Source: Acanthamoeba lenticulata (lineage: Eukaryota > Discosea > Longamoebia > Acanthamoebidae). Taken from it: 64,000 nt of DNA. Under the pieces are notes generated by a model that was not told where the DNA came from, did no database searches, and was given only the letters and a program-made list of their open reading frames with translations. The position numbers were made by a program, and so were the translations under genes. The stretch lies in the NCBI GenBank assembly GCA_002179805.1, contig NAVB01000129.1, forward strand, positions 21,480-85,479. Direction: 5' to 3'. The stretch's first letter is position 1. Each line of letters begins with the position of its first letter. This document shows positions 1-64,000 of this stretch, piece after piece.

Positions 1-2360
1 AATGGAAAGGCAGTTGCAGCCCAGGCGGCCGCCCAGGACGACGGCGTCGAAAACGACGGCAAGTGCGAAGGCAAGGAGCTGCTCGAGCCAAAGGGGAAGG
101 CCTGCGAGGCGACAGCCTCTGTCAATTGTGGCTGCTGCTGCTGCTGTTGTTGAAACGGCTGCTGCGCTTGAGGCAGGAGCAGGAACTGCCGGAGCAGCAT
201 CAGCTGCTGCAGCTGCTGCTCGGGGCTCATCGCCGCCACGGTGGCAGCGACGGCGGCCACGGACGTGGGGTCGGCGAGAAGCGGAGAAACGTTGAACGAG
301 GGCAACGACGGCAGGCGCGACGGCGCGGGCAGCAGCGGCGTCAGTTGTGGCTGCTGCTGCTGCTGTTGCTGGTTCGAATCTCGCCGGTGCTGCGCTCGCA
401 GCGTGTCCTCGAGTGCGGTCTGGCGCTCACTCGCCAGTGTCTGGAGGTGATGTTGCTGTTGGTGGTTCGAGTACAGGTGGGCGTCGTCCATTCGCCTTCG
501 CTTGCTGGCCGGGGAGTCGGCGACGGGGGCTGTCCGCAAGTCGCTCGGGGCTTGGCGACTTCGCGGCTTGGACGGCGACAACTGGCGCGAAGACGAGGTG
601 GATGTAGACGATGACGATGTGGTCGGGTTCGACAAGGCGGGGGAGGGCAGCGACAACGGGGAAGAGGGCGCTCGAGGCGAGGAGGACAGTGAAGGCGAGT
701 GCGCGGGCGACGAGGCGGCCGAAGTTGACGTGGACGCGTCTGCGCGCGACGGTCGGCTGCTGCGGGAGTTCGAGACCAGCACGCCAGCGGACGAGCCCAT
801 CGGCAGGCCGCCCGCGGCTGACGTCTTCTGTGTCTGTGTCGTGGAGGAGGTCGACTGGAGCGGCCGGGCATAAATCGATGACACGCTCCTGTGGAGGGTC
901 TCTTCGTCACCGCCTTGCTCGCGGAACGCCTGCACACAACACGGTCAGTCTCCGGCCGTGTAAATCGTGTGGGCGGTCATTGGCCAGATTCCGTATCTCC
1001 AAGCTCACGCAATTCATTCCACATTAATGAAAAATGAAAACTCCGTATCGGGGCACAGTGCCGATTGGCGGAACGTGCGTCATGAAGGGGTGACAAGTTA
1101 CCTGAACAAGTTGCATGATCTTGAGCTGCAGGCCGACGCTGTTACCGGCGTACTTTCCACAGCTTCGGCTGTCCCGCGTGACACCGCCGCCTGCACGCAC
1201 ACCTGGGCCACCGGGATGGCGCAGGGGCGAGGATGATGATGATGATGACGAAGACGAAGACGATGTCCGCTGGTCGGCCTCCTCCAGCCGCTGCACGGCC
1301 ACCTCTGCTGGGCCTCTCAAGTCAGCGCCACTTCTTCTTCTTCGTCTTCTTGTTCGGGGCTCAGAGCAAGAGACGCACCGAGGTCGCGGGCCTGGGCCAG
1401 GTAGTGGAGGTGCGAGTAGACCTCGAGGGCGGACGAGGTGACGGAGAGGCGCGCAAGGTCGCCTAGATCGAGCGTGCGGCACTTGAGCTTGAAGCTCAGC
1501 GCAAACTTGGCGCCGCTGCACTGGCCCGACGTGACCAGCAGCTTGAGGCGCGGGAAGGCCGCGCGGTAGACCCCCGCGTTCCACGCGCTCCGCTCGAGTC
1601 GCACGGCGCCGCCCTCGATCGCCCGCGCCACCGCGGCGCCAGTGTCCTGGCGCACGAGGCTGACCACGACGTCGACGCCCTGCTGCGGGTCGTCCAGCGC
1701 CAGATAGAGCGCCCGCAGGGAGGCGGCCGCCCGCTCTCGCGCGAGCCTCTGCTGTGGGTCGTCGTCGTGGTTGTGTTCTGCCGGTGGCCAAACAGAATTA
1801 AGAAAAAAACAAAATTAACAAATAAAATAAGAACCAGGCATAGCCCAAAAGCTCATGAGATGCAACAAATACAACAAAGCAACAAACAACAAAGAACAAC
1901 AACAAAGTGATCACTGGCCTTGAGGGGCGGAATGTTCAAGGTTGAGATAGAGACAGGAAATGGATGTAGAGCGTGGACCAGAGGCCAGACAAAAGGAACA
2001 AAAAACCACACAAGTGAAAAAGACTGAACATGTGCTAGTACGCGTACCGCAAGAGGAGGAGGATGCAGTTGCAGATGATGATGTGGGCAGGTCTGGCGGG
2101 AGGACGAGGTAGATAGATGGGTGAGGTTTGACGATCCGTTGGTAGACGACGCGCGTTGGAGGCTGCACGCCCATCTGGAGGATGGCCCGCGGGTCGTTGT
2201 GAAACATGACATCAAGCAGGGACGCCATGAGCGTAGACGTGGGCGAAGTTGTGGTGGTGGTAGTCGTAGTTGTTGGTGTGGTTGACGATGAAGAGATTTG
2301 CCCGGCGGGGGAACTCGTGACCGTAGATGGGGAAGGGGAAGGGGCACTTGAAGTGGCCAT
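1..2360 (-). CDS. Q/S-rich protein of unknown family, 3' end outside the window
   Basis: Four exons fit on the minus strand with closed phase: 2360-2048, 1777-1379, 1307-1102 and 929 to beyond base 1. The start is the ATG before MATSSAPSPSPS. After a Thr/Ser-rich leader comes a conserved-looking stretch (residues about 50-90, containing TRVVYQRIVKPHPSIYL), then a second folded-looking block in exon 2 (FPRLKLLVTSGQCSGAKFAL). The last exon is low complexity: Ser/Pro-rich, then two polyglutamine runs coded by CAG repeats (about 340-366 and 125-150) in a context resembling nuclear or transcription-associated proteins, including a KRRRMDD basic patch. I do not recognise the family. An immunoglobulin-fold DNA-binding factor is a guess only. 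The last exon is open to the edge, so at least 600 residues are coded here and the C-terminus is missing. Confidence 0.6.
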
Positions 2361-3122
2361 TGCTTCGTTCTTCAAGTGTTTTTCTGCCCGCCCCTGGTCC
2401 CCGACGGCTTCTGGAGGCAAGAGAGATGGCTTGGTGCCGTGCGATGAGAAGCAAAAAGGGGCACGGAAGAGGATCCTGGAGAGGGTCCACAAAAAAGCTT
2501 GGATCCAAGAGGCGGCTATTGGGCCCCGATCGACCAATAAGCGGTTTCGTCTTGCGGCATCTCCGGATTTTCTATAAATTGAATTGGAGCCAAGATTTTG
2601 TTCCTTGCGCTTTCGGAGAATGCTACTACGGTGTGCCCAACCTCACCTCGCGGGTACTGGTTAGGCCGCGAAAGGTCAAACGTGCCTGTTGCTTGGAACC
2701 ACCGTTATCGTCTGAAGTGCTATAGCCCGAGAAGTGTTCGTGGCAAGCTTGGTTGGGACCAACGTCCTATCTTCTTGAAGAAGCTATATTCGAGCAGTGT
2801 CCTGCCTGCCAGGTTGGACCTTCTTATTGTCCGCATAAACATGATGTTCCCTCCTACCCTACGGTATTAGACGGCGATTGATAACACCGCCACCGCCCTA
2901 GATGAGCTTTTATCAAGCGTTTGGATACCTGCCCCGTGTAAGTGTAAAGCGCCGATGATGTGCCGCAACACTGTTGTCTACTTGTCACGTGTTAAAGTGC
3001 GGAAGGTGGTTCGTCCTGATGGTAGAGCTCATCAGCCTCTATCTTTAAAATGTTGTCGGCGGAGGTGAAAACCTGCAATTAACAGAAAAGGGGAACAATA
3101 AAGCACAAACCGGTCAAGAAAG
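2361..3122. other. Intergenic stretch with no recognised gene
   Basis: No exon chain or RNA family is recognisable. Two things stand out. A CCAAT (about 2534) and a TATAAAT (2573-2579) sit at promoter-like spacing on the plus strand, with no recognised gene within 500 bp downstream. Bases 3018-3046 nearly repeat 3148-3176, the coding start of the ankyrin-like gene downstream, suggesting a decayed duplicate of that gene's leader. Confidence 0.4.
2534..2579 (+). promoter_or_regulatory. Orphan CCAAT/TATA promoter-like pair
   Basis: CCAAT at 2534 and TATAAAT at 2573 lie about 35 bp apart on the plus strand, an ordinary RNA polymerase II layout. A transcript would begin near 2605. It could be a long leader of the ankyrin-like gene or an unrecognised non-coding RNA. 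Support is by motif only. Confidence 0.25.
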
Positions 3123-4021
3123 ATGGAGGAAGTGGCCGTGGGTGACTTGATGGTAGAGCTCGTCAGCTTCATCTTTGAGTTTGTTAACCCCTTGGCTCAA
3201 GACAAGTGGCCCGCAAGGGCTGGCTTTCCATGCTCCAGTGGGCTCTTGCACAAGGCTGTCCACGGGACAAGAGCAACATCTGCGCTGCTGCCAGCAAAGC
3301 AGGCCATCTGGACGTGCTTCAGTGGGCACGCGTCAACGGCTGCCCATGGGACGAGCACACCTGTGGCCGGGCGGCGTTGAAAGGCCATCTGGACGTGCTC
3401 CAGTGGGCCCGCCGCAATGGCTGCCCGTGGGACCAGATGACGTGCGCCTTTGCCGCCTTTGGGGGCCACCTGGACGTGCTCCAGTGGGCAGGCGCCAACG
3501 GCTGCCCGTGGGGCGTGTGGACCTGTGCCCGGGCGGCCCTAGGAGGGCGCTTGGACGTGCTCAAGTGGTTACATGACAACGGCTGCCCGTGGGACAAGAT
3601 GACCTGCTGTGAAGCGGCTCGAGGAGGCCACTTGGCAGTGCTGCTGTGGGCGCGTGCCAACGGCTGTCCCTGGAACCAATGGACCGCCGACCGGGCCGCC
3701 GAGGAAGGCCACTTGGACGTGCTCCAGTGGGCACATGCCAACGGCTGCCCGTGGGGAGAGGACACGAGCGCCGGTGCTGCCGGGGCAGGCCACTTGAACG
3801 TGCTCCAGTGGGCACGCGCCAATGGTTGCCCGTGGGACAAGCATACGTGCAGGGAGGCAGCCAAGGGAGGCCACCTGGCCGTGCTCCAGTGGGCACGCGC
3901 CAACGGCTGCCCGTGGGACGATACCACCACCTATCTGGCATCGATGAGAGGCCATCAAGAGGTGCTCCAATGGGCTGTTGCACATGGCTGCCCCTGGGAC
4001 GGGTACACCTGGGGCAATTAG
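3123..4021 (+). CDS. GCPW-type ankyrin-like repeat protein with frameshifted 5' end
   Basis: From 3206 to the stop there are ten tandem units of about 27 residues (81 bp) with consensus GHLDVLQWARANGCPWD followed by a variable TC..AA helix. This is the ankyrin-like repeat expanded in Acanthamoeba and shared with some of its giant viruses; such proteins mediate protein-protein contacts and often carry an N-terminal F-box-like helix. The likely true start is ATG 3123 (MEEVAVGDLMVELVSFIFEF, a plausible leader helix), but that frame is not the repeat frame. The switch falls near 3204-3206, and the repeat frame has stops just upstream (TAA at 3185). The only GT..AG pair that would fix it is about 35 nt, short for this genome. 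This is either a one-base indel (pseudogene or assembly error) or a tiny intron. The 3' end is intact. Confidence 0.6.
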
Positions 4022-4072
4022 AACTTCATTTAAAGTCTAAATTCAATTAAAATTGAGTCAATTCTTATTTAT

Positions 4073-6897
4073 TCATTTTTTAAAGCCCTCGGGCGCAGAA
4101 GCGCCTGTGTCAAGGCCCAGGAAGAAAGGCTGGAGGTCGGCCTGCACAGCGGGCGGGAGGCCGACGAGGGCCGCCGCGCGCTGGGAGGCCGGACACGCCG
4201 CGAGGTGGCCGATGCACGCCGCCCGCAGGTGTCGCGCGTCGTAGCGCTCGGCCGCCTCGAGAAGCTGCACCACGTTGTCGTCGGCCACGGCTTCGGCGAT
4301 GGCCTCCTCGCACAGGGCCTTCAGCTTCTCGACCATGTACTCTGTTGTTGTCGCGAGCGCGAGTCAGGCTGGGGCCATCATGAAGCGCGTCGGCGGCAGC
4401 GCAGACGCACCATCAGCCGCCTGGAGAAGGTCGAGCGCGTCGTCGGCCTCGACCGTCACGGTGTCGGTGTACAGGAACTGCAATTTTATTTTTATTTATG
4501 ATTAAATTGATAATGAAATGGAAATATAAATTTAAAATTTAAAATGAATTGGGAAGAAATGTGCCTCAATAAGTTTGCGGAAAACGGGGTAGGCGTGGTG
4601 GGCGATGGCGATCTCGCCCGACGTGCTCTCGCGCAGGCCGCACCGCAGCTGCGCCGCGAGCTTCGGGCAACGCGCCGTCACGATAGCCCGATGCTATTTG
4701 GACACAACGACATGACACGACACACGCGCGGTCAGTCCCGCTGGGCCGGGGCAAGTGAGGCGGCCGCCGTACAGCGTGGATCGGGCGGTCGCCCACGAGG
4801 AAGACCAGGTCGCTGCCGACGGGCGCCTCCAGGAAGGCCCGCATGGCCGCCCGCATGTCCGCGGCGTAGGTCGACGCCACCTCTTGCACGAGGTTCGTCT
4901 GTGGCCGTCCCCGTAAAGACACAATGACACATGAAATACGCGTAAGCGATCTCGTGCGCCGCACACGCGCGCGCGAGCGTGGACGCACACCTCAAGCACA
5001 AAGACGTCGGCAAGGGACTGGCCGTAGTTTTCTCGTCCGCACCACCCGCCAATCACCACCAGCGTCGTGCCTGCCGCGTGCATGTCATTCCAACGCGCCC
5101 GTCGCGAGAAATGTTAAGAACGTACCGAAACGACAAGCAGAGTGGTTGCGTCGCGGGAGAGGCACCAGCGCGGCGCCCGTCAGCCTCCGCTCGGCAGGGC
5201 CGCCGCCGTCGCCGCCGCCAATGGGCGTGGGTGCGCGGAGGGTGAGATCGGCGGCAAAGGTCTGCTCGACCCAGCGCAGGCGCGGGCGGAGGCAGAGACT
5301 CCAGGTGTCGTTGAGCGAGTGGGTCTGGCCAGCGGCCTTGGTGCGGCCCCCGAACACGACGATCACGTCCTTTTCCCCAAACGCTGCGCATACGACACAC
5401 GGTACCCGGTACACAACACGACACGTGTATGCGGTGAGCAGTTGATGAGGAGAATGAAGATGAAGGCGGTGATGAAGACGCGGACCGGCGGGGAAGAATT
5501 CGGCGACGTGTCCCGAGCGCCGGATGAGGGCGTCGCCCCCAACGGGCGCGCGCGACCAGGCCATGGGCGTGCGGTCCGTGTGGAGGACGTGGACGTCGTC
5601 GTGGTAGCGCTTCCGGTAGCGTCGGTGGGCCAGCCCGATTATGGACAGCTGGAACCCGCCGATGATGTAGAGCTCGCTCCCCACCAGTGTTGCCTGCAAA
5701 GTCCGAATTGATTTATTTTTTTAAAAAAAAATTAAATTAGAATTGTTGAAAAATTTGAAGTGGAAACAAAAGCTCGTCTTCGTACGGAATGATTGGCGCG
5801 AGGCGAGGGAGGCTGCCCCGTGACAGCACACACCGACCATCGGCGCGTCTCGAGGTCAAAACTGGGCATCACCAACATTTTACACCATAAATATCTTTCA
5901 AAAAAAAAGAAAAAAAAAGAAGAAATAAATGAATTCTACAAACAACGAACCTGTAGAGCTGATTGTTGTAGTGGAGCATCCCGCCAGTGCCTGCACACCT
6001 CCCCCAAATGTCGTGTTAGGCCGGCGAGGGGGAGGCGGATGGAATGCGGCGGTTCAGCGCACCGCCCCAGACGAGGAGACGCGAGCCGCCCACGAGCGTG
6101 GCCGTGTGGAAGAAGAGCGCTGGCGGGGCGATGTCGGTCTCCTGCGCCACCTCGACCTCGGCCCACGTCTCCGTGTCGACGTCGAAGCAGTGCACCGACG
6201 AGACCGTCTCATTGCCTGTTGGTTCAAAACGCCTCAGCATGCGCATGCATGTGCCGCACGACACGACACGACACGACACAACACGCACCGGCAGTGCCGC
6301 CGTAGATGTAGATGAGCGAGCCGACAAGTGTGGCCGAGTGGAAGGCGCGCGCGATGAGGCCCGGCGTAGAGGTCCTCCAGCGGCCGGTCGTCACGTCGAG
6401 CACCAGCATCTGCGCGCTGCATGCGTGCCTGTCGTGTGCATGTTTGGCGCGCGTGCGGTTTAGGACACGCCGAGCAAGCACATGCACACGAGACAGGTGA
6501 GGACGTGCCGGTCGTCGACGCCGCCATAGACGAAGCAGCGTGAGCCGACGAGCGTAGCCGACTGGCCCTCGCAGGCGGGCCACATACGCGATTGGGCCCG
6601 AGAGGCATGACGCCGCATAGGAACGTCGTCCATGTCATCGTCTTCATCATCTTCGTCTACCTCAACTCCGTCCTCATCATCGTCACCATCATCACCGTCA
6701 TCGTCGTCACTGGCGCCTTCTTGGCCCCCTGCGTCGTCAGCCCCCTCAGCAGCAGTCAAAACAAGCCTGCGCCATGGGCACCTCCTGCTTTGGCTTGAGG
6801 GTGCCAGCTCCTCTCCACCTCCTTCAGTGGCTGCCGCTTCTCCTACTTCACCAGTGTGGACCTCTTGTGCTCTGTGGTAAGCCTCATCCAGCTCCAT
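4073..6897 (-). CDS. Kelch-repeat BTB protein (LZTR1-like domain order)
   Basis: Twelve exons close in phase: 6897-6490, 6409-6289, 6215-6063, 5990-5951, 5861-5786, 5693-5486, 5383-5126, 5070-4991, 4898-4773, 4693-4565, 4477-4411 and 4341-4073, giving 644 residues. After an acidic leader, about six Kelch blades follow (HSATLVG..LYIIGG, VIVVFGGRT, TLVVIGGW and similar). A BTB/POZ domain begins near residue 460 (GSDLVFLVGDRPIHAHRAI, then FRKLIEFLYTDTV) and ends in a BACK-like helix region (AADEYMVEKLKALCEEAI). BTB proteins usually act as CUL3 ubiquitin-ligase adaptors, with Kelch blades binding the substrate. Kelch before BTB matches LZTR1 rather than KLHL proteins. The intron at 4564-4478 has a GC donor, which is needed to join LIE to FLYTD. 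It diverges from the VPS9 gene. Confidence 0.85.
6256..6280. repeat. Intronic (TCGTG)n pentanucleotide tract
   Basis: Five-base repeats (CACGA on the plus strand, TCGTG in the sense of the Kelch-BTB gene) fill the second intron. Shorter versions recur in many other introns of this window (for example near 4720, 5400, 9690, 10285, 17735 and 35800). Confidence 0.7.
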
Positions 6898-7217
6898 CTT
6901 GTTCCCAATCGAGAGAAATGCTGAAGAAAAGCTGACAAGCAGTAGAAGAAAAGGAGAATTGCGACTGTTGTTCCGCGGAAACTTCCGGTAGTGAAGTGCT
7001 TCGGAATGTGCGAAATGCGAGTTAATAACGGCAATACTCACACCGAGGTTCCCTTCAAGTGCGGGCTCTTTGTTCCTTCCCTGGGTGTATGGAATGGGAG
7101 CGAATTAATTGATCAATTGCCTCGGATTGATCAGTTAAGTTGTAGTTGCAACTTGAGGAGAAGAAGGGCGCTTTCTTTTCTCCAGCTTCGCTCCCCCCCC
7201 GTTCGATCCCTTTGGAA
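6898..7217. promoter_or_regulatory. Divergent promoter region between Kelch-BTB and VPS9 genes
   Basis: This 320 bp spacer lies between two start codons pointing away from each other and must hold both promoters. At 7104-7136 there are two TTGATCA palindromes about 15 bp apart within AT-rich flanks, a candidate paired factor site. No TATA box is obvious. Confidence 0.35.
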
Positions 7218-10200
7218 ATGGAGGCAGAGGATGCTCTAAAAGACCTGCTGCTCGAGATTGCTCATCAAGAGACGAATATGTCTGCTTCCCCCACCAAACA
7301 ACGCACCTCATGGATTGGGCGAGCAAGAACTAGCAGTCGTCCGGTGAGCGCACGATCGGAGAAGGAACAACAAGACGACGCCGAAGATGCTGAAGACAAC
7401 GTCGCCTGTGAAGGCGATGCAGACATCAAAGACGAGGACGGAATTGAAGATGACTCAGAATCTTTCATCCACTCGGGTTTCGGATCGCGTAAGGTCACGA
7501 TGGAGGGTGGCGTGCGGCTCTCTACCGCCTTCCAGCGAGATTGGTGGCGTTCTCTCCCCGATTTGGCCTACGTCGTCACCAAGGTCAATCAATACGGCAA
7601 GCGCCAGACCCGCACCCTCCGCCTCACCGCGTACGTTCTTCTTCTAAACAAACTACAAAAACATAAAAGAAAAAAAGAAAAGAAAGCAACCGCTACTCGC
7701 GAGATCTGAAGAGAACGACCCGGTTCATGAAGATGCTCATGTGGGCGGGTCGTTCAACAGGGAGGGCATCGAGAACGTTCGCAGGAGCGGCAAGGTGTCG
7801 TCACTTTACCCCTACGAGGCCGTACTGCGTGTCTACATGAAGAACGTAAAGACCTTCATCATCGACTACGAGAACGCCAAGCATTCCTACCAGTATCGCT
7901 CGACCGTACGACTCCTCTTCTCTTCTTCAAAACACTCTGTTATTCACCTGCCCATTCTGTCGTGTTTTGCAGGTGGCGATGCACATCGTGCAGGAGATCA
8001 CGTCACGGCTGGCACTGCGCAAGAAGGAGGAGCGACTCCTGACGCCCGACATCGCCACCCGCCTTCAGGAGAAGCTCGTGCGCCTCTGCTCTCCTCATGT
8101 CCATTGCCATTCCCTCCAATCCTCTTCCCGTGCTGACCTGGCGGTTGTTTCCCGCAACCATCATGATGCGGGTGATGACGACGATGGCCGGCACACAGCA
8201 GCAGACAGGGTTGCTTGACAGCTCGCGCGAGTCGAGGCGGCGCTTGCCCACATTCACAGAGAGCGAGGAGGACCGCCGGTCGCGGCAGGCCAAGAAGCTC
8301 CACAACATCTTTGGCAGCACCGAGCAGCAGCGGCTCGAGAACGCCATCGACTAGTACACTTTCCCTCCCCAGTCATGACCATCATGACCGTCGCTACGAA
8401 CAAGCTCATGCGTGCGCGCGGACAGCATCATTCTGGACGACCACACGCCCGAAGGTCGGACCCTGAAGCATTTCTGCAGCAACTTTGCTGTGCTCGAGAA
8501 GAACCCCGCCACCCTCGTCATGAACGTACGACGCCTTCCATTTCAGAAATTTATTCAATTATTTAATCCATTTCTAATTTTTATATTAAATCATCTATAA
8601 TTTCACCTGCAGGTGCGTCAATTCATGGACGACATGCGGGCGTACATCCTGGAGCGACGCACCACCGAATTGACCAAGCTCACCGGGAAGACCTCTGTCG
8701 TGCGTCATCGCGACTCGACGCCCTCCATTTCTGTGTTCTTTATTCATTTTTTACCATTTGTTCTTAATTTAATTTTTATAACTACACAGGAACCGATGGA
8801 AGAGCTGTCCCTGTCGACGGTGGTCGAGAAATCGCTGGAGCGCGCCCTCGTGTCGCGTTTCCGTGACCGCATCGTGGCCTGCCTCAAGAAGCCCACCAAG
8901 TTTCGTTTGGCTCCTCCCTTCTTCCCTCTTGCTTTTCTCTCCCATCACCCTTTCGCTCACGCACGCACGCACGCACGCGCGCGCACCGCACACACGCGCA
9001 TGACGGCGCAGGGAGGAGGAGATGCACCTCAAGCGCCAGCTCGCGGCCGCCTCGACCAAGCCGCAGTCCTTCTTTGGCGTCGCCGTACGAAGTCGACAGC
9101 TGCCCTACACGCGTGCGCATATCCGGCTGAGCTCACATGAACGCGTGTGTGTGTGTGGTGCCGACACAGGCCGAGTTCGAGTCGTCGAGCGGGTGGGCGC
9201 ACGCCGTGGCCGAGATGCAGGCGTTGGACGACTGGGACCTACCGAGCAAGCTCCTCGGCGCCATCCTCGCCGCGGCCAAGTCCATCTACGCCACCGTACA
9301 GCTCCAACTCACACGCGCACTCGCCTGTGTGTCATGCGTGCGTGCTGTTGGCTGACGCACTTATGTTGGGGGGATGACAGCTCAACTATGAGAAGAATCG
9401 GGGCAAGCGGGGCGAGCAGCGCACGCCGATCTTCATCTCGACCGACGACTTCTTCCCCGTACGGCAATGTCCACAAAGCGCACGCGCGTCTGTGAAGCTT
9501 TTCTTACGGTGTACACGCGCGCACGCAGATCTACCTGTACGTGGTGGCGCAGGCCAACCTGAAGAACCCGCTCCTGGTGTCCGAGTACCTGTGGGGCCTC
9601 TGCGACCCCGAGCAGCTCAACGGCGAGGTCCGACCCCTTCTTCCCATCGTCTTCATCTTCTTGTCTTCTCATACGCGCGCACGTGTCGTGTCGTACGATG
9701 CGCATGTGCAGGGCGGGTACTACCTGACCGTGCTGTGCTCGACGCTCGAGTACTTGAAGGGCCTCGACATGGAGACCGACGAGGGCGAGCGGGAGCGTGC
9801 GCAGCGCGAGGAGGAGGCCCTCCGGTGCCTCGACGTCTGCCCGACGACGACGTCAACATCAACAACGCCGACGGCGACGACGCCTGCAGCATCGACAACG
9901 CCTACGGCTCCCCTCGCTCCGTCGCCTCAACGTACGCCTTCCTTACAGCTCGTAAAAAGCAAAAAAAAAATACTTTTCATAATTTTATATATTCTAAATA
10001 CTAATAAATTAATAAAAAACGAAATACAGAACACGCGGAGATGATCAACTCGTCGACATCGGTGGACTCGTATTTCCGATCAGCGAGCAAGAAGCCGCCA
10101 GCGGCGGCAGCGGCCGTGGCCGCGGCAGCCGCCTTGGCCGACGAGAAGCGGCAGCGCACGATCTCGGCCCCGGACAAGGGCGCCTCCGTCGCCGTCGCGC

Positions 10201-10680
10201 CGTCGCCCTCCACATGCCGTCTGCAACGCGTCGTCATCGGATCCTCTTCGCGCACCGCCCAAGAGGGTACGTGTGTCTTGTCTTGTCGTGTCGTGTCTTC
10301 CGCGTGTGTGTCGTGTTGTGTCATCCGCCTGACGAGGACACACACGCTTGCGCGCAGTGGTGGACGAGCGCGAGAAGGAGAAGGAGCGGCTCCGGGCGCC
10401 ATTGCCGGAGCCGCGCGCCAGTCTGCAGAGGCCGCGGCCGGCCGACGTCGTGGAGCCGAAGAAGGAGCAAGAAGAGGCAACAGCGCCGCCACAAGCAGAG
10501 GCAAGCCCCGAAGGGAAGAGGAAGACAAAGGCGGCGGTGGTGATTGTGGCGGACGAGGAGGAAGACGAGGGTGGTGATGGCTGGGGCAACCAGCGAGCAC
10601 GGCGCAGGGCGAGCAAGCTCGACCGGCGGCAGGTGCAGCAGGCCATCGCTCGCTTCGACGTAGCCCAGAAGGAAGACTGA
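7218..10680 (+). CDS. VPS9-domain protein, probable Rab5-type guanine nucleotide exchange factor
   Basis: Fourteen exons close in phase (7218-7630, 7704-7905, 7973-8077, 8199-8353, 8426-8525, 8613-8699, 8790-8899, 9012-9084, 9170-9295, 9381-9458, 9529-9627, 9712-9931, 10030-10266, 10358-10680), giving 775 residues. The VPS9 catalytic core is clear in exons 9-12: STDDFFPIYLYVVAQANLKN, then GGYYLTVLCSTLEYLKGLD, the hallmark of Rab5-family GEFs that activate early-endosomal Rabs. The N-terminal 230 residues (YVVTKVNQYGKRQTRTLRLT ... YRSTVAMHIVQEI) resemble a PH-like module such as that at the start of RME-8; this part is inference. The C-terminus is a charged, Ala/Lys-rich tail. The second exon start (7704) was chosen because only it keeps the frame of the following block. 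Confidence 0.85.
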
Positions 10681-10897
10681 TGAGGATGACAATGAAGAGG
10701 AACAAAGAAGAAGAAGACGAAGAAGAGGACGCGGGCTGCTAGGCGGTGTGCAGCTGCTCTGAAGACGAAAGGAAATGTATTTTTGGCCGTTTGATTTACA
10801 TCGCCATCTCCAAGATGATCTGGCGTTGGGAGCATGAAGTATTTACAACAAAATTGAATGTGCAGCATAACATCATGCACAAATGGGCGAAGAGGGG

Positions 10898-11422
10898 TTA
10901 GGAGAGGATGCAAGTGCTGTTGCGCTGGTGCTGGTCGGCCTTTCGCAGATGGTCCACGCCTCTTGAGGTGGAGCTGACTGTGTCATCAATGTGAGCCTCA
11001 ATCGAGTCAACGAGCGAGCGTTGTTCGACCGTGAGAGCGAGCAAGTCGGTGAACATGGAATTGATTTGCTGCACGTCCTGGCAGATGGTCGCAATGGCGT
11101 CATCCCTTTCCTCCACAACGTGCGCCAGGTGATTGATCTCCGCTGTCGTAGGTTGCTTGCGCTGCTCGAGCAACTGGCGTTTACTGTGGTTGTCCCCGAC
11201 GCGAGAGGCCAAGGTGGTCATGTTCGGGTCGATTATTATCGCGATTATTCCCACTACAGCCGCAACTTTCTTTGTGGCGGACACCCGTCGGTGAACAACG
11301 TTCAAGCCCAGAAGAACAGGCAGCGCTTCCGCGAGACCTTTCAGCAAAAGGTTTCGAAACAACATTAAAAATGGTTTCTGAGAAGGTCGCGCATTCCGAT
11401 CGGAAAGGAATGCATGCGTCAT
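10898..11422 (-). CDS. Short Q-SNARE (syntaxin-like) ending in a CaaX-type motif
   Basis: The C-terminal 75 residues are a Q-SNARE motif: heptads with ICQDVQQINSMFTDLLALTV, the zero-layer Gln in EQRSLVDSIEAHID, and a final VDHLRKADQHQRN. The reading ends in Cys-Ile-Leu-Ser-stop, which fits a prenylation box (C-a-a-X), where a syntaxin normally has its membrane anchor. Upstream in the same frame are hydrophobic stretches (ALPVLLGLNVV and VAAVVGIIAIII), odd for a SNARE; they could lie in an unrecognised intron. No room exists for a full Habc domain because the cblD gene starts 115 bp upstream on the other strand. The start is uncertain: ATG 11422 gives 174 residues, ATG 11221 gives 107. SNAREs drive membrane fusion. 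A stop mutation just before a lost transmembrane segment is the alternative explanation. Confidence 0.6.
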   Translation of the reverse strand: MTHAFLSDRNARPSQKPFLMLFRNLLLKGLAEALPVLLGLNVVHRRVSATKKVAAVVGIIAIIIDPNMTTLASRVGDNHSKRQLLEQRKQPTTAEINHLAHVVEERDDAIATICQDVQQINSMFTDLLALTVEQRSLVDSIEAHIDDTVSSTSRGVDHLRKADQHQRNSTCILS

Positions 11423-11537
11423 CTCCGCGCCATTTTCAGTCGGCTTGTTCGGCCGGCAGGGGTTGTGTGTTGTGAACCCGTCTCGGCCCCGATTTTCAAG
11501 ATTGCTGCCGTCAACGACACAATCGCGGGGTAGGACC

Positions 11538-12613
11538 ATGACGGGAGAAGAGAACGCAAAGCAGGCATCCGGCTCGGACACCGATCCTGCTCCCTTCCGG
11601 ATTAGTGGAAGGAAGAAGACGCTTCTCGTCGCCGAGCCTGCCCGGGTCAAGGTAGGCTCTGCTGCTGATCCGCGCGACCTCGAGTTCACCGTGCATACTT
11701 GCCCTCCCCGCTTAGTCCCGGAGCTGGTATGTTTTTGCGACTGCCCGCAATCCCTCTTTCACGGATCAAGAAAGGAAACTCTTCCACGGCTGAGCTGGAC
11801 TTGATCAAAGCTGATTGCCTCTTGCTCGTGCCAGGCGCGCATCTTTCCCGAGTCGGCAGAGAGCACGTCTGGAGGAGGCAGCAAAAAGGTGTACGTGGTT
11901 ATCACCTTCCAGCCGAGCAAGGCGGACCTCGTAGACTGGAGCGACGAAGCGGCTCGCGAGAAGGATCTTCTCCTCGAGAACGTGCGTTTGCCTCTTCACC
12001 CTCTTCTCTACCGTCATCACATCACGGTCGAGCTTTTGTTTCCTTTTGTTGCCCATTAATTAATTTTTGAGCGCCAACCGTCGCCACACAAACACGCACG
12101 GCTCGCCTACGTCACAGTTCTTCGCATGGGGCAAGCGCGTGTGCGCGCTGCTGCGTCAGGCCGGGCACTGGGCTGACCTCTCCGATCCCTGCAGCGGCTA
12201 CCCGGTCCGTCCGCGCACCCACCCTGGTTTCTCCATGACTTCATCCTCATCAGCTGCTCATCGTCATCTCCATCACGTGCTGGTTTGAGCCTTGCAGGTG
12301 CTCGGCGAGCGAGGCGGTCTGGCCTACAGCGACACGAGCGGCATCGAGCTGCTGCTCCCCTACGACCGCATCCAGGTTTGTGAAGAAGGCCTCATGCTGC
12401 ATCTCCTGACCGGACAGACTGCGGAGGCTCACACGTGCAGCGCCCACACACACACCACACGAACGCGTACAGGTGGGCACATGTGAAGTGGTGTCGCATC
12501 CGCAGTGGCGAACGGCGGTCTACCCGGCGACGCTCTTCACCACGGCCCCGCTCGATTGCCTCAACGAGGCGCTACGTGCCGTCAAGGGGCCGTCTCACTC
12601 GGAGGACGCCTGA
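11538..12613 (+). CDS. MMADHC: MMADHC (cblD) homologue, cobalamin trafficking protein
   Basis: Five exons (11538-11726, 11835-11981, 12118-12204, 12298-12375, 12473-12613) close in phase to 213 residues. The alignable core follows the animal protein throughout: VHTCPPRLVPELARIFPE, then VITFQPSKADLVDWSDEA, AGHWADLSDPCSGYP and a final CEVVSHPQWRTAVYPATLFT. MMADHC is a nitroreductase-like scaffold that partners MMACHC and directs vitamin B12 to methionine synthase or methylmalonyl-CoA mutase. The protein is shorter than the human one (about 296 residues) and lacks a long N-terminal extension, so mitochondrial targeting is not evident. It is divergent from the SNARE gene with only 115 bp between starts. 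Confidence 0.85.
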
Positions 12614-13010
12614 GAAAGAGGAAAAGGAGACGAGGGAAGAAGCTGGTGAACGGTGTAGATACAGAGAGAGACATATCTCGAGGAGAAACCTGGTTGGTGT
12701 GGTGTACATTACGGCTGTGCTCATGCAGAGAGAAGGCCCAACAAACGGAGAGAAAAAAGAGAAAAATAAAAAATTCGTTCTTCTTTTGTTCTTCGCCCCA
12801 AAGAGTTGTCTCCGCCCGTTTTCATCTTTCATCTCTGTTACGGTCCGGCCTGCACATAAACACACCAAGGTACTTTTAACGCATGCATTCTCCTCTTTGT
12901 GCTGGGCACTTGCAGGCATAGAGCCTCTGCTGTCGCTATTGCTTTCAATACGTCAATCTTCTTCAGCAATTTCGTTAAATTCAATTCCATTTGTCCTCTC
13001 AACAGCAGAA
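12614..13010. other. Spacer between cblD and RRS1 genes
   Basis: The stretch holds the 3' region of one gene and the promoter and leader of the next. It is purine-rich (GAGAAA runs, AATAAA near 12765) in its first half and pyrimidine-rich near the RRS1 start. No exon chain is supported. Confidence 0.4.
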
Positions 13011-14422
13011 ATGGGAGACACAGACACCATCGCGGACGCCCCGCTTAAGCTGACTACCCCCGCTCCCCATCCGGACCTTCTCTTGGGCAAATCGATCGAG
13101 GTCGACCTGGGCAGCCTTGTCGGCTTTGATTATCAACCACAAGATCTCTCCGCCTTCAAGTATGTTTCTAGATCTTTCATTTTTCGTTCCCATTTACCTC
13201 ATGCCCTACCCATTTTGATCAATTTTTTCATTTTTACAAAAAAGAAATGAAAGTTGAAATTAAACTGACGATTGGCGCGTTGACGAAATAACAGCGAGAA
13301 GGGGACGAAGGCGTACTTGGACGAGACGGGCCGCGATGCGGTGCAGCTCCTGTTCAACAAACTCATGACGCTCCCCACGCAGCGCACACAGGAGGGCGAC
13401 GTGCTCGCCCAGCTGCCGCGACCCACCACACTCATCCCGCGCGAGAAGCACGTACGTGTCAAGCACATCCCAACACACAAGCTATCACCATCACCATCAT
13501 CGTCGTCTTGTCGACTGACTTCTTATTGTTATTGTTGTTGTTCTTGGCCGAGCAGATTCCCAAGCCCAAGCCGCCGACCAAGTGGGAGTCGTTCGCCGCC
13601 ACCAAGGGCATCCAGAAGCGCAAGAAGAACAAGCTCGAGTGGGACGAGGTACAAGATTGTCTTCTTCTTCGTCCTCATCCTCCTGCCCTTTTTCTTCTTC
13701 TTCTTCTTTTTCATCTTCTTCCTCTCGTTTCTCACACCCGTGATTGCCCGGTCCCCCCAGACGCACCAAGAGTGGCGGCGCGCGCATGGCTACAAGCGAG
13801 CCAACCGCTCCGATGAGGCCAACTGGTGCGCACGACTACCTCCTCCTCCTCTTCGTCTTTGTCGTCCTCTCGTGCTGACGTCACGCTGACGCGGTGCTGA
13901 CGTGGCGTTGTCCCTTGGGCGCGCAGGGTCATGGAGGTGAAGGGCAATGAATCCAACCCGTTCGAGGACCCGTTCGCCAAGGAGGGCAAGGACAAGAAGA
14001 CCCGGGTGAAGAAGCAGCAGCAGAACGAGCAGCGGAACATGGCCGCCCAGGCCAAGGCCGAGGAGAAGCGGCGGAGCCTGAGCGGGTCCATCCGGCACGT
14101 GAACCAGTCGACGGCCTCGCTGGGCAAGTTCAACGAGCGCCTGCCGGGCGAGAAGGGCGACGCCTACCAGCGGGGCAAGCGCAAGTTTGACGACGTGGCG
14201 ACGTCGGGCGTCAGCGAGCGGGAGCGGGGCATGAGCGTGCTCAACAAGATCCTGGGCAAGTCGGACAGCGTCCTCAACACCGACCGGGCCGCGTCCATGG
14301 CGCTCCCGGGCGAGGCCAAGAAGCAGAAGCTGCGCGACCAAAAGGCCAAGTCGGACAAGCCCAAGACCGGCAAGGGCAAGGGCGGCGGCAAGGGCCGAGG
14401 CAGCGGCAAGCACCGCAGGTGA
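13011..14422 (+). CDS. RRS1: RRS1, ribosome biogenesis regulatory protein
   Basis: Five exons (13011-13159, 13295-13451, 13556-13648, 13761-13825, 13927-14422) give 319 residues. The conserved RRS1 block is complete: [44 protein letters not shown], then [19 protein letters not shown] and [11 protein letters not shown] with [19 protein letters not shown]1 works with RPF2 in the nucleolus to load the 5S RNP onto pre-60S particles. The C-terminal third is lysine-rich and low complexity, as in other RRS1 proteins. Two other genes in the window (RNA polymerase I and MTR4) belong to the same ribosome-production pathway. Confidence 0.92.
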
Positions 14423-14590
14423 GCGAGGCCATGCTTTTCTTTCTTTGGAGAAAACAAAAATTTAATACAAAAAAGGGAAACGCGTTGCATTGCGATGGAG
14501 ATAAAGAATTTCTCCGGTTAAGTGAAATGAATGTCGCGTGGCGTTCACGTTCAATTCACAGCAGAAAGTTCGTGCTCCTCCTTTTGCTTT

Positions 14591-14598
14591 TATAAAAG
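14591..14598 (+). promoter_or_regulatory. TATA box of the sirtuin-YEATS gene
   Basis: A canonical TATAAAAG lies 62 bp before the ATG at 14653, placing transcription start near 14622 and leaving a leader of about 30 bp. Confidence 0.6.
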
Positions 14599-14652
14599 CC
14601 ACGAACCAGAGGCGAAGAGCTAAACACAAGCAAACACCACCACTTAGACGAG

Positions 14653-16212
14653 ATGGCCAGCACAGTCGACTCGACGAGGGTCAAAGAACACAACGAGGAG
14701 AATGACCCCTTCTTCCAGAAGAAGCTCGACCGGCTCGCCAAAATGGTGAAGCAGAGCAAGTACACGGTCTTCTTCACGGGCGCCGGCGTGTCCACGTCGG
14801 CTGGCGTGGGCGACTACCGCGGGCCCTCGGGCGCCTGGACGCGGCGCAAGATCAAGGAGCTCGAGGCCCTCGGCTCCCGGCGGTCGGCCGAGGAGACCCA
14901 GGAGCTGAACAAGCTCCAGGAGGAGGCCGCCCGCGAGGAGAAGAAGGCCAAGGTCAAGGTCGACATGTGCGACGCCCAGCCGACGCCCACGCACATGGCC
15001 ATGGCCACGCTGCTCCGGCGCGGGCTGGCCCACTACGTGATCACGACCAACCTCGACGGCATCTTCCGCAAGGCCGGCCTCAAGGGCCACGACCAGCTCT
15101 GCTGCCTCCACGGCGACATCTACATCGAGCGCTGCACGGCCTGCGGCTACGACTTTGAGCGCAATTACCACGTCCGCCAGGACAGCATCCACGTGCACGA
15201 CCACAAGGTGGGCGCCTGCTCGCGCTGCGGCAGCCAGCCGCCGGCCCACTACAAGGGCACGCCGGGCGACCTCAAGATGAAGAAGAGCCGCTGGGGCGGG
15301 CGCATGGTGGGCACGCGCGACACCGACTGCGGCACCAAGGACACCCACATCAACTTTGGTGAGTGCCTCGACGACGTCGACTGGAGCGAGGCCGACACGC
15401 ACTGCCGCCGGGCCGATCTGTGCATCATCGCCGGCACCTCGATGTCGCTCCGCCACATCACCCACTTCCCGTTCCTGGCCAAGAAGACCGTCCTCATCAA
15501 CCTCCAGGCCACGCCCGACGACGACGACGCCACCCTGCGCCTGTGGGCCAAGTGCGACACCGTGTTCGAGGGCCTCCTGGCCCGCCTGAACGTCCCGCTG
15601 GACCCGATCCCCGTGTGGCGCCCGCGCGACGCCGTCCCGCTCGACAGCCTGCCCGGCTGGCTGCATCCGTATTACCGCCGCAAGGCCCACCTGCTCGAGG
15701 ACATGGCCCGCCTGCGGGAGGCCGAGGCCGCCGACCGGCAGCGCGAGGCCGAGGCGGCCATGTCCCGCATGCAGATTGACGAGGAGGACGAAGAAGAACA
15801 AGAGGCCGAAGCTGGAGAGAAAAAGTCGCAGAAGAAGAAGAAGGAGAAGACGAACGACAACCTCCCGCGCGTCCTGGAGGTGGGCAACCTGTACCGCTCG
15901 GTGCCTGCCGAGCGTGGCGACGACAACCGCAACCAGTGGACCATGTTCGTGCGGCTCCCTGCCGACGGCGACGACACACAACTGGCCGAGCTCGTTGAGA
16001 GCGTCACCTACGACCTCCACCCGACCTTCACGCCGGCCCAGGTGTGCGTGCGCGAGGCGCCCTTCCAGCTGACACGGCTGGGCTGGGGCACGTTCAGCGT
16101 GGGCGTGACCGTTCAGTGGAAGAAGCACGTGGACCTGTTGCCGCTGCACTGCAACCACACCCTCAGCTTCGCCGCGCCCAAGACCGCCTGCCTGGTCGCC
16201 ACCCAGCCATAA
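14653..16212 (+). CDS. Sirtuin deacylase fused to a C-terminal YEATS domain
   Basis: One uninterrupted exon of 519 residues. Residues about 25-315 are a class IV (SIRT6/7-like) sirtuin: GAGVSTSAGVGDYRGP at 43-58, the ribose-binding TNLDG at 132-136, catalytic His153 in CLHGD, Zn cysteines C161/C164 and C189/C192, INFGE at 233-237 and the GTSMS loop at 261-265. The Gln usually preceding the Asn in the (T/S)QN-x-D motif is Thr here. A coiled, Glu/Lys-rich linker (345-403) leads to a YEATS domain at about 428-507: LHPTF at 455-459, then REAPFQL and the GWGTF loop at 477-481, which supplies the aromatic sandwich for acyl-lysine. The protein would combine an NAD-dependent deacylase with an acyl-lysine reader. 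Lack of introns is unusual next to its neighbours. Confidence 0.88.
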   Translation: MASTVDSTRVKEHNEENDPFFQKKLDRLAKMVKQSKYTVFFTGAGVSTSAGVGDYRGPSGAWTRRKIKELEALGSRRSAEETQELNKLQEEAAREEKKAKVKVDMCDAQPTPTHMAMATLLRRGLAHYVITTNLDGIFRKAGLKGHDQLCCLHGDIYIERCTACGYDFERNYHVRQDSIHVHDHKVGACSRCGSQPPAHYKGTPGDLKMKKSRWGGRMVGTRDTDCGTKDTHINFGECLDDVDWSEADTHCRRADLCIIAGTSMSLRHITHFPFLAKKTVLINLQATPDDDDATLRLWAKCDTVFEGLLARLNVPLDPIPVWRPRDAVPLDSLPGWLHPYYRRKAHLLEDMARLREAEAADRQREAEAAMSRMQIDEEDEEEQEAEAGEKKSQKKKKEKTNDNLPRVLEVGNLYRSVPAERGDDNRNQWTMFVRLPADGDDTQLAELVESVTYDLHPTFTPAQVCVREAPFQLTRLGWGTFSVGVTVQWKKHVDLLPLHCNHTLSFAAPKTACLVATQP

Positions 16213-16373
16213 TAATTTGAATTTATTTATCAATTTTGTACAAAATACAAGCTCATGGCGCCAATGTGATGAGAAGAATTAATAGCCATAAACGTTTTGG
16301 TCCCAATATAAATTCTTTTTGAAACTAAAAAACATATTTACCAATATACATTCTTTTTAAAAAAGACAAATTT

Positions 16374-19300
16374 TTATTCTAAAGGGGATGAGGCTACCTC
16401 GGTAGGCTTGAGCTTGGTGAGGTAGCCGTTGAACACGAGCACACTTAACAGCTGCTCAAGGTCTCCAAATCCGCCCACCCGCCCGACATCCTCACCTTCT
16501 TGGCCATCATCACCATCATCATCCTCATCAAACTCATCCTCGAACCGGCCCATGCCCTCGTCCTCCTCTTCCTCCTCGCCGTCCTGCTGCATGGCCCGGC
16601 CGTGGCGTCCGGCCTGCGCGTTCTGGTCCTGTCCAGCCGCGGCCGCGGCCGCCGCGGCGGCTTCGCCCCGGCGCCGCTTGCGACGTTCGTCGCGCGCGGC
16701 CTTGCGAGCCTTGACCAGCGCCCGGTAGCCGCTGGCCGCGTAGAGCTCGCCCGCCGTGAAGGCAGCCCATCGCCCGCCGCCGTCCGCGGCGTGATCATCA
16801 CCGTCCCCGCTGCTGCCACTACCGCCGCTGCTCGACAGGGCGCCCTGACGCCGCTCGATCCACTCGAGCACGCAGGCGAGCTCGCGCCGCACGCGCAGCT
16901 TGCACTCGAGGTTGGACTTGAAGTCCTTGTCGTTGCCGAACGCGACGTGCAGCGTCCAGCTCTCCCTCTCCCCGCCTTGTCCCTCGTCGTCGTCGTCGTC
17001 GCCGCCGCCGCCATCGTTGTCGCCCTGCAGGGCCTGGAGGGCGCGCTTGCGGCCGACGGTGGCCGCGGCCGCGGGCCGGCGCGCGGGCCGGGCGCTGGCA
17101 CCGGCGGAGCCGGGGACGACGTCCTTGAGGAGGACGGCGAGCGGGTTGCGGCGAAGGCGCGTGACGCGGGTGATGTCGACCTCGCCGCCCTGTTCGCTGG
17201 TGTCGACGTTGACCAGGTGCTCGCGATGCTCGCGGAACAGGCCCTGGGGTAGGAGGTCGCGCGCCGTGAGGCAGGCCAGCTCGCGCGGCAGCCCGGCGAG
17301 CAGCGTCCGCAGGTGGGCGCGGGCCGACCCCGGGTCGCGCACGATGATGTTCTCGCGCCAGTGGCGATACTTCCACAGGTGCTGGCCCATGGCGTTCATC
17401 AGCAGCTCCATCCTACATTCCACGGCAGGCTGACGTCAGCAAAAATAAATAAATAAATAAATAATAAAATGAATGGCATGTGAAGAATGGGCACCAGGTC
17501 GTGGTGGAGATGGAGAAGTTGATGGAGAGGGAGCCCTCGTCCGAGTCGCAGGTGACGTGGTGCCAGTACCCGGCCGGCACGTACATGACCGACCCGGGCC
17601 GCAGCACCACCGTCTCCGTGCGCGTAAAGTCGGCGGGCGGGGCCACGTCGGCCGTCGGCGCATACGACGCGTGCACCTTACGATGCTCCTGTGCGCGCGC
17701 ACGCACGTCGTCACATCAGGCGCGCGTGTCATGTCGTGTCGTGTCGTGGTGTGGTGTGAGGGCGAGAGACGGGTACGTCGTATTTGGCGGTGGCGATGTT
17801 CTTGGGGTTGGTGTGGTTGGTCACCGGGCAGAAGACGCCCGGCGCGAGGCTCCACCGCTTGCATCCGCGCAGCTGGATCGTGAAATTCTGGAGATATTAT
17901 TTTTTTTAAAAAAAAACATCAAACATACTCAAGAAAAGGGAATAAAAAGTGGAAAGCAAACCTCCTGGGCGTCAAAGTGCCAGTCGGTGACGTGCTTGCC
18001 GCGGACGGCAAAGACCTCAATGTCGCCGCCGAAGCCGTCGTCCTTCTTGAGGCCAAAATTGGCGCCGAGGTCCTCGGCCAGCTGCTTGATGTAGCTCTTC
18101 TGCAGCTCGACAGGCGGGTTGAAGTAGAGCGAGTGGCCCGCCAGGTAGCAATGGTACGCCGTTTTGTTGTCTTCAAATACAATTGTAATTTTGAGGAAAC
18201 ATTAGAAAAATAAAAATACAAAGAAAAATAAAATAAAAATAATCAATTCATAAAGATTAAAAGGGCAACGAACCAGAAAACAAGTGTTGAATCTTGCCGT
18301 CGGTGGTCTTCATCCACACGACGCAGTCCTGCGTGGAACGAACGAACGTCAGCGATGAAGACAATAGAATGAGCAGTGCCGGGTCCGGGGCGTACAGAGG
18401 CCACGGAGACGAGTCGCTCGATGTCGTAGTGCATAAAGTCCTCCTTGAGCTTCTGCAGCCGCTCGCCGCAGCCCTGCACCACGTAGGCCTTCCTTTGCCA
18501 GATCCTGGTTGTGCGTGCGAGGTCAGGATGGACAACAACATCGACGACAACGACGATGATGACGATGATGGCGATGACAACGCACTTGGCCATGAACTCA
18601 TCGGCGTGCATGGGCCAGATGAGGCACGACAGACCTGTCGTCGTCATATCCCCGCCGGCCAGAGAGGGTAAGACTTGGCTGCGCAACACGTGTGTGTGCG
18701 GTGCATGAACTGAGGGAGAGCAGACGCACCCGGGGCCAGGATCGGCGGCTGGAGGGCCTGCGACTCCATCGCGGCCGCGAGCGAGAACGAGCCGCCAAAG
18801 AGCGACGACGTCGATGACGATGACGACGAGGAAGAAGACGAGCCGCCAAAGAGCGAGGCCGTCGAGGCAGCGGCGGTGGTCTCGGCCGCCGGCTCGGCAG
18901 CGGCGTCGGCGGCGGCGGGGCTGTGCTGCAGGACCGGGTCGGTGTACTTGATCAGGCCGTTCTCCATCTCGGCGCTGATGATCCGCAGGCCCAGCCGCTT
19001 CGCGTCCTCCTCCTGGGACCATGAGCCGAGCATGTGAGCGCGGACCGGGACGAGACGATCATGTGGAGGTGATGGTTGGTCGTCGGGAGAGGGAACGGAA
19101 CGGAACGCACCCAAGTCTCGCGGAGGTGGTTGGCCGGGACGAGGCCCTCGTCCTCCTCGGGCGAGCCTGGAGGGACGATGCGCTTGCACCACAGCCAACC
19201 CTGCGTGCTACACGAGTGTGTTCCGCGTCGTGTTTACGGCGACGATTGCAGTGCACGGATGCACACAGCCGACGAAGGCGTGTTAGAAAAACCCAAGGGG

Positions 19301-19478
19301 AACGAACAGACTGCGAACGTGAAAAACTTGTAAAATCGCGATCGGAAGAAATTGAAAATTAGATCGTGATTGTTTACCTCTTGGCCCAATCGACGAGCAG
19401 GGCTTCGCCGCGGTAGCATGCCAGTTGGTTGAAGAGCGGAGACGAGTAATCACGCACTGCCACAACCCGCGTCGTCAT
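16374..19478 (-). CDS. SH3 domain plus JmjC/cupin oxygenase protein
   Basis: Ten exons close in phase: 19478-19378, 19207-19111, 19012-18730, 18634-18586, 18504-18396, 18328-18274, 18170-17962, 17887-17777, 17688-17495 and 17412-16374, giving 748 residues. Residues 1-66 read as an SH3 domain (VVAVRDYSS, YRGEALLVDW, GWLWCKR, DEGLVPANHLRE). A Ser-rich linker precedes a JmjC-type 2-oxoglutarate/Fe(II) domain (about 165-400): LIWPMHADEFMAK, then KHVTDWHFDAQENFTIQL with the metal-binding H296-x-D298, and the distal His in VPAGYWHHVTC (381 or 382). The closest resemblance is to JmjC hydroxylases with a cupin-8 layout; histone demethylase versus protein hydroxylase cannot be settled. The last exon adds a long acidic/Ala-rich tail. 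It converges on the sirtuin-YEATS gene with 161 bp between stops. Confidence 0.8.
17732..17752. repeat. Intronic TCGTG repeat tract
   Basis: Tandem GTCGT/TCGTG units lie inside an intron of the SH3-JmjC gene. In the gene's sense the repeat reads CACGA, opposite in orientation to most other copies in the window. Confidence 0.5.
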
Positions 19479-19598
19479 CTTGTACAAAGAGTTATTGCTT
19501 TTTTTTTCTCGCCCATTTTTGCTTCATTATGTCACATTTTTTCGGGGTCAGGAGACACGAAAGGGGGCAACGTTTTCGTGCATCTTAGAAGCTAAACG

Positions 19599-21488
19599 AT
19601 GGACCCAACCAGCCACCGACTCGTCTGCGCGTTGTTGGTCGCGCTCGTTGTGCTTTTCCCCTACTGCGCGGCGGCGCAGGACACCAAGAGCGGGTTTTCG
19701 CTGCTGGCGCTCTCCACTTTGCCGTCGTCCGCCAACACGTCCACGGCAGCAGGGCTCTGGGTCTTTGGCTCCGCGGCCGAGCTGATGGACGAGCCCTATG
19801 CCGTCCTGCCCCTCGGCCCGGGCCCGGGCCTCCTGCTCCCCAACGCGACGCCAGTGGCCGTTGCGGTGCGGCCCCACCGGGTCGTGCAGGCCGGCGGGCT
19901 GGCCGGCGTGGTGCTGGCCCCGCACGCGCTGGCGGTCATCGCCGGGCCGGCCAGCGGCCGCGTCTTCTCGCCACCGAGCGACGTCCTGCTCTCGGCGGTG
20001 GCCTTTGTGGACGACAACAACAAAAATCCGGCTGGCGCCACCGTCGTCGCGCTGGGCGTGCAGCTGGGCGGCCTCTTAAGCCGCAACCGCCTGCAGTTTG
20101 CCGTGTCGACCGACAGCGGCGCCAACTGGACGCTGGTGGACTCGGGCGTCAAGACCTTCTTCAAGTCCAACGGCTCCGTGGTCTTTGCGCCCAACTCGGT
20201 CACGGGCTATGCCAGTACGCGCTCTCGGCTGTGCGCCTCGCGTGTGCGTGTGTGTGTGTGTGGCTGACCAACACACTCGCATATATGTGTGTGTGTGTTT
20301 GTGCGCGCGCGGTGCGCGTGCGCGTGTGCGTGTGCGTGTGTGCGGCCAGGCATGGGCGGCCTCATTTTGAAGACGACTGACGGAGGCCAGAAGTGGGCCA
20401 CCGTGGACAGCTCCAACACGCAGGCCTTCACGCGGCTGGCCGTGCTCAACGCCAGCTTCGTCCTCGCCGCCGGCTACTCTCTGCTGCCGCCGCCGCCGGC
20501 CGCCACACGCCCGGTCCTCTACGCGACGACCGACGGCGGCGGCAGCTGGACCAGCCGCCAGCCGCCGGCGGCGCTGGTCGCGGCGAGCGCCCACATCGCC
20601 GAGGTGGCGGTGATCTCCGACCGCGTATGGGTCTTGGCTGGCGCCGAAGGCGGGCTGTGGCGCACGACTGACGGTGGGGCCACATGGGCCAACGTGACCA
20701 TCGGCGTCGCGCCGGTGGACACGCAGTGGAACGACATCATCGTGGGTGGGCAAGGGGAAGAAGTCGTCGTGGCCGTCGGGTTCTCGCCCAGTGTCGACGG
20801 CGTCATTGCCACGTCGTTTGACGGCGGGCGCAACTGGAGCATCGCCCTGCAGCCCGACGTGGCGTTTGTGCAGATCGCCCCGGGCGTGCCCTTTCTGCCT
20901 TCGCCGTCAGTCTCGCCGTCGGCCTCGCCCACGTCCTCGCCGTCACCCTCAGCATCGGCTTCGCATTCGCCTGCGCCCACACCTTCGCTGACGCCCTCGC
21001 CCTCGCCGTCGACGTCCTTGTCGCCGTCACCGTCGCCGTCAGCGGCGGCCACGCCATCGCCTTCCATGTCCCGCTCGCCGTCGCCTTCGGTGTCGCGTAT
21101 GCCGTCGCCGTCGCCGTCGGCCTCGACCAGCCGCTCGGCGTCGCCCACGAGTACGCCCACAGCTTCGGCGAGCCGCACTCCCTCGCCATCCACTTCGTCG
21201 ACCTCGACGCCCTCGCCTTCCTCGTCGCCTTCGCCATCGTCCACATCGACCTCTTCACCATCATCATCGCCTTCGTCGTCGCCGTCGCCCAAGGCCGCTG
21301 GCGGGATGGACCGCCGGTCGCTCATCATCGGCGCGACCATGGGCGCCGTCGCGTTTGTCGTGCTGGCGATCGTGCTGGCCGTCGGCGGCCTCGTGTGCCT
21401 CCGCTGCTGGCGACGGCGGCGCGAGCGGCTCGCCATTCAGGCCCTCAGTACCGAAGACGAGCGCCATCTTCTCCTCCTTCAGCTCTGA
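19599..21488 (+). CDS. Secreted or type I membrane Asp-box (BNR) propeller with Ser/Pro stalk
   Basis: Two exons (19599-20214, 20350-21488) give 584 residues. The start is set by a clear signal peptide (LVCALLVALVVLFPYCAAA, residues 8-26). The ectodomain holds several Asp-box turns of the sialidase/photosynthesis-system-assembly type (STDSGANWT, TTDGGQKWA, TTDGGGSWT, TTDGGATWA, SFDGGRNWS), predicting a beta-propeller, with N-glycosylation sequons. Residues about 430-540 are a (S/T)PSPS-type low-complexity stalk, likely O-glycosylated, followed by one transmembrane helix (AVAFVVLAIVLAVGGLVCL) and a short basic tail. It is probably a surface receptor or adhesin. The intron carries a (TG)n tract. 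It is divergent from the SH3-JmjC gene with a 120 bp shared promoter. Confidence 0.85.
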
Positions 21489-21647
21489 GCACCATCCCCA
21501 CCTCCTTTTTATTTATTTGTTTTAAAGTTCTATTTTTCAATTTGAAAATACAAAAATGAAATTAAAAAACAAAACAAAAGTGTTCTGTGGTAGCGGCAAC
21601 ATAGGAATAAAGTAAATTAAAGTAAATTGTATATTTTAAAAAGTCAG

Positions 21648-23344
21648 TTAATCCAGCTCAGCAATGTCGGTGTTGGTGGCGGTGCCGTCAGCTCGGCCGT
21701 CGTTGGCGTCGCCGTTGCCACTATCGTCTTCGGCGTCGGAGAGGCCGCGCCACTCGAGATCCCGGTTGTCGTAGTCTTCTTCTTCCTGCTCGTCCTCGTC
21801 GTCCTCGTCATACTCATCGTCGTCCTCGCCGTTGTTGGCGTCAAAGGCGCGGACGCGATAGGAACACCCAAAGACGGTGCCCAGGATGGCCGCCACGGCG
21901 CCGCTGAAGACGGCCTCGGCCATACTCGCGCGCAGCAGCTCCGGCAGACAGCCCTGCACGTGTGTTTTTGTTAGTCGTTTGTGCCACGCGCGTTTCGTGT
22001 GTGCTCCTCGTGTAGCGTGTGCGGAATCTGACCTTGTAGAAGCCAGAGATGCCCTCGCGAGCAAAGATGTGTCGCGCACAGGCCCACGTGCTCTGGTACT
22101 GGACCGGCCCAAACTCTGCTACACGCCCGACACGGGTGCATGGGTGAGTCGGCAACGATTGCAACAACGGACCAACGTCAGGCGAGGTCACCTTGCGTGT
22201 CGAGGCGGCAGGTGATGACGTGGAGGGGCCAAGTGACGAGGTAGCTGGCGCTCATGCACACGACGTTCTCCACGATCTCGAGCACACACGCCCGCGCGTA
22301 GCGCCATGCCTCGCTCTCGGCCGTCGGCACCGCCCGATGCAGCCGCGACGCAATCCTGCATGCAAAAGAGTAAGGGCGCCAAGTAGATGCGTGCGAAGAT
22401 GCCACGTCAGAGTTCCCGATGAGGTACGGACCCGAGACCAAAGACGGCGTCCTGCGCGAAGTTGTAGACGAGGCTCGACGCGATCTCGAGTGGTAGGTTG
22501 TGGACAAAGAGGCCCCAGAAGCCCTCGTGCCTCCAGGCCGCGGCCAGGCCCTGGAACAGGCCCGTGTAGCGATAGCACTGGTGCTGCTGGCCACCAACGA
22601 CGATGTTGGGCGTCAGCGGCGGCTGAGCCTGGAGGCGGTTGAGAACGAGCCGGAACGGGCGGTAGAGCACAGCCCCGACGGCCGTCTCAAAGAAGCGCTT
22701 GGCCTCGGGCCGTCGCCACCATGGAGGTGATAGCTTGTCCTCGTCTCCTTCTTCCTCCTCGACTTCATCATCAGGCGAGAGCACGGGGCCGACGAGGCGC
22801 TCGTAGATGGGCACAAAGTAGATCGAGTTGCGCACCGCCTCCCCAAGTACCGCGTGCCACACGCGCGACGGCCCAAAGCCACCTGCAATCAGGTAATCGA
22901 TTACAACACACCCACTGCATCTAGATTGAATTGCAACAGAAGATGGAGGAGGCATGTACCAGATGTGCGAGCGATGTCAGTGTAGGCACGCCACAGGGAT
23001 CGCGGATCGAAGCCGCTACCCTCCACGGGGAGTGTGCCCGCCGACCACCGACGGCTCAGCACGGAGAGCTGCGGAAAAGCGCTGCAGGATTGCACAAATC
23101 AGATTGCCAGCTGCGATTGACTGTGGCGTTATGTAAAGGGAGTTGAGGCTACGAGGAGGGAGAAAGGGAGCTCGATGGGGCACCTCCAAGTAGCGGCAAC
23201 AACCAGCCAGTCGCCCAAGTAGTAGGCCCAGGCCGTGGTCGCGTCTTCCTCCTCTTCCTCCTCCAGTTCGGCTGCATCGTAGTCCTCCTCAACCAACCCC
23301 GGCACGGCCGACACAACCACATCCTCTCTACGGACGTCCGCCAT
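21648..23344 (-). CDS. Mitochondrial-carrier-fold protein (MTCH/SLC25A46-like)
   Basis: Six exons (23344-23184, 23081-22960, 22882-22432, 22355-22192, 22118-22033, 21953-21648) close in phase to 429 residues. Two degenerate carrier signatures are visible: YRPFRLVLNRLQAQP and TWPLHVITCRLDTQ, each Pro-x-x-x-x-x-Arg with downstream loop (YTGLFQGLAAAWRHEGFWGL; FAREGISGFYKGCLPELL). The normal Px[DE]xx[KR] charges are incomplete, as in the outer-membrane carrier homologues MTCH1/2 and SLC25A46, which act in insertion or mitochondrial dynamics rather than solute exchange. Both termini are strongly acidic, the C-terminal one running (D/E) for about 50 residues. It is divergent from the ITPase gene with only 84 bp between starts. 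Confidence 0.7.
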
Positions 23345-23428
23345 CTCTCAGCTTTTCTTTCTTCCTTTATCTTTCGGGTTTCTTTGGTGTCGACAATAAC
23401 GACAAGGGTCTAGTTGAACCAAAGCGGG
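23345..23428. promoter_or_regulatory. Compact bidirectional promoter
   Basis: Only 84 bp separate the start codons of the carrier-like gene (minus) and the ITPase gene (plus), so both core promoters and leaders must overlap here. The strand is pyrimidine-rich next to the minus-strand start. No TATA box is visible. Confidence 0.4.
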
Positions 23429-24506
23429 ATGAAGCGTGCAGGAGGAGCCTTGCGACCTCTTACCTTTGTGACAGGAAATGCTAATAAGTTGGCAGAGGTA
23501 AAGGCCATCTTGGGCGACGCGGTGCCACTCACGTCCAAGGCGATTGATCGTACGAGCTCGCTCCCATTCAGCTGTGAATCTTGATGGTAATCATGACACT
23601 GCTCCTTCCAGTGCCTGAGCTTCAAGGTGAGCCGGAAGACATCTCCAAGGAGAAGTGCAAGCTCGCTGTGGCTGAGGTCCGCAGCCCGATGTTTAATCTG
23701 CTCGTCCTTCCACTAACCTTGCCCTCGGCGCGCAGGTGCAAGGGCCCGTTATCGTCGAGGACACGTGCCTTTGCTTCAACGCCCTCAAGGGCTTGCCTGG
23801 CCCTTACATGTACGTCCTCCGCCAGCTCTGTGCTCCAAGGGAGCAGCCTCTTACCGCCTCTTTTGCTTGGCATGTAGCAAGTGGTTCTTGGACAAGCTGG
23901 GCCACGAAGGCTTGAACCAAATGCTTGCTGGCTTCGAGGACAAGAGCGTACGTGGCGCTGATGACGTCTCTTGAATCCAGGAAAAGAATGGTGTGCGTTT
24001 GCCTAAAGCTGTGATGTCGTTGCGTAGGCCTACGCTCTCTGCACTTTCTCTTTCTGCGCTGGCCCTGGCGAAGAGCCCATCGTGTTCGCTGGCCGGACTG
24101 AGGTTTGTCGAATGCACCTCTTGGTCGCCAAGCCAGTAACTGAATACATGAGAATACTAAACTCGAACACCCAACGACAACAACTTGCAGGGCAAGATCG
24201 TGCCCGCCCGCGGCCCGGCCAACTTCGGGTGGGACCCTATCTTCCTTCCCGACGGCTTCGACCAGACGTACGACCTTGTTCACCAATCAACATACCACCA
24301 TCACCAAGATGGTCACTTGACAAATGGACAATCACAGATACGCTGAGATGCCCAAGGAGACGAAGAACACCATCTCGCACCGCAAGCGGGCTCTCGAGAA
24401 GCTTCACGCCTTCCTCGAGAGCAACCTGCACCTCCTGGCCGCTGCCGAAGGTGAAGAGCTGGCCGGGGAGAAGAAGAGCAAGGTGGACGAAGACGCTCAG
24501 CAGTAA
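23429..24506 (+). CDS. ITPA: Inosine triphosphate pyrophosphatase (ITPase)
   Basis: Seven exons (23429-23549, 23612-23676, 23736-23809, 23878-23947, 24028-24102, 24191-24267, 24338-24506) give 216 residues, close to the usual 190-200. The HAM1/ITPA signature is complete: [53 protein letters not shown], then [38 protein letters not shown]. The enzyme hydrolyses ITP, dITP and XTP to monophosphates, keeping deaminated purines out of nucleic acids. The SHR motif and the second-shell Asp of GWDP are present. A Glu/Lys-rich tail of about 20 residues follows the fold. Confidence 0.95.
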
Positions 24507-24727
24507 TCCTTGTGTTGGTGGTGCACTTCCTACACTCTCACGCTGACGTCAGTGGCCGCCTTAACGTGAAGCCCAATTTCTGAACAGTCGAACGAAAAAG
24601 AAAAATTGCGCCCAAACAAGAGAAGTGGGAATCGCATTTTTAAAATCAATCTCAGCTCGATCCCTTCCTCTCTTGGGCCACCAACTTCAATTGTTCGGCC
24701 AAGGGCGGAGCAGAAGACTCAAGAAAA

Positions 24728-27700
24728 ATGATGGATTATTACAGCGAGGGTGCTGTCGTCCCCTATGGTGGTGGCGGCGATGACAGGGCTCTGCCCCCAC
24801 CTCCCCCGGGCACAGACGCAACGACTGGGTATGGGGCGTATGATTCAAATGGCTACGATTATAGCCAGCAGGGTTACGATGGTTCCGCCTACGCGCAATA
24901 CGACTCATCAGGTCACTACGATACTTCGGGACACTACGACACATCGGGCCACTATGACACATCGGGTCACTATGACACATCGGCCTACACCCAGCAATAC
25001 GATGCTTCTGCGTACTATCAGCAGCCTGCCGATGCATCAACTTATGCCACCCAACCGGCATCATCGAGTTCCGCCCCGGCGGCCTCGAGCGGCCCGCAGC
25101 TGAAGAGGTGGGAGCAGGCCTGGACGCTCAAGGAGTTGCGAGACGAAACCAACTGGACCCTTGCAGCTGATGCTGGCGTACGCCTCCTCTTCATCAACTT
25201 AATTTTCTTAATTGCTTGCGATTCTGCATCATTTGCTGTGCGGAGGCTGAAGCCCATCCTTTTTTTGCCTGGTCCTGTGCAGTTGTTCAACTACTTGAAG
25301 CAATTTTCAAGCAACCTGGTGGCCAAGACAAAGGAGGTCGAGAGCGCTGTGGATGGGCTCCTCAATGCCACCAAGGCTACCGACACTCGCCTGCACAACA
25401 CTTTCAACGAGTTCCTCCTTCTGTCCAACTCGCAGTACATTGAGAACGTGCGTACACCTCGCGAGCTCCTTCTTCTCTATTGGTGAACTCGGCCAAGGTG
25501 CTGACGTTCATGTTGCACACAGCGTGTGTACGATGCCGAGGAGGAGCTTCAGGCCGCTGCCGAGGAGAAGCCCGCGACGCCTGATGGCAAAAAGCTTGAG
25601 GACATGACCAGCGAGGAGATTGAGCAGCTGCTCTACCCCAAGGTTGGTAAATTTTTTCTTTTATTATTTCATTTACATTATTAGTAATTCTTTGTACAAT
25701 AATGGAAGTGATTCACCTGACAAATATTTGCGATTTATCGGTGCACAGTATCTGGACGCCATCGGAAACGGTTTGCAGGCGCTGAAGCTGTCGTCGTTGG
25801 CCAACCCACCGAAGCCGCCCATGCCGGCCTCCATGGATGACGGTCAGGACGCTGCCGGAGCCGACATGCAGGCTATCGACAGCACGACGCCGCCCGATCC
25901 CTACGCCAAGTACCCGCTGCCTTACGTCATCGGCACCGTCGAGTTCCATGAAGACGACTTCTGCGGCCTCTACTTGTCCTCTGAGGGTTCGACTCGCCGC
26001 GCATACTTGACATTCCAGGACCGGGTCAGAGTTCTGACGTTTTGTTATTGTGCTTGCAGATGAGCTCAGCGAGGAGGACCTGACCGAGGAAGGCGACGAG
26101 GACGAAGGCGAAGAGGGCTACGAAGACGAGGCCGGCGCTGGCGAGGAGGACGCTGCTGACCAGCAGGAGCACGGCGGCGACTATGATGATGATGGCACGG
26201 CGGGCGACAAGGGCAAGGAGCGCGCCGACGACGGTGAAGAGAGCGAGAGCGAGAGCGAAAGCGAGGAGGAGCCCGACATGTTTGGAGTAGATGAGAGCAG
26301 TTCGGAGAGCTCCGGCGGCGGCCTGTTCTCCGACGAAGAGGAGAAAGAGGCGCGTCGTCAGCGGCGCGAGGCCCGACAGGCTGCGCGCGAGCAGCAGCGT
26401 CAGGAGCGCCTCCAGCAGCGGGCGGCCCGTAAGGAGGCCCGCAAGAACAAGAAGGCTGCTGCTGCCGCCGCCGCTGCGGGTGGTAGCGCCGAGGCCGCCG
26501 CTGAGGACGACGAACTGACCGAAGAGGAACGCAAGAAGAAGCAGCTGCAGCAGAAACTGGCGGCCGCCATCCAGCGCAACGCCAAGGGCGAGCTGCCGGA
26601 CGACCTCGAGGACAAGCGCCGCAAGCGCCGGGGCACGGCCGCCGGTGGCGGCACCGACGGCGAGACGGAGACCGAGGCCTCTGGGCGAGAGGACGAGGAT
26701 GAACAGCCAAAGGAGAAGAAGAAGGAGACTCGGTCAACCAAGATCAAGGCCGACGACCTGTTCGCGTCGTTCCTCGACAAGAGCGACGACGAGGACGAGA
26801 AGGACATCTTTGCCGATTTTGCCGACGACATGGGCGGCGTTCTTGGCGGCGGCGACGCCAAGAAGGAAGCCAAGAAGGACAAGAAGACGAAGGCGGCGGC
26901 GACGGCAACCAAGGCCGCGCCCGCCAAGAAGTCGGGTGGCGGCGGCCTGTTTGAAGACATCCTGGGCGGCGCCGAGGAGGAAGACGACGGCGGAATGTTT
27001 GGCGCGCCAGCCGACAAGAAGGGCAAGGCCAAGTCGACCACCGCTGCCGTGCCGGCCTTCCTCGGGGGCGACGACGGCGGCGACGATGAGGGGCTGTTTG
27101 GCGGACCCGCCGACGCGCCTAAGAAGACCGCTCCAGCGACGGCCTCCAAGAAGTCCACCGCAGCTGTGCCGTCTTTCCTTGGAGGCGACGATGGTGGTGA
27201 CGATGAGGGACTGTTTGGCGGACCCGCTGACGCGCCGGCGCCCAAGAAGGCCTCTGCTGCTCCCACGGCGGCGGCGGCGGCTCCCAAGAAGTCCACCGGA
27301 GGCGGCCTGTTCGGGGCCAGCGATGACGAAGGCGAGGGCGCTGACTTGTTCGGCGGCGGTGGCGTCGCGGCCAAGTCGACGACGACCGCAGCCAAGAAGT
27401 CTGACGCGGCCAAGAAGACGGCCGCGCCCGCGCTCGGCGGTGGTGGTCTGTTTGGCGGTGACGAGGAGGCCGACGGTGTCTTTGGCGGCGCCAGCGCACC
27501 GGCACCCAAGAAGACCGCCCCGGCTGCCAAGAAGGCCGCGGCGCCCAGCGGTGGCGGTGGCCTGTTCGGGGCGAGCGACGACGAAGGCGGTTTTGGCGCC
27601 GAGCCCGCCGCGCCCGCGAAGAAGGCCGCGGCTCCGGCCAAGAAGCCTGCCTCTGGCGGCGGCCTCTTTGGCGGTGACGACGACGAGGCTGGAGGCGACC

Positions 27701-30700
27701 TGTTCAGTGGCCTGTCCTCGGGCGGCGCCAAGAAGGCGGCCGCGCCGTCAGCCGACACGAAGAAGAAGGCCGCCGCGCCGGCGTCGTCTTCGCTCTTTGG
27801 CGGCGACGATGGCGAGGCCGACGCGCTCTTTGGTGGTGGAAGTGCCGCTCCGGCGCCCGCCAAGAAGGCCGCCGCTGCCAAGGCGCCTTTGGTTGCCGAC
27901 GAGCCCGAGCCCGAGCCAGAGGCCGACACCAAGCAGCGCTCCAACAAGCCCTTTGGCGGCGTCAAGATGTTCCCGGACATGGCCAATGCCGCTGCGGCCA
28001 AGGCCGGTGGCGACGCCAAGAGGAAGCAATCGTCCTCGTCGATGTCAAAGGCCCCGGCGGCCGAGCCTGCTCCCGCTGCTGCCGCCAAGAAGGCCGCGCC
28101 CGCGCCGGTGGTCGCGTCGCCTCTGGGCCTCGGCGAGGAGGAAGGCGACGGCGGTCTCTTTGGCGGCGTCGCTGTGCTGCCCACCACGAAGAAGCCGGCT
28201 CAGCAGCAACAGCAGGCCAAGGCCTCGGCGCCCGCGGCCAAGAAGAGCGCCGCCAGCAGCCTGTTTGGTGAAGACGACGGCATCACGGACGGTGACGACG
28301 CCGCCTCGCTCTTTGGCGGTGCCGCACCCGTCGCTGCCAAGCCCAAGCCCAAGCAGCCGGAGCCCGCGGCTGCCGCCAAGAAGGCGGAGGCGCCCGCCGC
28401 GCTGTCGAAGCTCCTAGGCGGAGGCGGTGGCCTCTTTGGCGAGGAGGAGGACAGCACCAGCGCCGGCCTCTTTGGCAGCCTCGGCGGCTTCCCTGCGGCT
28501 GGTACGTTCTTTACACATTTTATTTGCTATTTTTTAATTTTTTTTTGATATGTTTAAAAATTGTATTGGTAATGATGGACTGATGGTGATGATTGTGGCG
28601 GTCTCTGCACAGACGAGCCCGCTGAGGACAAGCCCAAGGCCGCTCCTGCGCCAGCTCCGGCGAAGAAGGCTGCCGGTGGCGGCGGCCTGTTTGGCAACGA
28701 TGACTCGACGGCCGTCGGACTCTTTGGCGGCGAGAGTGCGGCCTCGACCAAGACCAAGGCTGCCACCACCAAGTCCAGCGCCAGCAGCGGCCTCTTTGGC
28801 GGCGACGACGAAGGCGATGGTGGACTCTTTGGCGGGCCCGCGCCCAAGAAATCGTCTGACGCGGCCAAGCGGCTCCCGGCCGCCGCTGCTGCTGCGCCCA
28901 AGACGGAGGCGCCTGCGACCAAGGCGGCCGTCGCTGGAGACGACCCACTCGGCGGCCTGCTGGCCTCGCCCGAAGCGCCACCCAAGAAGGCCGCGACGGC
29001 GGCCAAGGCGGCCCCAGCTGCGGCCGAGACTAAGCCCAAGTCAGCTGCGGCTGCGGTCGCGCCGGCGGTGGACGACCTGTTTGCCGATCCAGCCGCCCCA
29101 GCGCCGGCCAAGAAGGCTGCGCCTGCTGCCAAGAAGGCCGCGCCCGCTGGCGCCGCCAAGGCTGGCACGGCGGCTGCCAAGAAGGCTGCGGGGACGACGA
29201 CCGCCGCCAAGTCCACAGCGACCGCGCCTAAGAAGACGGCGACAGCCGCCACTGGTGCGAAGACAGCGGCCACCACCGCCACCAAAGCTGTTCCAGCGGC
29301 GGCCAAGAAGACGACAACGACGACGGCAACAAAGAAGGCCGCGCCCGCGGCGGCTGCCGGTGACGACATCTTTGCCGACGTGCCCGCGCCTGCCAAGGCC
29401 TCGCCGGCAGCCAAGAAGGCGGCGCCGGCCGCCCAGAAGACGGCAGCGCCCGCGGCGGCCACCGATGACATCTTTGCCGATCTCGGCGATGCGCCCAAGC
29501 CTGCGGCGGCCAAGGCCACGCCCACCAAGAAGGCCACGCCGGTCAAGAAGGCCGCCACCACGACGGCGGCCCCGGCCACCACGCCCGCGGCGGCTCCGGT
29601 CGACGACATCTTTGGGGAAGCTACCAGCGCCGCACCGGCCAAGAAGGCGCCCGCTGCCAAGAAGGTCACGGCGCCGGCCGGTGACGACTTGTTTGGCGAG
29701 ACCTCTGCGCCCGCCACCAAGAAGGCGGTCACGCCCGCCAAGAAGGCCGCACCCGCCGCCGCTGCTGGTGACGATCTGTTTGGCGAGGTCGCACCGGCAC
29801 CCGCCAAGAAGCCCACTACTGCCGCGGCTGCGGCCAAGCCGACGCCCGTGGACGATCTGTTTGGTGCTGAGGCCGCTGCGCCTGCCAAGAAGCCCGCCGC
29901 CGCTGCGGCACCTGCTGCGGTGAAGAAGGCTGAGCCTGCGGCCGACCTGTTTGGCAGCGACCCGCTATCGTCGGCACCCAAGCCCACTGCGACGGCCGCT
30001 GCCGGCGGTCTGTTTGACGACCCGCTGGCCGCCACCGCGCCCAAGGTCGCCAGCCCCAAGGCCCCGCGCGCCACCGGCGCTGCTTCTGCCTCTGCAGCCC
30101 CCGCCGGCGGCCGTACGACCGAGGTAGTGCCGCTGCCCACTCGCAGCGTGTCCGAGAAGATGAAGATGCTCGAGGAATCGGCCAAGGAGACCGACGAGCC
30201 CTCGGCCGCCGCCAACCGGCCTCGTCGCGGCACCGCCGGCAGCAAGGTCGCCGCCCTCCAAGAGTCCATCGGTGCGTGGCCTCGCCCTTTGCCCCAGCCC
30301 CGTGCTCGCATCGTGCTGACGGGCGTTGGTGTGTTGTGATGCCTCATCATCAGGGAGCGCCATCAACCCGCTGGCGCTGCGACCAGGCGCGCGCCGGCCG
30401 ATGGCCACCAGCCGGGACGAGGTCGACGGCTCCGGCCCGCTCGAGATTGCCGACGACTTGCCCGACTTTGGCGATGACGATGAGGATGACAACGGCGACG
30501 TTGGGTCCAGCGGCGGCGTCTCGGCCGTGCCTCCGCCCTCTCTGTTTGGCCTCGGCGCCAGCAGCAACGGCGGCGCCAGTCGTCCGTCGGTGGCAGCGTC
30601 CGCGCCCACGCCGGCCGCTGCGGAGACGCCCGACGACACGCAGGTGAAGAAGGGCCCGGCCCTGTCGCACGCAGTCAAGTCGCGGCCGATGAACGCCAAC

Positions 30701-31387
30701 AAGCGGCTGCCGTCGCGCACCGTGCGCGGTCGCGGTGGCGCCACCGACAAGTCGACGTCGACGTCGTCGTCGATGTTTGATTCGTTCGACGTCAACTCGT
30801 CGTCCACGTCGTCAACGTCGACGCCAATTACGACGACCACGACCGCGGCCGCCCCGGCAAGGAAGACGACGGAGGAGTCGCGACCGGCACCGGCTGCGGC
30901 CAAGAAGGCGCCGACGACGGTGAACACGGACGACCTGTTGTCGTCGCTCTCGTCGTCGTCTTCGGTGCTCGACGGCGGCGACTTCACGATGCCCTCCTTT
31001 GGCGGATCGTCCTCTTCTTCTTCTTCTTCTTCGATCTTTGGAGACGACATGTTTGGCTCAACGCCTTCCTCGTCGTCCAGCCGGCCGGCGGCCAAGGCCA
31101 AGATCGGCCTCTTTGACGATCCTGTGGCGCCGTCTCCTTCATCCTCGTCCTCTTCGTCGTCATCCTCGTCTGCTTCTGCTTCGTCGGCCAAGCCTGCGCC
31201 GGCGTCGTCGGACGATGCGTTTGGGGACATCTTCAGCAACCCGCTGATGGGCAAGAAGGAGCGCGAGGAGCGCGAGCGCAAGAAGCGCGAGGAGGAGGAG
31301 CGACAGGCCAAGGCCGACGCGCCCCCGCCCGACATCTTTGCCGACCCGCTGGCTTCCGCCAAGGGCGGCCGCACTTCCTTCTTCTGA
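24728..31387 (+). CDS. WASHC2: FAM21/WASHC2, WASH complex subunit
   Basis: Seven exons (24728-25177, 25283-25447, 25523-25642, 25749-25986, 26060-28501, 28613-30271, 30354-31387) close to 2,035 residues; the human protein has about 1,340. The globular head (about 120-290: QAWTLKELRDETNWTLAADA, NEFLLLSNSQYIENRVYDAE) is the part that binds the WASH core. The rest is disordered and built from dozens of LFa-like motifs, short acidic GG-L/F-F-G-(G/E)-D-D elements (GGGLFGGDD, DDLFGE, DIFADL) separated by Ala/Lys-rich AAPAKKA spacers. In FAM21 these bind VPS35 of retromer, CAPZ and lipids, targeting WASH to endosomes. The INPLALRPG element near residue 1,700 is also shared with FAM21. The N-terminus carries Tyr-rich tandem repeats not usual in the family. 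Confidence 0.9.
24911..24982 (+). repeat. Four 18-bp tandem repeats in the FAM21 first exon
   Basis: Four near-perfect 18-bp units code GHYDTS in tandem. Third-position differences between units indicate they are not brand new. Copy number is likely to vary between strains. Confidence 0.85.
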
Positions 31388-31597
31388 TAACTTGACACTT
31401 TCGTCTCTCTTTCAGAATTGTTTTGAAAATACAAAAATTTGCAAACGAAGTGGAACTGCCGAAATATCTGGAGAATTCAGATGGGCCGAGCCAGAGAACA
31501 GGCCAGGCCACACCAGCCAGGTGCGCCACGAAGACACAAGCTCCCCCAAGAGAAAGATTGAAGACAGAGCAAACTACACACACGACACAAAGAGTAC

Positions 31598-32630
31598 ATG
31601 GGATCGCGAGCACGGCAGTTCAGAGAGCAGCAGGCTGCGGGGGCCGAGGCGTGGGCCCGCCGGGGCGGCAGTGCGGGCGGAGAGAGCAGAGGCGGTGGCT
31701 TCTTTGGGGCTGGAGGAGGACGAAGAAGAGGAGGTGGGGGCGGCCGTCGTTATCACGAAGACTACGACGAAGAGCCTGACCACTACCGCGAGCGCGGCAG
31801 AAACCGCCGCGGTGGCGGCGATGACGGTGGTGGAGGCGGCTGGGGCAGCTTCTTCAGCGGGTGGGGCAACCGCGGCCCTCGGGGCGGCAACGCAGAACCT
31901 GATTATGATGATGGTGATGACGGTGATGATGACAATGGCGCTGGCCGGTATGATGGGGGCTATGACGATGGCTACGATGACTATGACGAGCCACCCAGGC
32001 GGGCCAGGCGGACCAGGAGGCCGCCACCGCGGCGAGGCGACGATCCTGCAGCTCCTGCTGCCGGGCCGGCCAACCCGTGGGGCCCGTTCGCCAACATGAG
32101 GCTCACGCCCACGAGCATCGTCAAGCTCATCGCCAGGTGCGTCGTCGTCTTCCTAATGCAAACCAACAGATATGATCGACCATCACTCACGTTGGACGGA
32201 AATATGTCCATGTTTCAGTCTTTTGATCGACGCGATTGGCTTCGCCACGTACCTGGTCCCGATGCTGGGCGAGGCCGGCGACGCAGTGTGGGCACCCATC
32301 AGCGGCTTCCTCATCTTCCTCCTCTACGGAAACATCTGGCTGGCCGGCGCCGGGTACGACCTGCTTTCGGGCACGGCAACGCGCAAGCTCGCTCATCGTG
32401 GTGTCAACAGGTTCGTCGAGGAGATGCTGCCGGGGCTTGACTTCATCCCGACCGCTACTCTTGGTTCGCCTCCTTGTTATCAATTTTCTTTTAAAGTGTT
32501 TAAAATATATTAATTCCTCGGGGACACAGCCTGGGTGGCCGAAAACACGGGCTTACTGCAAAGAGGGCAGCAGTTCAGCTTCCTGCGCAACCTCTACGGC
32601 ATGTTCACCGGCGGCGGAGCGCCGAGATAA
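31598..32630 (+). CDS. Small two-helix membrane protein with Arg/Gly/Asp-rich N-terminal half
   Basis: Three exons (31598-32136, 32219-32463, 32530-32630) give 294 residues. The first 170 are low complexity (RGGGG, YDDGYDDYDEP, RRARRTRRPPPRR). The conserved part begins at NPWGPFANMRLTPTSIVKLI: one helix through ASLLIDAIGFATYLVPML, a second through WAPISGFLIFLLYGNIWLAG, then the invariant-looking FVEEMLPGLDFIPTATLAW. That last element recurs in an uncharacterised membrane family of algae and protists, so I name no function. The ATG was chosen because it begins the only open frame after the upstream gene's stop, 210 bp away. Confidence 0.75.
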
Positions 32631-32825
32631 GGCTGTTCTGTTGACAATAAAAACAACAACAAGGTGTGAGAGCAAAAAGGTGTGACGTTTCGTATCGCTC
32701 GTGCCCCACGGGATCGGCGCTTTGTCAAATCGTCCCGCGCCGAGCTTATCGCCGATACCTTTGGCGGAACTCGGGGAGAGCTTACCCTACGAAGCACAGG
32801 CCAGAGACCCTTTGAGCACAGGAGG

Positions 32826-33863
32826 ATGACAACCCCTAAAACAGTCTTGGTGACGGGCGCGAACGGCTACATCGGAAACGCGGTGGCAAAGGCCTTTGTG
32901 CGTGCTGGCTGGACGACCTACGGACTTGTCCGCAACCCGCAAGCCGTCAGCTCGCTGGCCGCTGCGGAGATCATTCCCCTTCTCGGCTCTCCGTCAGACA
33001 GAGCTTTCGTGGAGAAGCTGTATCAGCAGACGACGGCCTTTGACGTCCTTGTCTCAGTGACAGAAGACCTGTTTAACTACGAGGCACACTACAACGACAT
33101 CATCGCCCTCTTCCGCGAGCTCGCTAAGACGAGCAACGCGCACAACGTCCGCCCGCTTGTCCTGTTCAGCTCTGGCTGCAAGGATTACGGCACGACAGCG
33201 CTAGCCGACGACCCCTCCCTGGCTCCTCACACCGAAGAGTCGCCCTTAAACCCGCCTGCCTTGCTCGCGCAGCGGACTCACTTTGCCATCAAGACGTTCG
33301 ACCACACGGACCTCTTTGACGCGGTTGTGCTGCGCCCCACTTCGGTGTATGGAGGCAGCAGCAGCTTCTACGGCCTCTTGTTTGAGGAAGCGGCTCGGGC
33401 GGCGGAGAAGGGCGTGTGGGAGATCGCCTTGCCGCCCACGAGCATCATGCACAGCACGCACGTTGATGATTGCGGCGAGGCCTACGTGGCGATCGCCGAG
33501 TATGCGGACCGAGCCAAGGTGGCCGGCCAGTGCTACAACATCTCGGGCCATCGCTACGAGACCCTCAAGGAGGTCGTCGACGCACTGGTGCGCGAGTATG
33601 GCATCGCGGGCGGAGTCAAGTGGCTGCCCGTGCCCGAGGGAGAGCGGACAGGCATGCTGCCCATGGTGATGGGCTTCTCCCAGTGGGTGGGAAGCGACAA
33701 GATACGAAAGGATGTCGGCTGGACGGACCGGAGGCAGCTGTTCACGGTGGGCATCAAGGCGTACAGGCTGGCCTACGAGGCTGCCGCCCAACAAAGCCAC
33801 AGTAATGTGGCAAGCGTCAAGCAGTTGGTGAATGCTGCCCAAACCACAAAGTGGCAAGCTTAA
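32826..33863 (+). CDS. NAD(P)-dependent epimerase/dehydratase family protein
   Basis: A single exon of 345 residues. The Rossmann signature VLVTGANGYIGNAVAKAF starts at residue 7 (GxxGxxG as GANGYIG). An extended short-chain dehydrogenase core follows: DVLVSVTED, LVLFSSGCKDYG, VVLRPTSVYGG and a lid region with HVDDCGEAYVAIAE. The usual catalytic Tyr-x-x-x-Lys is not clear; the expected segment reads LLAQRTHFAIKTFDHT, with a Lys but no Tyr four before it, so activity on sugar nucleotides is doubtful. Members of this divergent group often act on small aldehydes or serve as redox sensors. An in-frame upstream codon at 32682 exists, but the ATG directly before the Rossmann fold is the natural start. 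Lack of introns is notable here. Confidence 0.8.
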   Translation: MTTPKTVLVTGANGYIGNAVAKAFVRAGWTTYGLVRNPQAVSSLAAAEIIPLLGSPSDRAFVEKLYQQTTAFDVLVSVTEDLFNYEAHYNDIIALFRELAKTSNAHNVRPLVLFSSGCKDYGTTALADDPSLAPHTEESPLNPPALLAQRTHFAIKTFDHTDLFDAVVLRPTSVYGGSSSFYGLLFEEAARAAEKGVWEIALPPTSIMHSTHVDDCGEAYVAIAEYADRAKVAGQCYNISGHRYETLKEVVDALVREYGIAGGVKWLPVPEGERTGMLPMVMGFSQWVGSDKIRKDVGWTDRRQLFTVGIKAYRLAYEAAAQQSHSNVASVKQLVNAAQTTKWQA

Positions 33864-33936
33864 AATATTTCGACAATTACATTAAGTGCAGCAAGATCCA
33901 GAAAAATGAAGTTCAACTTGAGAAAAACAAACAAAG

Positions 33937-35213
33937 ATGCAAGAAGACAGCGGAACACACAGAAGGCAACTCGAACAGTTGAAGGCCGAGTGTTCACCCC
34001 AGGGACCCAGTGAAGCAGACGAGGAGGAGCATACGCAGAGCGGGTCAGACCCAGAAGAAGATGATGAGCTCCGGTACTGTGAATACCTCAAGCGTGTAAA
34101 GCTTGGCTATAAAGTGCAAGACCTTGAGTTGCTGGACCTCTCCAAGTGGGGCTTTACCCCGAGCTTTGCTTCCATGTTCATGTCCAAGTCAGGCGATGTG
34201 AGCATAGAAGACAATATTGTCCATGTACACCTTTCTCCCACGCAGTCGACATGCGTTGCTGCTGCGATGGATGCTGATGTGAGGCGTGGCCAGGCTGGGA
34301 ATGGCCTCTACATGATGGAGGTCTTTACGCCTGAGTTTTGCCAGCGGATTGTGCAAGAGGTCGAACACTTTGAGGCCTGGTGCGTCAGGGAGAAGATCGA
34401 CATTCTTCGGCCAAACTCGATGAACCACTATGGGGTGCGGTCTCGTCCCCAAGAGACGAGCAAAGACTGGACTGATTAGGGACTCCCTGCAGGCGATCCT
34501 GGACCACATTGCTGGGATGGACCTCGTGCTCCAACAGTTTGTGTGCCAGCTCATCGAGCCGCTCTCTCGCAAGCTGTATCCTTATCTCCATCCTGTCGTC
34601 GATGGGCAGGTGTCGAGACTCAACTCGCACCACGGGTACAGCTGCATGCCTCCTCATCCTTGCATGTAAACTCTTGAGCGTGACGTCATCTCAACAATTA
34701 ATGGCGCAAAGGTTCGTGGTGGAGTATGGGGCAGACAAAGACAAGAAGCTTGATTGGCACGTGGACGAAAGCGAAGTCACACTGAACGTCTGTCTCGGCA
34801 AGCGCTTTACGGGCGGAGACCTTGTCTTCAGCGGTACATCCATTCGTTGCTATCTTCTTTGTTTTAACAACTGACCATCATTGTGTGTCGCTGGCCACAG
34901 GGGTTCGGTGTGAGCTGCATCGACCAAACACTCCACCAATCGCGAGCAAAGGAGAAAACGTGCGTGTTGCGCATCTTGTAGGCCACGGCTTGCTGCATGT
35001 TGGTATGGTTCTTTCCCTTTTTCCGTTGAGGTGGTGATCACTATCAATGCGTGCAGTTAAGATTGGATACAAAAAACAGGCAAGCACCGACATGCCGCGC
35101 TGCCTATCCAATCTGGCGAGCGGACAAACTTGATCCTCTGGTGCAACAACTCCCAGTTCAAGGAAGGCCAGAGCTCTTGTCCGTCCTGGTGTGGCTGGAA
35201 GCTTGCTTCTTAA
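33937..35213 (+). CDS. 2-oxoglutarate/Fe(II) dioxygenase, OGFOD2-like
   Basis: Five exons (33937-34434, 34493-34635, 34712-34833, 34901-35002, 35080-35213) give 332 residues. The double-stranded beta-helix with metal ligands lies C-terminal: FVVEYGADKDKKLDWHVDES (His-x-Asp near residue 230), CLGKRFTGGDLVFSG, the distal His in GHGLLHVGKHRHAALPI, and the 2OG-binding Arg in SGERTNLILW. The prolyl-4-hydroxylase-like fold and the helical domain before it (MEVFTPEFCQRIVQEVEHFE) match OGFOD2-type enzymes, whose substrates are unknown. The acidic N-terminus is unique. The last intron acceptor was placed so that HVG joins KHRHAALPI in phase. Confidence 0.85.
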
Positions 35214-35333
35214 TCCTGGCAAAGGGGAAATGGAAGCTTGTCGAAGGGCAGTCAGGATTAAAAGACTTTGTTGAAATATCTTGCATTGTTTTTATTTATT
35301 ATTTATTTTCGCAATTTTGAAAAAAATTTGTGC

Positions 35334-38300
35334 TCACTCGCTCATGGCGTCATCGACCTCCTCCTTCTTCGCCTGCGGCTTCAAGTCGGCGAACTTGGGG
35401 AGGGGCTGGAGCAGCTCGAAGCAGCCGGTGCCATTCTCCACGACCTTGCCCATCACCAGCGCCGCCGACACATTGCGGATCGGGTCCAAGTCACCTCGCC
35501 TGCCATGTCACCACCAGCGCTCGTGAGCCAACGACGAAGAGGAAAAGGGAGAAGAAAAAGAAGAAGAAGAAGAGGGTCGATCACGTACAAAGTGGCGTCG
35601 GCAAGGAAACCGGTGGTGGTCTCGAAGGACATCTTCTGGAAAGGCGACGTGGACTCGTTCATGCCGCCTCGGTTGAAGGGCTTGTAGCCGCCCTCGAACG
35701 TCATGTAGTCGGCAATAATCGTCAAATGGCGGAAGTCGACGCCAATTCCGTACACCTGCGCGCGCGGGTCAACCACCGCACGAGACGACACGCACGAGAC
35801 GACACGCGCGTGTGTGCGTACCTTGAAGACACCGTTGATCTCGTCGGCGATGGAGCGGCGGGCGGCCTCGACGCCGTAGGTGGTGAGGACGGCGTAGATG
35901 TCGTTGGAGCGGACCTTGCTCAGGTCGACGACGTTGGCAAACTGGGCCAGGATGCCAAAGTTGACGCCCTCGGTCTGGACGGCCCAGCCCTTTTGCGAGC
36001 TCGACGGCGGGAGGACAAAGGCGCGCTTGATGCCGGCCACCTGCTTGACGACAAACTTGGCGACGAGGTCCTCGACGAGGGTGATCATGAGCAGCTTCTT
36101 GTCGGCCATCCCGACCTTGACCACGACCTCGGCCACGAGGCCCTTGTGGTCAAAGTCGTAGTCCTTCAGGATCGGGTCGCTGCCCAGCAGCCACTTGCGC
36201 GGCCGGACGCCGCCCTTGCGCCCCGCCGCCGCGTCCTTGGCGGCCTTGGCCGCGCTGTTGGCCTTGCTGGCGTCGCGCTCCTCGTCGTCGCCGTTGACCA
36301 TGACCGCGCCGCGCTTGTCGCGGCGCTGGGCGGCGACGGCCTGCTCGACCTCCTGGGTCTCGTCCTCGTCGGCGTCCTCGTAGGAGGCGTGCTCCTGCTT
36401 GCGGCCCTTGAGCTTGCCCAGCGAGGCCGACTGGTCCTCCTCGTCGCGCCCGGCCCGCCGCTGCGCGCGCTGGTCCACGACGACTTCGTTGTCGTCGTCG
36501 TCATTATTGTCGTCGCCGCGCATGGCGCGGCCGACCTCGGCGTCGCCGAGCGAGACCTTGTCGATGATCTTCTTGGCCTTCTTCATGTCGAGCTGCTTGC
36601 GGATGGCGGCGAGCAGGTTGGGGATGAAGGCCTCCTCGAGCATGGTGCACACGCGGCTAAAGCCGACGAGGCGGCCCGTGGAGACGGGCCACTCGGCGAT
36701 GGGCTTGAACTGGAGCGACACCGTGTAGAGGCGCGAGCGGGACTCGGTCTTGGCCACGCTCTCGGCCACGCGGACCTCGGCCACGAGCTCGTTGAGCGTG
36801 AGCCGGAAGAGCTGGTCGGCCAGGCCCTGGGCCTCGGCCTCCCCGGCGTGGGCGTGCAGCGGGAGCGTCATCGTGGGCGTCTTGATGTGGTGCGAGGCCG
36901 TCATGATGATCTCGCGCAATCGCGGGATTCCCAGCGTCACGTTGGCCTCGCCGCGGCCGGCCAAATGGAACGTGTTCAGCGTCATCTGCGTCGACGGCTC
37001 ACCGATCGACTGCGCCGCCAGCAGGCCCACCGCCTCGCCCGGGTCGGCCTGACACCGGTAGTAGTACAGGTTCATCAGGTCCCTGCAAACGCGCATTTTT
37101 TACATTTTTGTAAGTAAAGCCCATTCGTTTATGGTATTATTTTTTATGATTTACTTATTATTAATTCTATTATTGCGTTTTTTTTTGAGGGGAATTTACC
37201 GGAAGGTTTTCTCAGAGTACTGGGCGCCGACGTTGCGCGACTTGGGGGTCTTGCTCTTGCGGCTGACGAGCGTGCTGTCGGGGTTCTCGGCGATGTACTT
37301 GTTCAGCTTCTCGTGGTACCGCTCGGACACGGCGCCCAAGTGCAGGAACGTCTCGAACTCGGATTGCAACTGCACAAAAAATAAAATATCAAATAAATAT
37401 TGGTAATATGTAAATATAAAAGATATGTTGTTATTTTATTTTTATTTTTTAATATATTTTTTTAAAAAAAAGCGTACCGTGGTTTCTTCGTTGAGGGCCG
37501 GGTTCTTGGCGCGCTTCTTGAGGAAGCGGCGAGAGGGCTTGGTCTCGAGGGCCTCGCGGGCGGCGCCCAGGAAGAACTTCTGGACGAGGGCCGGCGTGTT
37601 CTTGGAGAGGAAGCTGAAGCGCTCGAGGTGCTTGCTCCTGGTGATGTCGATGGCGTCCTCGCCATAGTGGAACTGGATCACCGACGCGTCCGAGTCGCGC
37701 ACCGTCGCGTCGTAGTTGACGCGCAGCGACTCAAGGTGCTTGACGAGGCAGCGCTGGAGGTAGCCCGAACGCGAGGTCTTCACGGCCGTATCGATGAGAC
37801 CCTCGCGACCGGCCATGCAGTGGAAGAAGAACTCCTGCGGCTTGATGCCCGTCAGGAACCGGTCGGCGATGTAGCCGCCCGCACGGCCCTCGGCCTCGTG
37901 CGGCTCGAACGACGGCAGCGTCTTGCCGCTGATCATCGCCGCCACACGCTTGCCCTCCAGCTCTTGCTGGCCTGTGAATTATAAAGGATTAAAATTTAGA
38001 GGTATTTGAAAAATGCAGGAGAATGAAAAGAACGCGCGACAAAGTACGTACCGAGAAGACAACAGATCTGGGAGACGTTGACCATGGAGCCCTTGGCACC
38101 AGAGGTGGTCATGAGGGTGAGGTTGTTCCAGGGCCACCTCTTGATCAGACCCTTGGTGGTCTCCTTGATGATGTCCGTCGTCACGAGCGACATCTGCCTC
38201 TTCATGAGGTTGTCCCACGTCGTGGCCTCGTCGGGGTCCCGCACGGCCTGGCCCAGGCCCTGGCGCACCTCGGGCCGCTCGGGGTGGTCAGTCTTGCTGT

Positions 38301-41300
38301 AGCCCAGGAAATCGCTCGCCACCTCGTAGCCGCTGGCGTTGGCCTTGACCAACATCTCCTGCCGCTTCGAGTCGAACGAGGGCTGCATTCCACGAATGTT
38401 TTCGTGTCAATTTGCAGTATAAATGTTGCGTAATAGAATTAATTTAAAATTCTGAAAAAAGGAAGTGTAGAATAGAACGACGTACGTGGATAAGCATGTC
38501 GTCGATACCGCACGTGAAGGCGACGGTGTTGAGGTAGAAGGTGAAGAGACGACCGAGCGCGCTGAGGAGCTCGCCTGCCTTGCGACCACCGTAAAGCTCG
38601 TAGACGGCCTGTCATATTATTATTTATTAGTTATTATTATTTAGCATTATTTGTGCAATTAAATGAAGGGATGATCGAGGACGTACATGGACGAGACCGT
38701 AGGCAGAGGCACCAAACTGGGACTTATCGAGGATGCCCGTGAGGAGCTCGTTGCCGCGCACGATCACGGTGCCCTCTTCCTTGTGGTCCTTCCAGTTGGC
38801 GCCGGGAATCTTCGAGTTGCTGTCCAGATTGAGCGGCTGGTAGCCCTTGAGCAGCTCCATCAACAAGTTGGTGACCTGCAATCCATCAAAAATTAGAAAA
38901 CAATTACCATTTATTTATTTATGTATTAATTTAAAAAGTTTAATAAAAGAAACTAAATAAATGAAAATAAAAGCTTAATTAAAATAAGGCGTACCACTTG
39001 CTTGCCGGACCAGAGGGGCACGGGCTTGAAAATGCAGGGCGGGACGGTGATGATGGGGGTCTGGTAGCGTAGGTGGACGGCGCCGCGGGTGGGCGGGAGC
39101 GAGGAGATGGCGGCGTAGAGGAGCTGCTGGAACTGCTCGCGGGTGAGCAGGGTGTCCTTGCTGGTGAGCAGCGAGCCCATGAGGACGTGGTCCTGGATGA
39201 GGCCGCGGAGCGGGCTGCCATCGGTGGGCACGATGTACTGCTCGTCGCCCAGCGCGATCGTGTAGGCCTCGGCGCGGGCCAGGTCGCTCTGCGGCAAGTG
39301 GACGTTCATCTCGTCACCGTCGAAATCGGCGTTGTAGGCGTCGCAGTTGGCGTAGTGCATGCGGATCGTCTTCTCCGTCTTAAGCACGCGCACGAGGTGG
39401 GCCATGATCGACGGCTTGTGGAGCGAGGGCTGACGGTTGACCAGCACGGCGTCGCCGTCGCGCAGGTGGCGCAGCACCTTGACCAGGCCCTGGTCGCTTC
39501 GCAGCGTCTTGGACAGCGCCACGCGCCCGGCCTCGTCGGCCTCGCGCAGGATCGTCGTGTTGCCGGTGGCGTCCACCACGGCGTTGGCGCCCGGGTACTT
39601 GCCGGGGCCGTTGATCACGGCCTGCTGCATCTCCCGGAAGTTGGTCTCCGTCACCGGCTCCGGGTACGTCAGCTTCATCGCAAACACCAGAGGAATCTGT
39701 GTTATGCACGATTGAAAATGCGCAAGAATGCATGGAATATCATCAGTTCGAGCCTGGGGCACGGGGCACGGGGGTGGCGTGGCGCGTACGCCGATTTCGT
39801 TGGTCTGGATGAAGGGGTCCGGCGAAATGACGGATCGGGCGGCAAAGTTGACGCGCTTGCCCATCATGTGCTTACGGAACAGACCCTGCTTCTTCTCCAG
39901 CAGCTGCTTGATGCCGGCCGGCGCACCCAGGCCTGCTTGTGAGCTGTCCATCAGGCCGTTGACCTAATATTTAAAAATGATTATAAAAAAGCACACGTCA
40001 GCTTCTCGTCGGGCGCAGCTTAGAAAGAAGAAGAGAGGAGCATGTCGTACGGCGCTCTGCATGGCGACCCAAACGGTGATCCTTTGCTCGAGGGTGGAGT
40101 GCTTCTCGTCCAGGCTCATGAGCTGATCGTTGTTGGTCAGGATGCGCGTGAGGTAGACGTTCTGCGGGTGGTCCATCGCCATGCCGTTGACCCTAAACAC
40201 GAAATTTATCATAATTAGTTGATTTTTTATAAAAAAAAGTTGAAATTTAGAAATAGTTTCTTGAAGACGTACATGTTGACGGGACGGAAGCGAGATGGCG
40301 GGACGGCGATGACTTCGATGAAGTACATCATCGGGTCGGCGGCCCTGTGCGCGGGCAGATCTGAACGGCGGGGAGCAAGTGAGAATGCAAGGAATGCAAA
40401 GGAAAAATGAATAGAAGCATGTAGTGGGGGGTGCGCACTGTGGCTGATGCGGATGCAGCCAAAGGCGAGCCGCATGAGGGTCTCCTCGCGCGCGTAGAGC
40501 TGCCTGATGTGGTCGAGCACCTCGCTGGGGGGCATGTATTGGCGGCCGATGAATGCCTCCGCCCGCTTCTTGGCCTTTGCCGCGCTGGCGCTTTCGGCCG
40601 GCTTCGGGCCGGCGTCCTCTTCATTGTCCTCGTCCTTGTCCTCCTCCATCTTATCGCCGTCCTCCTCCTCCTCTTCGTTATCCTCGTCGCCACTGTTCTT
40701 GTCCTCATCGTCATCATTATCATCGTCGTCGTCGCTGGTCTTAGCTGCCCGCTTGGCCAGCTCTTCCTCCTTCTTGTTGCGCATCTTGACGAGATTGTTT
40801 TGTCGCACAGTCGCGGCCGCTGTCGTCTTGAAAATTTTCTCCTTCTTGTCGCCGCGGAGCGTCGGGCTCTTCCTGTAGAGTTTTAGAATCATTATATAAG
40901 TCATAATTAATTAATGATTTTATAGCGATGCTTTAGCGTACACTTTGCAGTTCTCGCAGGTGGCTGGAGCCTCGTAGATAAGGTTGACAAGCGCGCGCCT
41001 GAACTCCTGCTCGCGCGACGTGCGGGCCGCGAACAGCTTCTCGACTGTTTACAAAAGAGAGAATGAGCCATCAACGGCCGCCGCGAACGTGAGCCCAAAG
41101 CGCCGCCACCACCATCATCACCAACAACACGGACAACGTTGAACGTTGCACATACCGGACTGATTCTGGATGCCCTGATGCGCGTTGTCAAAAGCCTGAG
41201 CCTCAGCTTGGATCGTCTTGAGCGTTTTCTTGGCATACTGGCGCAGCTCAGCAAGGTTCTTGGCCGCCTTGGCGCTTCGTGCCGTCTCCTTGGAGTCGGG

Positions 41301-42047
41301 TGCGTCTGCCGTAACAACTTTTAATTTAAAATCGAAAATTATTTTTAAAAAAAGGGGTGGCGCGCACCTTTCTTCGCGTCCTCCGAAAGCAAGCTCTCGC
41401 ACCAGTCGCGGTGGAGATAGAGGCCCTCAACATCAAGGGCCTCTGCAAGCTTGCCCTCGTCGAGCAGAGTCAGCGACCTAACCAGCTGGTCGACCTGCGT
41501 CGATCACATGGTACCATTGCATCAGCCCCCTACTCCACTTCTTGTTTCATTTTTTCTTTTTTATATAGAGATTTATTTATTAAAAATAAAATAAAATATT
41601 AACGGCGAATGTACCTTGCGGCGCGAGATACGGAGATGGTGGCACTCAAAGCACTTGACGTTGAGGAGCCGCACAAGCTCTCGGAAGGCCAAGGGGTTGT
41701 ACACCGGCATGGCAAGCTCGATGTGGCCAAGATGGCCCGGGCAGTCGCGCTCGCCCAGGCCGCACGTCTCGCAACTAGGGGCAGCGGCAAGAAGAGGATG
41801 AGCAAGAATGAAAAGAAAGGAACTGGCAAGGCGAAATGTACTTCTCGAATTTGTTGATGGGACCAAGAGCGCGATCGTAGAGGCCTCCGGGAATGGGATT
41901 ACCGATCACATCGAGTGAGGACGAGTTGGTAATGCGCTTCACACTGATTTTCTTAATCTCCTCGGCCGTATAGAAACTGAAAGCGGTGGCCTTCACCTCC
42001 TCTCGGACGACGACACGGCGGAGAATTTGGCTACTTTTGTCATTCAT
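35334..42047 (-). CDS. POLR1A: RNA polymerase I largest subunit (RPA190)
   Basis: Eighteen exons close exactly in phase to 1,728 residues: 42047-41842, 41774-41615, 41494-41368, 41305-41156, 41044-40942, 40872-40439, 40360-40273, 40192-40051, 39963-39790, 39696-38995, 38875-38687, 38608-38486, 38382-38052, 37971-37478, 37369-37200, 37082-35822, 35755-35589 and 35499-35334. The clamp zinc site ([17 protein letters not shown]), the catalytic [14 protein letters not shown] (about 650-660), the funnel and trigger-loop region ([20 protein letters not shown]) and the C-terminal [14 protein letters not shown] are all present. Pol I rather than II or III is indicated by the acidic insert in exon 6, the second acidic jaw insert in exon 16, [17 protein letters not shown] and no heptad tail. 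It transcribes rRNA in the nucleolus. Confidence 0.95.
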
Positions 42048-42287
42048 TTCTGGAATTAAGCAGATGCGGGCAGAGCAGGGGCAGGGCAGGGGCAATGGCG
42101 GCAGCGAGGCCTCTCGAAATCGGCAAAATCAATAAATAGGGAAGATGACAGAGATGAGGCCTGATCGCCACGCCCGGAGCGAAGAAAAGAGCTTGCAGCC
42201 GAAACAGAAGAAAAGAAGAACACAAGAAAATATTTTTAGCTATTTATCTTGGCGGTAAAATACGAAAATAAAATCAGGAAAAGCAAG
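42048..42287. promoter_or_regulatory. Divergent promoter, RNA polymerase I subunit / PSMG4
   Basis: A 240 bp spacer separates divergent start codons of a ribosome-production gene and a proteasome-assembly gene. AT-rich blocks lie near the PSMG4 side (about 42228-42275). No classic TATA box was found. Confidence 0.3.
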
Positions 42288-42782
42288 ATGGAGGGGACAG
42301 TGAGCGTGCGCCGATTTGATGATGTGTTTTTGGAGACCCCAGTGTACTTCCTCTTAATTTGCTTGCGTGATTCCTACCTGCTTTGGGTCGGTTCCGTTCC
42401 GCCACGCCTCGACCACATGGCAGTTGCTGTGCCCACTCGATTTGTATGATTATTCCCCTTCCCCACGGCTGTTCCATCTTTACCTATATCCCTTTCTGCC
42501 AGGACCCGCAACCAGCTACTGCCACCGTTCTGGGCGACCCTGCCCTTGCGAGTGCACAGAACGAGTTCGCGCTCACTGTGGCCAAACATCTCGGTTCGTA
42601 GGCACCACAGTCCAGCCAGCCCAGTCTCACTCACACTGCAGCGTGACAATTAAGGCAAGCGAACAGGACGCATGTTCTTTGTCAGCTGCAGCCTCCCCGA
42701 CTACTCTCAGGAAATGCAGATCTTTGTGGAGCGACGTCTGCGCGACGAGCTCACAGCAATTGCTTCCGCCACCTCGTTGTGA
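42288..42782 (+). CDS. PSMG4: Proteasome assembly chaperone 4
   Basis: Three exons (42288-42443, 42503-42593, 42667-42782) give 120 residues, the expected size. The chaperone signature is present: FLETPVYFLLICLRDSYLLW, VGSVPPRLDHMAVAVPTRF, then MFFVSCSLPDYSQEMQIFVE and a final ERRLRDELTA helix. PSMG4 pairs with PSMG3 and guides assembly of the 20S alpha ring. The third exon acceptor was chosen to give GGRMFFVSC, matching the beta strand of the family. Family members are short and diverge fast, so the call rests on overall pattern. Confidence 0.75.
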
Positions 42783-42840
42783 TGCACCGTGTGGCGCTAT
42801 GTACATGTTGAGCCTGTTTAATCTTTGAATCAACTCTTCT

Positions 42841-43356
42841 TCACATCATGTATGGCGGGTAGCCCGGGGCCGACGTCGTGGGTGGAGCCACCTGCACGCT
42901 GGCGGCCGTTCCCGGAGGTGGGGCCGACATCGACAACGGTGGGCCACCGCCGTAGTAGTTCATGGGGGGTGGCGGGGCGCCGTAGCCATAGCCAGGCGGC
43001 ATGCCCAGCGAAGGTGGAGGCGCGGGGGCATAGCCCATCATGGGCGGCGGGGCGCCGTAGCCGGGCGGTGGCATGCCCAGCGAGGGCGGTGGGGCGTAGC
43101 CCATTGGGGGTGGTGGCGCGGCATTATAGCCCATGGGGGGCGGGGCGCCATAACCAGGGGGCATGCCCAGGCTCGGGCCGCCTGACGCAATTGTTGGTGG
43201 CGCCACGGCGATAGAGCCTGCGGTGCCAGGCGGCGGAGCTGACATCGGTGGGGCGCCAGAGGGAGGGTAGCCGTATCCGTAACCTGCTGGGACGAATGTC
43301 AAAAAGGGGAAGAGACCAGCAAAGAGAGGAGCTGCACACGACGTACCTCCGTACAT
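42841..43356 (-). CDS. Pro/Gly/Tyr-rich repeat protein (GYxxPPP type)
   Basis: Two exons: a 10-base first exon (43356-43347, MYG plus one base) and 43283-42841, giving 150 residues. Nearly the whole chain is repeats such as PPSLGMPPGYGAPPPMGY, ending GYPPYMM. Such YPP-type tails are found on annexin-like, ALG-2-binding and scramblase-like proteins and bind Ca-sensor or WW-domain partners or form condensates, but no folded domain is present here. The tiny first exon is supported by phase (G plus GT gives Gly) and a good GTACGT donor. An upstream in-frame start cannot be excluded. Confidence 0.55.
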   Translation of the reverse strand: MYGGTSCAAPLFAGLFPFLTFVPAGYGYGYPPSGAPPMSAPPPGTAGSIAVAPPTIASGGPSLGMPPGYGAPPPMGYNAAPPPPMGYAPPPSLGMPPPGYGAPPPMMGYAPAPPPSLGMPPGYGYGAPPPPMNYYGGGPPLSMSAPPPGTAASVQVAPPTTSAPGYPPYMM

Positions 43357-43756
43357 GGGGCTATGAAGTTCAAAGAAGCTTCTTGTGTGCGATGTTGTTA
43401 GGGCGAGTGCGTTTGTTGGCTTGGCTGGCGAAATTCGCCCGAAAGAATGTAATGTGGGCCAAAACGAAAGCAATAAGTGATGAAGCTCTTCAAGGGAAGC
43501 AACTGAAACAGCAATTCAACTATTATTTGCACTAGACGAGAGCTCTGCACCAGGCATGGCCAATTTGCCTGTGCTGCGGTATGATTGAAGTATTTGCAGA
43601 GGCAATAAAAATATATGGTACCGCACCAGCCAGAGCGAAATTTCGGGGCCAAAAAGAATGTCAAAAAAAATTGAGAAATGTCTTGGTTCGGGTTTCTTTC
43701 TCCGTGGTTGGCATCTTCATCTCGTCGGCCTCATCCCAACACTTGCACGCATCGAT
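43357..43756. other. Spacer between divergent Pro/Gly-rich and MTR4 genes
   Basis: Four hundred bases between divergent starts. A TATATGG element at about 43611-43617 on the plus strand could be a core promoter element for MTR4. No further coding or RNA signal is seen. Confidence 0.35.
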
Positions 43757-46700
43757 ATGGATCTTTTTGGAGAGCCTGGCGCGTTTGATGTCTTTCAGAC
43801 CTCCGGCAAGCGTGCATCGCGCTCCTCCATTGGCAAGGATGCGATTGGTCACAGCCCGGCAAAACGAGCTCGCGTAGATGACGGAGACCACGACACAACG
43901 CGAAAGGAGGAGAATGAGCGACTCGACCGAAAGGCCGAAGAACAGCGCGAAGTTCAAATTTTGAAGAAGGAGATGGAGATGGACAAGCAGGTGGCGAAGG
44001 AGCAGGCGCAAGCTAAGGAACAGACTCAGGAGAAGAAAGAGGATGAAGACGTTGTGCGATCATACGTGGCGTGCAAGCATGAGGTGTCGATTCCTCAAGG
44101 CTTCGTCGTGCCTGGGGGCGAAGAGGGCATGCGGGAGCTGATGAATCCGCCAGATCCTGCCAACCCAGTGCGCAAGTACCCTTTCACGCTCGATCCCTTC
44201 CAGCGCCTCTCAATTGCTTGCCTCGAGCGTGGCGATTCGGTGCTGGTGTCTGCCCACACCTCCGCCGGTAAGACCGTCGTGGCCGAGTATGCCATCGCCA
44301 TGGCCCTGCGGGACAAGCAGCGCGTCATCTACACATCGCCGATTAAGGCCCTTTCTAATCAAAAGTACCGAGAGCTCCTGGAGGAGTTCAAGGACGTGGG
44401 TCTTATGACTGGCGACGTCACCATCAACGCCTCGGCCAGCTGCCTTGTGATGACCACGGAGATTCTTCGTAACATGCTCTACCGCGGCTCCGAGGTCATG
44501 CGGGAGGTGGCCTGGGTCGTGTTCGACGAGATTCACTACATGCGGGACCTCGAGCGAGGTGTTGTATGGGAGGAGACTCTCATTCTCCTGCCCGACAAGG
44601 TGCCTTCCCAGCTTAATCCTTTCTATTTCATCTTTTTGTTGTTTTTCTTTTAAAAAGAATATTCATTCATTTTTTTATCCTCCTTTTTCAGGTCCGCTAC
44701 GTGTTCTTGTCAGCTACTCTGCCCAACGCCATCGAGTTCACCGATTGGATCGCGTCGCTGCACCACCAGCCGTGCCATGTCGTCTACACGGACTACCGTC
44801 CCACGCCGCTTCAGGTCTGTGCCTCTCTTGTTTGAATGCATTTTTTCTTGTTGTATGCGCTCAAGCTGACCAGCTGCTTTTCCTACTACTTTACAGCATT
44901 ACATCTTCCCGTCTGGCGGCGACGGTCTCTTCCTCGTCGTTGACGAGAAGTCCAACTTCCGAGAGGACAACTTCCAAAAGGCGCTTTGTACGTGATCTCC
45001 CTGTCAGTCTACTTTCTTTTATTTGGGCTTCGCCTGACTCGGGCTGGTCGTACGACAGCCGTGCTGGCGGCCAGCGAGGGCGCCTCCACCGGCAGCAAGG
45101 GACGGGCGGGCGGAGGCAAGGGCCACCGCGGGGCGCGCGGAAGCAAGGGCAACACGGGCGCCGACTGCTACAAGATTGTGAAGATGATCATGGAGCGCAA
45201 CTACCAGCCGGTCATCGTCTTCAGCTTCAGCAAAAAGGACTGCGAGAACATGGCCCTTCAGATGAGCAAGTTGGACCTCAACAGCGACGACGAAAAGAAG
45301 CTCGTCGAATCAGTCTTCTTCAACGCCATCGACTCCCTCTCGGACGACGACAAGAAGCTGCCGCAGGTCGAGCACATCTTGCCCCTCCTCAAGCGTGGCA
45401 TCGGTATCCACCACGGTGGTCTCCTCCCCATCCTCAAGGAGGTCATCGAGATCCTCTTCCAGGAGGGTCTCCTCAAGGTACCAGCTCTCCCTTGTCCTGT
45501 CACATCCCACGTCACTGGGCTGAACGCAAGGTATGTGTGGTATGCTTGCTTGTTGTGTGCGTAGGCCCTCTTTGCGACGGAGACGTTCGCCATGGGCCTG
45601 AACATGCCCGCCAAGACCGTGGTGTTCACCAACGTGCGCAAGTTTGACGGCTCCCAGTTCCGCGTTATCTCGTCCGGCGAGTACATCCAGATGTCTGGTC
45701 GAGCCGGTCGACGAGGCCTCGACGACCGCGGTATCGTCATCATGATGGTTGACGAGAAGATGGAGCCCCAGACGGGTGCGTTGCCTCATGTGTTTGTTCA
45801 ATTGACACGATTGATGCTCAAAATTCGTTCGCTTATTCAACGTAAAATGGCGCCGCGGCAGCCAAGGGAATGCTGATGGGCAAGGCCGACCCGCTGAACT
45901 CGAGCTTCCACCTGGGCTACAACATGTTGCTCAACCTGCTGCGCGTGGAGGGCGTCGACCCGGAGTACCTGATCAAGAAGTCCTTCCACCAGTTCCAGAG
46001 CGACAAGGCGCTGCCGCTCAAGGAGCGCAAGCTGCTCGAGCTCGAGGAGCGCGTCCGGCACGAGATGACCGTCCCCGGTGAGGAGGTCGTCGAGGAGTAC
46101 TACCGCCTGCGCGATCAGCTCCAGAAGCTGCGGCGCGTGTTCTACGACACGGTGAACCAGCCCATCTACTGCCTGCCCTTCCTCGTCACGGGCCGACTCG
46201 TGCGCGTGACCGACCACACGGCCAACCAGCATTGGGGCTGGGGCGTCGTCGTCAACTTCAAGAAGAAGACCGGCCAGGACGGTCGCGGCATGGGCAGCGG
46301 CGGTCACTACATTGTCGACGTTCTCCTCAAGTGCGCTCCCAGCAACAACGCGACCGAGAAGCCTAAGCCCTGCCCGCCTGATCAGAGTACGTTCCTTGTC
46401 CTTCCTTGTCCTTCTTCATGACGACGGTCTTGCTGATGTTGATGGACGACAACAACGACAACACAGCGCCGCGCTTGGAGGTGGTGCCGGTGCTGCTGCC
46501 GCTGGTTGATGGCATCAGCTCGGCGCGGATGAACCTGCCTCAGGACTTGCGCTCACCGGCCGCCAGGGAGAGCGTGCTCAAGCACCTGGGCATGCTTGCC
46601 AAGCAGTTCCCCAACGGCGTGCCCCTGCTCGACCCGATCGAGGAGATGCACATCGAGGACGACGACTTCAAGAAGCTCGTTCGCGTACGCGCCTCCCTTC

Positions 46701-47815
46701 TCACCCTGCACGAATCAAAACTCATATTAATACAACAATAATCGACAGAAAATCGAGCTGCTGGAGGACCGCCTCAACACGACCGCCGCCTTCAAGGATC
46801 CCACCCTCGAGGAGCGCTACGCCCTCTTTGTCAAGAAGATGGTGCGCCTTCATTCTTTTCATTTTTTAAAAAGAAATTTATTTTAGTTTGCGCAATTTAC
46901 AATAAATTAATGGATATTCGGGTGCAGGAAGCGGAGAACGAGATCAAGCTGCTGCGGAAGCAGATCAAGTCGTCGGAGGGCATCGTGATGAAGGACCAGC
47001 TCAAGGCCATGAAGCGCGTCCTGCGACGACTGGGGCTCACCAACAAGGGTACTTGTTTTGAGATTATTTTCTCGATTGTATTAAAATTAATCCCTTGCGC
47101 TTATTTTGTGCACGTATGCAGACAACATCATCGAGCTCAAGGGTCGCGTGGCTTGCGAGATCAGCTCCGCCGACGAACTCGTCCTCACGGAGCTCATCTT
47201 CACGGGCGTCCTCAACGAGCTCAACGGTTCGTCATCGTCATTACCGTCGTCCTCGCAATGGAATGCAAACAATTTCTCACAAATTTCCCCAACAACAGTG
47301 GAGCAGATCGTCTCGCTGATGAGCTGCTTCGTGTTTGACGAGAAGGCCGAGACGACGCAGCGATTGGCCGACGAACTGGCGGGCCCGCTGCGGTCGCTGC
47401 AGGACGCCGCGCGCAAGATCGCGACGATCTCGCAGGAGTGCAAGCTGCCCATGGAAGTGGAGGACTTTGTGGAGAAGTTCAAGCCCCACATCATGGACGT
47501 CGTCTACGCCTGGTCCAAGGGCGCCAAGTTTGCCGACATCTGCAAGATGACCAACATCTTTGAGGGTGCGTCGACTCTTTCCCGGGCCGCGCACGCGCAT
47601 CGCACTAGTGGAGGAGAAGTGGAGCTCATCTTGCGTGTGCGTGATCGCATCCTGCAGGAAGCATCATCCGCACGATGCGACGGCTGGAGGAGCTGCTGCG
47701 ACAGCTGTGCGCGGCGTCCAAGGCCATCGGCAACACGGATCTGGAGGCCAAGTTCGCGGAGGGCATCAACAAGATCAAGAGGGACATCGTCTTTGCCGTC
47801 TCGCTCTACCTCTAA
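43757..47815 (+). CDS. MTR4: Exosome RNA helicase MTR4
   Basis: Twelve exons (43757-44599, 44692-44814, 44897-44987, 45059-45477, 45565-45775, 45862-46386, 46467-46684, 46749-46841, 46928-47048, 47122-47226, 47299-47565, 47658-47815) give 1,057 residues. Ski2-like helicase motifs are complete: SAHTSAGKT (165-173), DEIH (257-260), [37 protein letters not shown] and [10 protein letters not shown]. The MTR4 arch and stalk ([12 protein letters not shown] ... [12 protein letters not shown]) and the C-terminal helical bundle ending with a hydrophobic YL follow. MTR4 unwinds substrates for the nuclear exosome, including rRNA precursors. The start ATG fits the short family N-terminus ([13 protein letters not shown]). 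A Gly/Lys-rich insert ([19 protein letters not shown]) lies between the two RecA lobes. Confidence 0.95.
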
Positions 47816-47930
47816 AACCTTTTTTTGTTTTTAAGAACTGGAAAAAAACAATTTTTTTCTTCATTTTTTTTTTAAGTTCAGAAAAGAGTTTTTAAGACAT
47901 TGAAAAAAGGCAACGCAACACAACAACAGC

Positions 47931-49672
47931 ATGGAAGAAGTCGTTGCCGACGTGCGGGGCAAGTTGCTCCTGGAACGCAGGCTGGCTGTAGCGCTGGGCT
48001 TGGCCATTGGAGACAGCTTGGGTGCCACCTCTGAGTTTCAGATCCCACAGTCCGTATCCCCCCTCAACGCCTCTGCTGCAGCGTTGGAGCAGTCAGAAAC
48101 TCAACCCAACGGCATGAATAGGGAAGTGGGGCGCAACTGTGTGGAGGCCTATCCCGGCTGGCCGGGCAAGATCGTTGGCGGCGGCAAGGCGCGCTGGCGC
48201 AGCGGCGCGCCCACGGATGACACCGGTGCGCCGCCTTCCCTCTTCTTCTTTTTCTTCCCCTTGACCCTTTCTGCTCGAGGTGTGGCTCACGCGTTCTCTC
48301 GTTGTGGCGCCAAGAGATGGCCATGGCCATCCTGCGCGCTGTGGCCAACGAAAAAGGCCAGTTTTCGCCCACCGAGATCACGCGGCACGTGCGTCGCGCC
48401 CACCACTGCCTGCACGCCCGCCAGCTCAACGCTTAATCATCCATCCCTCTTCCTTCCCTTCCTTCTCTCCCCGCAGTTCTTGGTGTGGTTGAGCACCATG
48501 CCCAAGGACGTGGGCGGCACCACCCGTCGCACGCTGCACAAGTGCGCGCCAAACGACGGCGGACGGCAGATCGACCCGTTCGCCGGCGGCCAATGGGACT
48601 TTGCACAGAGCCCCGACAACGCCGCCAACGGCAGGTATGCTCTCCCTACGGCGACTGGATCCCTGCTGACGCTTTCGACCATCGTCCTCATCGTCATCAT
48701 GATCATCGTCATCGTCAGCCTCATGCGCAACGGCGTGGTGGCCGCCATCTACGCTGATGAGGGCGAAGCGGCCGAGCGCCGGCTGCTGGACCACACGGTC
48801 CTCCACGGGATCATCACGCACTACGCGCCGCTGCCGGTGCTCACCTGCGTCCTCCAGAGCCTCCTGATCCGGTGCGTTGTCGACGGCAGGACGAAACCTC
48901 AGAAGCTCACCCTTGCCTGCGCACAGCGACGCGCTGGTGAAGGCCGCGCGAGGCGAAGCCCTCGAGGCGCCCACCTTTGAGCACCTCGAGGAGCTCGTGG
49001 CCGGGCCGTGGGCCTCATGGAAGCGGAACACGGAGGACCCCGACGCGCGCCGTTGGCTCGCCCAGGTGGGCCCCTCGGCGATGGCCAAGGCCGAGCGCAC
49101 GCTCCTCACCGAGCTGCGCGGCTTCGCCGACTTTGATCCCTTCACCCAAGGCACGCGCCACCTTCAAAATAATTATGATCTTATTGCCATTTTAAAATTC
49201 TATTTATTTATTTATTTTTCTGATGAATCGTTCTACAACGCCAGACTACAGGCGCAGGTCGGGCTACTGCGTGTTAACGCTGCAGATCTCGTTGTGGGCG
49301 CTGCACTGGTCCTTCCGGGCTGACCACCCGCCAGTGCCCGCGTGGCTGCCCGAGTGGCCGTTCCTCGAGCACGGCTTCGACACCCTCATGTGGGTCGTGC
49401 TCATCGGAGCCGACGCCGACACCTACGGCGCCACGGGTAACTTTTTTATTCTTATTTTTATTAAATTACGTTTATATATTAATTTATTTGTTCGTCTCTC
49501 GTGCTGTTGTTGTCCTTCTTGTGCGAGGATAGCGGGGCCCCTCTTGGCGGCCTACCACCCCGAGATCCGGCCGCAGTTCAAGGCCGGTACCCAGGTGCGG
49601 CCTCTCGTGGAGCAGTACATGGCCGAGATCGAAGCTGCGCTTCGTCCCACGCACGGCGGCCAACAGAGCTGA
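47931..49672 (+). CDS. ADP-ribosylglycohydrolase family protein
   Basis: Seven exons (47931-48225, 48315-48388, 48477-48634, 48719-48871, 48927-49150, 49245-49436, 49533-49672) give 411 residues. ARH hallmarks are present: GLAIGDSLGATSEF near the N-terminus, the first metal site PTDDTE (about 94-99), NGSLMRNGVVAAIY, and the second metal site GADADTYGATAG (about 355-366), where Asp residues bind two Mg ions. The enzymes remove ADP-ribose from proteins or hydrolyse O-acetyl-ADP-ribose. The intron at 49151-49244 needs a GC donor (CAAG|GCACGC) to join FTQ to DYRRRSGY in phase. Confidence 0.88.
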
Positions 49673-49768
49673 GATCTGACGATGATGACCGCTTGTGTGG
49701 AATTTATTTTTAATTTTTTAAATCATTTTCTTGCCCCAAACGCGTGTTATCCCGACTGACTTCGCAGA

Positions 49769-51017
49769 ATGCGTTATCTGAACTGCACCGCGCGGTTTGT
49801 GTTGTTGTCTGCTGGTTCGAGACTGCGCTGGAGCAGTAGCAAAACAGCAGCAACAACACTTGACTTGGACATGGACAATAACAACAAGACCGGAGGACGT
49901 GGTGGCGGCCGAGGAGGGAGAGGAGGACGCGGAGGAGGAGGTTGGGGGCGTGGTGGTGGCCGCGGTAGTGGGGCTGGCGGCCAGCAAGCGCACTACGCAA
50001 CGGCCGGTGGTGGAGCAACCACTGCCGCGAGTGGTGCTGCTCCCGAAGCGCGCAGGTCAGTGGGGCACGCTTGAATGGAAAAGTTTGTAGAGATCAAATT
50101 GATTGATCGATTTGAGGCATTGCAGGGGCGGCCCCTCCAGCACTGGCCGAGGAGGTGGCGGTGGAGGAGGACGTGGCCGTGGAGGACGAGGAGGCGCTGG
50201 CGCTGGCGGCACCGAACAACCGGTGGAAGTGTTGCCCGCGCCGCTGCCGCTGGTCGACATCGGCGCCAACCTCACGCACGCCAGCTTCCGAAGCGACTAC
50301 GCGGCCATCCTCGAGCGGGCCCAAAAGGCCAACGTCCGCGCCATCGTGCTCACAGGTACTCCTGTGCACGTCGTCATCGTTGCCTTCTTTGTCTTTGTCT
50401 TTGTCGTTGTCGTCGTTGTTGGGCCGTCCCAAGCTGACGAGCTCGGAAGGCACGTCGGAGCGGGCCAGCCGAGAGGCCTTCCAGGCCACGAAGGGCCACG
50501 AGGGCTTCCTCTACTCGACGGCGGGGGTCCACCCGCACGACGCCAAGCACTGCACCCCGCGCACCATGGCCGCCCTGCGCGAGCTGCTCCGGCACAAGGC
50601 CGTCGTCGCCGTGGGCGAGTGCGGCCTCGACTTTGACCGCAACTTTTCGCCACAAGAGGTCCAAGAACAGGTGCCGGCCGTCGTGCAGCCTTTTCAAAGG
50701 AGGGGAGGGGGCTTTCCGCCAATGACTAACTGGCATCTTATTATTATAACCACCTCGTGTAGTGGTTCGCGGAGCAGCTGAAGCTGGCCAAGGAGACGGG
50801 CAAGCCCGTCTTCCTCCACGAGCGGGCCGCCTTTGACCGTTTTGTTGCCATCCTTGTACGTTGACCTCACATGTGTTCATCACCTTTACCATCATCATCT
50901 TCATCTTCTTCGTCGTCGTCGTGCAGAAGGAGCACATGGAGGGCCTGCCGCCGGCCGTGGTGCACTGCTTCACGGGCACGCGCGAGGAGCTCGAGGCCTA
51001 CCTGGCCATGGGCCTCT

Positions 51018-51051
<34 letters not shown>

Positions 51052-51407
51052 GCGCGGGCGGCACCTGCAGGAGATCGTGGGCCTCATCCCGCTCGACCGC
51101 CTCATGATCGAGACCGACGCCCCGTTCCTCACGCCGCGCACGCTGCGCCCGTGCCCGCGCCGTAACGAGCCCGCCTACCTCACGCACGTGCTCCAGAGTA
51201 CGTTCGTCCTCTACTTGCTGGCGGGAAGTATTTTTTATTGTTTAAATATTATTTTGAAATTCATTTTCATGATTTTGTACACTTGACTGACTGGTGGGTG
51301 CTACAGCCATTGCCGAGTGCATGGGCCGCACGCCGGAGGAGGTGGCTCGTGAGACCACAAAGACCGCGACACGCTTCTTCGGGCTCAGTCCAGTCAGTGG
51401 CCAATGA
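49769..51407 (+). CDS. TATDN: TatD-family metal-dependent nuclease with Gly/Arg-rich leader
   Basis: Six exons (49769-50055, 50126-50355, 50450-50670, 50763-50855, 50927-51197, 51307-51407) give 400 residues. From about residue 130 it is a TatD TIM-barrel: [34 protein letters not shown] (metal Glu), [29 protein letters not shown], and [12 protein letters not shown] (metal Asp). These are 3'-5' DNases active in repair or apoptosis. The leader is odd: the first 30 residues are basic and amphipathic ([20 protein letters not shown]), like a mitochondrial presequence, followed by two RGG/GRGG blocks (about 40-65 and 100-120), typical of RNA-binding proteins. Confidence 0.88.
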
Positions 51408-51535
51408 ATAAACTCTATTTTATATTATAAAAAAATATTAAAATAAAATGAGCAAGAAAGCGAAGTGTACACTGATAAAGAAATTAACAAGGAAAGGTGC
51501 TGTTCAGTTCTCGCTTGCTTCTTCACGATACGAGC

Positions 51536-53910
51536 ATGGGCGCTGGACGCAGTCGCCCGGCTGAGGTCCCAGCAGAAGCCGCGATTCCTCGGGTTGGCCC
51601 CTACACGCGGTGGGCGGACCTGCCCTCGATACCAACCCGCCCCCTTGTACACGCAACAGACGAAGCTGCTGCCGATGGCGACGGAGGTGGAGGCGTGCAA
51701 CTGCGGTCGGCCCGGTTCGCGCGACCGCAAGACGACCCCGCGTGCACGCGTCGCCATGTGCGGCAGGCCAGCCGTCCTCCGCCCGCCCAGGGCTGGGCCG
51801 TCGCCGCCCAGTCCCTCTGCACGTTCCCACTGCCGGTACTCTTCTCGCCTCCTCGCGCGCCACCTCTGGCGAACACGTCCGGCCGAACGCCTTTCCTTGA
51901 CCGCCTCGTGGTCGTGCGTGCGCAGACAGAGATCGAGCGGATGGGTGACTGCTACGAAGCCCACCTCGGCCCCGACGACCGCGCGGTGCGTCGACCCCGG
52001 CCTCCCCCAAGTGGCTCGTCTCGAGGACACGATTGACAATGGCCAACACTGAACAACAAATATCACTAGAGCATGGTGCTGGCCCATGGGCGCGGCTTTG
52101 GCGTCGCGCCCTACACCGCCTCAGCCAAGGCGACCGCGGCCTTGTCGCAAGCCGTGCGCGCCCGGCTGCCGCAAATCCGCGACACACGGTGTTTGCCACC
52201 TCCACCGCCACCGCCACCGCCGGCTCTCTGCTCGATCGCCTCATGCGCAAACACCCCACACACATCAGGGACGCCGGCCGCCTTCTCGACCAGGCCTTGG
52301 GCGAGGCCCACGACAGCATCATCGAGGTCGTCCCAGCGCTCTAGGGGGCTGGCGGACTCGGGCGGGGTTGGGCTGACCGTCGAGTGTTCACCACCAAAAC
52401 AAAAAAAGGGGTTCGAGGACACGCCGTGGGACGCCGGGACGTGCACGATGGGCGCCGCGGTGCTGCTGCCTGTGCGGGACGCCAGAACAGAGGACGCGGC
52501 CTGCCTCCGCCGCAGGCTGACGGCCATGGCCGAGCGGGCCTATCGCCAGCAGCACCACCGCCTCCACCACTTTCCTGAGAAGAGGACAAAGACCCGTGAC
52601 GAAGAAGAAGACGAAGAAGCCGAAGAAGAAGAAGAAGAAGATGATGATGACGAAGACAAAGAAAATGAAGAAGGAGAGGAGGAGGAAGGTGAGGCCGGCA
52701 GGAGCATCAACGATTCGCTCCCCGATGACGTGCTTTTCCTGGTCTTTGGCCTGCTGGCCGACGACCTGCCGGTGCTGGCCGCGATCAAGCGGGTCTGCCG
52801 GTGCGTCTGTGCTGCAGCCGAACGAACAAACAAACAAACAAACAAACAAACAAACAACTCTCATACGAACCGCGCCCTCTGCCTCAGGCGGTGGCACGAC
52901 GTGGCATCGTCCCTGCGCGCGGCCGATCCCCAGTTCATGCTGGTCTGCGTCGTGGTCGGCGACATCCGCGCGTACCACTATTCACGTACCCCGACGTTTC
53001 CTTCCCTCTCTCTGGGCCTCTCTCGGCCACGCCTCACGATCCTGTGGCAGGACGCAAGGCCCGTGTTGTGGAGATCACCGAGGGCTCGGCGTTTGACATC
53101 ATCGACACCCGCGACGCAGGTCCCCCCCCCCCAACACCTCTTCAATGCCCTCTTCTCCGGTCGAGCTCTTGAGCTGACGTGCAATGGGCTCAGGCGGCTG
53201 CTTAGGGCCGTACGCGGTCGACGGCGGCCCGGACCTGCGAAACAAGGTCTCCTCTCGTCCCTGTCTTGTCTCCTGCCTTGACTCTCGTCCTTGACCTCCC
53301 GAGCGCGACGTGTGGTGGTGGTGGTGGTCACAACTACATTAGAGCTTCTACGCGATGCCGTGCGAGGAGGGCGACCTGGTCATGCTGCTCTCCAACGGCA
53401 TCTGGCGCAACCTGCAGCCCTTCTTCCTGCGCCACGACATCACCCGCGCCGACTGGACCACCTACCCGTGCCTCGCCCAGGCGAGCCGCACGAGTCCGAC
53501 GGCGCCCTACGGCTCGTGGGCCGAGGCCCAGGCCGACCCGCGCCTCCAGCCCTGGCACTCGGCCCTCGCGCTGCCCCTCCTCGGCCACGTCCTCGCCGCC
53601 GCGGCCGAGGCCGAGGGCGGGCAGCTCCTCCCGCCAGAAGCGGCCGTGCGGGCCCTGACGAGCCACGCGACGCAAGCGACCCAGCCGGTATACAACGACA
53701 ACCATCCTCCTCTTCTTCTTCCTCTTCATCATCATCATCATCATGACCTCTTCAACCTCTTCATTGCAGGTGCGCCAGTGGATGACCGACAACCCGGGCC
53801 GTCGGCTCCTCCAGGCCGACCTCTGCGGCGGGTGGATGGGCGAGGCCTCCTGCGTTTGCATGGCCGTCGGCCGACGCTCCGACCGCGACGTTGTCGCCAC
53901 GAATGCCTGA
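51536..53910 (+). CDS. PP2C-like phosphatase-fold protein with an inserted F-box
   Basis: Ten exons (51536-51835, 51926-51985, 52070-52188, 52269-52326, 52409-52800, 52888-52985, 53051-53119, 53194-53246, 53343-53687, 53770-53910) close to 544 residues. PP2C-fold strands are recognisable in order: GWAVAAQSL, MVLAHGRGFGVA (in place of the DGHGG loop), DAGTCTMGAAVLLPV, FMLVCVVVGDIRAYHYS, GGCLGPYAVDGGPDLRNK, EEGDLVMLLSNGIWRN. Between the third and fourth lies a Glu/Asp-rich loop and an F-box (LPDDVLFLVFGLLADDLPVL ... CRRWHDV). The normal metal-binding Asp of DGHGG is missing and DG of the last site is NG, so catalysis is doubtful. Exon 5's acceptor (after an A-rich run) was chosen because only it restores phase. 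Confidence 0.7.
52825..52856. repeat. (AAAC)n microsatellite in an intron
   Basis: About eight tandem AAAC units fill most of the intron inside the F-box region of the PP2C-like gene. Confidence 0.85.
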
Positions 53911-54019
53911 AGATGAAGATGAAGATGAAGATGAAGAAGTTGATGATGATGACGATGGTGGTGGCGATGTCCTAGTTGCAAAAAGGGCCTTCCATCTCTC
54001 GGCAACAGCAACAACTTGC

Positions 54020-55248
54020 TTACACCATCTCGTCAAGCAGGTTGCTCGTGGCGGGCTCCTCTCTGGCCGCATCGTCGTTGTTGTTGTCATCGTCATTGTT
54101 GTTGTCGTCCTCATCGCGCTCGGCAAACCGCCTCCGGCCCGCCTCGCGGCGCTCGTCGTCGCCGTCGTCGCCGTCTCGGCGCCAGCGGCCGCCTTCGCTC
54201 GCGCCACGCCGGCTCCGCGCCTCCTCTTCCTCGTCATCGTCTTCATCACCACCGTCCCTCCGCCGTTCAAACTCGACCTTGTCCCGCCGCTGATCTCCTT
54301 CTTCTCCCTCCTGCTGCTGCTGTTGATGCTCCACGTTCTTGTCCTCCTGCCTCTCCTCGGGCAGGGCCTCGAACTTGTCATGCGCCCACCGGTCCTCCAC
54401 GTCGGCTCGGCTCCACATGCCGGGCTCTGCAGAGGGGCGATCGTCGTCAACTTCATCACCAACATCGTCATCGTCGGCATCCGCCTTATCAGCGCAGAGA
54501 GGGACGCACCCCGCGTGCGAGGCCGCTTCATGCGGCCGTAGCTGCTATCGCGGTCGTCGTGCTGAGAAGAAGAAGAAGAAGAAGCGCAGTTCAAAGTCAA
54601 GAAAAAGGCAGAGGAAGATGATGATGAAGAAGGAGATGTACGAGGAAGAAGTAGCCGCCGCGGGGCACGTCATATTCGGGCCGGTTGTTGTTGTCTCTTC
54701 GGCCGCCGTGATCCCTGCCGCTGGGGCCGCCGCGTTGATCAAAGGGGCGATCCCTCTTCCTGCTGCGCATGTCGTCGAGCTCATCGATCATCATACCGCC
54801 ACGGCCGCCCCTGGAGGAGATACACGAGAGTAGGAGAATGAGATTGGCCTAAGCTGTGGAGAGCGAGAAGGAAGGGGTGGAAGGACCGATGGGAGCGGTC
54901 GTCACGGCTGCCGTAGGATCGGTGACGATCCTCTCTCGTCCATTCAGGCTGCAGGTATCGCTGAGGGCGGCCATCATTCACAATCGAAGGCCTTTCATCT
55001 GGGCGGCGTCGATGAGAATCGCTGCTCCTCGTCTCCGAGAAGCGACGCGGCGAGGAGGGGCGGCCACGGTGCTCATCATGATGCTCCCGCCTGTTCGAGG
55101 ACGATGCGCGCTCATCGCGGCCTCTGTCCCTGCCGTCGCGCCTAGCATCTCTGTCCCTATCCCGCTCTCGATCTCTGTCCCCTCGGCGGTCGTCACGATC
55201 CCTGTGGCGATCGCTATCCCTGTCGCGCGACGATCGTCTTCTGTCCAT
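54020..55248 (-). CDS. CASC3: CASC3/Barentsz-like exon-junction-complex protein
   Basis: Four exons (55248-54887, 54810-54642, 54561-54510, 54426-54020) give 329 residues. After an Arg/Asp-rich (RDRD, RS-like) leader comes the SELOR-type core split over exons 2-4: EYDVPRGGYFFLHDDRDS, then GMWSRADVEDRWAHDKFEAL, matching the Barentsz pattern Y-P-x-G-x-FF-x-HD-R ... W-x-DxxRWxHDKF that clamps eIF4A3 in the exon junction complex. The C-terminus is long and acidic/Arg-rich. An EJC component fits an intron-dense genome. Exon boundaries are well fixed because the core only reads across these junctions. Confidence 0.75.
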
Positions 55249-55568
55249 AGCAGTGCAGACGAGGTGTGTTGGTACAAATGGCCTTCCTCTTCCCTGCTCT
55301 TGCCCGGATAAAAGCGGAAATCTTCAGCTCTTTCGTGTGCCAGCTTTGTCGAATCACAACACGTGCTGCAGCACACACGAATCATGAATCCACAAGGCGG
55401 CTCGAAACCTGGGACATTCGTACGATCACTCCTCCTGTCCGTCATCGACGACAAGATGAGCCATTTTTCTGCAGATTGATTTTGCCGATTAACTGGACGA
55501 CGCGGACACAAATGAACTCAACCAACATGTTTTTTGATTGATGCGATTTGGAATGGGCGCTCCCTCTG
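55249..55568. promoter_or_regulatory. Divergent spacer, CASC3-like / SUGP1-like genes
   Basis: 320 bp between the starts of two mRNA-processing genes transcribed in opposite directions, hence a possible shared promoter. AT-rich blocks lie at about 55470-55545. No TATA box is certain. Confidence 0.3.
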
Positions 55569-57342
55569 ATGATGCAGGGCATGAAGCTGAGCTTCAGCAT
55601 GAAGCCTGTGGGGCTGGCAGCACAAGCCAAGCCACTCCCCTTCAGCGCTGACGATGATGACGAAGAGGCAGCGCCCCCCACGACCATTGGCGGCGTCCAT
55701 CGTCCCGTCAAGCGCCCACGTGCTGCTCCTGCCCCTACCCCATCTCCTACTTCTTCCTCATCTTCTCCTGCTCCCACTTCTTCTGCTTCCTCTTCGACTT
55801 CCTCCTCTTCCTCGTCCGCCTCTACACCTCCACCTGCGGCCCCGACGGCCACCTCGACGCACGTCCCGGCGGCCGCTACGACGCCTCCCCCTCCGCCAGG
55901 TACCTGCTCTTGGAGGCAAAGGAAGCTTTCGTCTCTAATCGTCTCTTGTGCGCCGCCGCTGCTGTTGTGTTTCGTAGCCCCGACCTCGGCAGAGCGGAAG
56001 GAAGTCATCGACAAGCTCGCCCAGTACGTGGCCAGGTCCGTACACCCCTTCTTTTACATTCAATGTGTTTTCGTTTCATAATTTTATTCTTTGTTTTTTT
56101 TTATTAAATAATAATGTTAAAAAATCTTTTATCTTGCAGACACGGGCCCGACTTTGAGCAGCTGACGCGGTCGCGCAACGAGGGCAACCCCAAATTCGGG
56201 TTCCTGTTTGACTCGGCGGCGACGGCCAGCGACGAAGTGCGCCGCGAGCGCGATTACTACGTGTGGCTGCTCGATGAGGAGCGCAAGAAGGTGGCCGCCG
56301 CCTCGGGCAAGACCCCGCTCCAGTCCCTCGTCGCCGGTGTCGGCGTTGGCGCCGGTGCCGCCGCCTCCAGCACCGCGCCACCGCCCTGGCGCAAGACGGC
56401 ATCGTCCTCCTTTGGGAGCGTCGCCTACACGCCTGCCGGGCCACCCGCCTACCACCCGCACCCGCAGGCCTCTTATGCGCCTCACCCGGCCGCGGCCGCA
56501 GCAGCTACCTCCACCAGCAGTAGCTCCAGCTCGTCGGGCAAGAAGCGCCAATTCGACGAAATCGGCGTACGTCATTATAATATTTTATTTTATTTTATTA
56601 TATCATATGCAATTTAAATTTCTTTTTTTAAAACAAAAATTGGGATTACAGCAGAAGCGGTTCAGCGAAGACCGACCACAGCCGGCGTCGCCTCCGCGGG
56701 GCGGTGGTTACCGATCGACGCCGCTGCCTCCGCAGAACGACGACGATCTCGTGCTGCCACCGCAGCCGCGCCACGGAAAGCCCGGCGGCCACCACATCGG
56801 CGACTTCTTGCCGCGGGAGGAGCTCGAGAAGTTTTTGCCCAAACGAGCCTCTTCTCCCTCTTCCTCTTCTTCATCCACTTCATCCTCCTCGTCCTCGTCC
56901 GCGCAGGCGCCGGTCGAGTCGGACATCGGCAAGAAGCTGCTCCAGAAGATGGGCTGGAAGGAGGTTCGCGTCCGCGTCCGCGTCCGCGTTGTTGGTGTGC
57001 TCGTGGAGCTCACACACAAGCTCATGTGTGTATCGCGCGCGGCAGGGCTCGGGGCTGGGCTCGACGGGCGAGGGCATCACGGAGCCCATCCAGGCGCAGG
57101 TCAAGAACGACATGCTGGGCGTGGGCACGTCCGACCCGTCGTCCGTGGACGAGGGCGACGACATCTACGCCGCCTACAAGAAGCGCATGATGACGTACGT
57201 TTATCGACACTTGCATTTACGTTTGACAAGAAAAGGGTCACGTAATAACGCTGGCGTTTCTTTCTATGTTGTTGGGTGGACCGTTAGTGCGTATCGCTAC
57301 CGGCCCAACCCGCTCAACAACCCACGACGCCAGTACTATTGA
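55569..57342 (+). CDS. SUGP1: SUGP1-like splicing factor with SURP and G-patch domains
   Basis: Six exons (55569-55899, 55978-56035, 56140-56566, 56652-56963, 57046-57194, 57288-57342) give 443 residues. A single SURP module (about 112-170: EVIDKLAQYVARHGPDFEQL, GNPKFGFLFD) is followed by Ser/Ala linkers and a G-patch near 365-410 (DIGKKLLQKMGWKEGSGLGS). The C-terminus DIYAAYKKRMMTAYRYRPNP LNNPRR is nearly diagnostic for SUGP1/SF4 proteins. G-patch proteins activate DEAH helicases of the spliceosome; SUGP1 acts with SF3B1 in branch-site recognition. The protein is shorter than human SUGP1 (645) and has one SURP, not two. Confidence 0.88.
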
Positions 57343-58699
57343 TAATGATGATCCGCGACGACTGGGCTGGGCAGCCTGCCGGAAAGGAGGGGGAAAGGGA
57401 AGTTGAAGTCTTTTGTACACATGGTGGCGAAAACAAACGGCAGGCCAACACAAACGTCGGTCATTTTGGCCCCAAATGAACTGCGCACAACGTGGCCGAG
57501 GTGAAGGGCGAGGCCGAGAGGGAGGACGAAGGGGTGCTCGTGGAGGTCGCAGAGGCTACGTGGCTGACGGCGAAGCGGACTTGCTTGGCGAGGGAGGGTA
57601 CGATGTGGGGGAGGGAGTATGGCACAACGATACGACGGAGATCTGAACTAGTTAGTTCGGAGTTAGCAAGATCGCGATTTGAGCAGGGCTTGGCTGATCC
57701 TAAACTATTGTTTTGGCAATTTTTTTCATTTTTTTTAAAAAGCCAAGGCAGTTCACGTACTAATATGAAACGTGATCTGTAACAAGAACTGTAACGCTCA
57801 TTTGAACGGTCAGTTGATCGTTACCTTGCATTTCGCGCCAGGACTGGGGCATGATAAAGAGAAAGAAAGCTCACCCGTCCATTACCCCCAGTAACCCACC
57901 TGAGCATCGCCAAGTAACATCATGTCATCTACAACACCGTTCATAACCAGCAACCACCGCGCACCTGTAGCATCGCGGAGTAGGTTTATCCGAATTGAAG
58001 CTACCATTTACGTTACGTCAAGAGGTGTTCTGCAACTGCCTGTGGAAGCCTCTTCCAACGGCAGTGGGGAAGCAGGGGCATCGACAGACTTGGTACTTTG
58101 CTCTTAGCCCCCTCTGGCTCCGCTTTCTTGCTCTCTCCTTCTTACAGTTCACAGTTAAAGCGGAAGAGGGAGGACTTGATGGAAATCGACGAGACGGAAC
58201 CGGGAGAGCACAAGGAAAGCGCCAAGAAGAAGAACAAGAAGAACAAGAAGAAGAACAAGAGGAAGTGGAATAGGAATAGGAGCAGGAAGAACAGCCAGAG
58301 GGGAGGATCTTGTCGCTCCCGATGCTCCCACTGTTGCTCCCAATGCTCCCACTGTCGCTCTTGCCATCATTAGCTCCGAAACTCATGTTTCGTTCCTGCG
58401 CATAAACCTTCCTGCTTGCTTGCACGGTCTGGCGAAGCTTTGCCTAAAGAGGAAAACTTGTGCTTATCCTTGGCACGTACTTCAGTGGGCACGGCCAACG
58501 GCTGCCCTGGAACTCGAACACCTGCGCCAACGTGGTCTACGGAGGCCAACTGGAGAAATGATGAGGGGCCGCGTCCAGCTTCTTGAGCCAACACGGGCCA
58601 GTCCAGCTGAACCGCAAGCCAAACTCGATCTTCGGTGAAGCGTGCAAAAATAAAGAGAAAAAATGCAGGCAACGAAAAGCGCGCAAAGGAAGAAGAAGG
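57343..58699. other. Gene-poor stretch with a decayed ankyrin-like fragment
   Basis: 1.36 kb without an intact gene. The first part (to about 57,900) shows no coding pattern. Bases 58,140-58,380 hold a Lys/Asn-rich and Ser/Cys-rich low-complexity block. Around 58,475-58,565 is a fragment of the GCPW repeat. The last 100 bases lead into the DUF1152 gene. Confidence 0.45.
58175..58575 (+). pseudogene. Relic of a GCPW-type ankyrin-like gene
   Basis: A leader-like reading (MEIDETEPGEHKESAKKKNK, then Lys-rich) is followed 250 bp later by one recognisable repeat unit in two frames: VLQWAR in one and LPWNSNTCANVVYGGQLEK in another. An indel between TGGGCACGG and CTGCCC breaks the unit. Only this one unit remains, against ten in the gene at 3.2-4.0 kb. 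Confidence 0.45.
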
Positions 58700-60451
58700 A
58701 TGGAAGCGACGACCAGCAACCCAAGCGGGACGGGGGGTTCAAAAACACCAACAGCATCCATGTCATTGAGTTGTGCTCCGCTCGTCCAGCCCTTTTGGAC
58801 CGAGCTGGAGCCTGCCCAAAACGTGCTCATTGCCGGCTGTGGCGGCGGCTACGACGTGTTCTCTGGCCTCCCGCTCTTCTTCGCCTTGCATAAGATGGTT
58901 GTGGCGGCCCTCCTCCTCTTGCCTCCTGCTCAGCTTGACCCACTGACTCCTCCAACCGGGCGACCATGGTGGGTGTGAAACGCGCAGGGGAAGCGCGTGT
59001 TCTTGTTCAGCTTGGCCTTTACCCACGGCCTCGATACGGTCACAGGAAAGCGCGTGACGAAGCAGTGCGTTGAAGTGACCGCCGACTCTGTGCGCTCCGA
59101 ATGTAAGAGAAGAGGCTCTCCCAGCACGTTTCGGGGCTCACCGCGTGGTTGCCTTCTCCCCCCCCTCTCTTGGCGCAGGGCCACACAAGAACCTCGAGAC
59201 AGACTCGTACTTTCCTGAGGCCCAACTGGCCATATGGTTCCGCCGCACACACAACATGGTGCCGCACAGCCGCTATTGACGTATTGCTTGTTACAAGTTG
59301 ATGGAAAGGGTTGACCATTATTTTCATTGGGCCCGCTCGAGCAGGAGGTGCCCGTCTACACGATGAGCGTCACGGGTTCGCGTCCCGTCCTGTTTGTCCG
59401 TTCCTCTCATTTTTCGTGTTCGGACCCTGTGTGCGATGTTGGCGGACGGCAGGGGTAGCCCCACTGCAAAAGGCGTACAAGCACATCGTCAATATGCACG
59501 ACATCGACACCATCATCCTGGCCGACGGTACGATCTGCGATCCTCATGCATGCATGCAGCTGCGTGGGCTCTGCTTATGCGATGCTCTCCTCTATGGGCA
59601 CAGGCGGCACGGACTCGCTGATGCGGGGCAATGAGAAGGAGCTCGGCACGCCCACCGAGGACATGGCCTCCATCTGCGCGGTCAACCAACTCAGCCTCCC
59701 GTCGCTCAAGCGCAAGTACCTCACCTGCATCGGCTTTGGCGTCGACGGTACGGCCCTAGTTGTTGCTGCTGTTGTTGCTGCCGCTGTTCATGATGATGAT
59801 GATGATGACGATGATGGCGACGATGCCACCAACACCAACGTCATTGCTTGTGTGGGAACGCAGCCTATCACGGGGTCAACCACAGCCTTTACCTCGAGAA
59901 CGTGGCGTACCACATCCGCAACGGCGGGTTCCTGGGTTCCTTCTCGCTGCTGGCCCAGCACGACGAGGCCCAGCAGTTCATCCGCGCCTACGAGAGCTGC
60001 ACGCCCGAGAACAGCATCGTCTGCGCGTCCGTGGCCTCGGGTACGTTCGGTGGCGCGGTCCTGGCGTTGGGCGTTGGCCTCGATGGGCTAGGACTCGATG
60101 GGGCTCATTCAGTCGTTGGCCGACAGCGGTCGAGGGCCAGTTTGGGGACAAGCATCGCGAGTCGACCCAGTTCCGCACGAAGGGCTCCAAGCTGTTCATC
60201 AACCCGCTGATGAGCCAGTACTGGTGCTTCTCGTTGCCGCACGTCGCTGAAAGCACGTCTCCTCTTCTTCTTCGTCTGTGGTCTCCTCTGGTGTCGGCCC
60301 GGGCTGACGTCCTTGCGCAGGCATCTACTTCCTGGCCGAGCTGGTCAACACGAAGGACGCCGGCCAGGTCCGCGCGGCCATCCACAACTGGAGAGACCGC
60401 AACTTGAAGGGCATCGTGCTCGTTCGCCAGCCCATCCCGTTCCCCCACTAA
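58700..60451 (+). CDS. DUF1152 family protein
   Basis: Nine exons (58700-58897, 58988-59102, 59179-59258, 59345-59375, 59453-59527, 59604-59747, 59864-60040, 60127-60273, 60321-60451) give 365 residues. The family hallmarks are NVLIAGCGGGYDVFSGLPLF, the Rossmann-like start, MGKRVFLFSLAFT, DTIILADGGTDSLMRGNEKE and YHGVNHSLYLENVAYHI with YWCFSLPH. DUF1152 proteins occur in archaea, bacteria and protists; the Gly-rich loop and acidic cluster suggest nucleotide or sugar binding, but no activity is established. The last intron (60274-60320, 47 nt) is the weakest junction: it is the only GT..AG choice that reaches the conserved IYFLAELVNTKDAG in frame. Confidence 0.82.
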
Positions 60452-60551
60452 CGCATGCCTCGGTCCCCATGGCGACCGTCGCACGCGGCAAAGACAGAAT
60501 TAAAAAAATGAATAAAAATATTTTTATTTTTACAGTTTTATGTGTGACGCG

Positions 60552-61154
60552 TCAGCGAGTGCCCTTGGCTGTGCCCCGTCGCCGGAGAAGGGAGAAGAAG
60601 CCTCGTCGTCGAGGCTTTTCTTGCTGCTTTTGTTGTTGTTGTTGAAGGGACGCCTTCTCTTCGGCCGAGGAGAAGGCGTCAGGGGCGGCGTCAGGGGCGG
60701 CGCTCGGCTCGGGCTGGAGGCTCCGCAGGGTGAGGAGGGCCTGCTGCAGCTCTTGCGCAGGGTAGTTGAGCGAGAGGCGCTTGACAAAGGACCCGCTGGG
60801 GACTTGCCTCGGAGAGGCCAGCATCTTGGACGCGTCAAAGGAGCGGCTTCGCACTTGGCTACCGCCTCGCTCCGCGGCTGGACTCTTGGGCTTGACGAGC
60901 TCGACCACGGGCTCGGCCAGCTCGGCCAGGCAGCACTCGTCTTCTTCGTCCTCGATGTCAACCTCTTCGTTGAAGGAGCCGAGGTAGGCTCCATGCTCAG
61001 CGCAGAGCAGGAGCTGGTCGTGAAGAGGCGACGACGTGGCCGGCGTGGCGAGGGGCGACGCACAGGGCGAGAAGTCGCCGGTGTACGACTTGTGCAGGTC
61101 GGTGTAGAGGCGCTTCATCACCACCGCCGATGATCCCCCATTGGGCAGAGCCAT
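60552..61154 (-). CDS. Lineage-specific protein of unknown function
   Basis: An intron-free reading of 200 residues from ATG 61154 (MALPNGGSSAVVMKRLYTDL). The body has an acidic patch (EEVDIEDEEDECCLAEL), a Ser/Arg region (SQVRSRSFDASKMLASPRQV), a helix (YPAQELQQALLTLRSL), a Gln run and a strongly basic end (RRRGFFSLLRRRGTAKGTR). I recognise no domain. The frame extends upstream to 61472, but a TATA-like TTTAAATA at 61417-61424 on this strand puts transcription start near 61,390, so the downstream ATG is preferred, with a leader of about 235 bases. SRSFDASK resembles basophilic kinase sites, suggesting a phosphorylated regulatory protein (inference). Confidence 0.6.
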   Translation of the reverse strand: MALPNGGSSAVVMKRLYTDLHKSYTGDFSPCASPLATPATSSPLHDQLLLCAEHGAYLGSFNEEVDIEDEEDECCLAELAEPVVELVKPKSPAAERGGSQVRSRSFDASKMLASPRQVPSGSFVKRLSLNYPAQELQQALLTLRSLQPEPSAAPDAAPDAFSSAEEKASLQQQQQKQQEKPRRRGFFSLLRRRGTAKGTR

Positions 61155-61689
61155 GGCCAAAGGCTTTTCTTGTCCCTCGTCTCCCTCTTGCTCGTCGTTG
61201 ACGCTCTCTTGCTTGTTTGTAGTGGGAGGCAGTTGGTGTACGCTATTCGTTGGAAAGGCCTCCCGAGAAGGCTTGATGCTGGTTGAAGGTTGTTGACAGT
61301 TGACAGCAAGCCAAGTTGTTGTTGAAGAAAGAAGAGGTCTTGTTGAAGAAGATGAAGAGAGAAGAAACGCGCTGTTGTTGTTGGCGGTGCAAAAGACGGA
61401 CGTCAGGTTGAGAAGGTTTAAATAGGCAGCTTTTCCGTCGGAGCTGCGCCAGGCAATGGACCCACCAATCACGTAAGTCCTTCCAACAAGGTTGCGTTGG
61501 CAATAGCGTTAAAGGTCAGTTGTCTGGGAGGAATGAGCAAATTGCTGGTTGGAGACGAATATGTTTTTGTCACACCACCAAATCGGTTCACCAGGCTTCA
61601 CGCGAGCTACAGCAGCTCGGCCTAGTGAACGGACGCCACCACGGAGACGATAACGTGTCTACACGCGCATATGCCGTTAACACAGCGCC
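61155..61689. other. Spacer upstream of the unknown minus-strand gene
   Basis: Holds the leader and promoter of the minus-strand gene and some unassigned sequence. The leader (about 61,155-61,390) is rich in TTG/CAA and short A-rich runs. No other gene is supported. Confidence 0.35.
61417..61424 (-). promoter_or_regulatory. TATA-like element of the 60.5-61.2 kb gene
   Basis: Reads TATTTAAA on the minus strand, about 30 bp before the expected transcription start and 260 bp before the preferred ATG. Confidence 0.4.
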
Positions 61690-62091
61690 TAGGCGATGGG
61701 TGGCCTCGTACGAACTTGATCGGGCACTCCTGTCCGCTTGTGCACACCGTAAACAAACTGCGAAGCATGGCTGCCCGTGGGACAAGACCACCTGTGCGGG
61801 CGGCCAGGGAAGGCCACATGGGCGTGGTCCAGTGGCCCGTGGGACGAAGGAACGTGTGCCGAGGCAGCCTGGGGAGACCAACTGCACATTCTCCAGTGGC
61901 TGCGCGCCCATGGCTGCCCGTGGGGCAAGGAGACCTGCGCCTCAGCCAAACTCAACGATGACCCCGCGCTTCTTGAGTGGGCTCGTACCAACGGCTTCCC
62001 CTGGAAGGAGGCGGCCGAGTACCTGTGGACATGGGATAAGGACGAGTGGGGTTTCTTCAGACGTCCAGGAGTACAACGTCGTCCTCTCTGA
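61690..62091 (+). pseudogene. Decayed GCPW-type ankyrin-like gene
   Basis: Repeat units are plain but spread over three frames: KHGCPWDKTTCAG in one, RAAREGHMGVVQW in the next, then PWDEGTCAEAAWGDQLHIL and LRAHGCPWGKETCASAK through NGFPWKEAAEYLW in the third. Two frame changes within about 70 bp, plus loss of the residues between VVQW and PWDE, show the gene is broken. The 3' end after the last repeat stays open to a stop at 62091. It is related to the gene at 3.2-4.0 kb and the fragment near 58.5 kb. Confidence 0.65.
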
Positions 62092-62235
62092 ACGCGAGTC
62101 AAGCCTTGAATTTAATTTTTCTTTTCATGGCAGAGGCACATCCCGTACACCAGCCCGCAACACATGTGGTCATGCAGCTGGAAGAGGCAAGCCATCCATA
62201 ACATCTGTTGGCTACATACGCTGAGCACGTCAACG

Positions 62236-64000
62236 TTTTTCTGCTGTTCATACTCCAAATCATTGTGGGTGTGTGGCAGGATCAAATGGGAAGTGGTGCT
62301 TTTTTGGTGACCAAGGCATGCTATTTGATTATTTTTTATTTTATTTTTTATGCTTTTAAGACTGGTGACCACTCAGTCCTGAAGTAGAGGGCAATCATGA
62401 GGCTTAAATACCAAAGTGTAGTAGGTACCATATTTGAAGTCACTTCAACTTTTTTGTTGGTTTCATCATCTCAAGTAGCCAACAAAGTTAAAAAGAAGAT
62501 ACCAGCTTGTATCATGCAACAAATGGTTGCTTACATGACCATAATATTTATAGATTTTAAGCATGAAAAAAGATTTTTTTCAAAAAAATGAACTAAGAAC
62601 CATAAGAAAATATGCAAAAAAAACTATGGAAAATGATGTTTTCCAAAATCCACCATGCAGCAAATGTTGACAATATGTTTTTTGTACATTTCAGGAATAT
62701 AGGTGAAAAAAAAGTCAATGTTTTTTTTTGAACATTATGTTTTTTGCCAACAACCATTTTGAATGGAAAAGTTATATGACATCAAATTTGTGATGACAAT
62801 CAAGCACAAAAGTCAAGAAGACTTCATGAAGTCAAAAAGGCCAATTATAAGCTAGTTGCAGCACAAACATGTATTGATAATGGCTTTGAGTATGTGGTGG
62901 GAGTTGTTGATGCCTTACAACATTTTTGGAGTGCAGCAAGGAAAGGAAACCATGAAAAAGCTTATTGGAAACAAGCCATTAAAACATAATATGACCTTTA
63001 CACCATTATATACAAAGTTTTATAAGCCAAAAAAGGAATTGTATAAGCCTACATCTATTGTCATTTTTTTCTGGACATTTTGTTTAAAACAATACCATCA
63101 TAGTGGCAAGCCATAATTTATAGTTCATTTTTTTTGATCCATGTAACTAACAAAAAAAACATAAAATGATTTGTATGAATGTAAAAAACTAAAAAACTTT
63201 AGTTCAAGAATAATATATAAAGTGGCAAAAAACAATGGTGATGGGATTGAGCCCAAGTATAATTTACCATTTATGTGAATTGATAAATATACAAACCAGC
63301 CAGGCAACTCTTGTTTAAAAAACTACATTAACCAATGCTAATATGGCAAGTTATGTTAGTTTTGATATTATATTTTGCAATTATGAAAATTTTCATGATT
63401 GTGATATTATATTTTGCAAAGTAAATTTAGGCATATTATTTGGATTAGCAATAGTTGTTATATTCAATAAGCTTTGTAAGCTGTTTGTGCTGAAATAACA
63501 AATTTTTGATCAATATTTTTCCCTTTTTCATTTGTATCTGCATGAATTGCAGCAATAAATCCAATGGTTATTTTGTTTACACAACACCAATGCAAAGCAG
63601 GTAAATTAACAAATAACATATCCTATAACCAAAGACAAACATTTATAAAACAAAATAAAATGGTTTCCCCATTTAGTAATTTTTCCAATAACTCTTATGA
63701 GCCTGCATCAGCTATAATATGAGGTTCAAATATATCATTCCATCTTGCCTGGAAGTTGTTTTATTTTCTTTATATTCAATATGTTGACTAATAGCCAAAT
63801 TATGAACAACTTAAACCAAAATCTACTATATATATCATCAACAATCATTTTTGTAATCAAATATATCTAATTTTTTGTAACAAAAAAATATGTTAAAATT
63901 AGTTATTATAATAAAAAATTATATATTTGTACCTTGGTTGTTGCAATGTCAGACTTTAATTCAACTGATAAAACTTCATTTTATTAGACTTCAGTAAAAA
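62236..64000. other. CpG-free, AT-rich tract of unknown origin
   Basis: From just after the CpG at 62234-62235 to the end of the window, 1,765 bp, I find no CG dinucleotide on reading every line, while GC, TG and CA are common. GC content is roughly 30% against well over 55% in the adjoining genes. No exon chain with the local codon habits is present. The longest open readings (for example 62856-63116, 86 residues) have no recognisable family. The tract could be a heavily methylated and deaminated repeat, a subtelomeric or pericentromeric block, or foreign DNA. Confidence 0.75.
63364..63419. repeat. 17-bp direct repeat around a 14-bp palindrome
   Basis: GATATTATATTTTGCAA occurs at 63364-63380 and again at 63403-63419. 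Between the copies lies the perfect palindrome ATGAAAATTTTCAT (63383-63396). Confidence 0.7.

Follow-up and report, generated by a model that had tools for sequence, protein, structure and literature searches.

We have shown that the last 1,765 bp of the window (the entire 64,000-bp stretch that was analyzed) form a CpG-free tract that is a real, nonrandom feature. The right third of this tract appears, from its sequence, to be a piggyBac-like cut-and-paste transposon copy that has died, and the loss of CpG seems to have preceded this death. The identifiable part of the tract, being a dead DNA transposon, is of an ordinary kind; what is unusual is that C632, a relative that looks intact, is by its coding sequence already almost CpG free. 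The explanation that fits best, and probably the correct one, is methylation-driven CpG decay in a transposon lineage that was still functional.

The CpG-free tract and its left part

The initial annotation had described a right end without a single CG dinucleotide but with GpC present, set beside CpG-rich DNA, and each of these observations was confirmed; TpG and CpA were found to be in excess. The tract (positions 62,236 to 64,000, unstranded) contains no CpG, the last one in the window starting at 62,234, whereas after shuffling (2,000 replicates) the same bases contained 35.7 CpG on average and never fewer than 21; elsewhere in the window, no CpG-free run exceeds 156 bp. Its G+C content is 28.5%, compared to 59.6% in the adjoining host DNA. 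The observed-to-expected (O/E) ratios in the tract were 0 for CpG, 1.56 for GpC, 1.46 for TpG, 1.55 for CpA, and 0.72 for TpA, and those in the remainder of the window were 1.09 for CpG, 1.10 for TpG, and 1.06 for CpA. The abrupt start that had been proposed stands only in part: the CpG edge is fairly sharp, but CpG begins to thin at approximately 62,100, with 5 CpG over the three 50-bp bins from 62,100 to 62,249, and the G+C change point, at 62,281 to 62,328, lies approximately 50 to 90 bp inside the CpG edge. The window corresponds to C115:21,480-85,479 and C115 is 85,479 bases long; the tract is therefore cut off at 64,000, where the contig ends.

AT-richness alone was rejected as the cause of the absence of CpG, since AT-rich host windows keep their CpG: 20 windows of 150 bp with a GC fraction below 0.40, drawn from 156.7 kb in 16 hand-chosen stretches outside the elements, contained 101 CpG versus 84.3 expected (O/E, 1.20).

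The left 1,124 of the 1,765 bp, which are not placed in the transposon, would be older CpG-free repeat-like DNA. Positions 62,236 to 63,360, used as a query, matched nowhere else in the genome, even when E values of ≤1 were admitted, and in the CpG-free, AT-rich DNA from 62,236 to 63,056 (unstranded), two open reading frames (ORFs) tried against Pfam gave no match. Positions 63,057 to 63,085 (plus strand) are identical at 28 of 29 positions to C1266:10,444-10,472 and may represent an end (a terminal inverted repeat) in a second repeat family, which is likewise poor in CpG; whole-region alignment scores for this neighborhood were within or barely above shuffled scores, and the 29-bp match is therefore only suggestive. 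Members of this second family are about 500 bp long, have inverted ends, and occur on 15 contigs, and all six copies examined had a CpG O/E of 0 to 0.50. Just to the left of the tract, at 61,740 to 62,090, lie broken HGCPWG-type repeats in a changing frame, which we take to be ankyrin-like; two ORFs tried from this region had no Pfam match.

A piggyBac-like transposon family

On the minus strand, positions 63,360 to 64,000 are predicted to hold a decayed piggyBac-like transposon, with the 5' part of its gene toward the contig end. These 641 bp match family copies (C357, C632, C1200, C1266, C410, C834, C1124, and C1026) piecewise up to the contig end, with 67% DNA identity to C357 over 63,360 to 63,741. 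Two putative transposase remnants, both on the minus strand, correspond to exon 5 of C632: positions 63,479 to 63,748 match residues 40 to 134, around the invariant VADAAFGS aspartate, with 44 to 47% identity and two stops, and positions 63,408 to 63,464 match residues 141 to 159, the start of a SAP-like region, with 58% identity and no stop. A probable remnant of the first-exon region, at 63,910 to 63,999 on the same strand, has 72% DNA identity to C632:1,762-1,851, which comprises part of exon 1 and intron 1. Because of the two stops, the window copy is considered dead. No transposase match was found when six window ORFs were compared with Pfam, and neither the outer end of the family nor TTACGTAA was found at the tract when the window was searched.

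A genome search with the tract itself identified three other places, including C357:17,982-18,384; further searches with the C357 block and its protein brought the family to C115 and at least 11 other contigs. The C357 block is an AT-rich, CpG-poor segment of approximately 1.7 to 1.8 kb that lies between stretches of CpG-rich host DNA on a 50-kb contig; its fragments gave no transposase match in Pfam. When C632 was spliced by eye, with four GT-AG introns, it yielded 520 residues without a stop, and it presumably makes an active protein. C410 belongs to a second subfamily, with 59% protein identity to C632. Twenty metagenome proteins are related at 30 to 54%; in a tree of exon 5, eight copies from the genome (approximately 50 to 100% identity) form a cluster (node support, 0.876) that excludes 19 of the 20 metagenome relatives included, which suggests long residence. 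Positions 1 to 24 of C632 and the left flank of C357 have 24 bp in common, and their right flanks differ.

Likeness to piggyBac lies in three features: a match above the cutoff to the Pfam domain DDE_Tnp_1_7 (PF13843), the fold of a relative, and the form of a two-ended DNA element. The Pfam match of C632 scored 24.5 bits against a cutoff of 22.4, its best stretch being limited to residues 59 to 123, and the Pfam search of the genome itself listed C1346 and C1551, but not C632, for this domain. The modeled protein was P0001, a metagenome relative 44% identical to C632, rather than C632 itself; its AlphaFold model (mean pLDDT, 86) was matched by Foldseek to piggyBac (6x67; E value, 1.2e-13; TM score, 0.44 to 0.48; 14% identity), followed by piggyBat (9c0f) and then Tn5. 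A PDB sequence search with the family alignment gave no piggyBac match, the best being to a SAP-type stretch in 1jjr. One aspartate, that of VADAAFGS, is invariant across the 21 alignment rows; other aspartates may correspond to the rest of the known catalytic triad.

The target of piggyBac is TTAA. The TTAA target duplication expected of such an element was not found; instead, AATT is present at both ends of C357 and C1200, to the left of C632 and C1130, and to the right of C410 and C929, the right flank of C632 being without it. For this reason, we refer to the family as piggyBac-like and not as a piggyBac element. It also differs from piggyBac in its four introns and in the SAP-like segment inside the transposase, which in C632 scored below the Pfam cutoff, and there is no C-terminal cysteine-rich domain, with no cysteine after FLDDPAP, i.e., in the last 79 residues of C632. 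The outermost 13 bp of the putative terminal inverted repeats agree at 7 of 13 positions by eye, and a perfect 14-bp inverted pair lies further in on C357.

C1346 and C1551 represent another family of piggyBac type, in which CpG is normal, the reading frames are split, and a long A/P-rich repeat region is present. This C1346 family, with 57 CpG (O/E, 0.85), served as a further control. The two match each other over most of their length, in segments of 2,531 bp (92%) and 803 bp (98%).

Timing of the CpG loss

The coding sequence of C632 has 8 CpG (O/E, 0.21, a further difference from piggyBac), 6 of which lie in CGN arginine codons. None of its 106 NCN codons ends in G, 12 of its 18 arginines are encoded by AGA or AGG, and the O/E ratios across codon junctions are 0.23 for C|G, 1.24 for T|G, and 1.43 for C|A. 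The exon-5 piece of C410 is similar, with 5 CpG, 4 of them in CGN codons, and 1 NCG codon among 61 NCN codons. Over 256 codons compared between C632 and C410, third positions differ in 121 and second positions in 53; the gene therefore seems to have evolved under selection. Since CpG is absent chiefly from sites that are neutral for the protein, it was apparently lost while that selection was in force. The initial annotation had regarded the tract as an old, silenced element: an element is indeed the source of the right third, but the loss is unlikely to have occurred only after a silent copy had settled, because the apparently intact C632 is already depleted at synonymous sites. The initial annotation had proposed to look elsewhere in the genome for copies with intact CpG; none of the copies examined was of that kind.

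The footprint of deamination that had also been claimed is supported by the excess of TpG and CpA and by transitions that are specific to CpG when young copies in related repeats are compared. Between C632 and C1200, 3 of 30 CpG bases differ, compared to 11 of 1,832 other bases (P = 0.0012), and between C929 and C1567, of the second repeat family, the figures are 2 of 10 and 10 of 498 (P = 0.021). All five CpG changes in these two youngest pairs are transitions; pooled, they amount to 5 of 40 versus 21 of 2,330 (ratio, 13.9; P = 5e-5), the pooling having been chosen after the pairs had been seen. The other five pairs of the transposon family had ratios of 1.4 to 2.3 (P = 0.09 to 0.54); among 15 pairs of the second family, 4 had P values of <0.05 and one had a ratio below 1. 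The inverted paralogs on C1266 showed no CpG-specific excess: 17 of 54 CpG were kept versus 26 of 63 GpC, and 17 CpG and 19 GpC were changed by transition. Beside the element copy on the same contig, C1266:4,501-6,600 has long open frames, a near-host GC fraction of 0.43 to 0.55, and a CpG O/E of 0.07 to 0.57 over approximately 2 kb, i.e., CpG loss without AT-richness.

Explanations for the loss of CpG

Under methylation-driven decay, a transposon lineage long resident in an Acanthamoeba-like genome would have been targeted by CpG methylation, and nearly all of its CpG would have become TpG or CpA over that residence. Copies selected for a working transposase would have confined the loss largely to protein-neutral sites, and dead copies, such as that in the window, would have lost the last CpG too. 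The elements would then be, or have been, methylated. That the host is an amoeba, as the initial annotation had it, is borne out by a profilin approximately 90% identical to Acanthamoeba profilins in the PDB. In the genome, all four matches to the DNMT domain exceeded the Pfam cutoff, as did two of three matches to the SRA domain; the best DNMT match spans eight stops when read without introns, which may reflect either introns or decay. In the published Acanthamoeba castellanii methylome, 5-methylcytosine is reported at CpG only (1.3% overall), with young LINE and LTR copies the most strongly marked; DNA transposons are described there as having no general enrichment, with some inserts highly methylated (PMC12344493). 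Our tract resembles CpG-depleted methylated repeats in its CpG loss, its TpG and CpA gain, and the CpG transitions in young pairs; it differs in that a copy with an unbroken gene is already depleted, that CGN codons are spared, and that methylation is deduced from sequence. It can also be likened to the methylated giant-virus insertions described in Acanthamoeba (PMC12210455, PMC12344493), in being nonconserved DNA in a CpG-methylating amoeba; unlike them, no viral gene was found in the tract, for which the transposase alone was searched, and its identifiable part is a transposon.

Methylation-driven decay does not account for the whole composition. Conversion of every CpG in the host-like DNA (6,022 in 62,235 bp) would lower GC from 60% to approximately 50% only, not to 28%; the low GC therefore calls in addition for a history that was foreign or AT biased in some other way. 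It is possible, if doubtful, that the composition is foreign altogether, retained since the transposon was acquired horizontally from an organism or virus rich in AT and poor in CpG. Such an origin would suit a family of 28 to 31% GC in a 60% GC genome, its 20 metagenome relatives, and the distant similarity by fold of IS4-type transposases of giant viruses, the best viral match to the P0001 fold being that of Barrevirus (E value, 2e-7). It is harder to reconcile with the long residence suggested by the exon-5 tree and with CpG transitions that continue in young pairs, and no relative was found in GTDB contigs. IMG/VR yielded no relative with a single sequence as the query and one weak match (35% over 60 residues) with the alignment; together with the fold matches, and with the transposase alone searched, this lends a viral origin weak support only.

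Selection against CpG, in which CpG-free copies escape methylation silencing and leave more offspring, is improbable. The near absence of CpG from synonymous sites of the most intact copy, C632, would be expected under such selection, which the reported lack of a class-wide methylation enrichment on DNA transposons in A. castellanii (PMC12344493) would also suit; however, of the 8 residual CpG, 6 lie within CGN arginine codons even though a change from CGA or CGG to AGA or AGG is silent, the TpG and CpA replacements are the plain outcome of deamination, and the CpG-normal C1346/C1551 family has copies matching at 92 to 98%. It is rather unlikely that the lineage has become almost unmethylatable, having shed its spare CpG, kept its protein, and escaped silencing, and is still active in a methylating amoeba. 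There is next to no likelihood that repeat-induced point mutation, or another process directed at CpA or toward AT, was responsible. The elements are repeats and are AT-rich, which would suit that process, but its signature is a high TpA/ApT ratio and low CpA; here TpA/ApT is 0.77, (CpA+TpG)/(ApC+GpT) is 1.64, and CpA is in excess (O/E, 1.55). An assembly chimera or a contaminant at the contig end, which the initial annotation had entertained, is highly improbable for the tract. The tract touches the contig end, as do 3 of the 11 family copies among those listed; against this, short-read contigs usually break at repeats. No sign of a chimera was seen, and as a general cause it was rejected: at 17.7 kb (C357) and 7.7 kb (C1200) from contig ends, the related tracts are flanked to the left and right by CpG-rich, host-like DNA.

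If methylation-driven decay is correct, then in this protist, for which description of the methylome has only begun, CpG content alone would mark mobile elements long targeted by methylation, and that pressure would be recorded at codon sites within an intact transposase; methylation surveys could miss such elements because little CpG is left to methylate. If the lineage does escape silencing, CpG-free elements would be the outcome to be expected wherever mobile DNA and CpG methylation contend. In the open literature, none of the papers listed stood out as dealing with piggyBac in Acanthamoeba, and none on CpG-poor transposons evading methylation was on point by title; others may exist. To the left of the window, C115 itself has three segments (L011:5,501-6,000, 7,001-7,500, and 9,001-9,500) with a CpG O/E of 0.44 to 0.49 at a GC fraction of 0.56 to 0.70.
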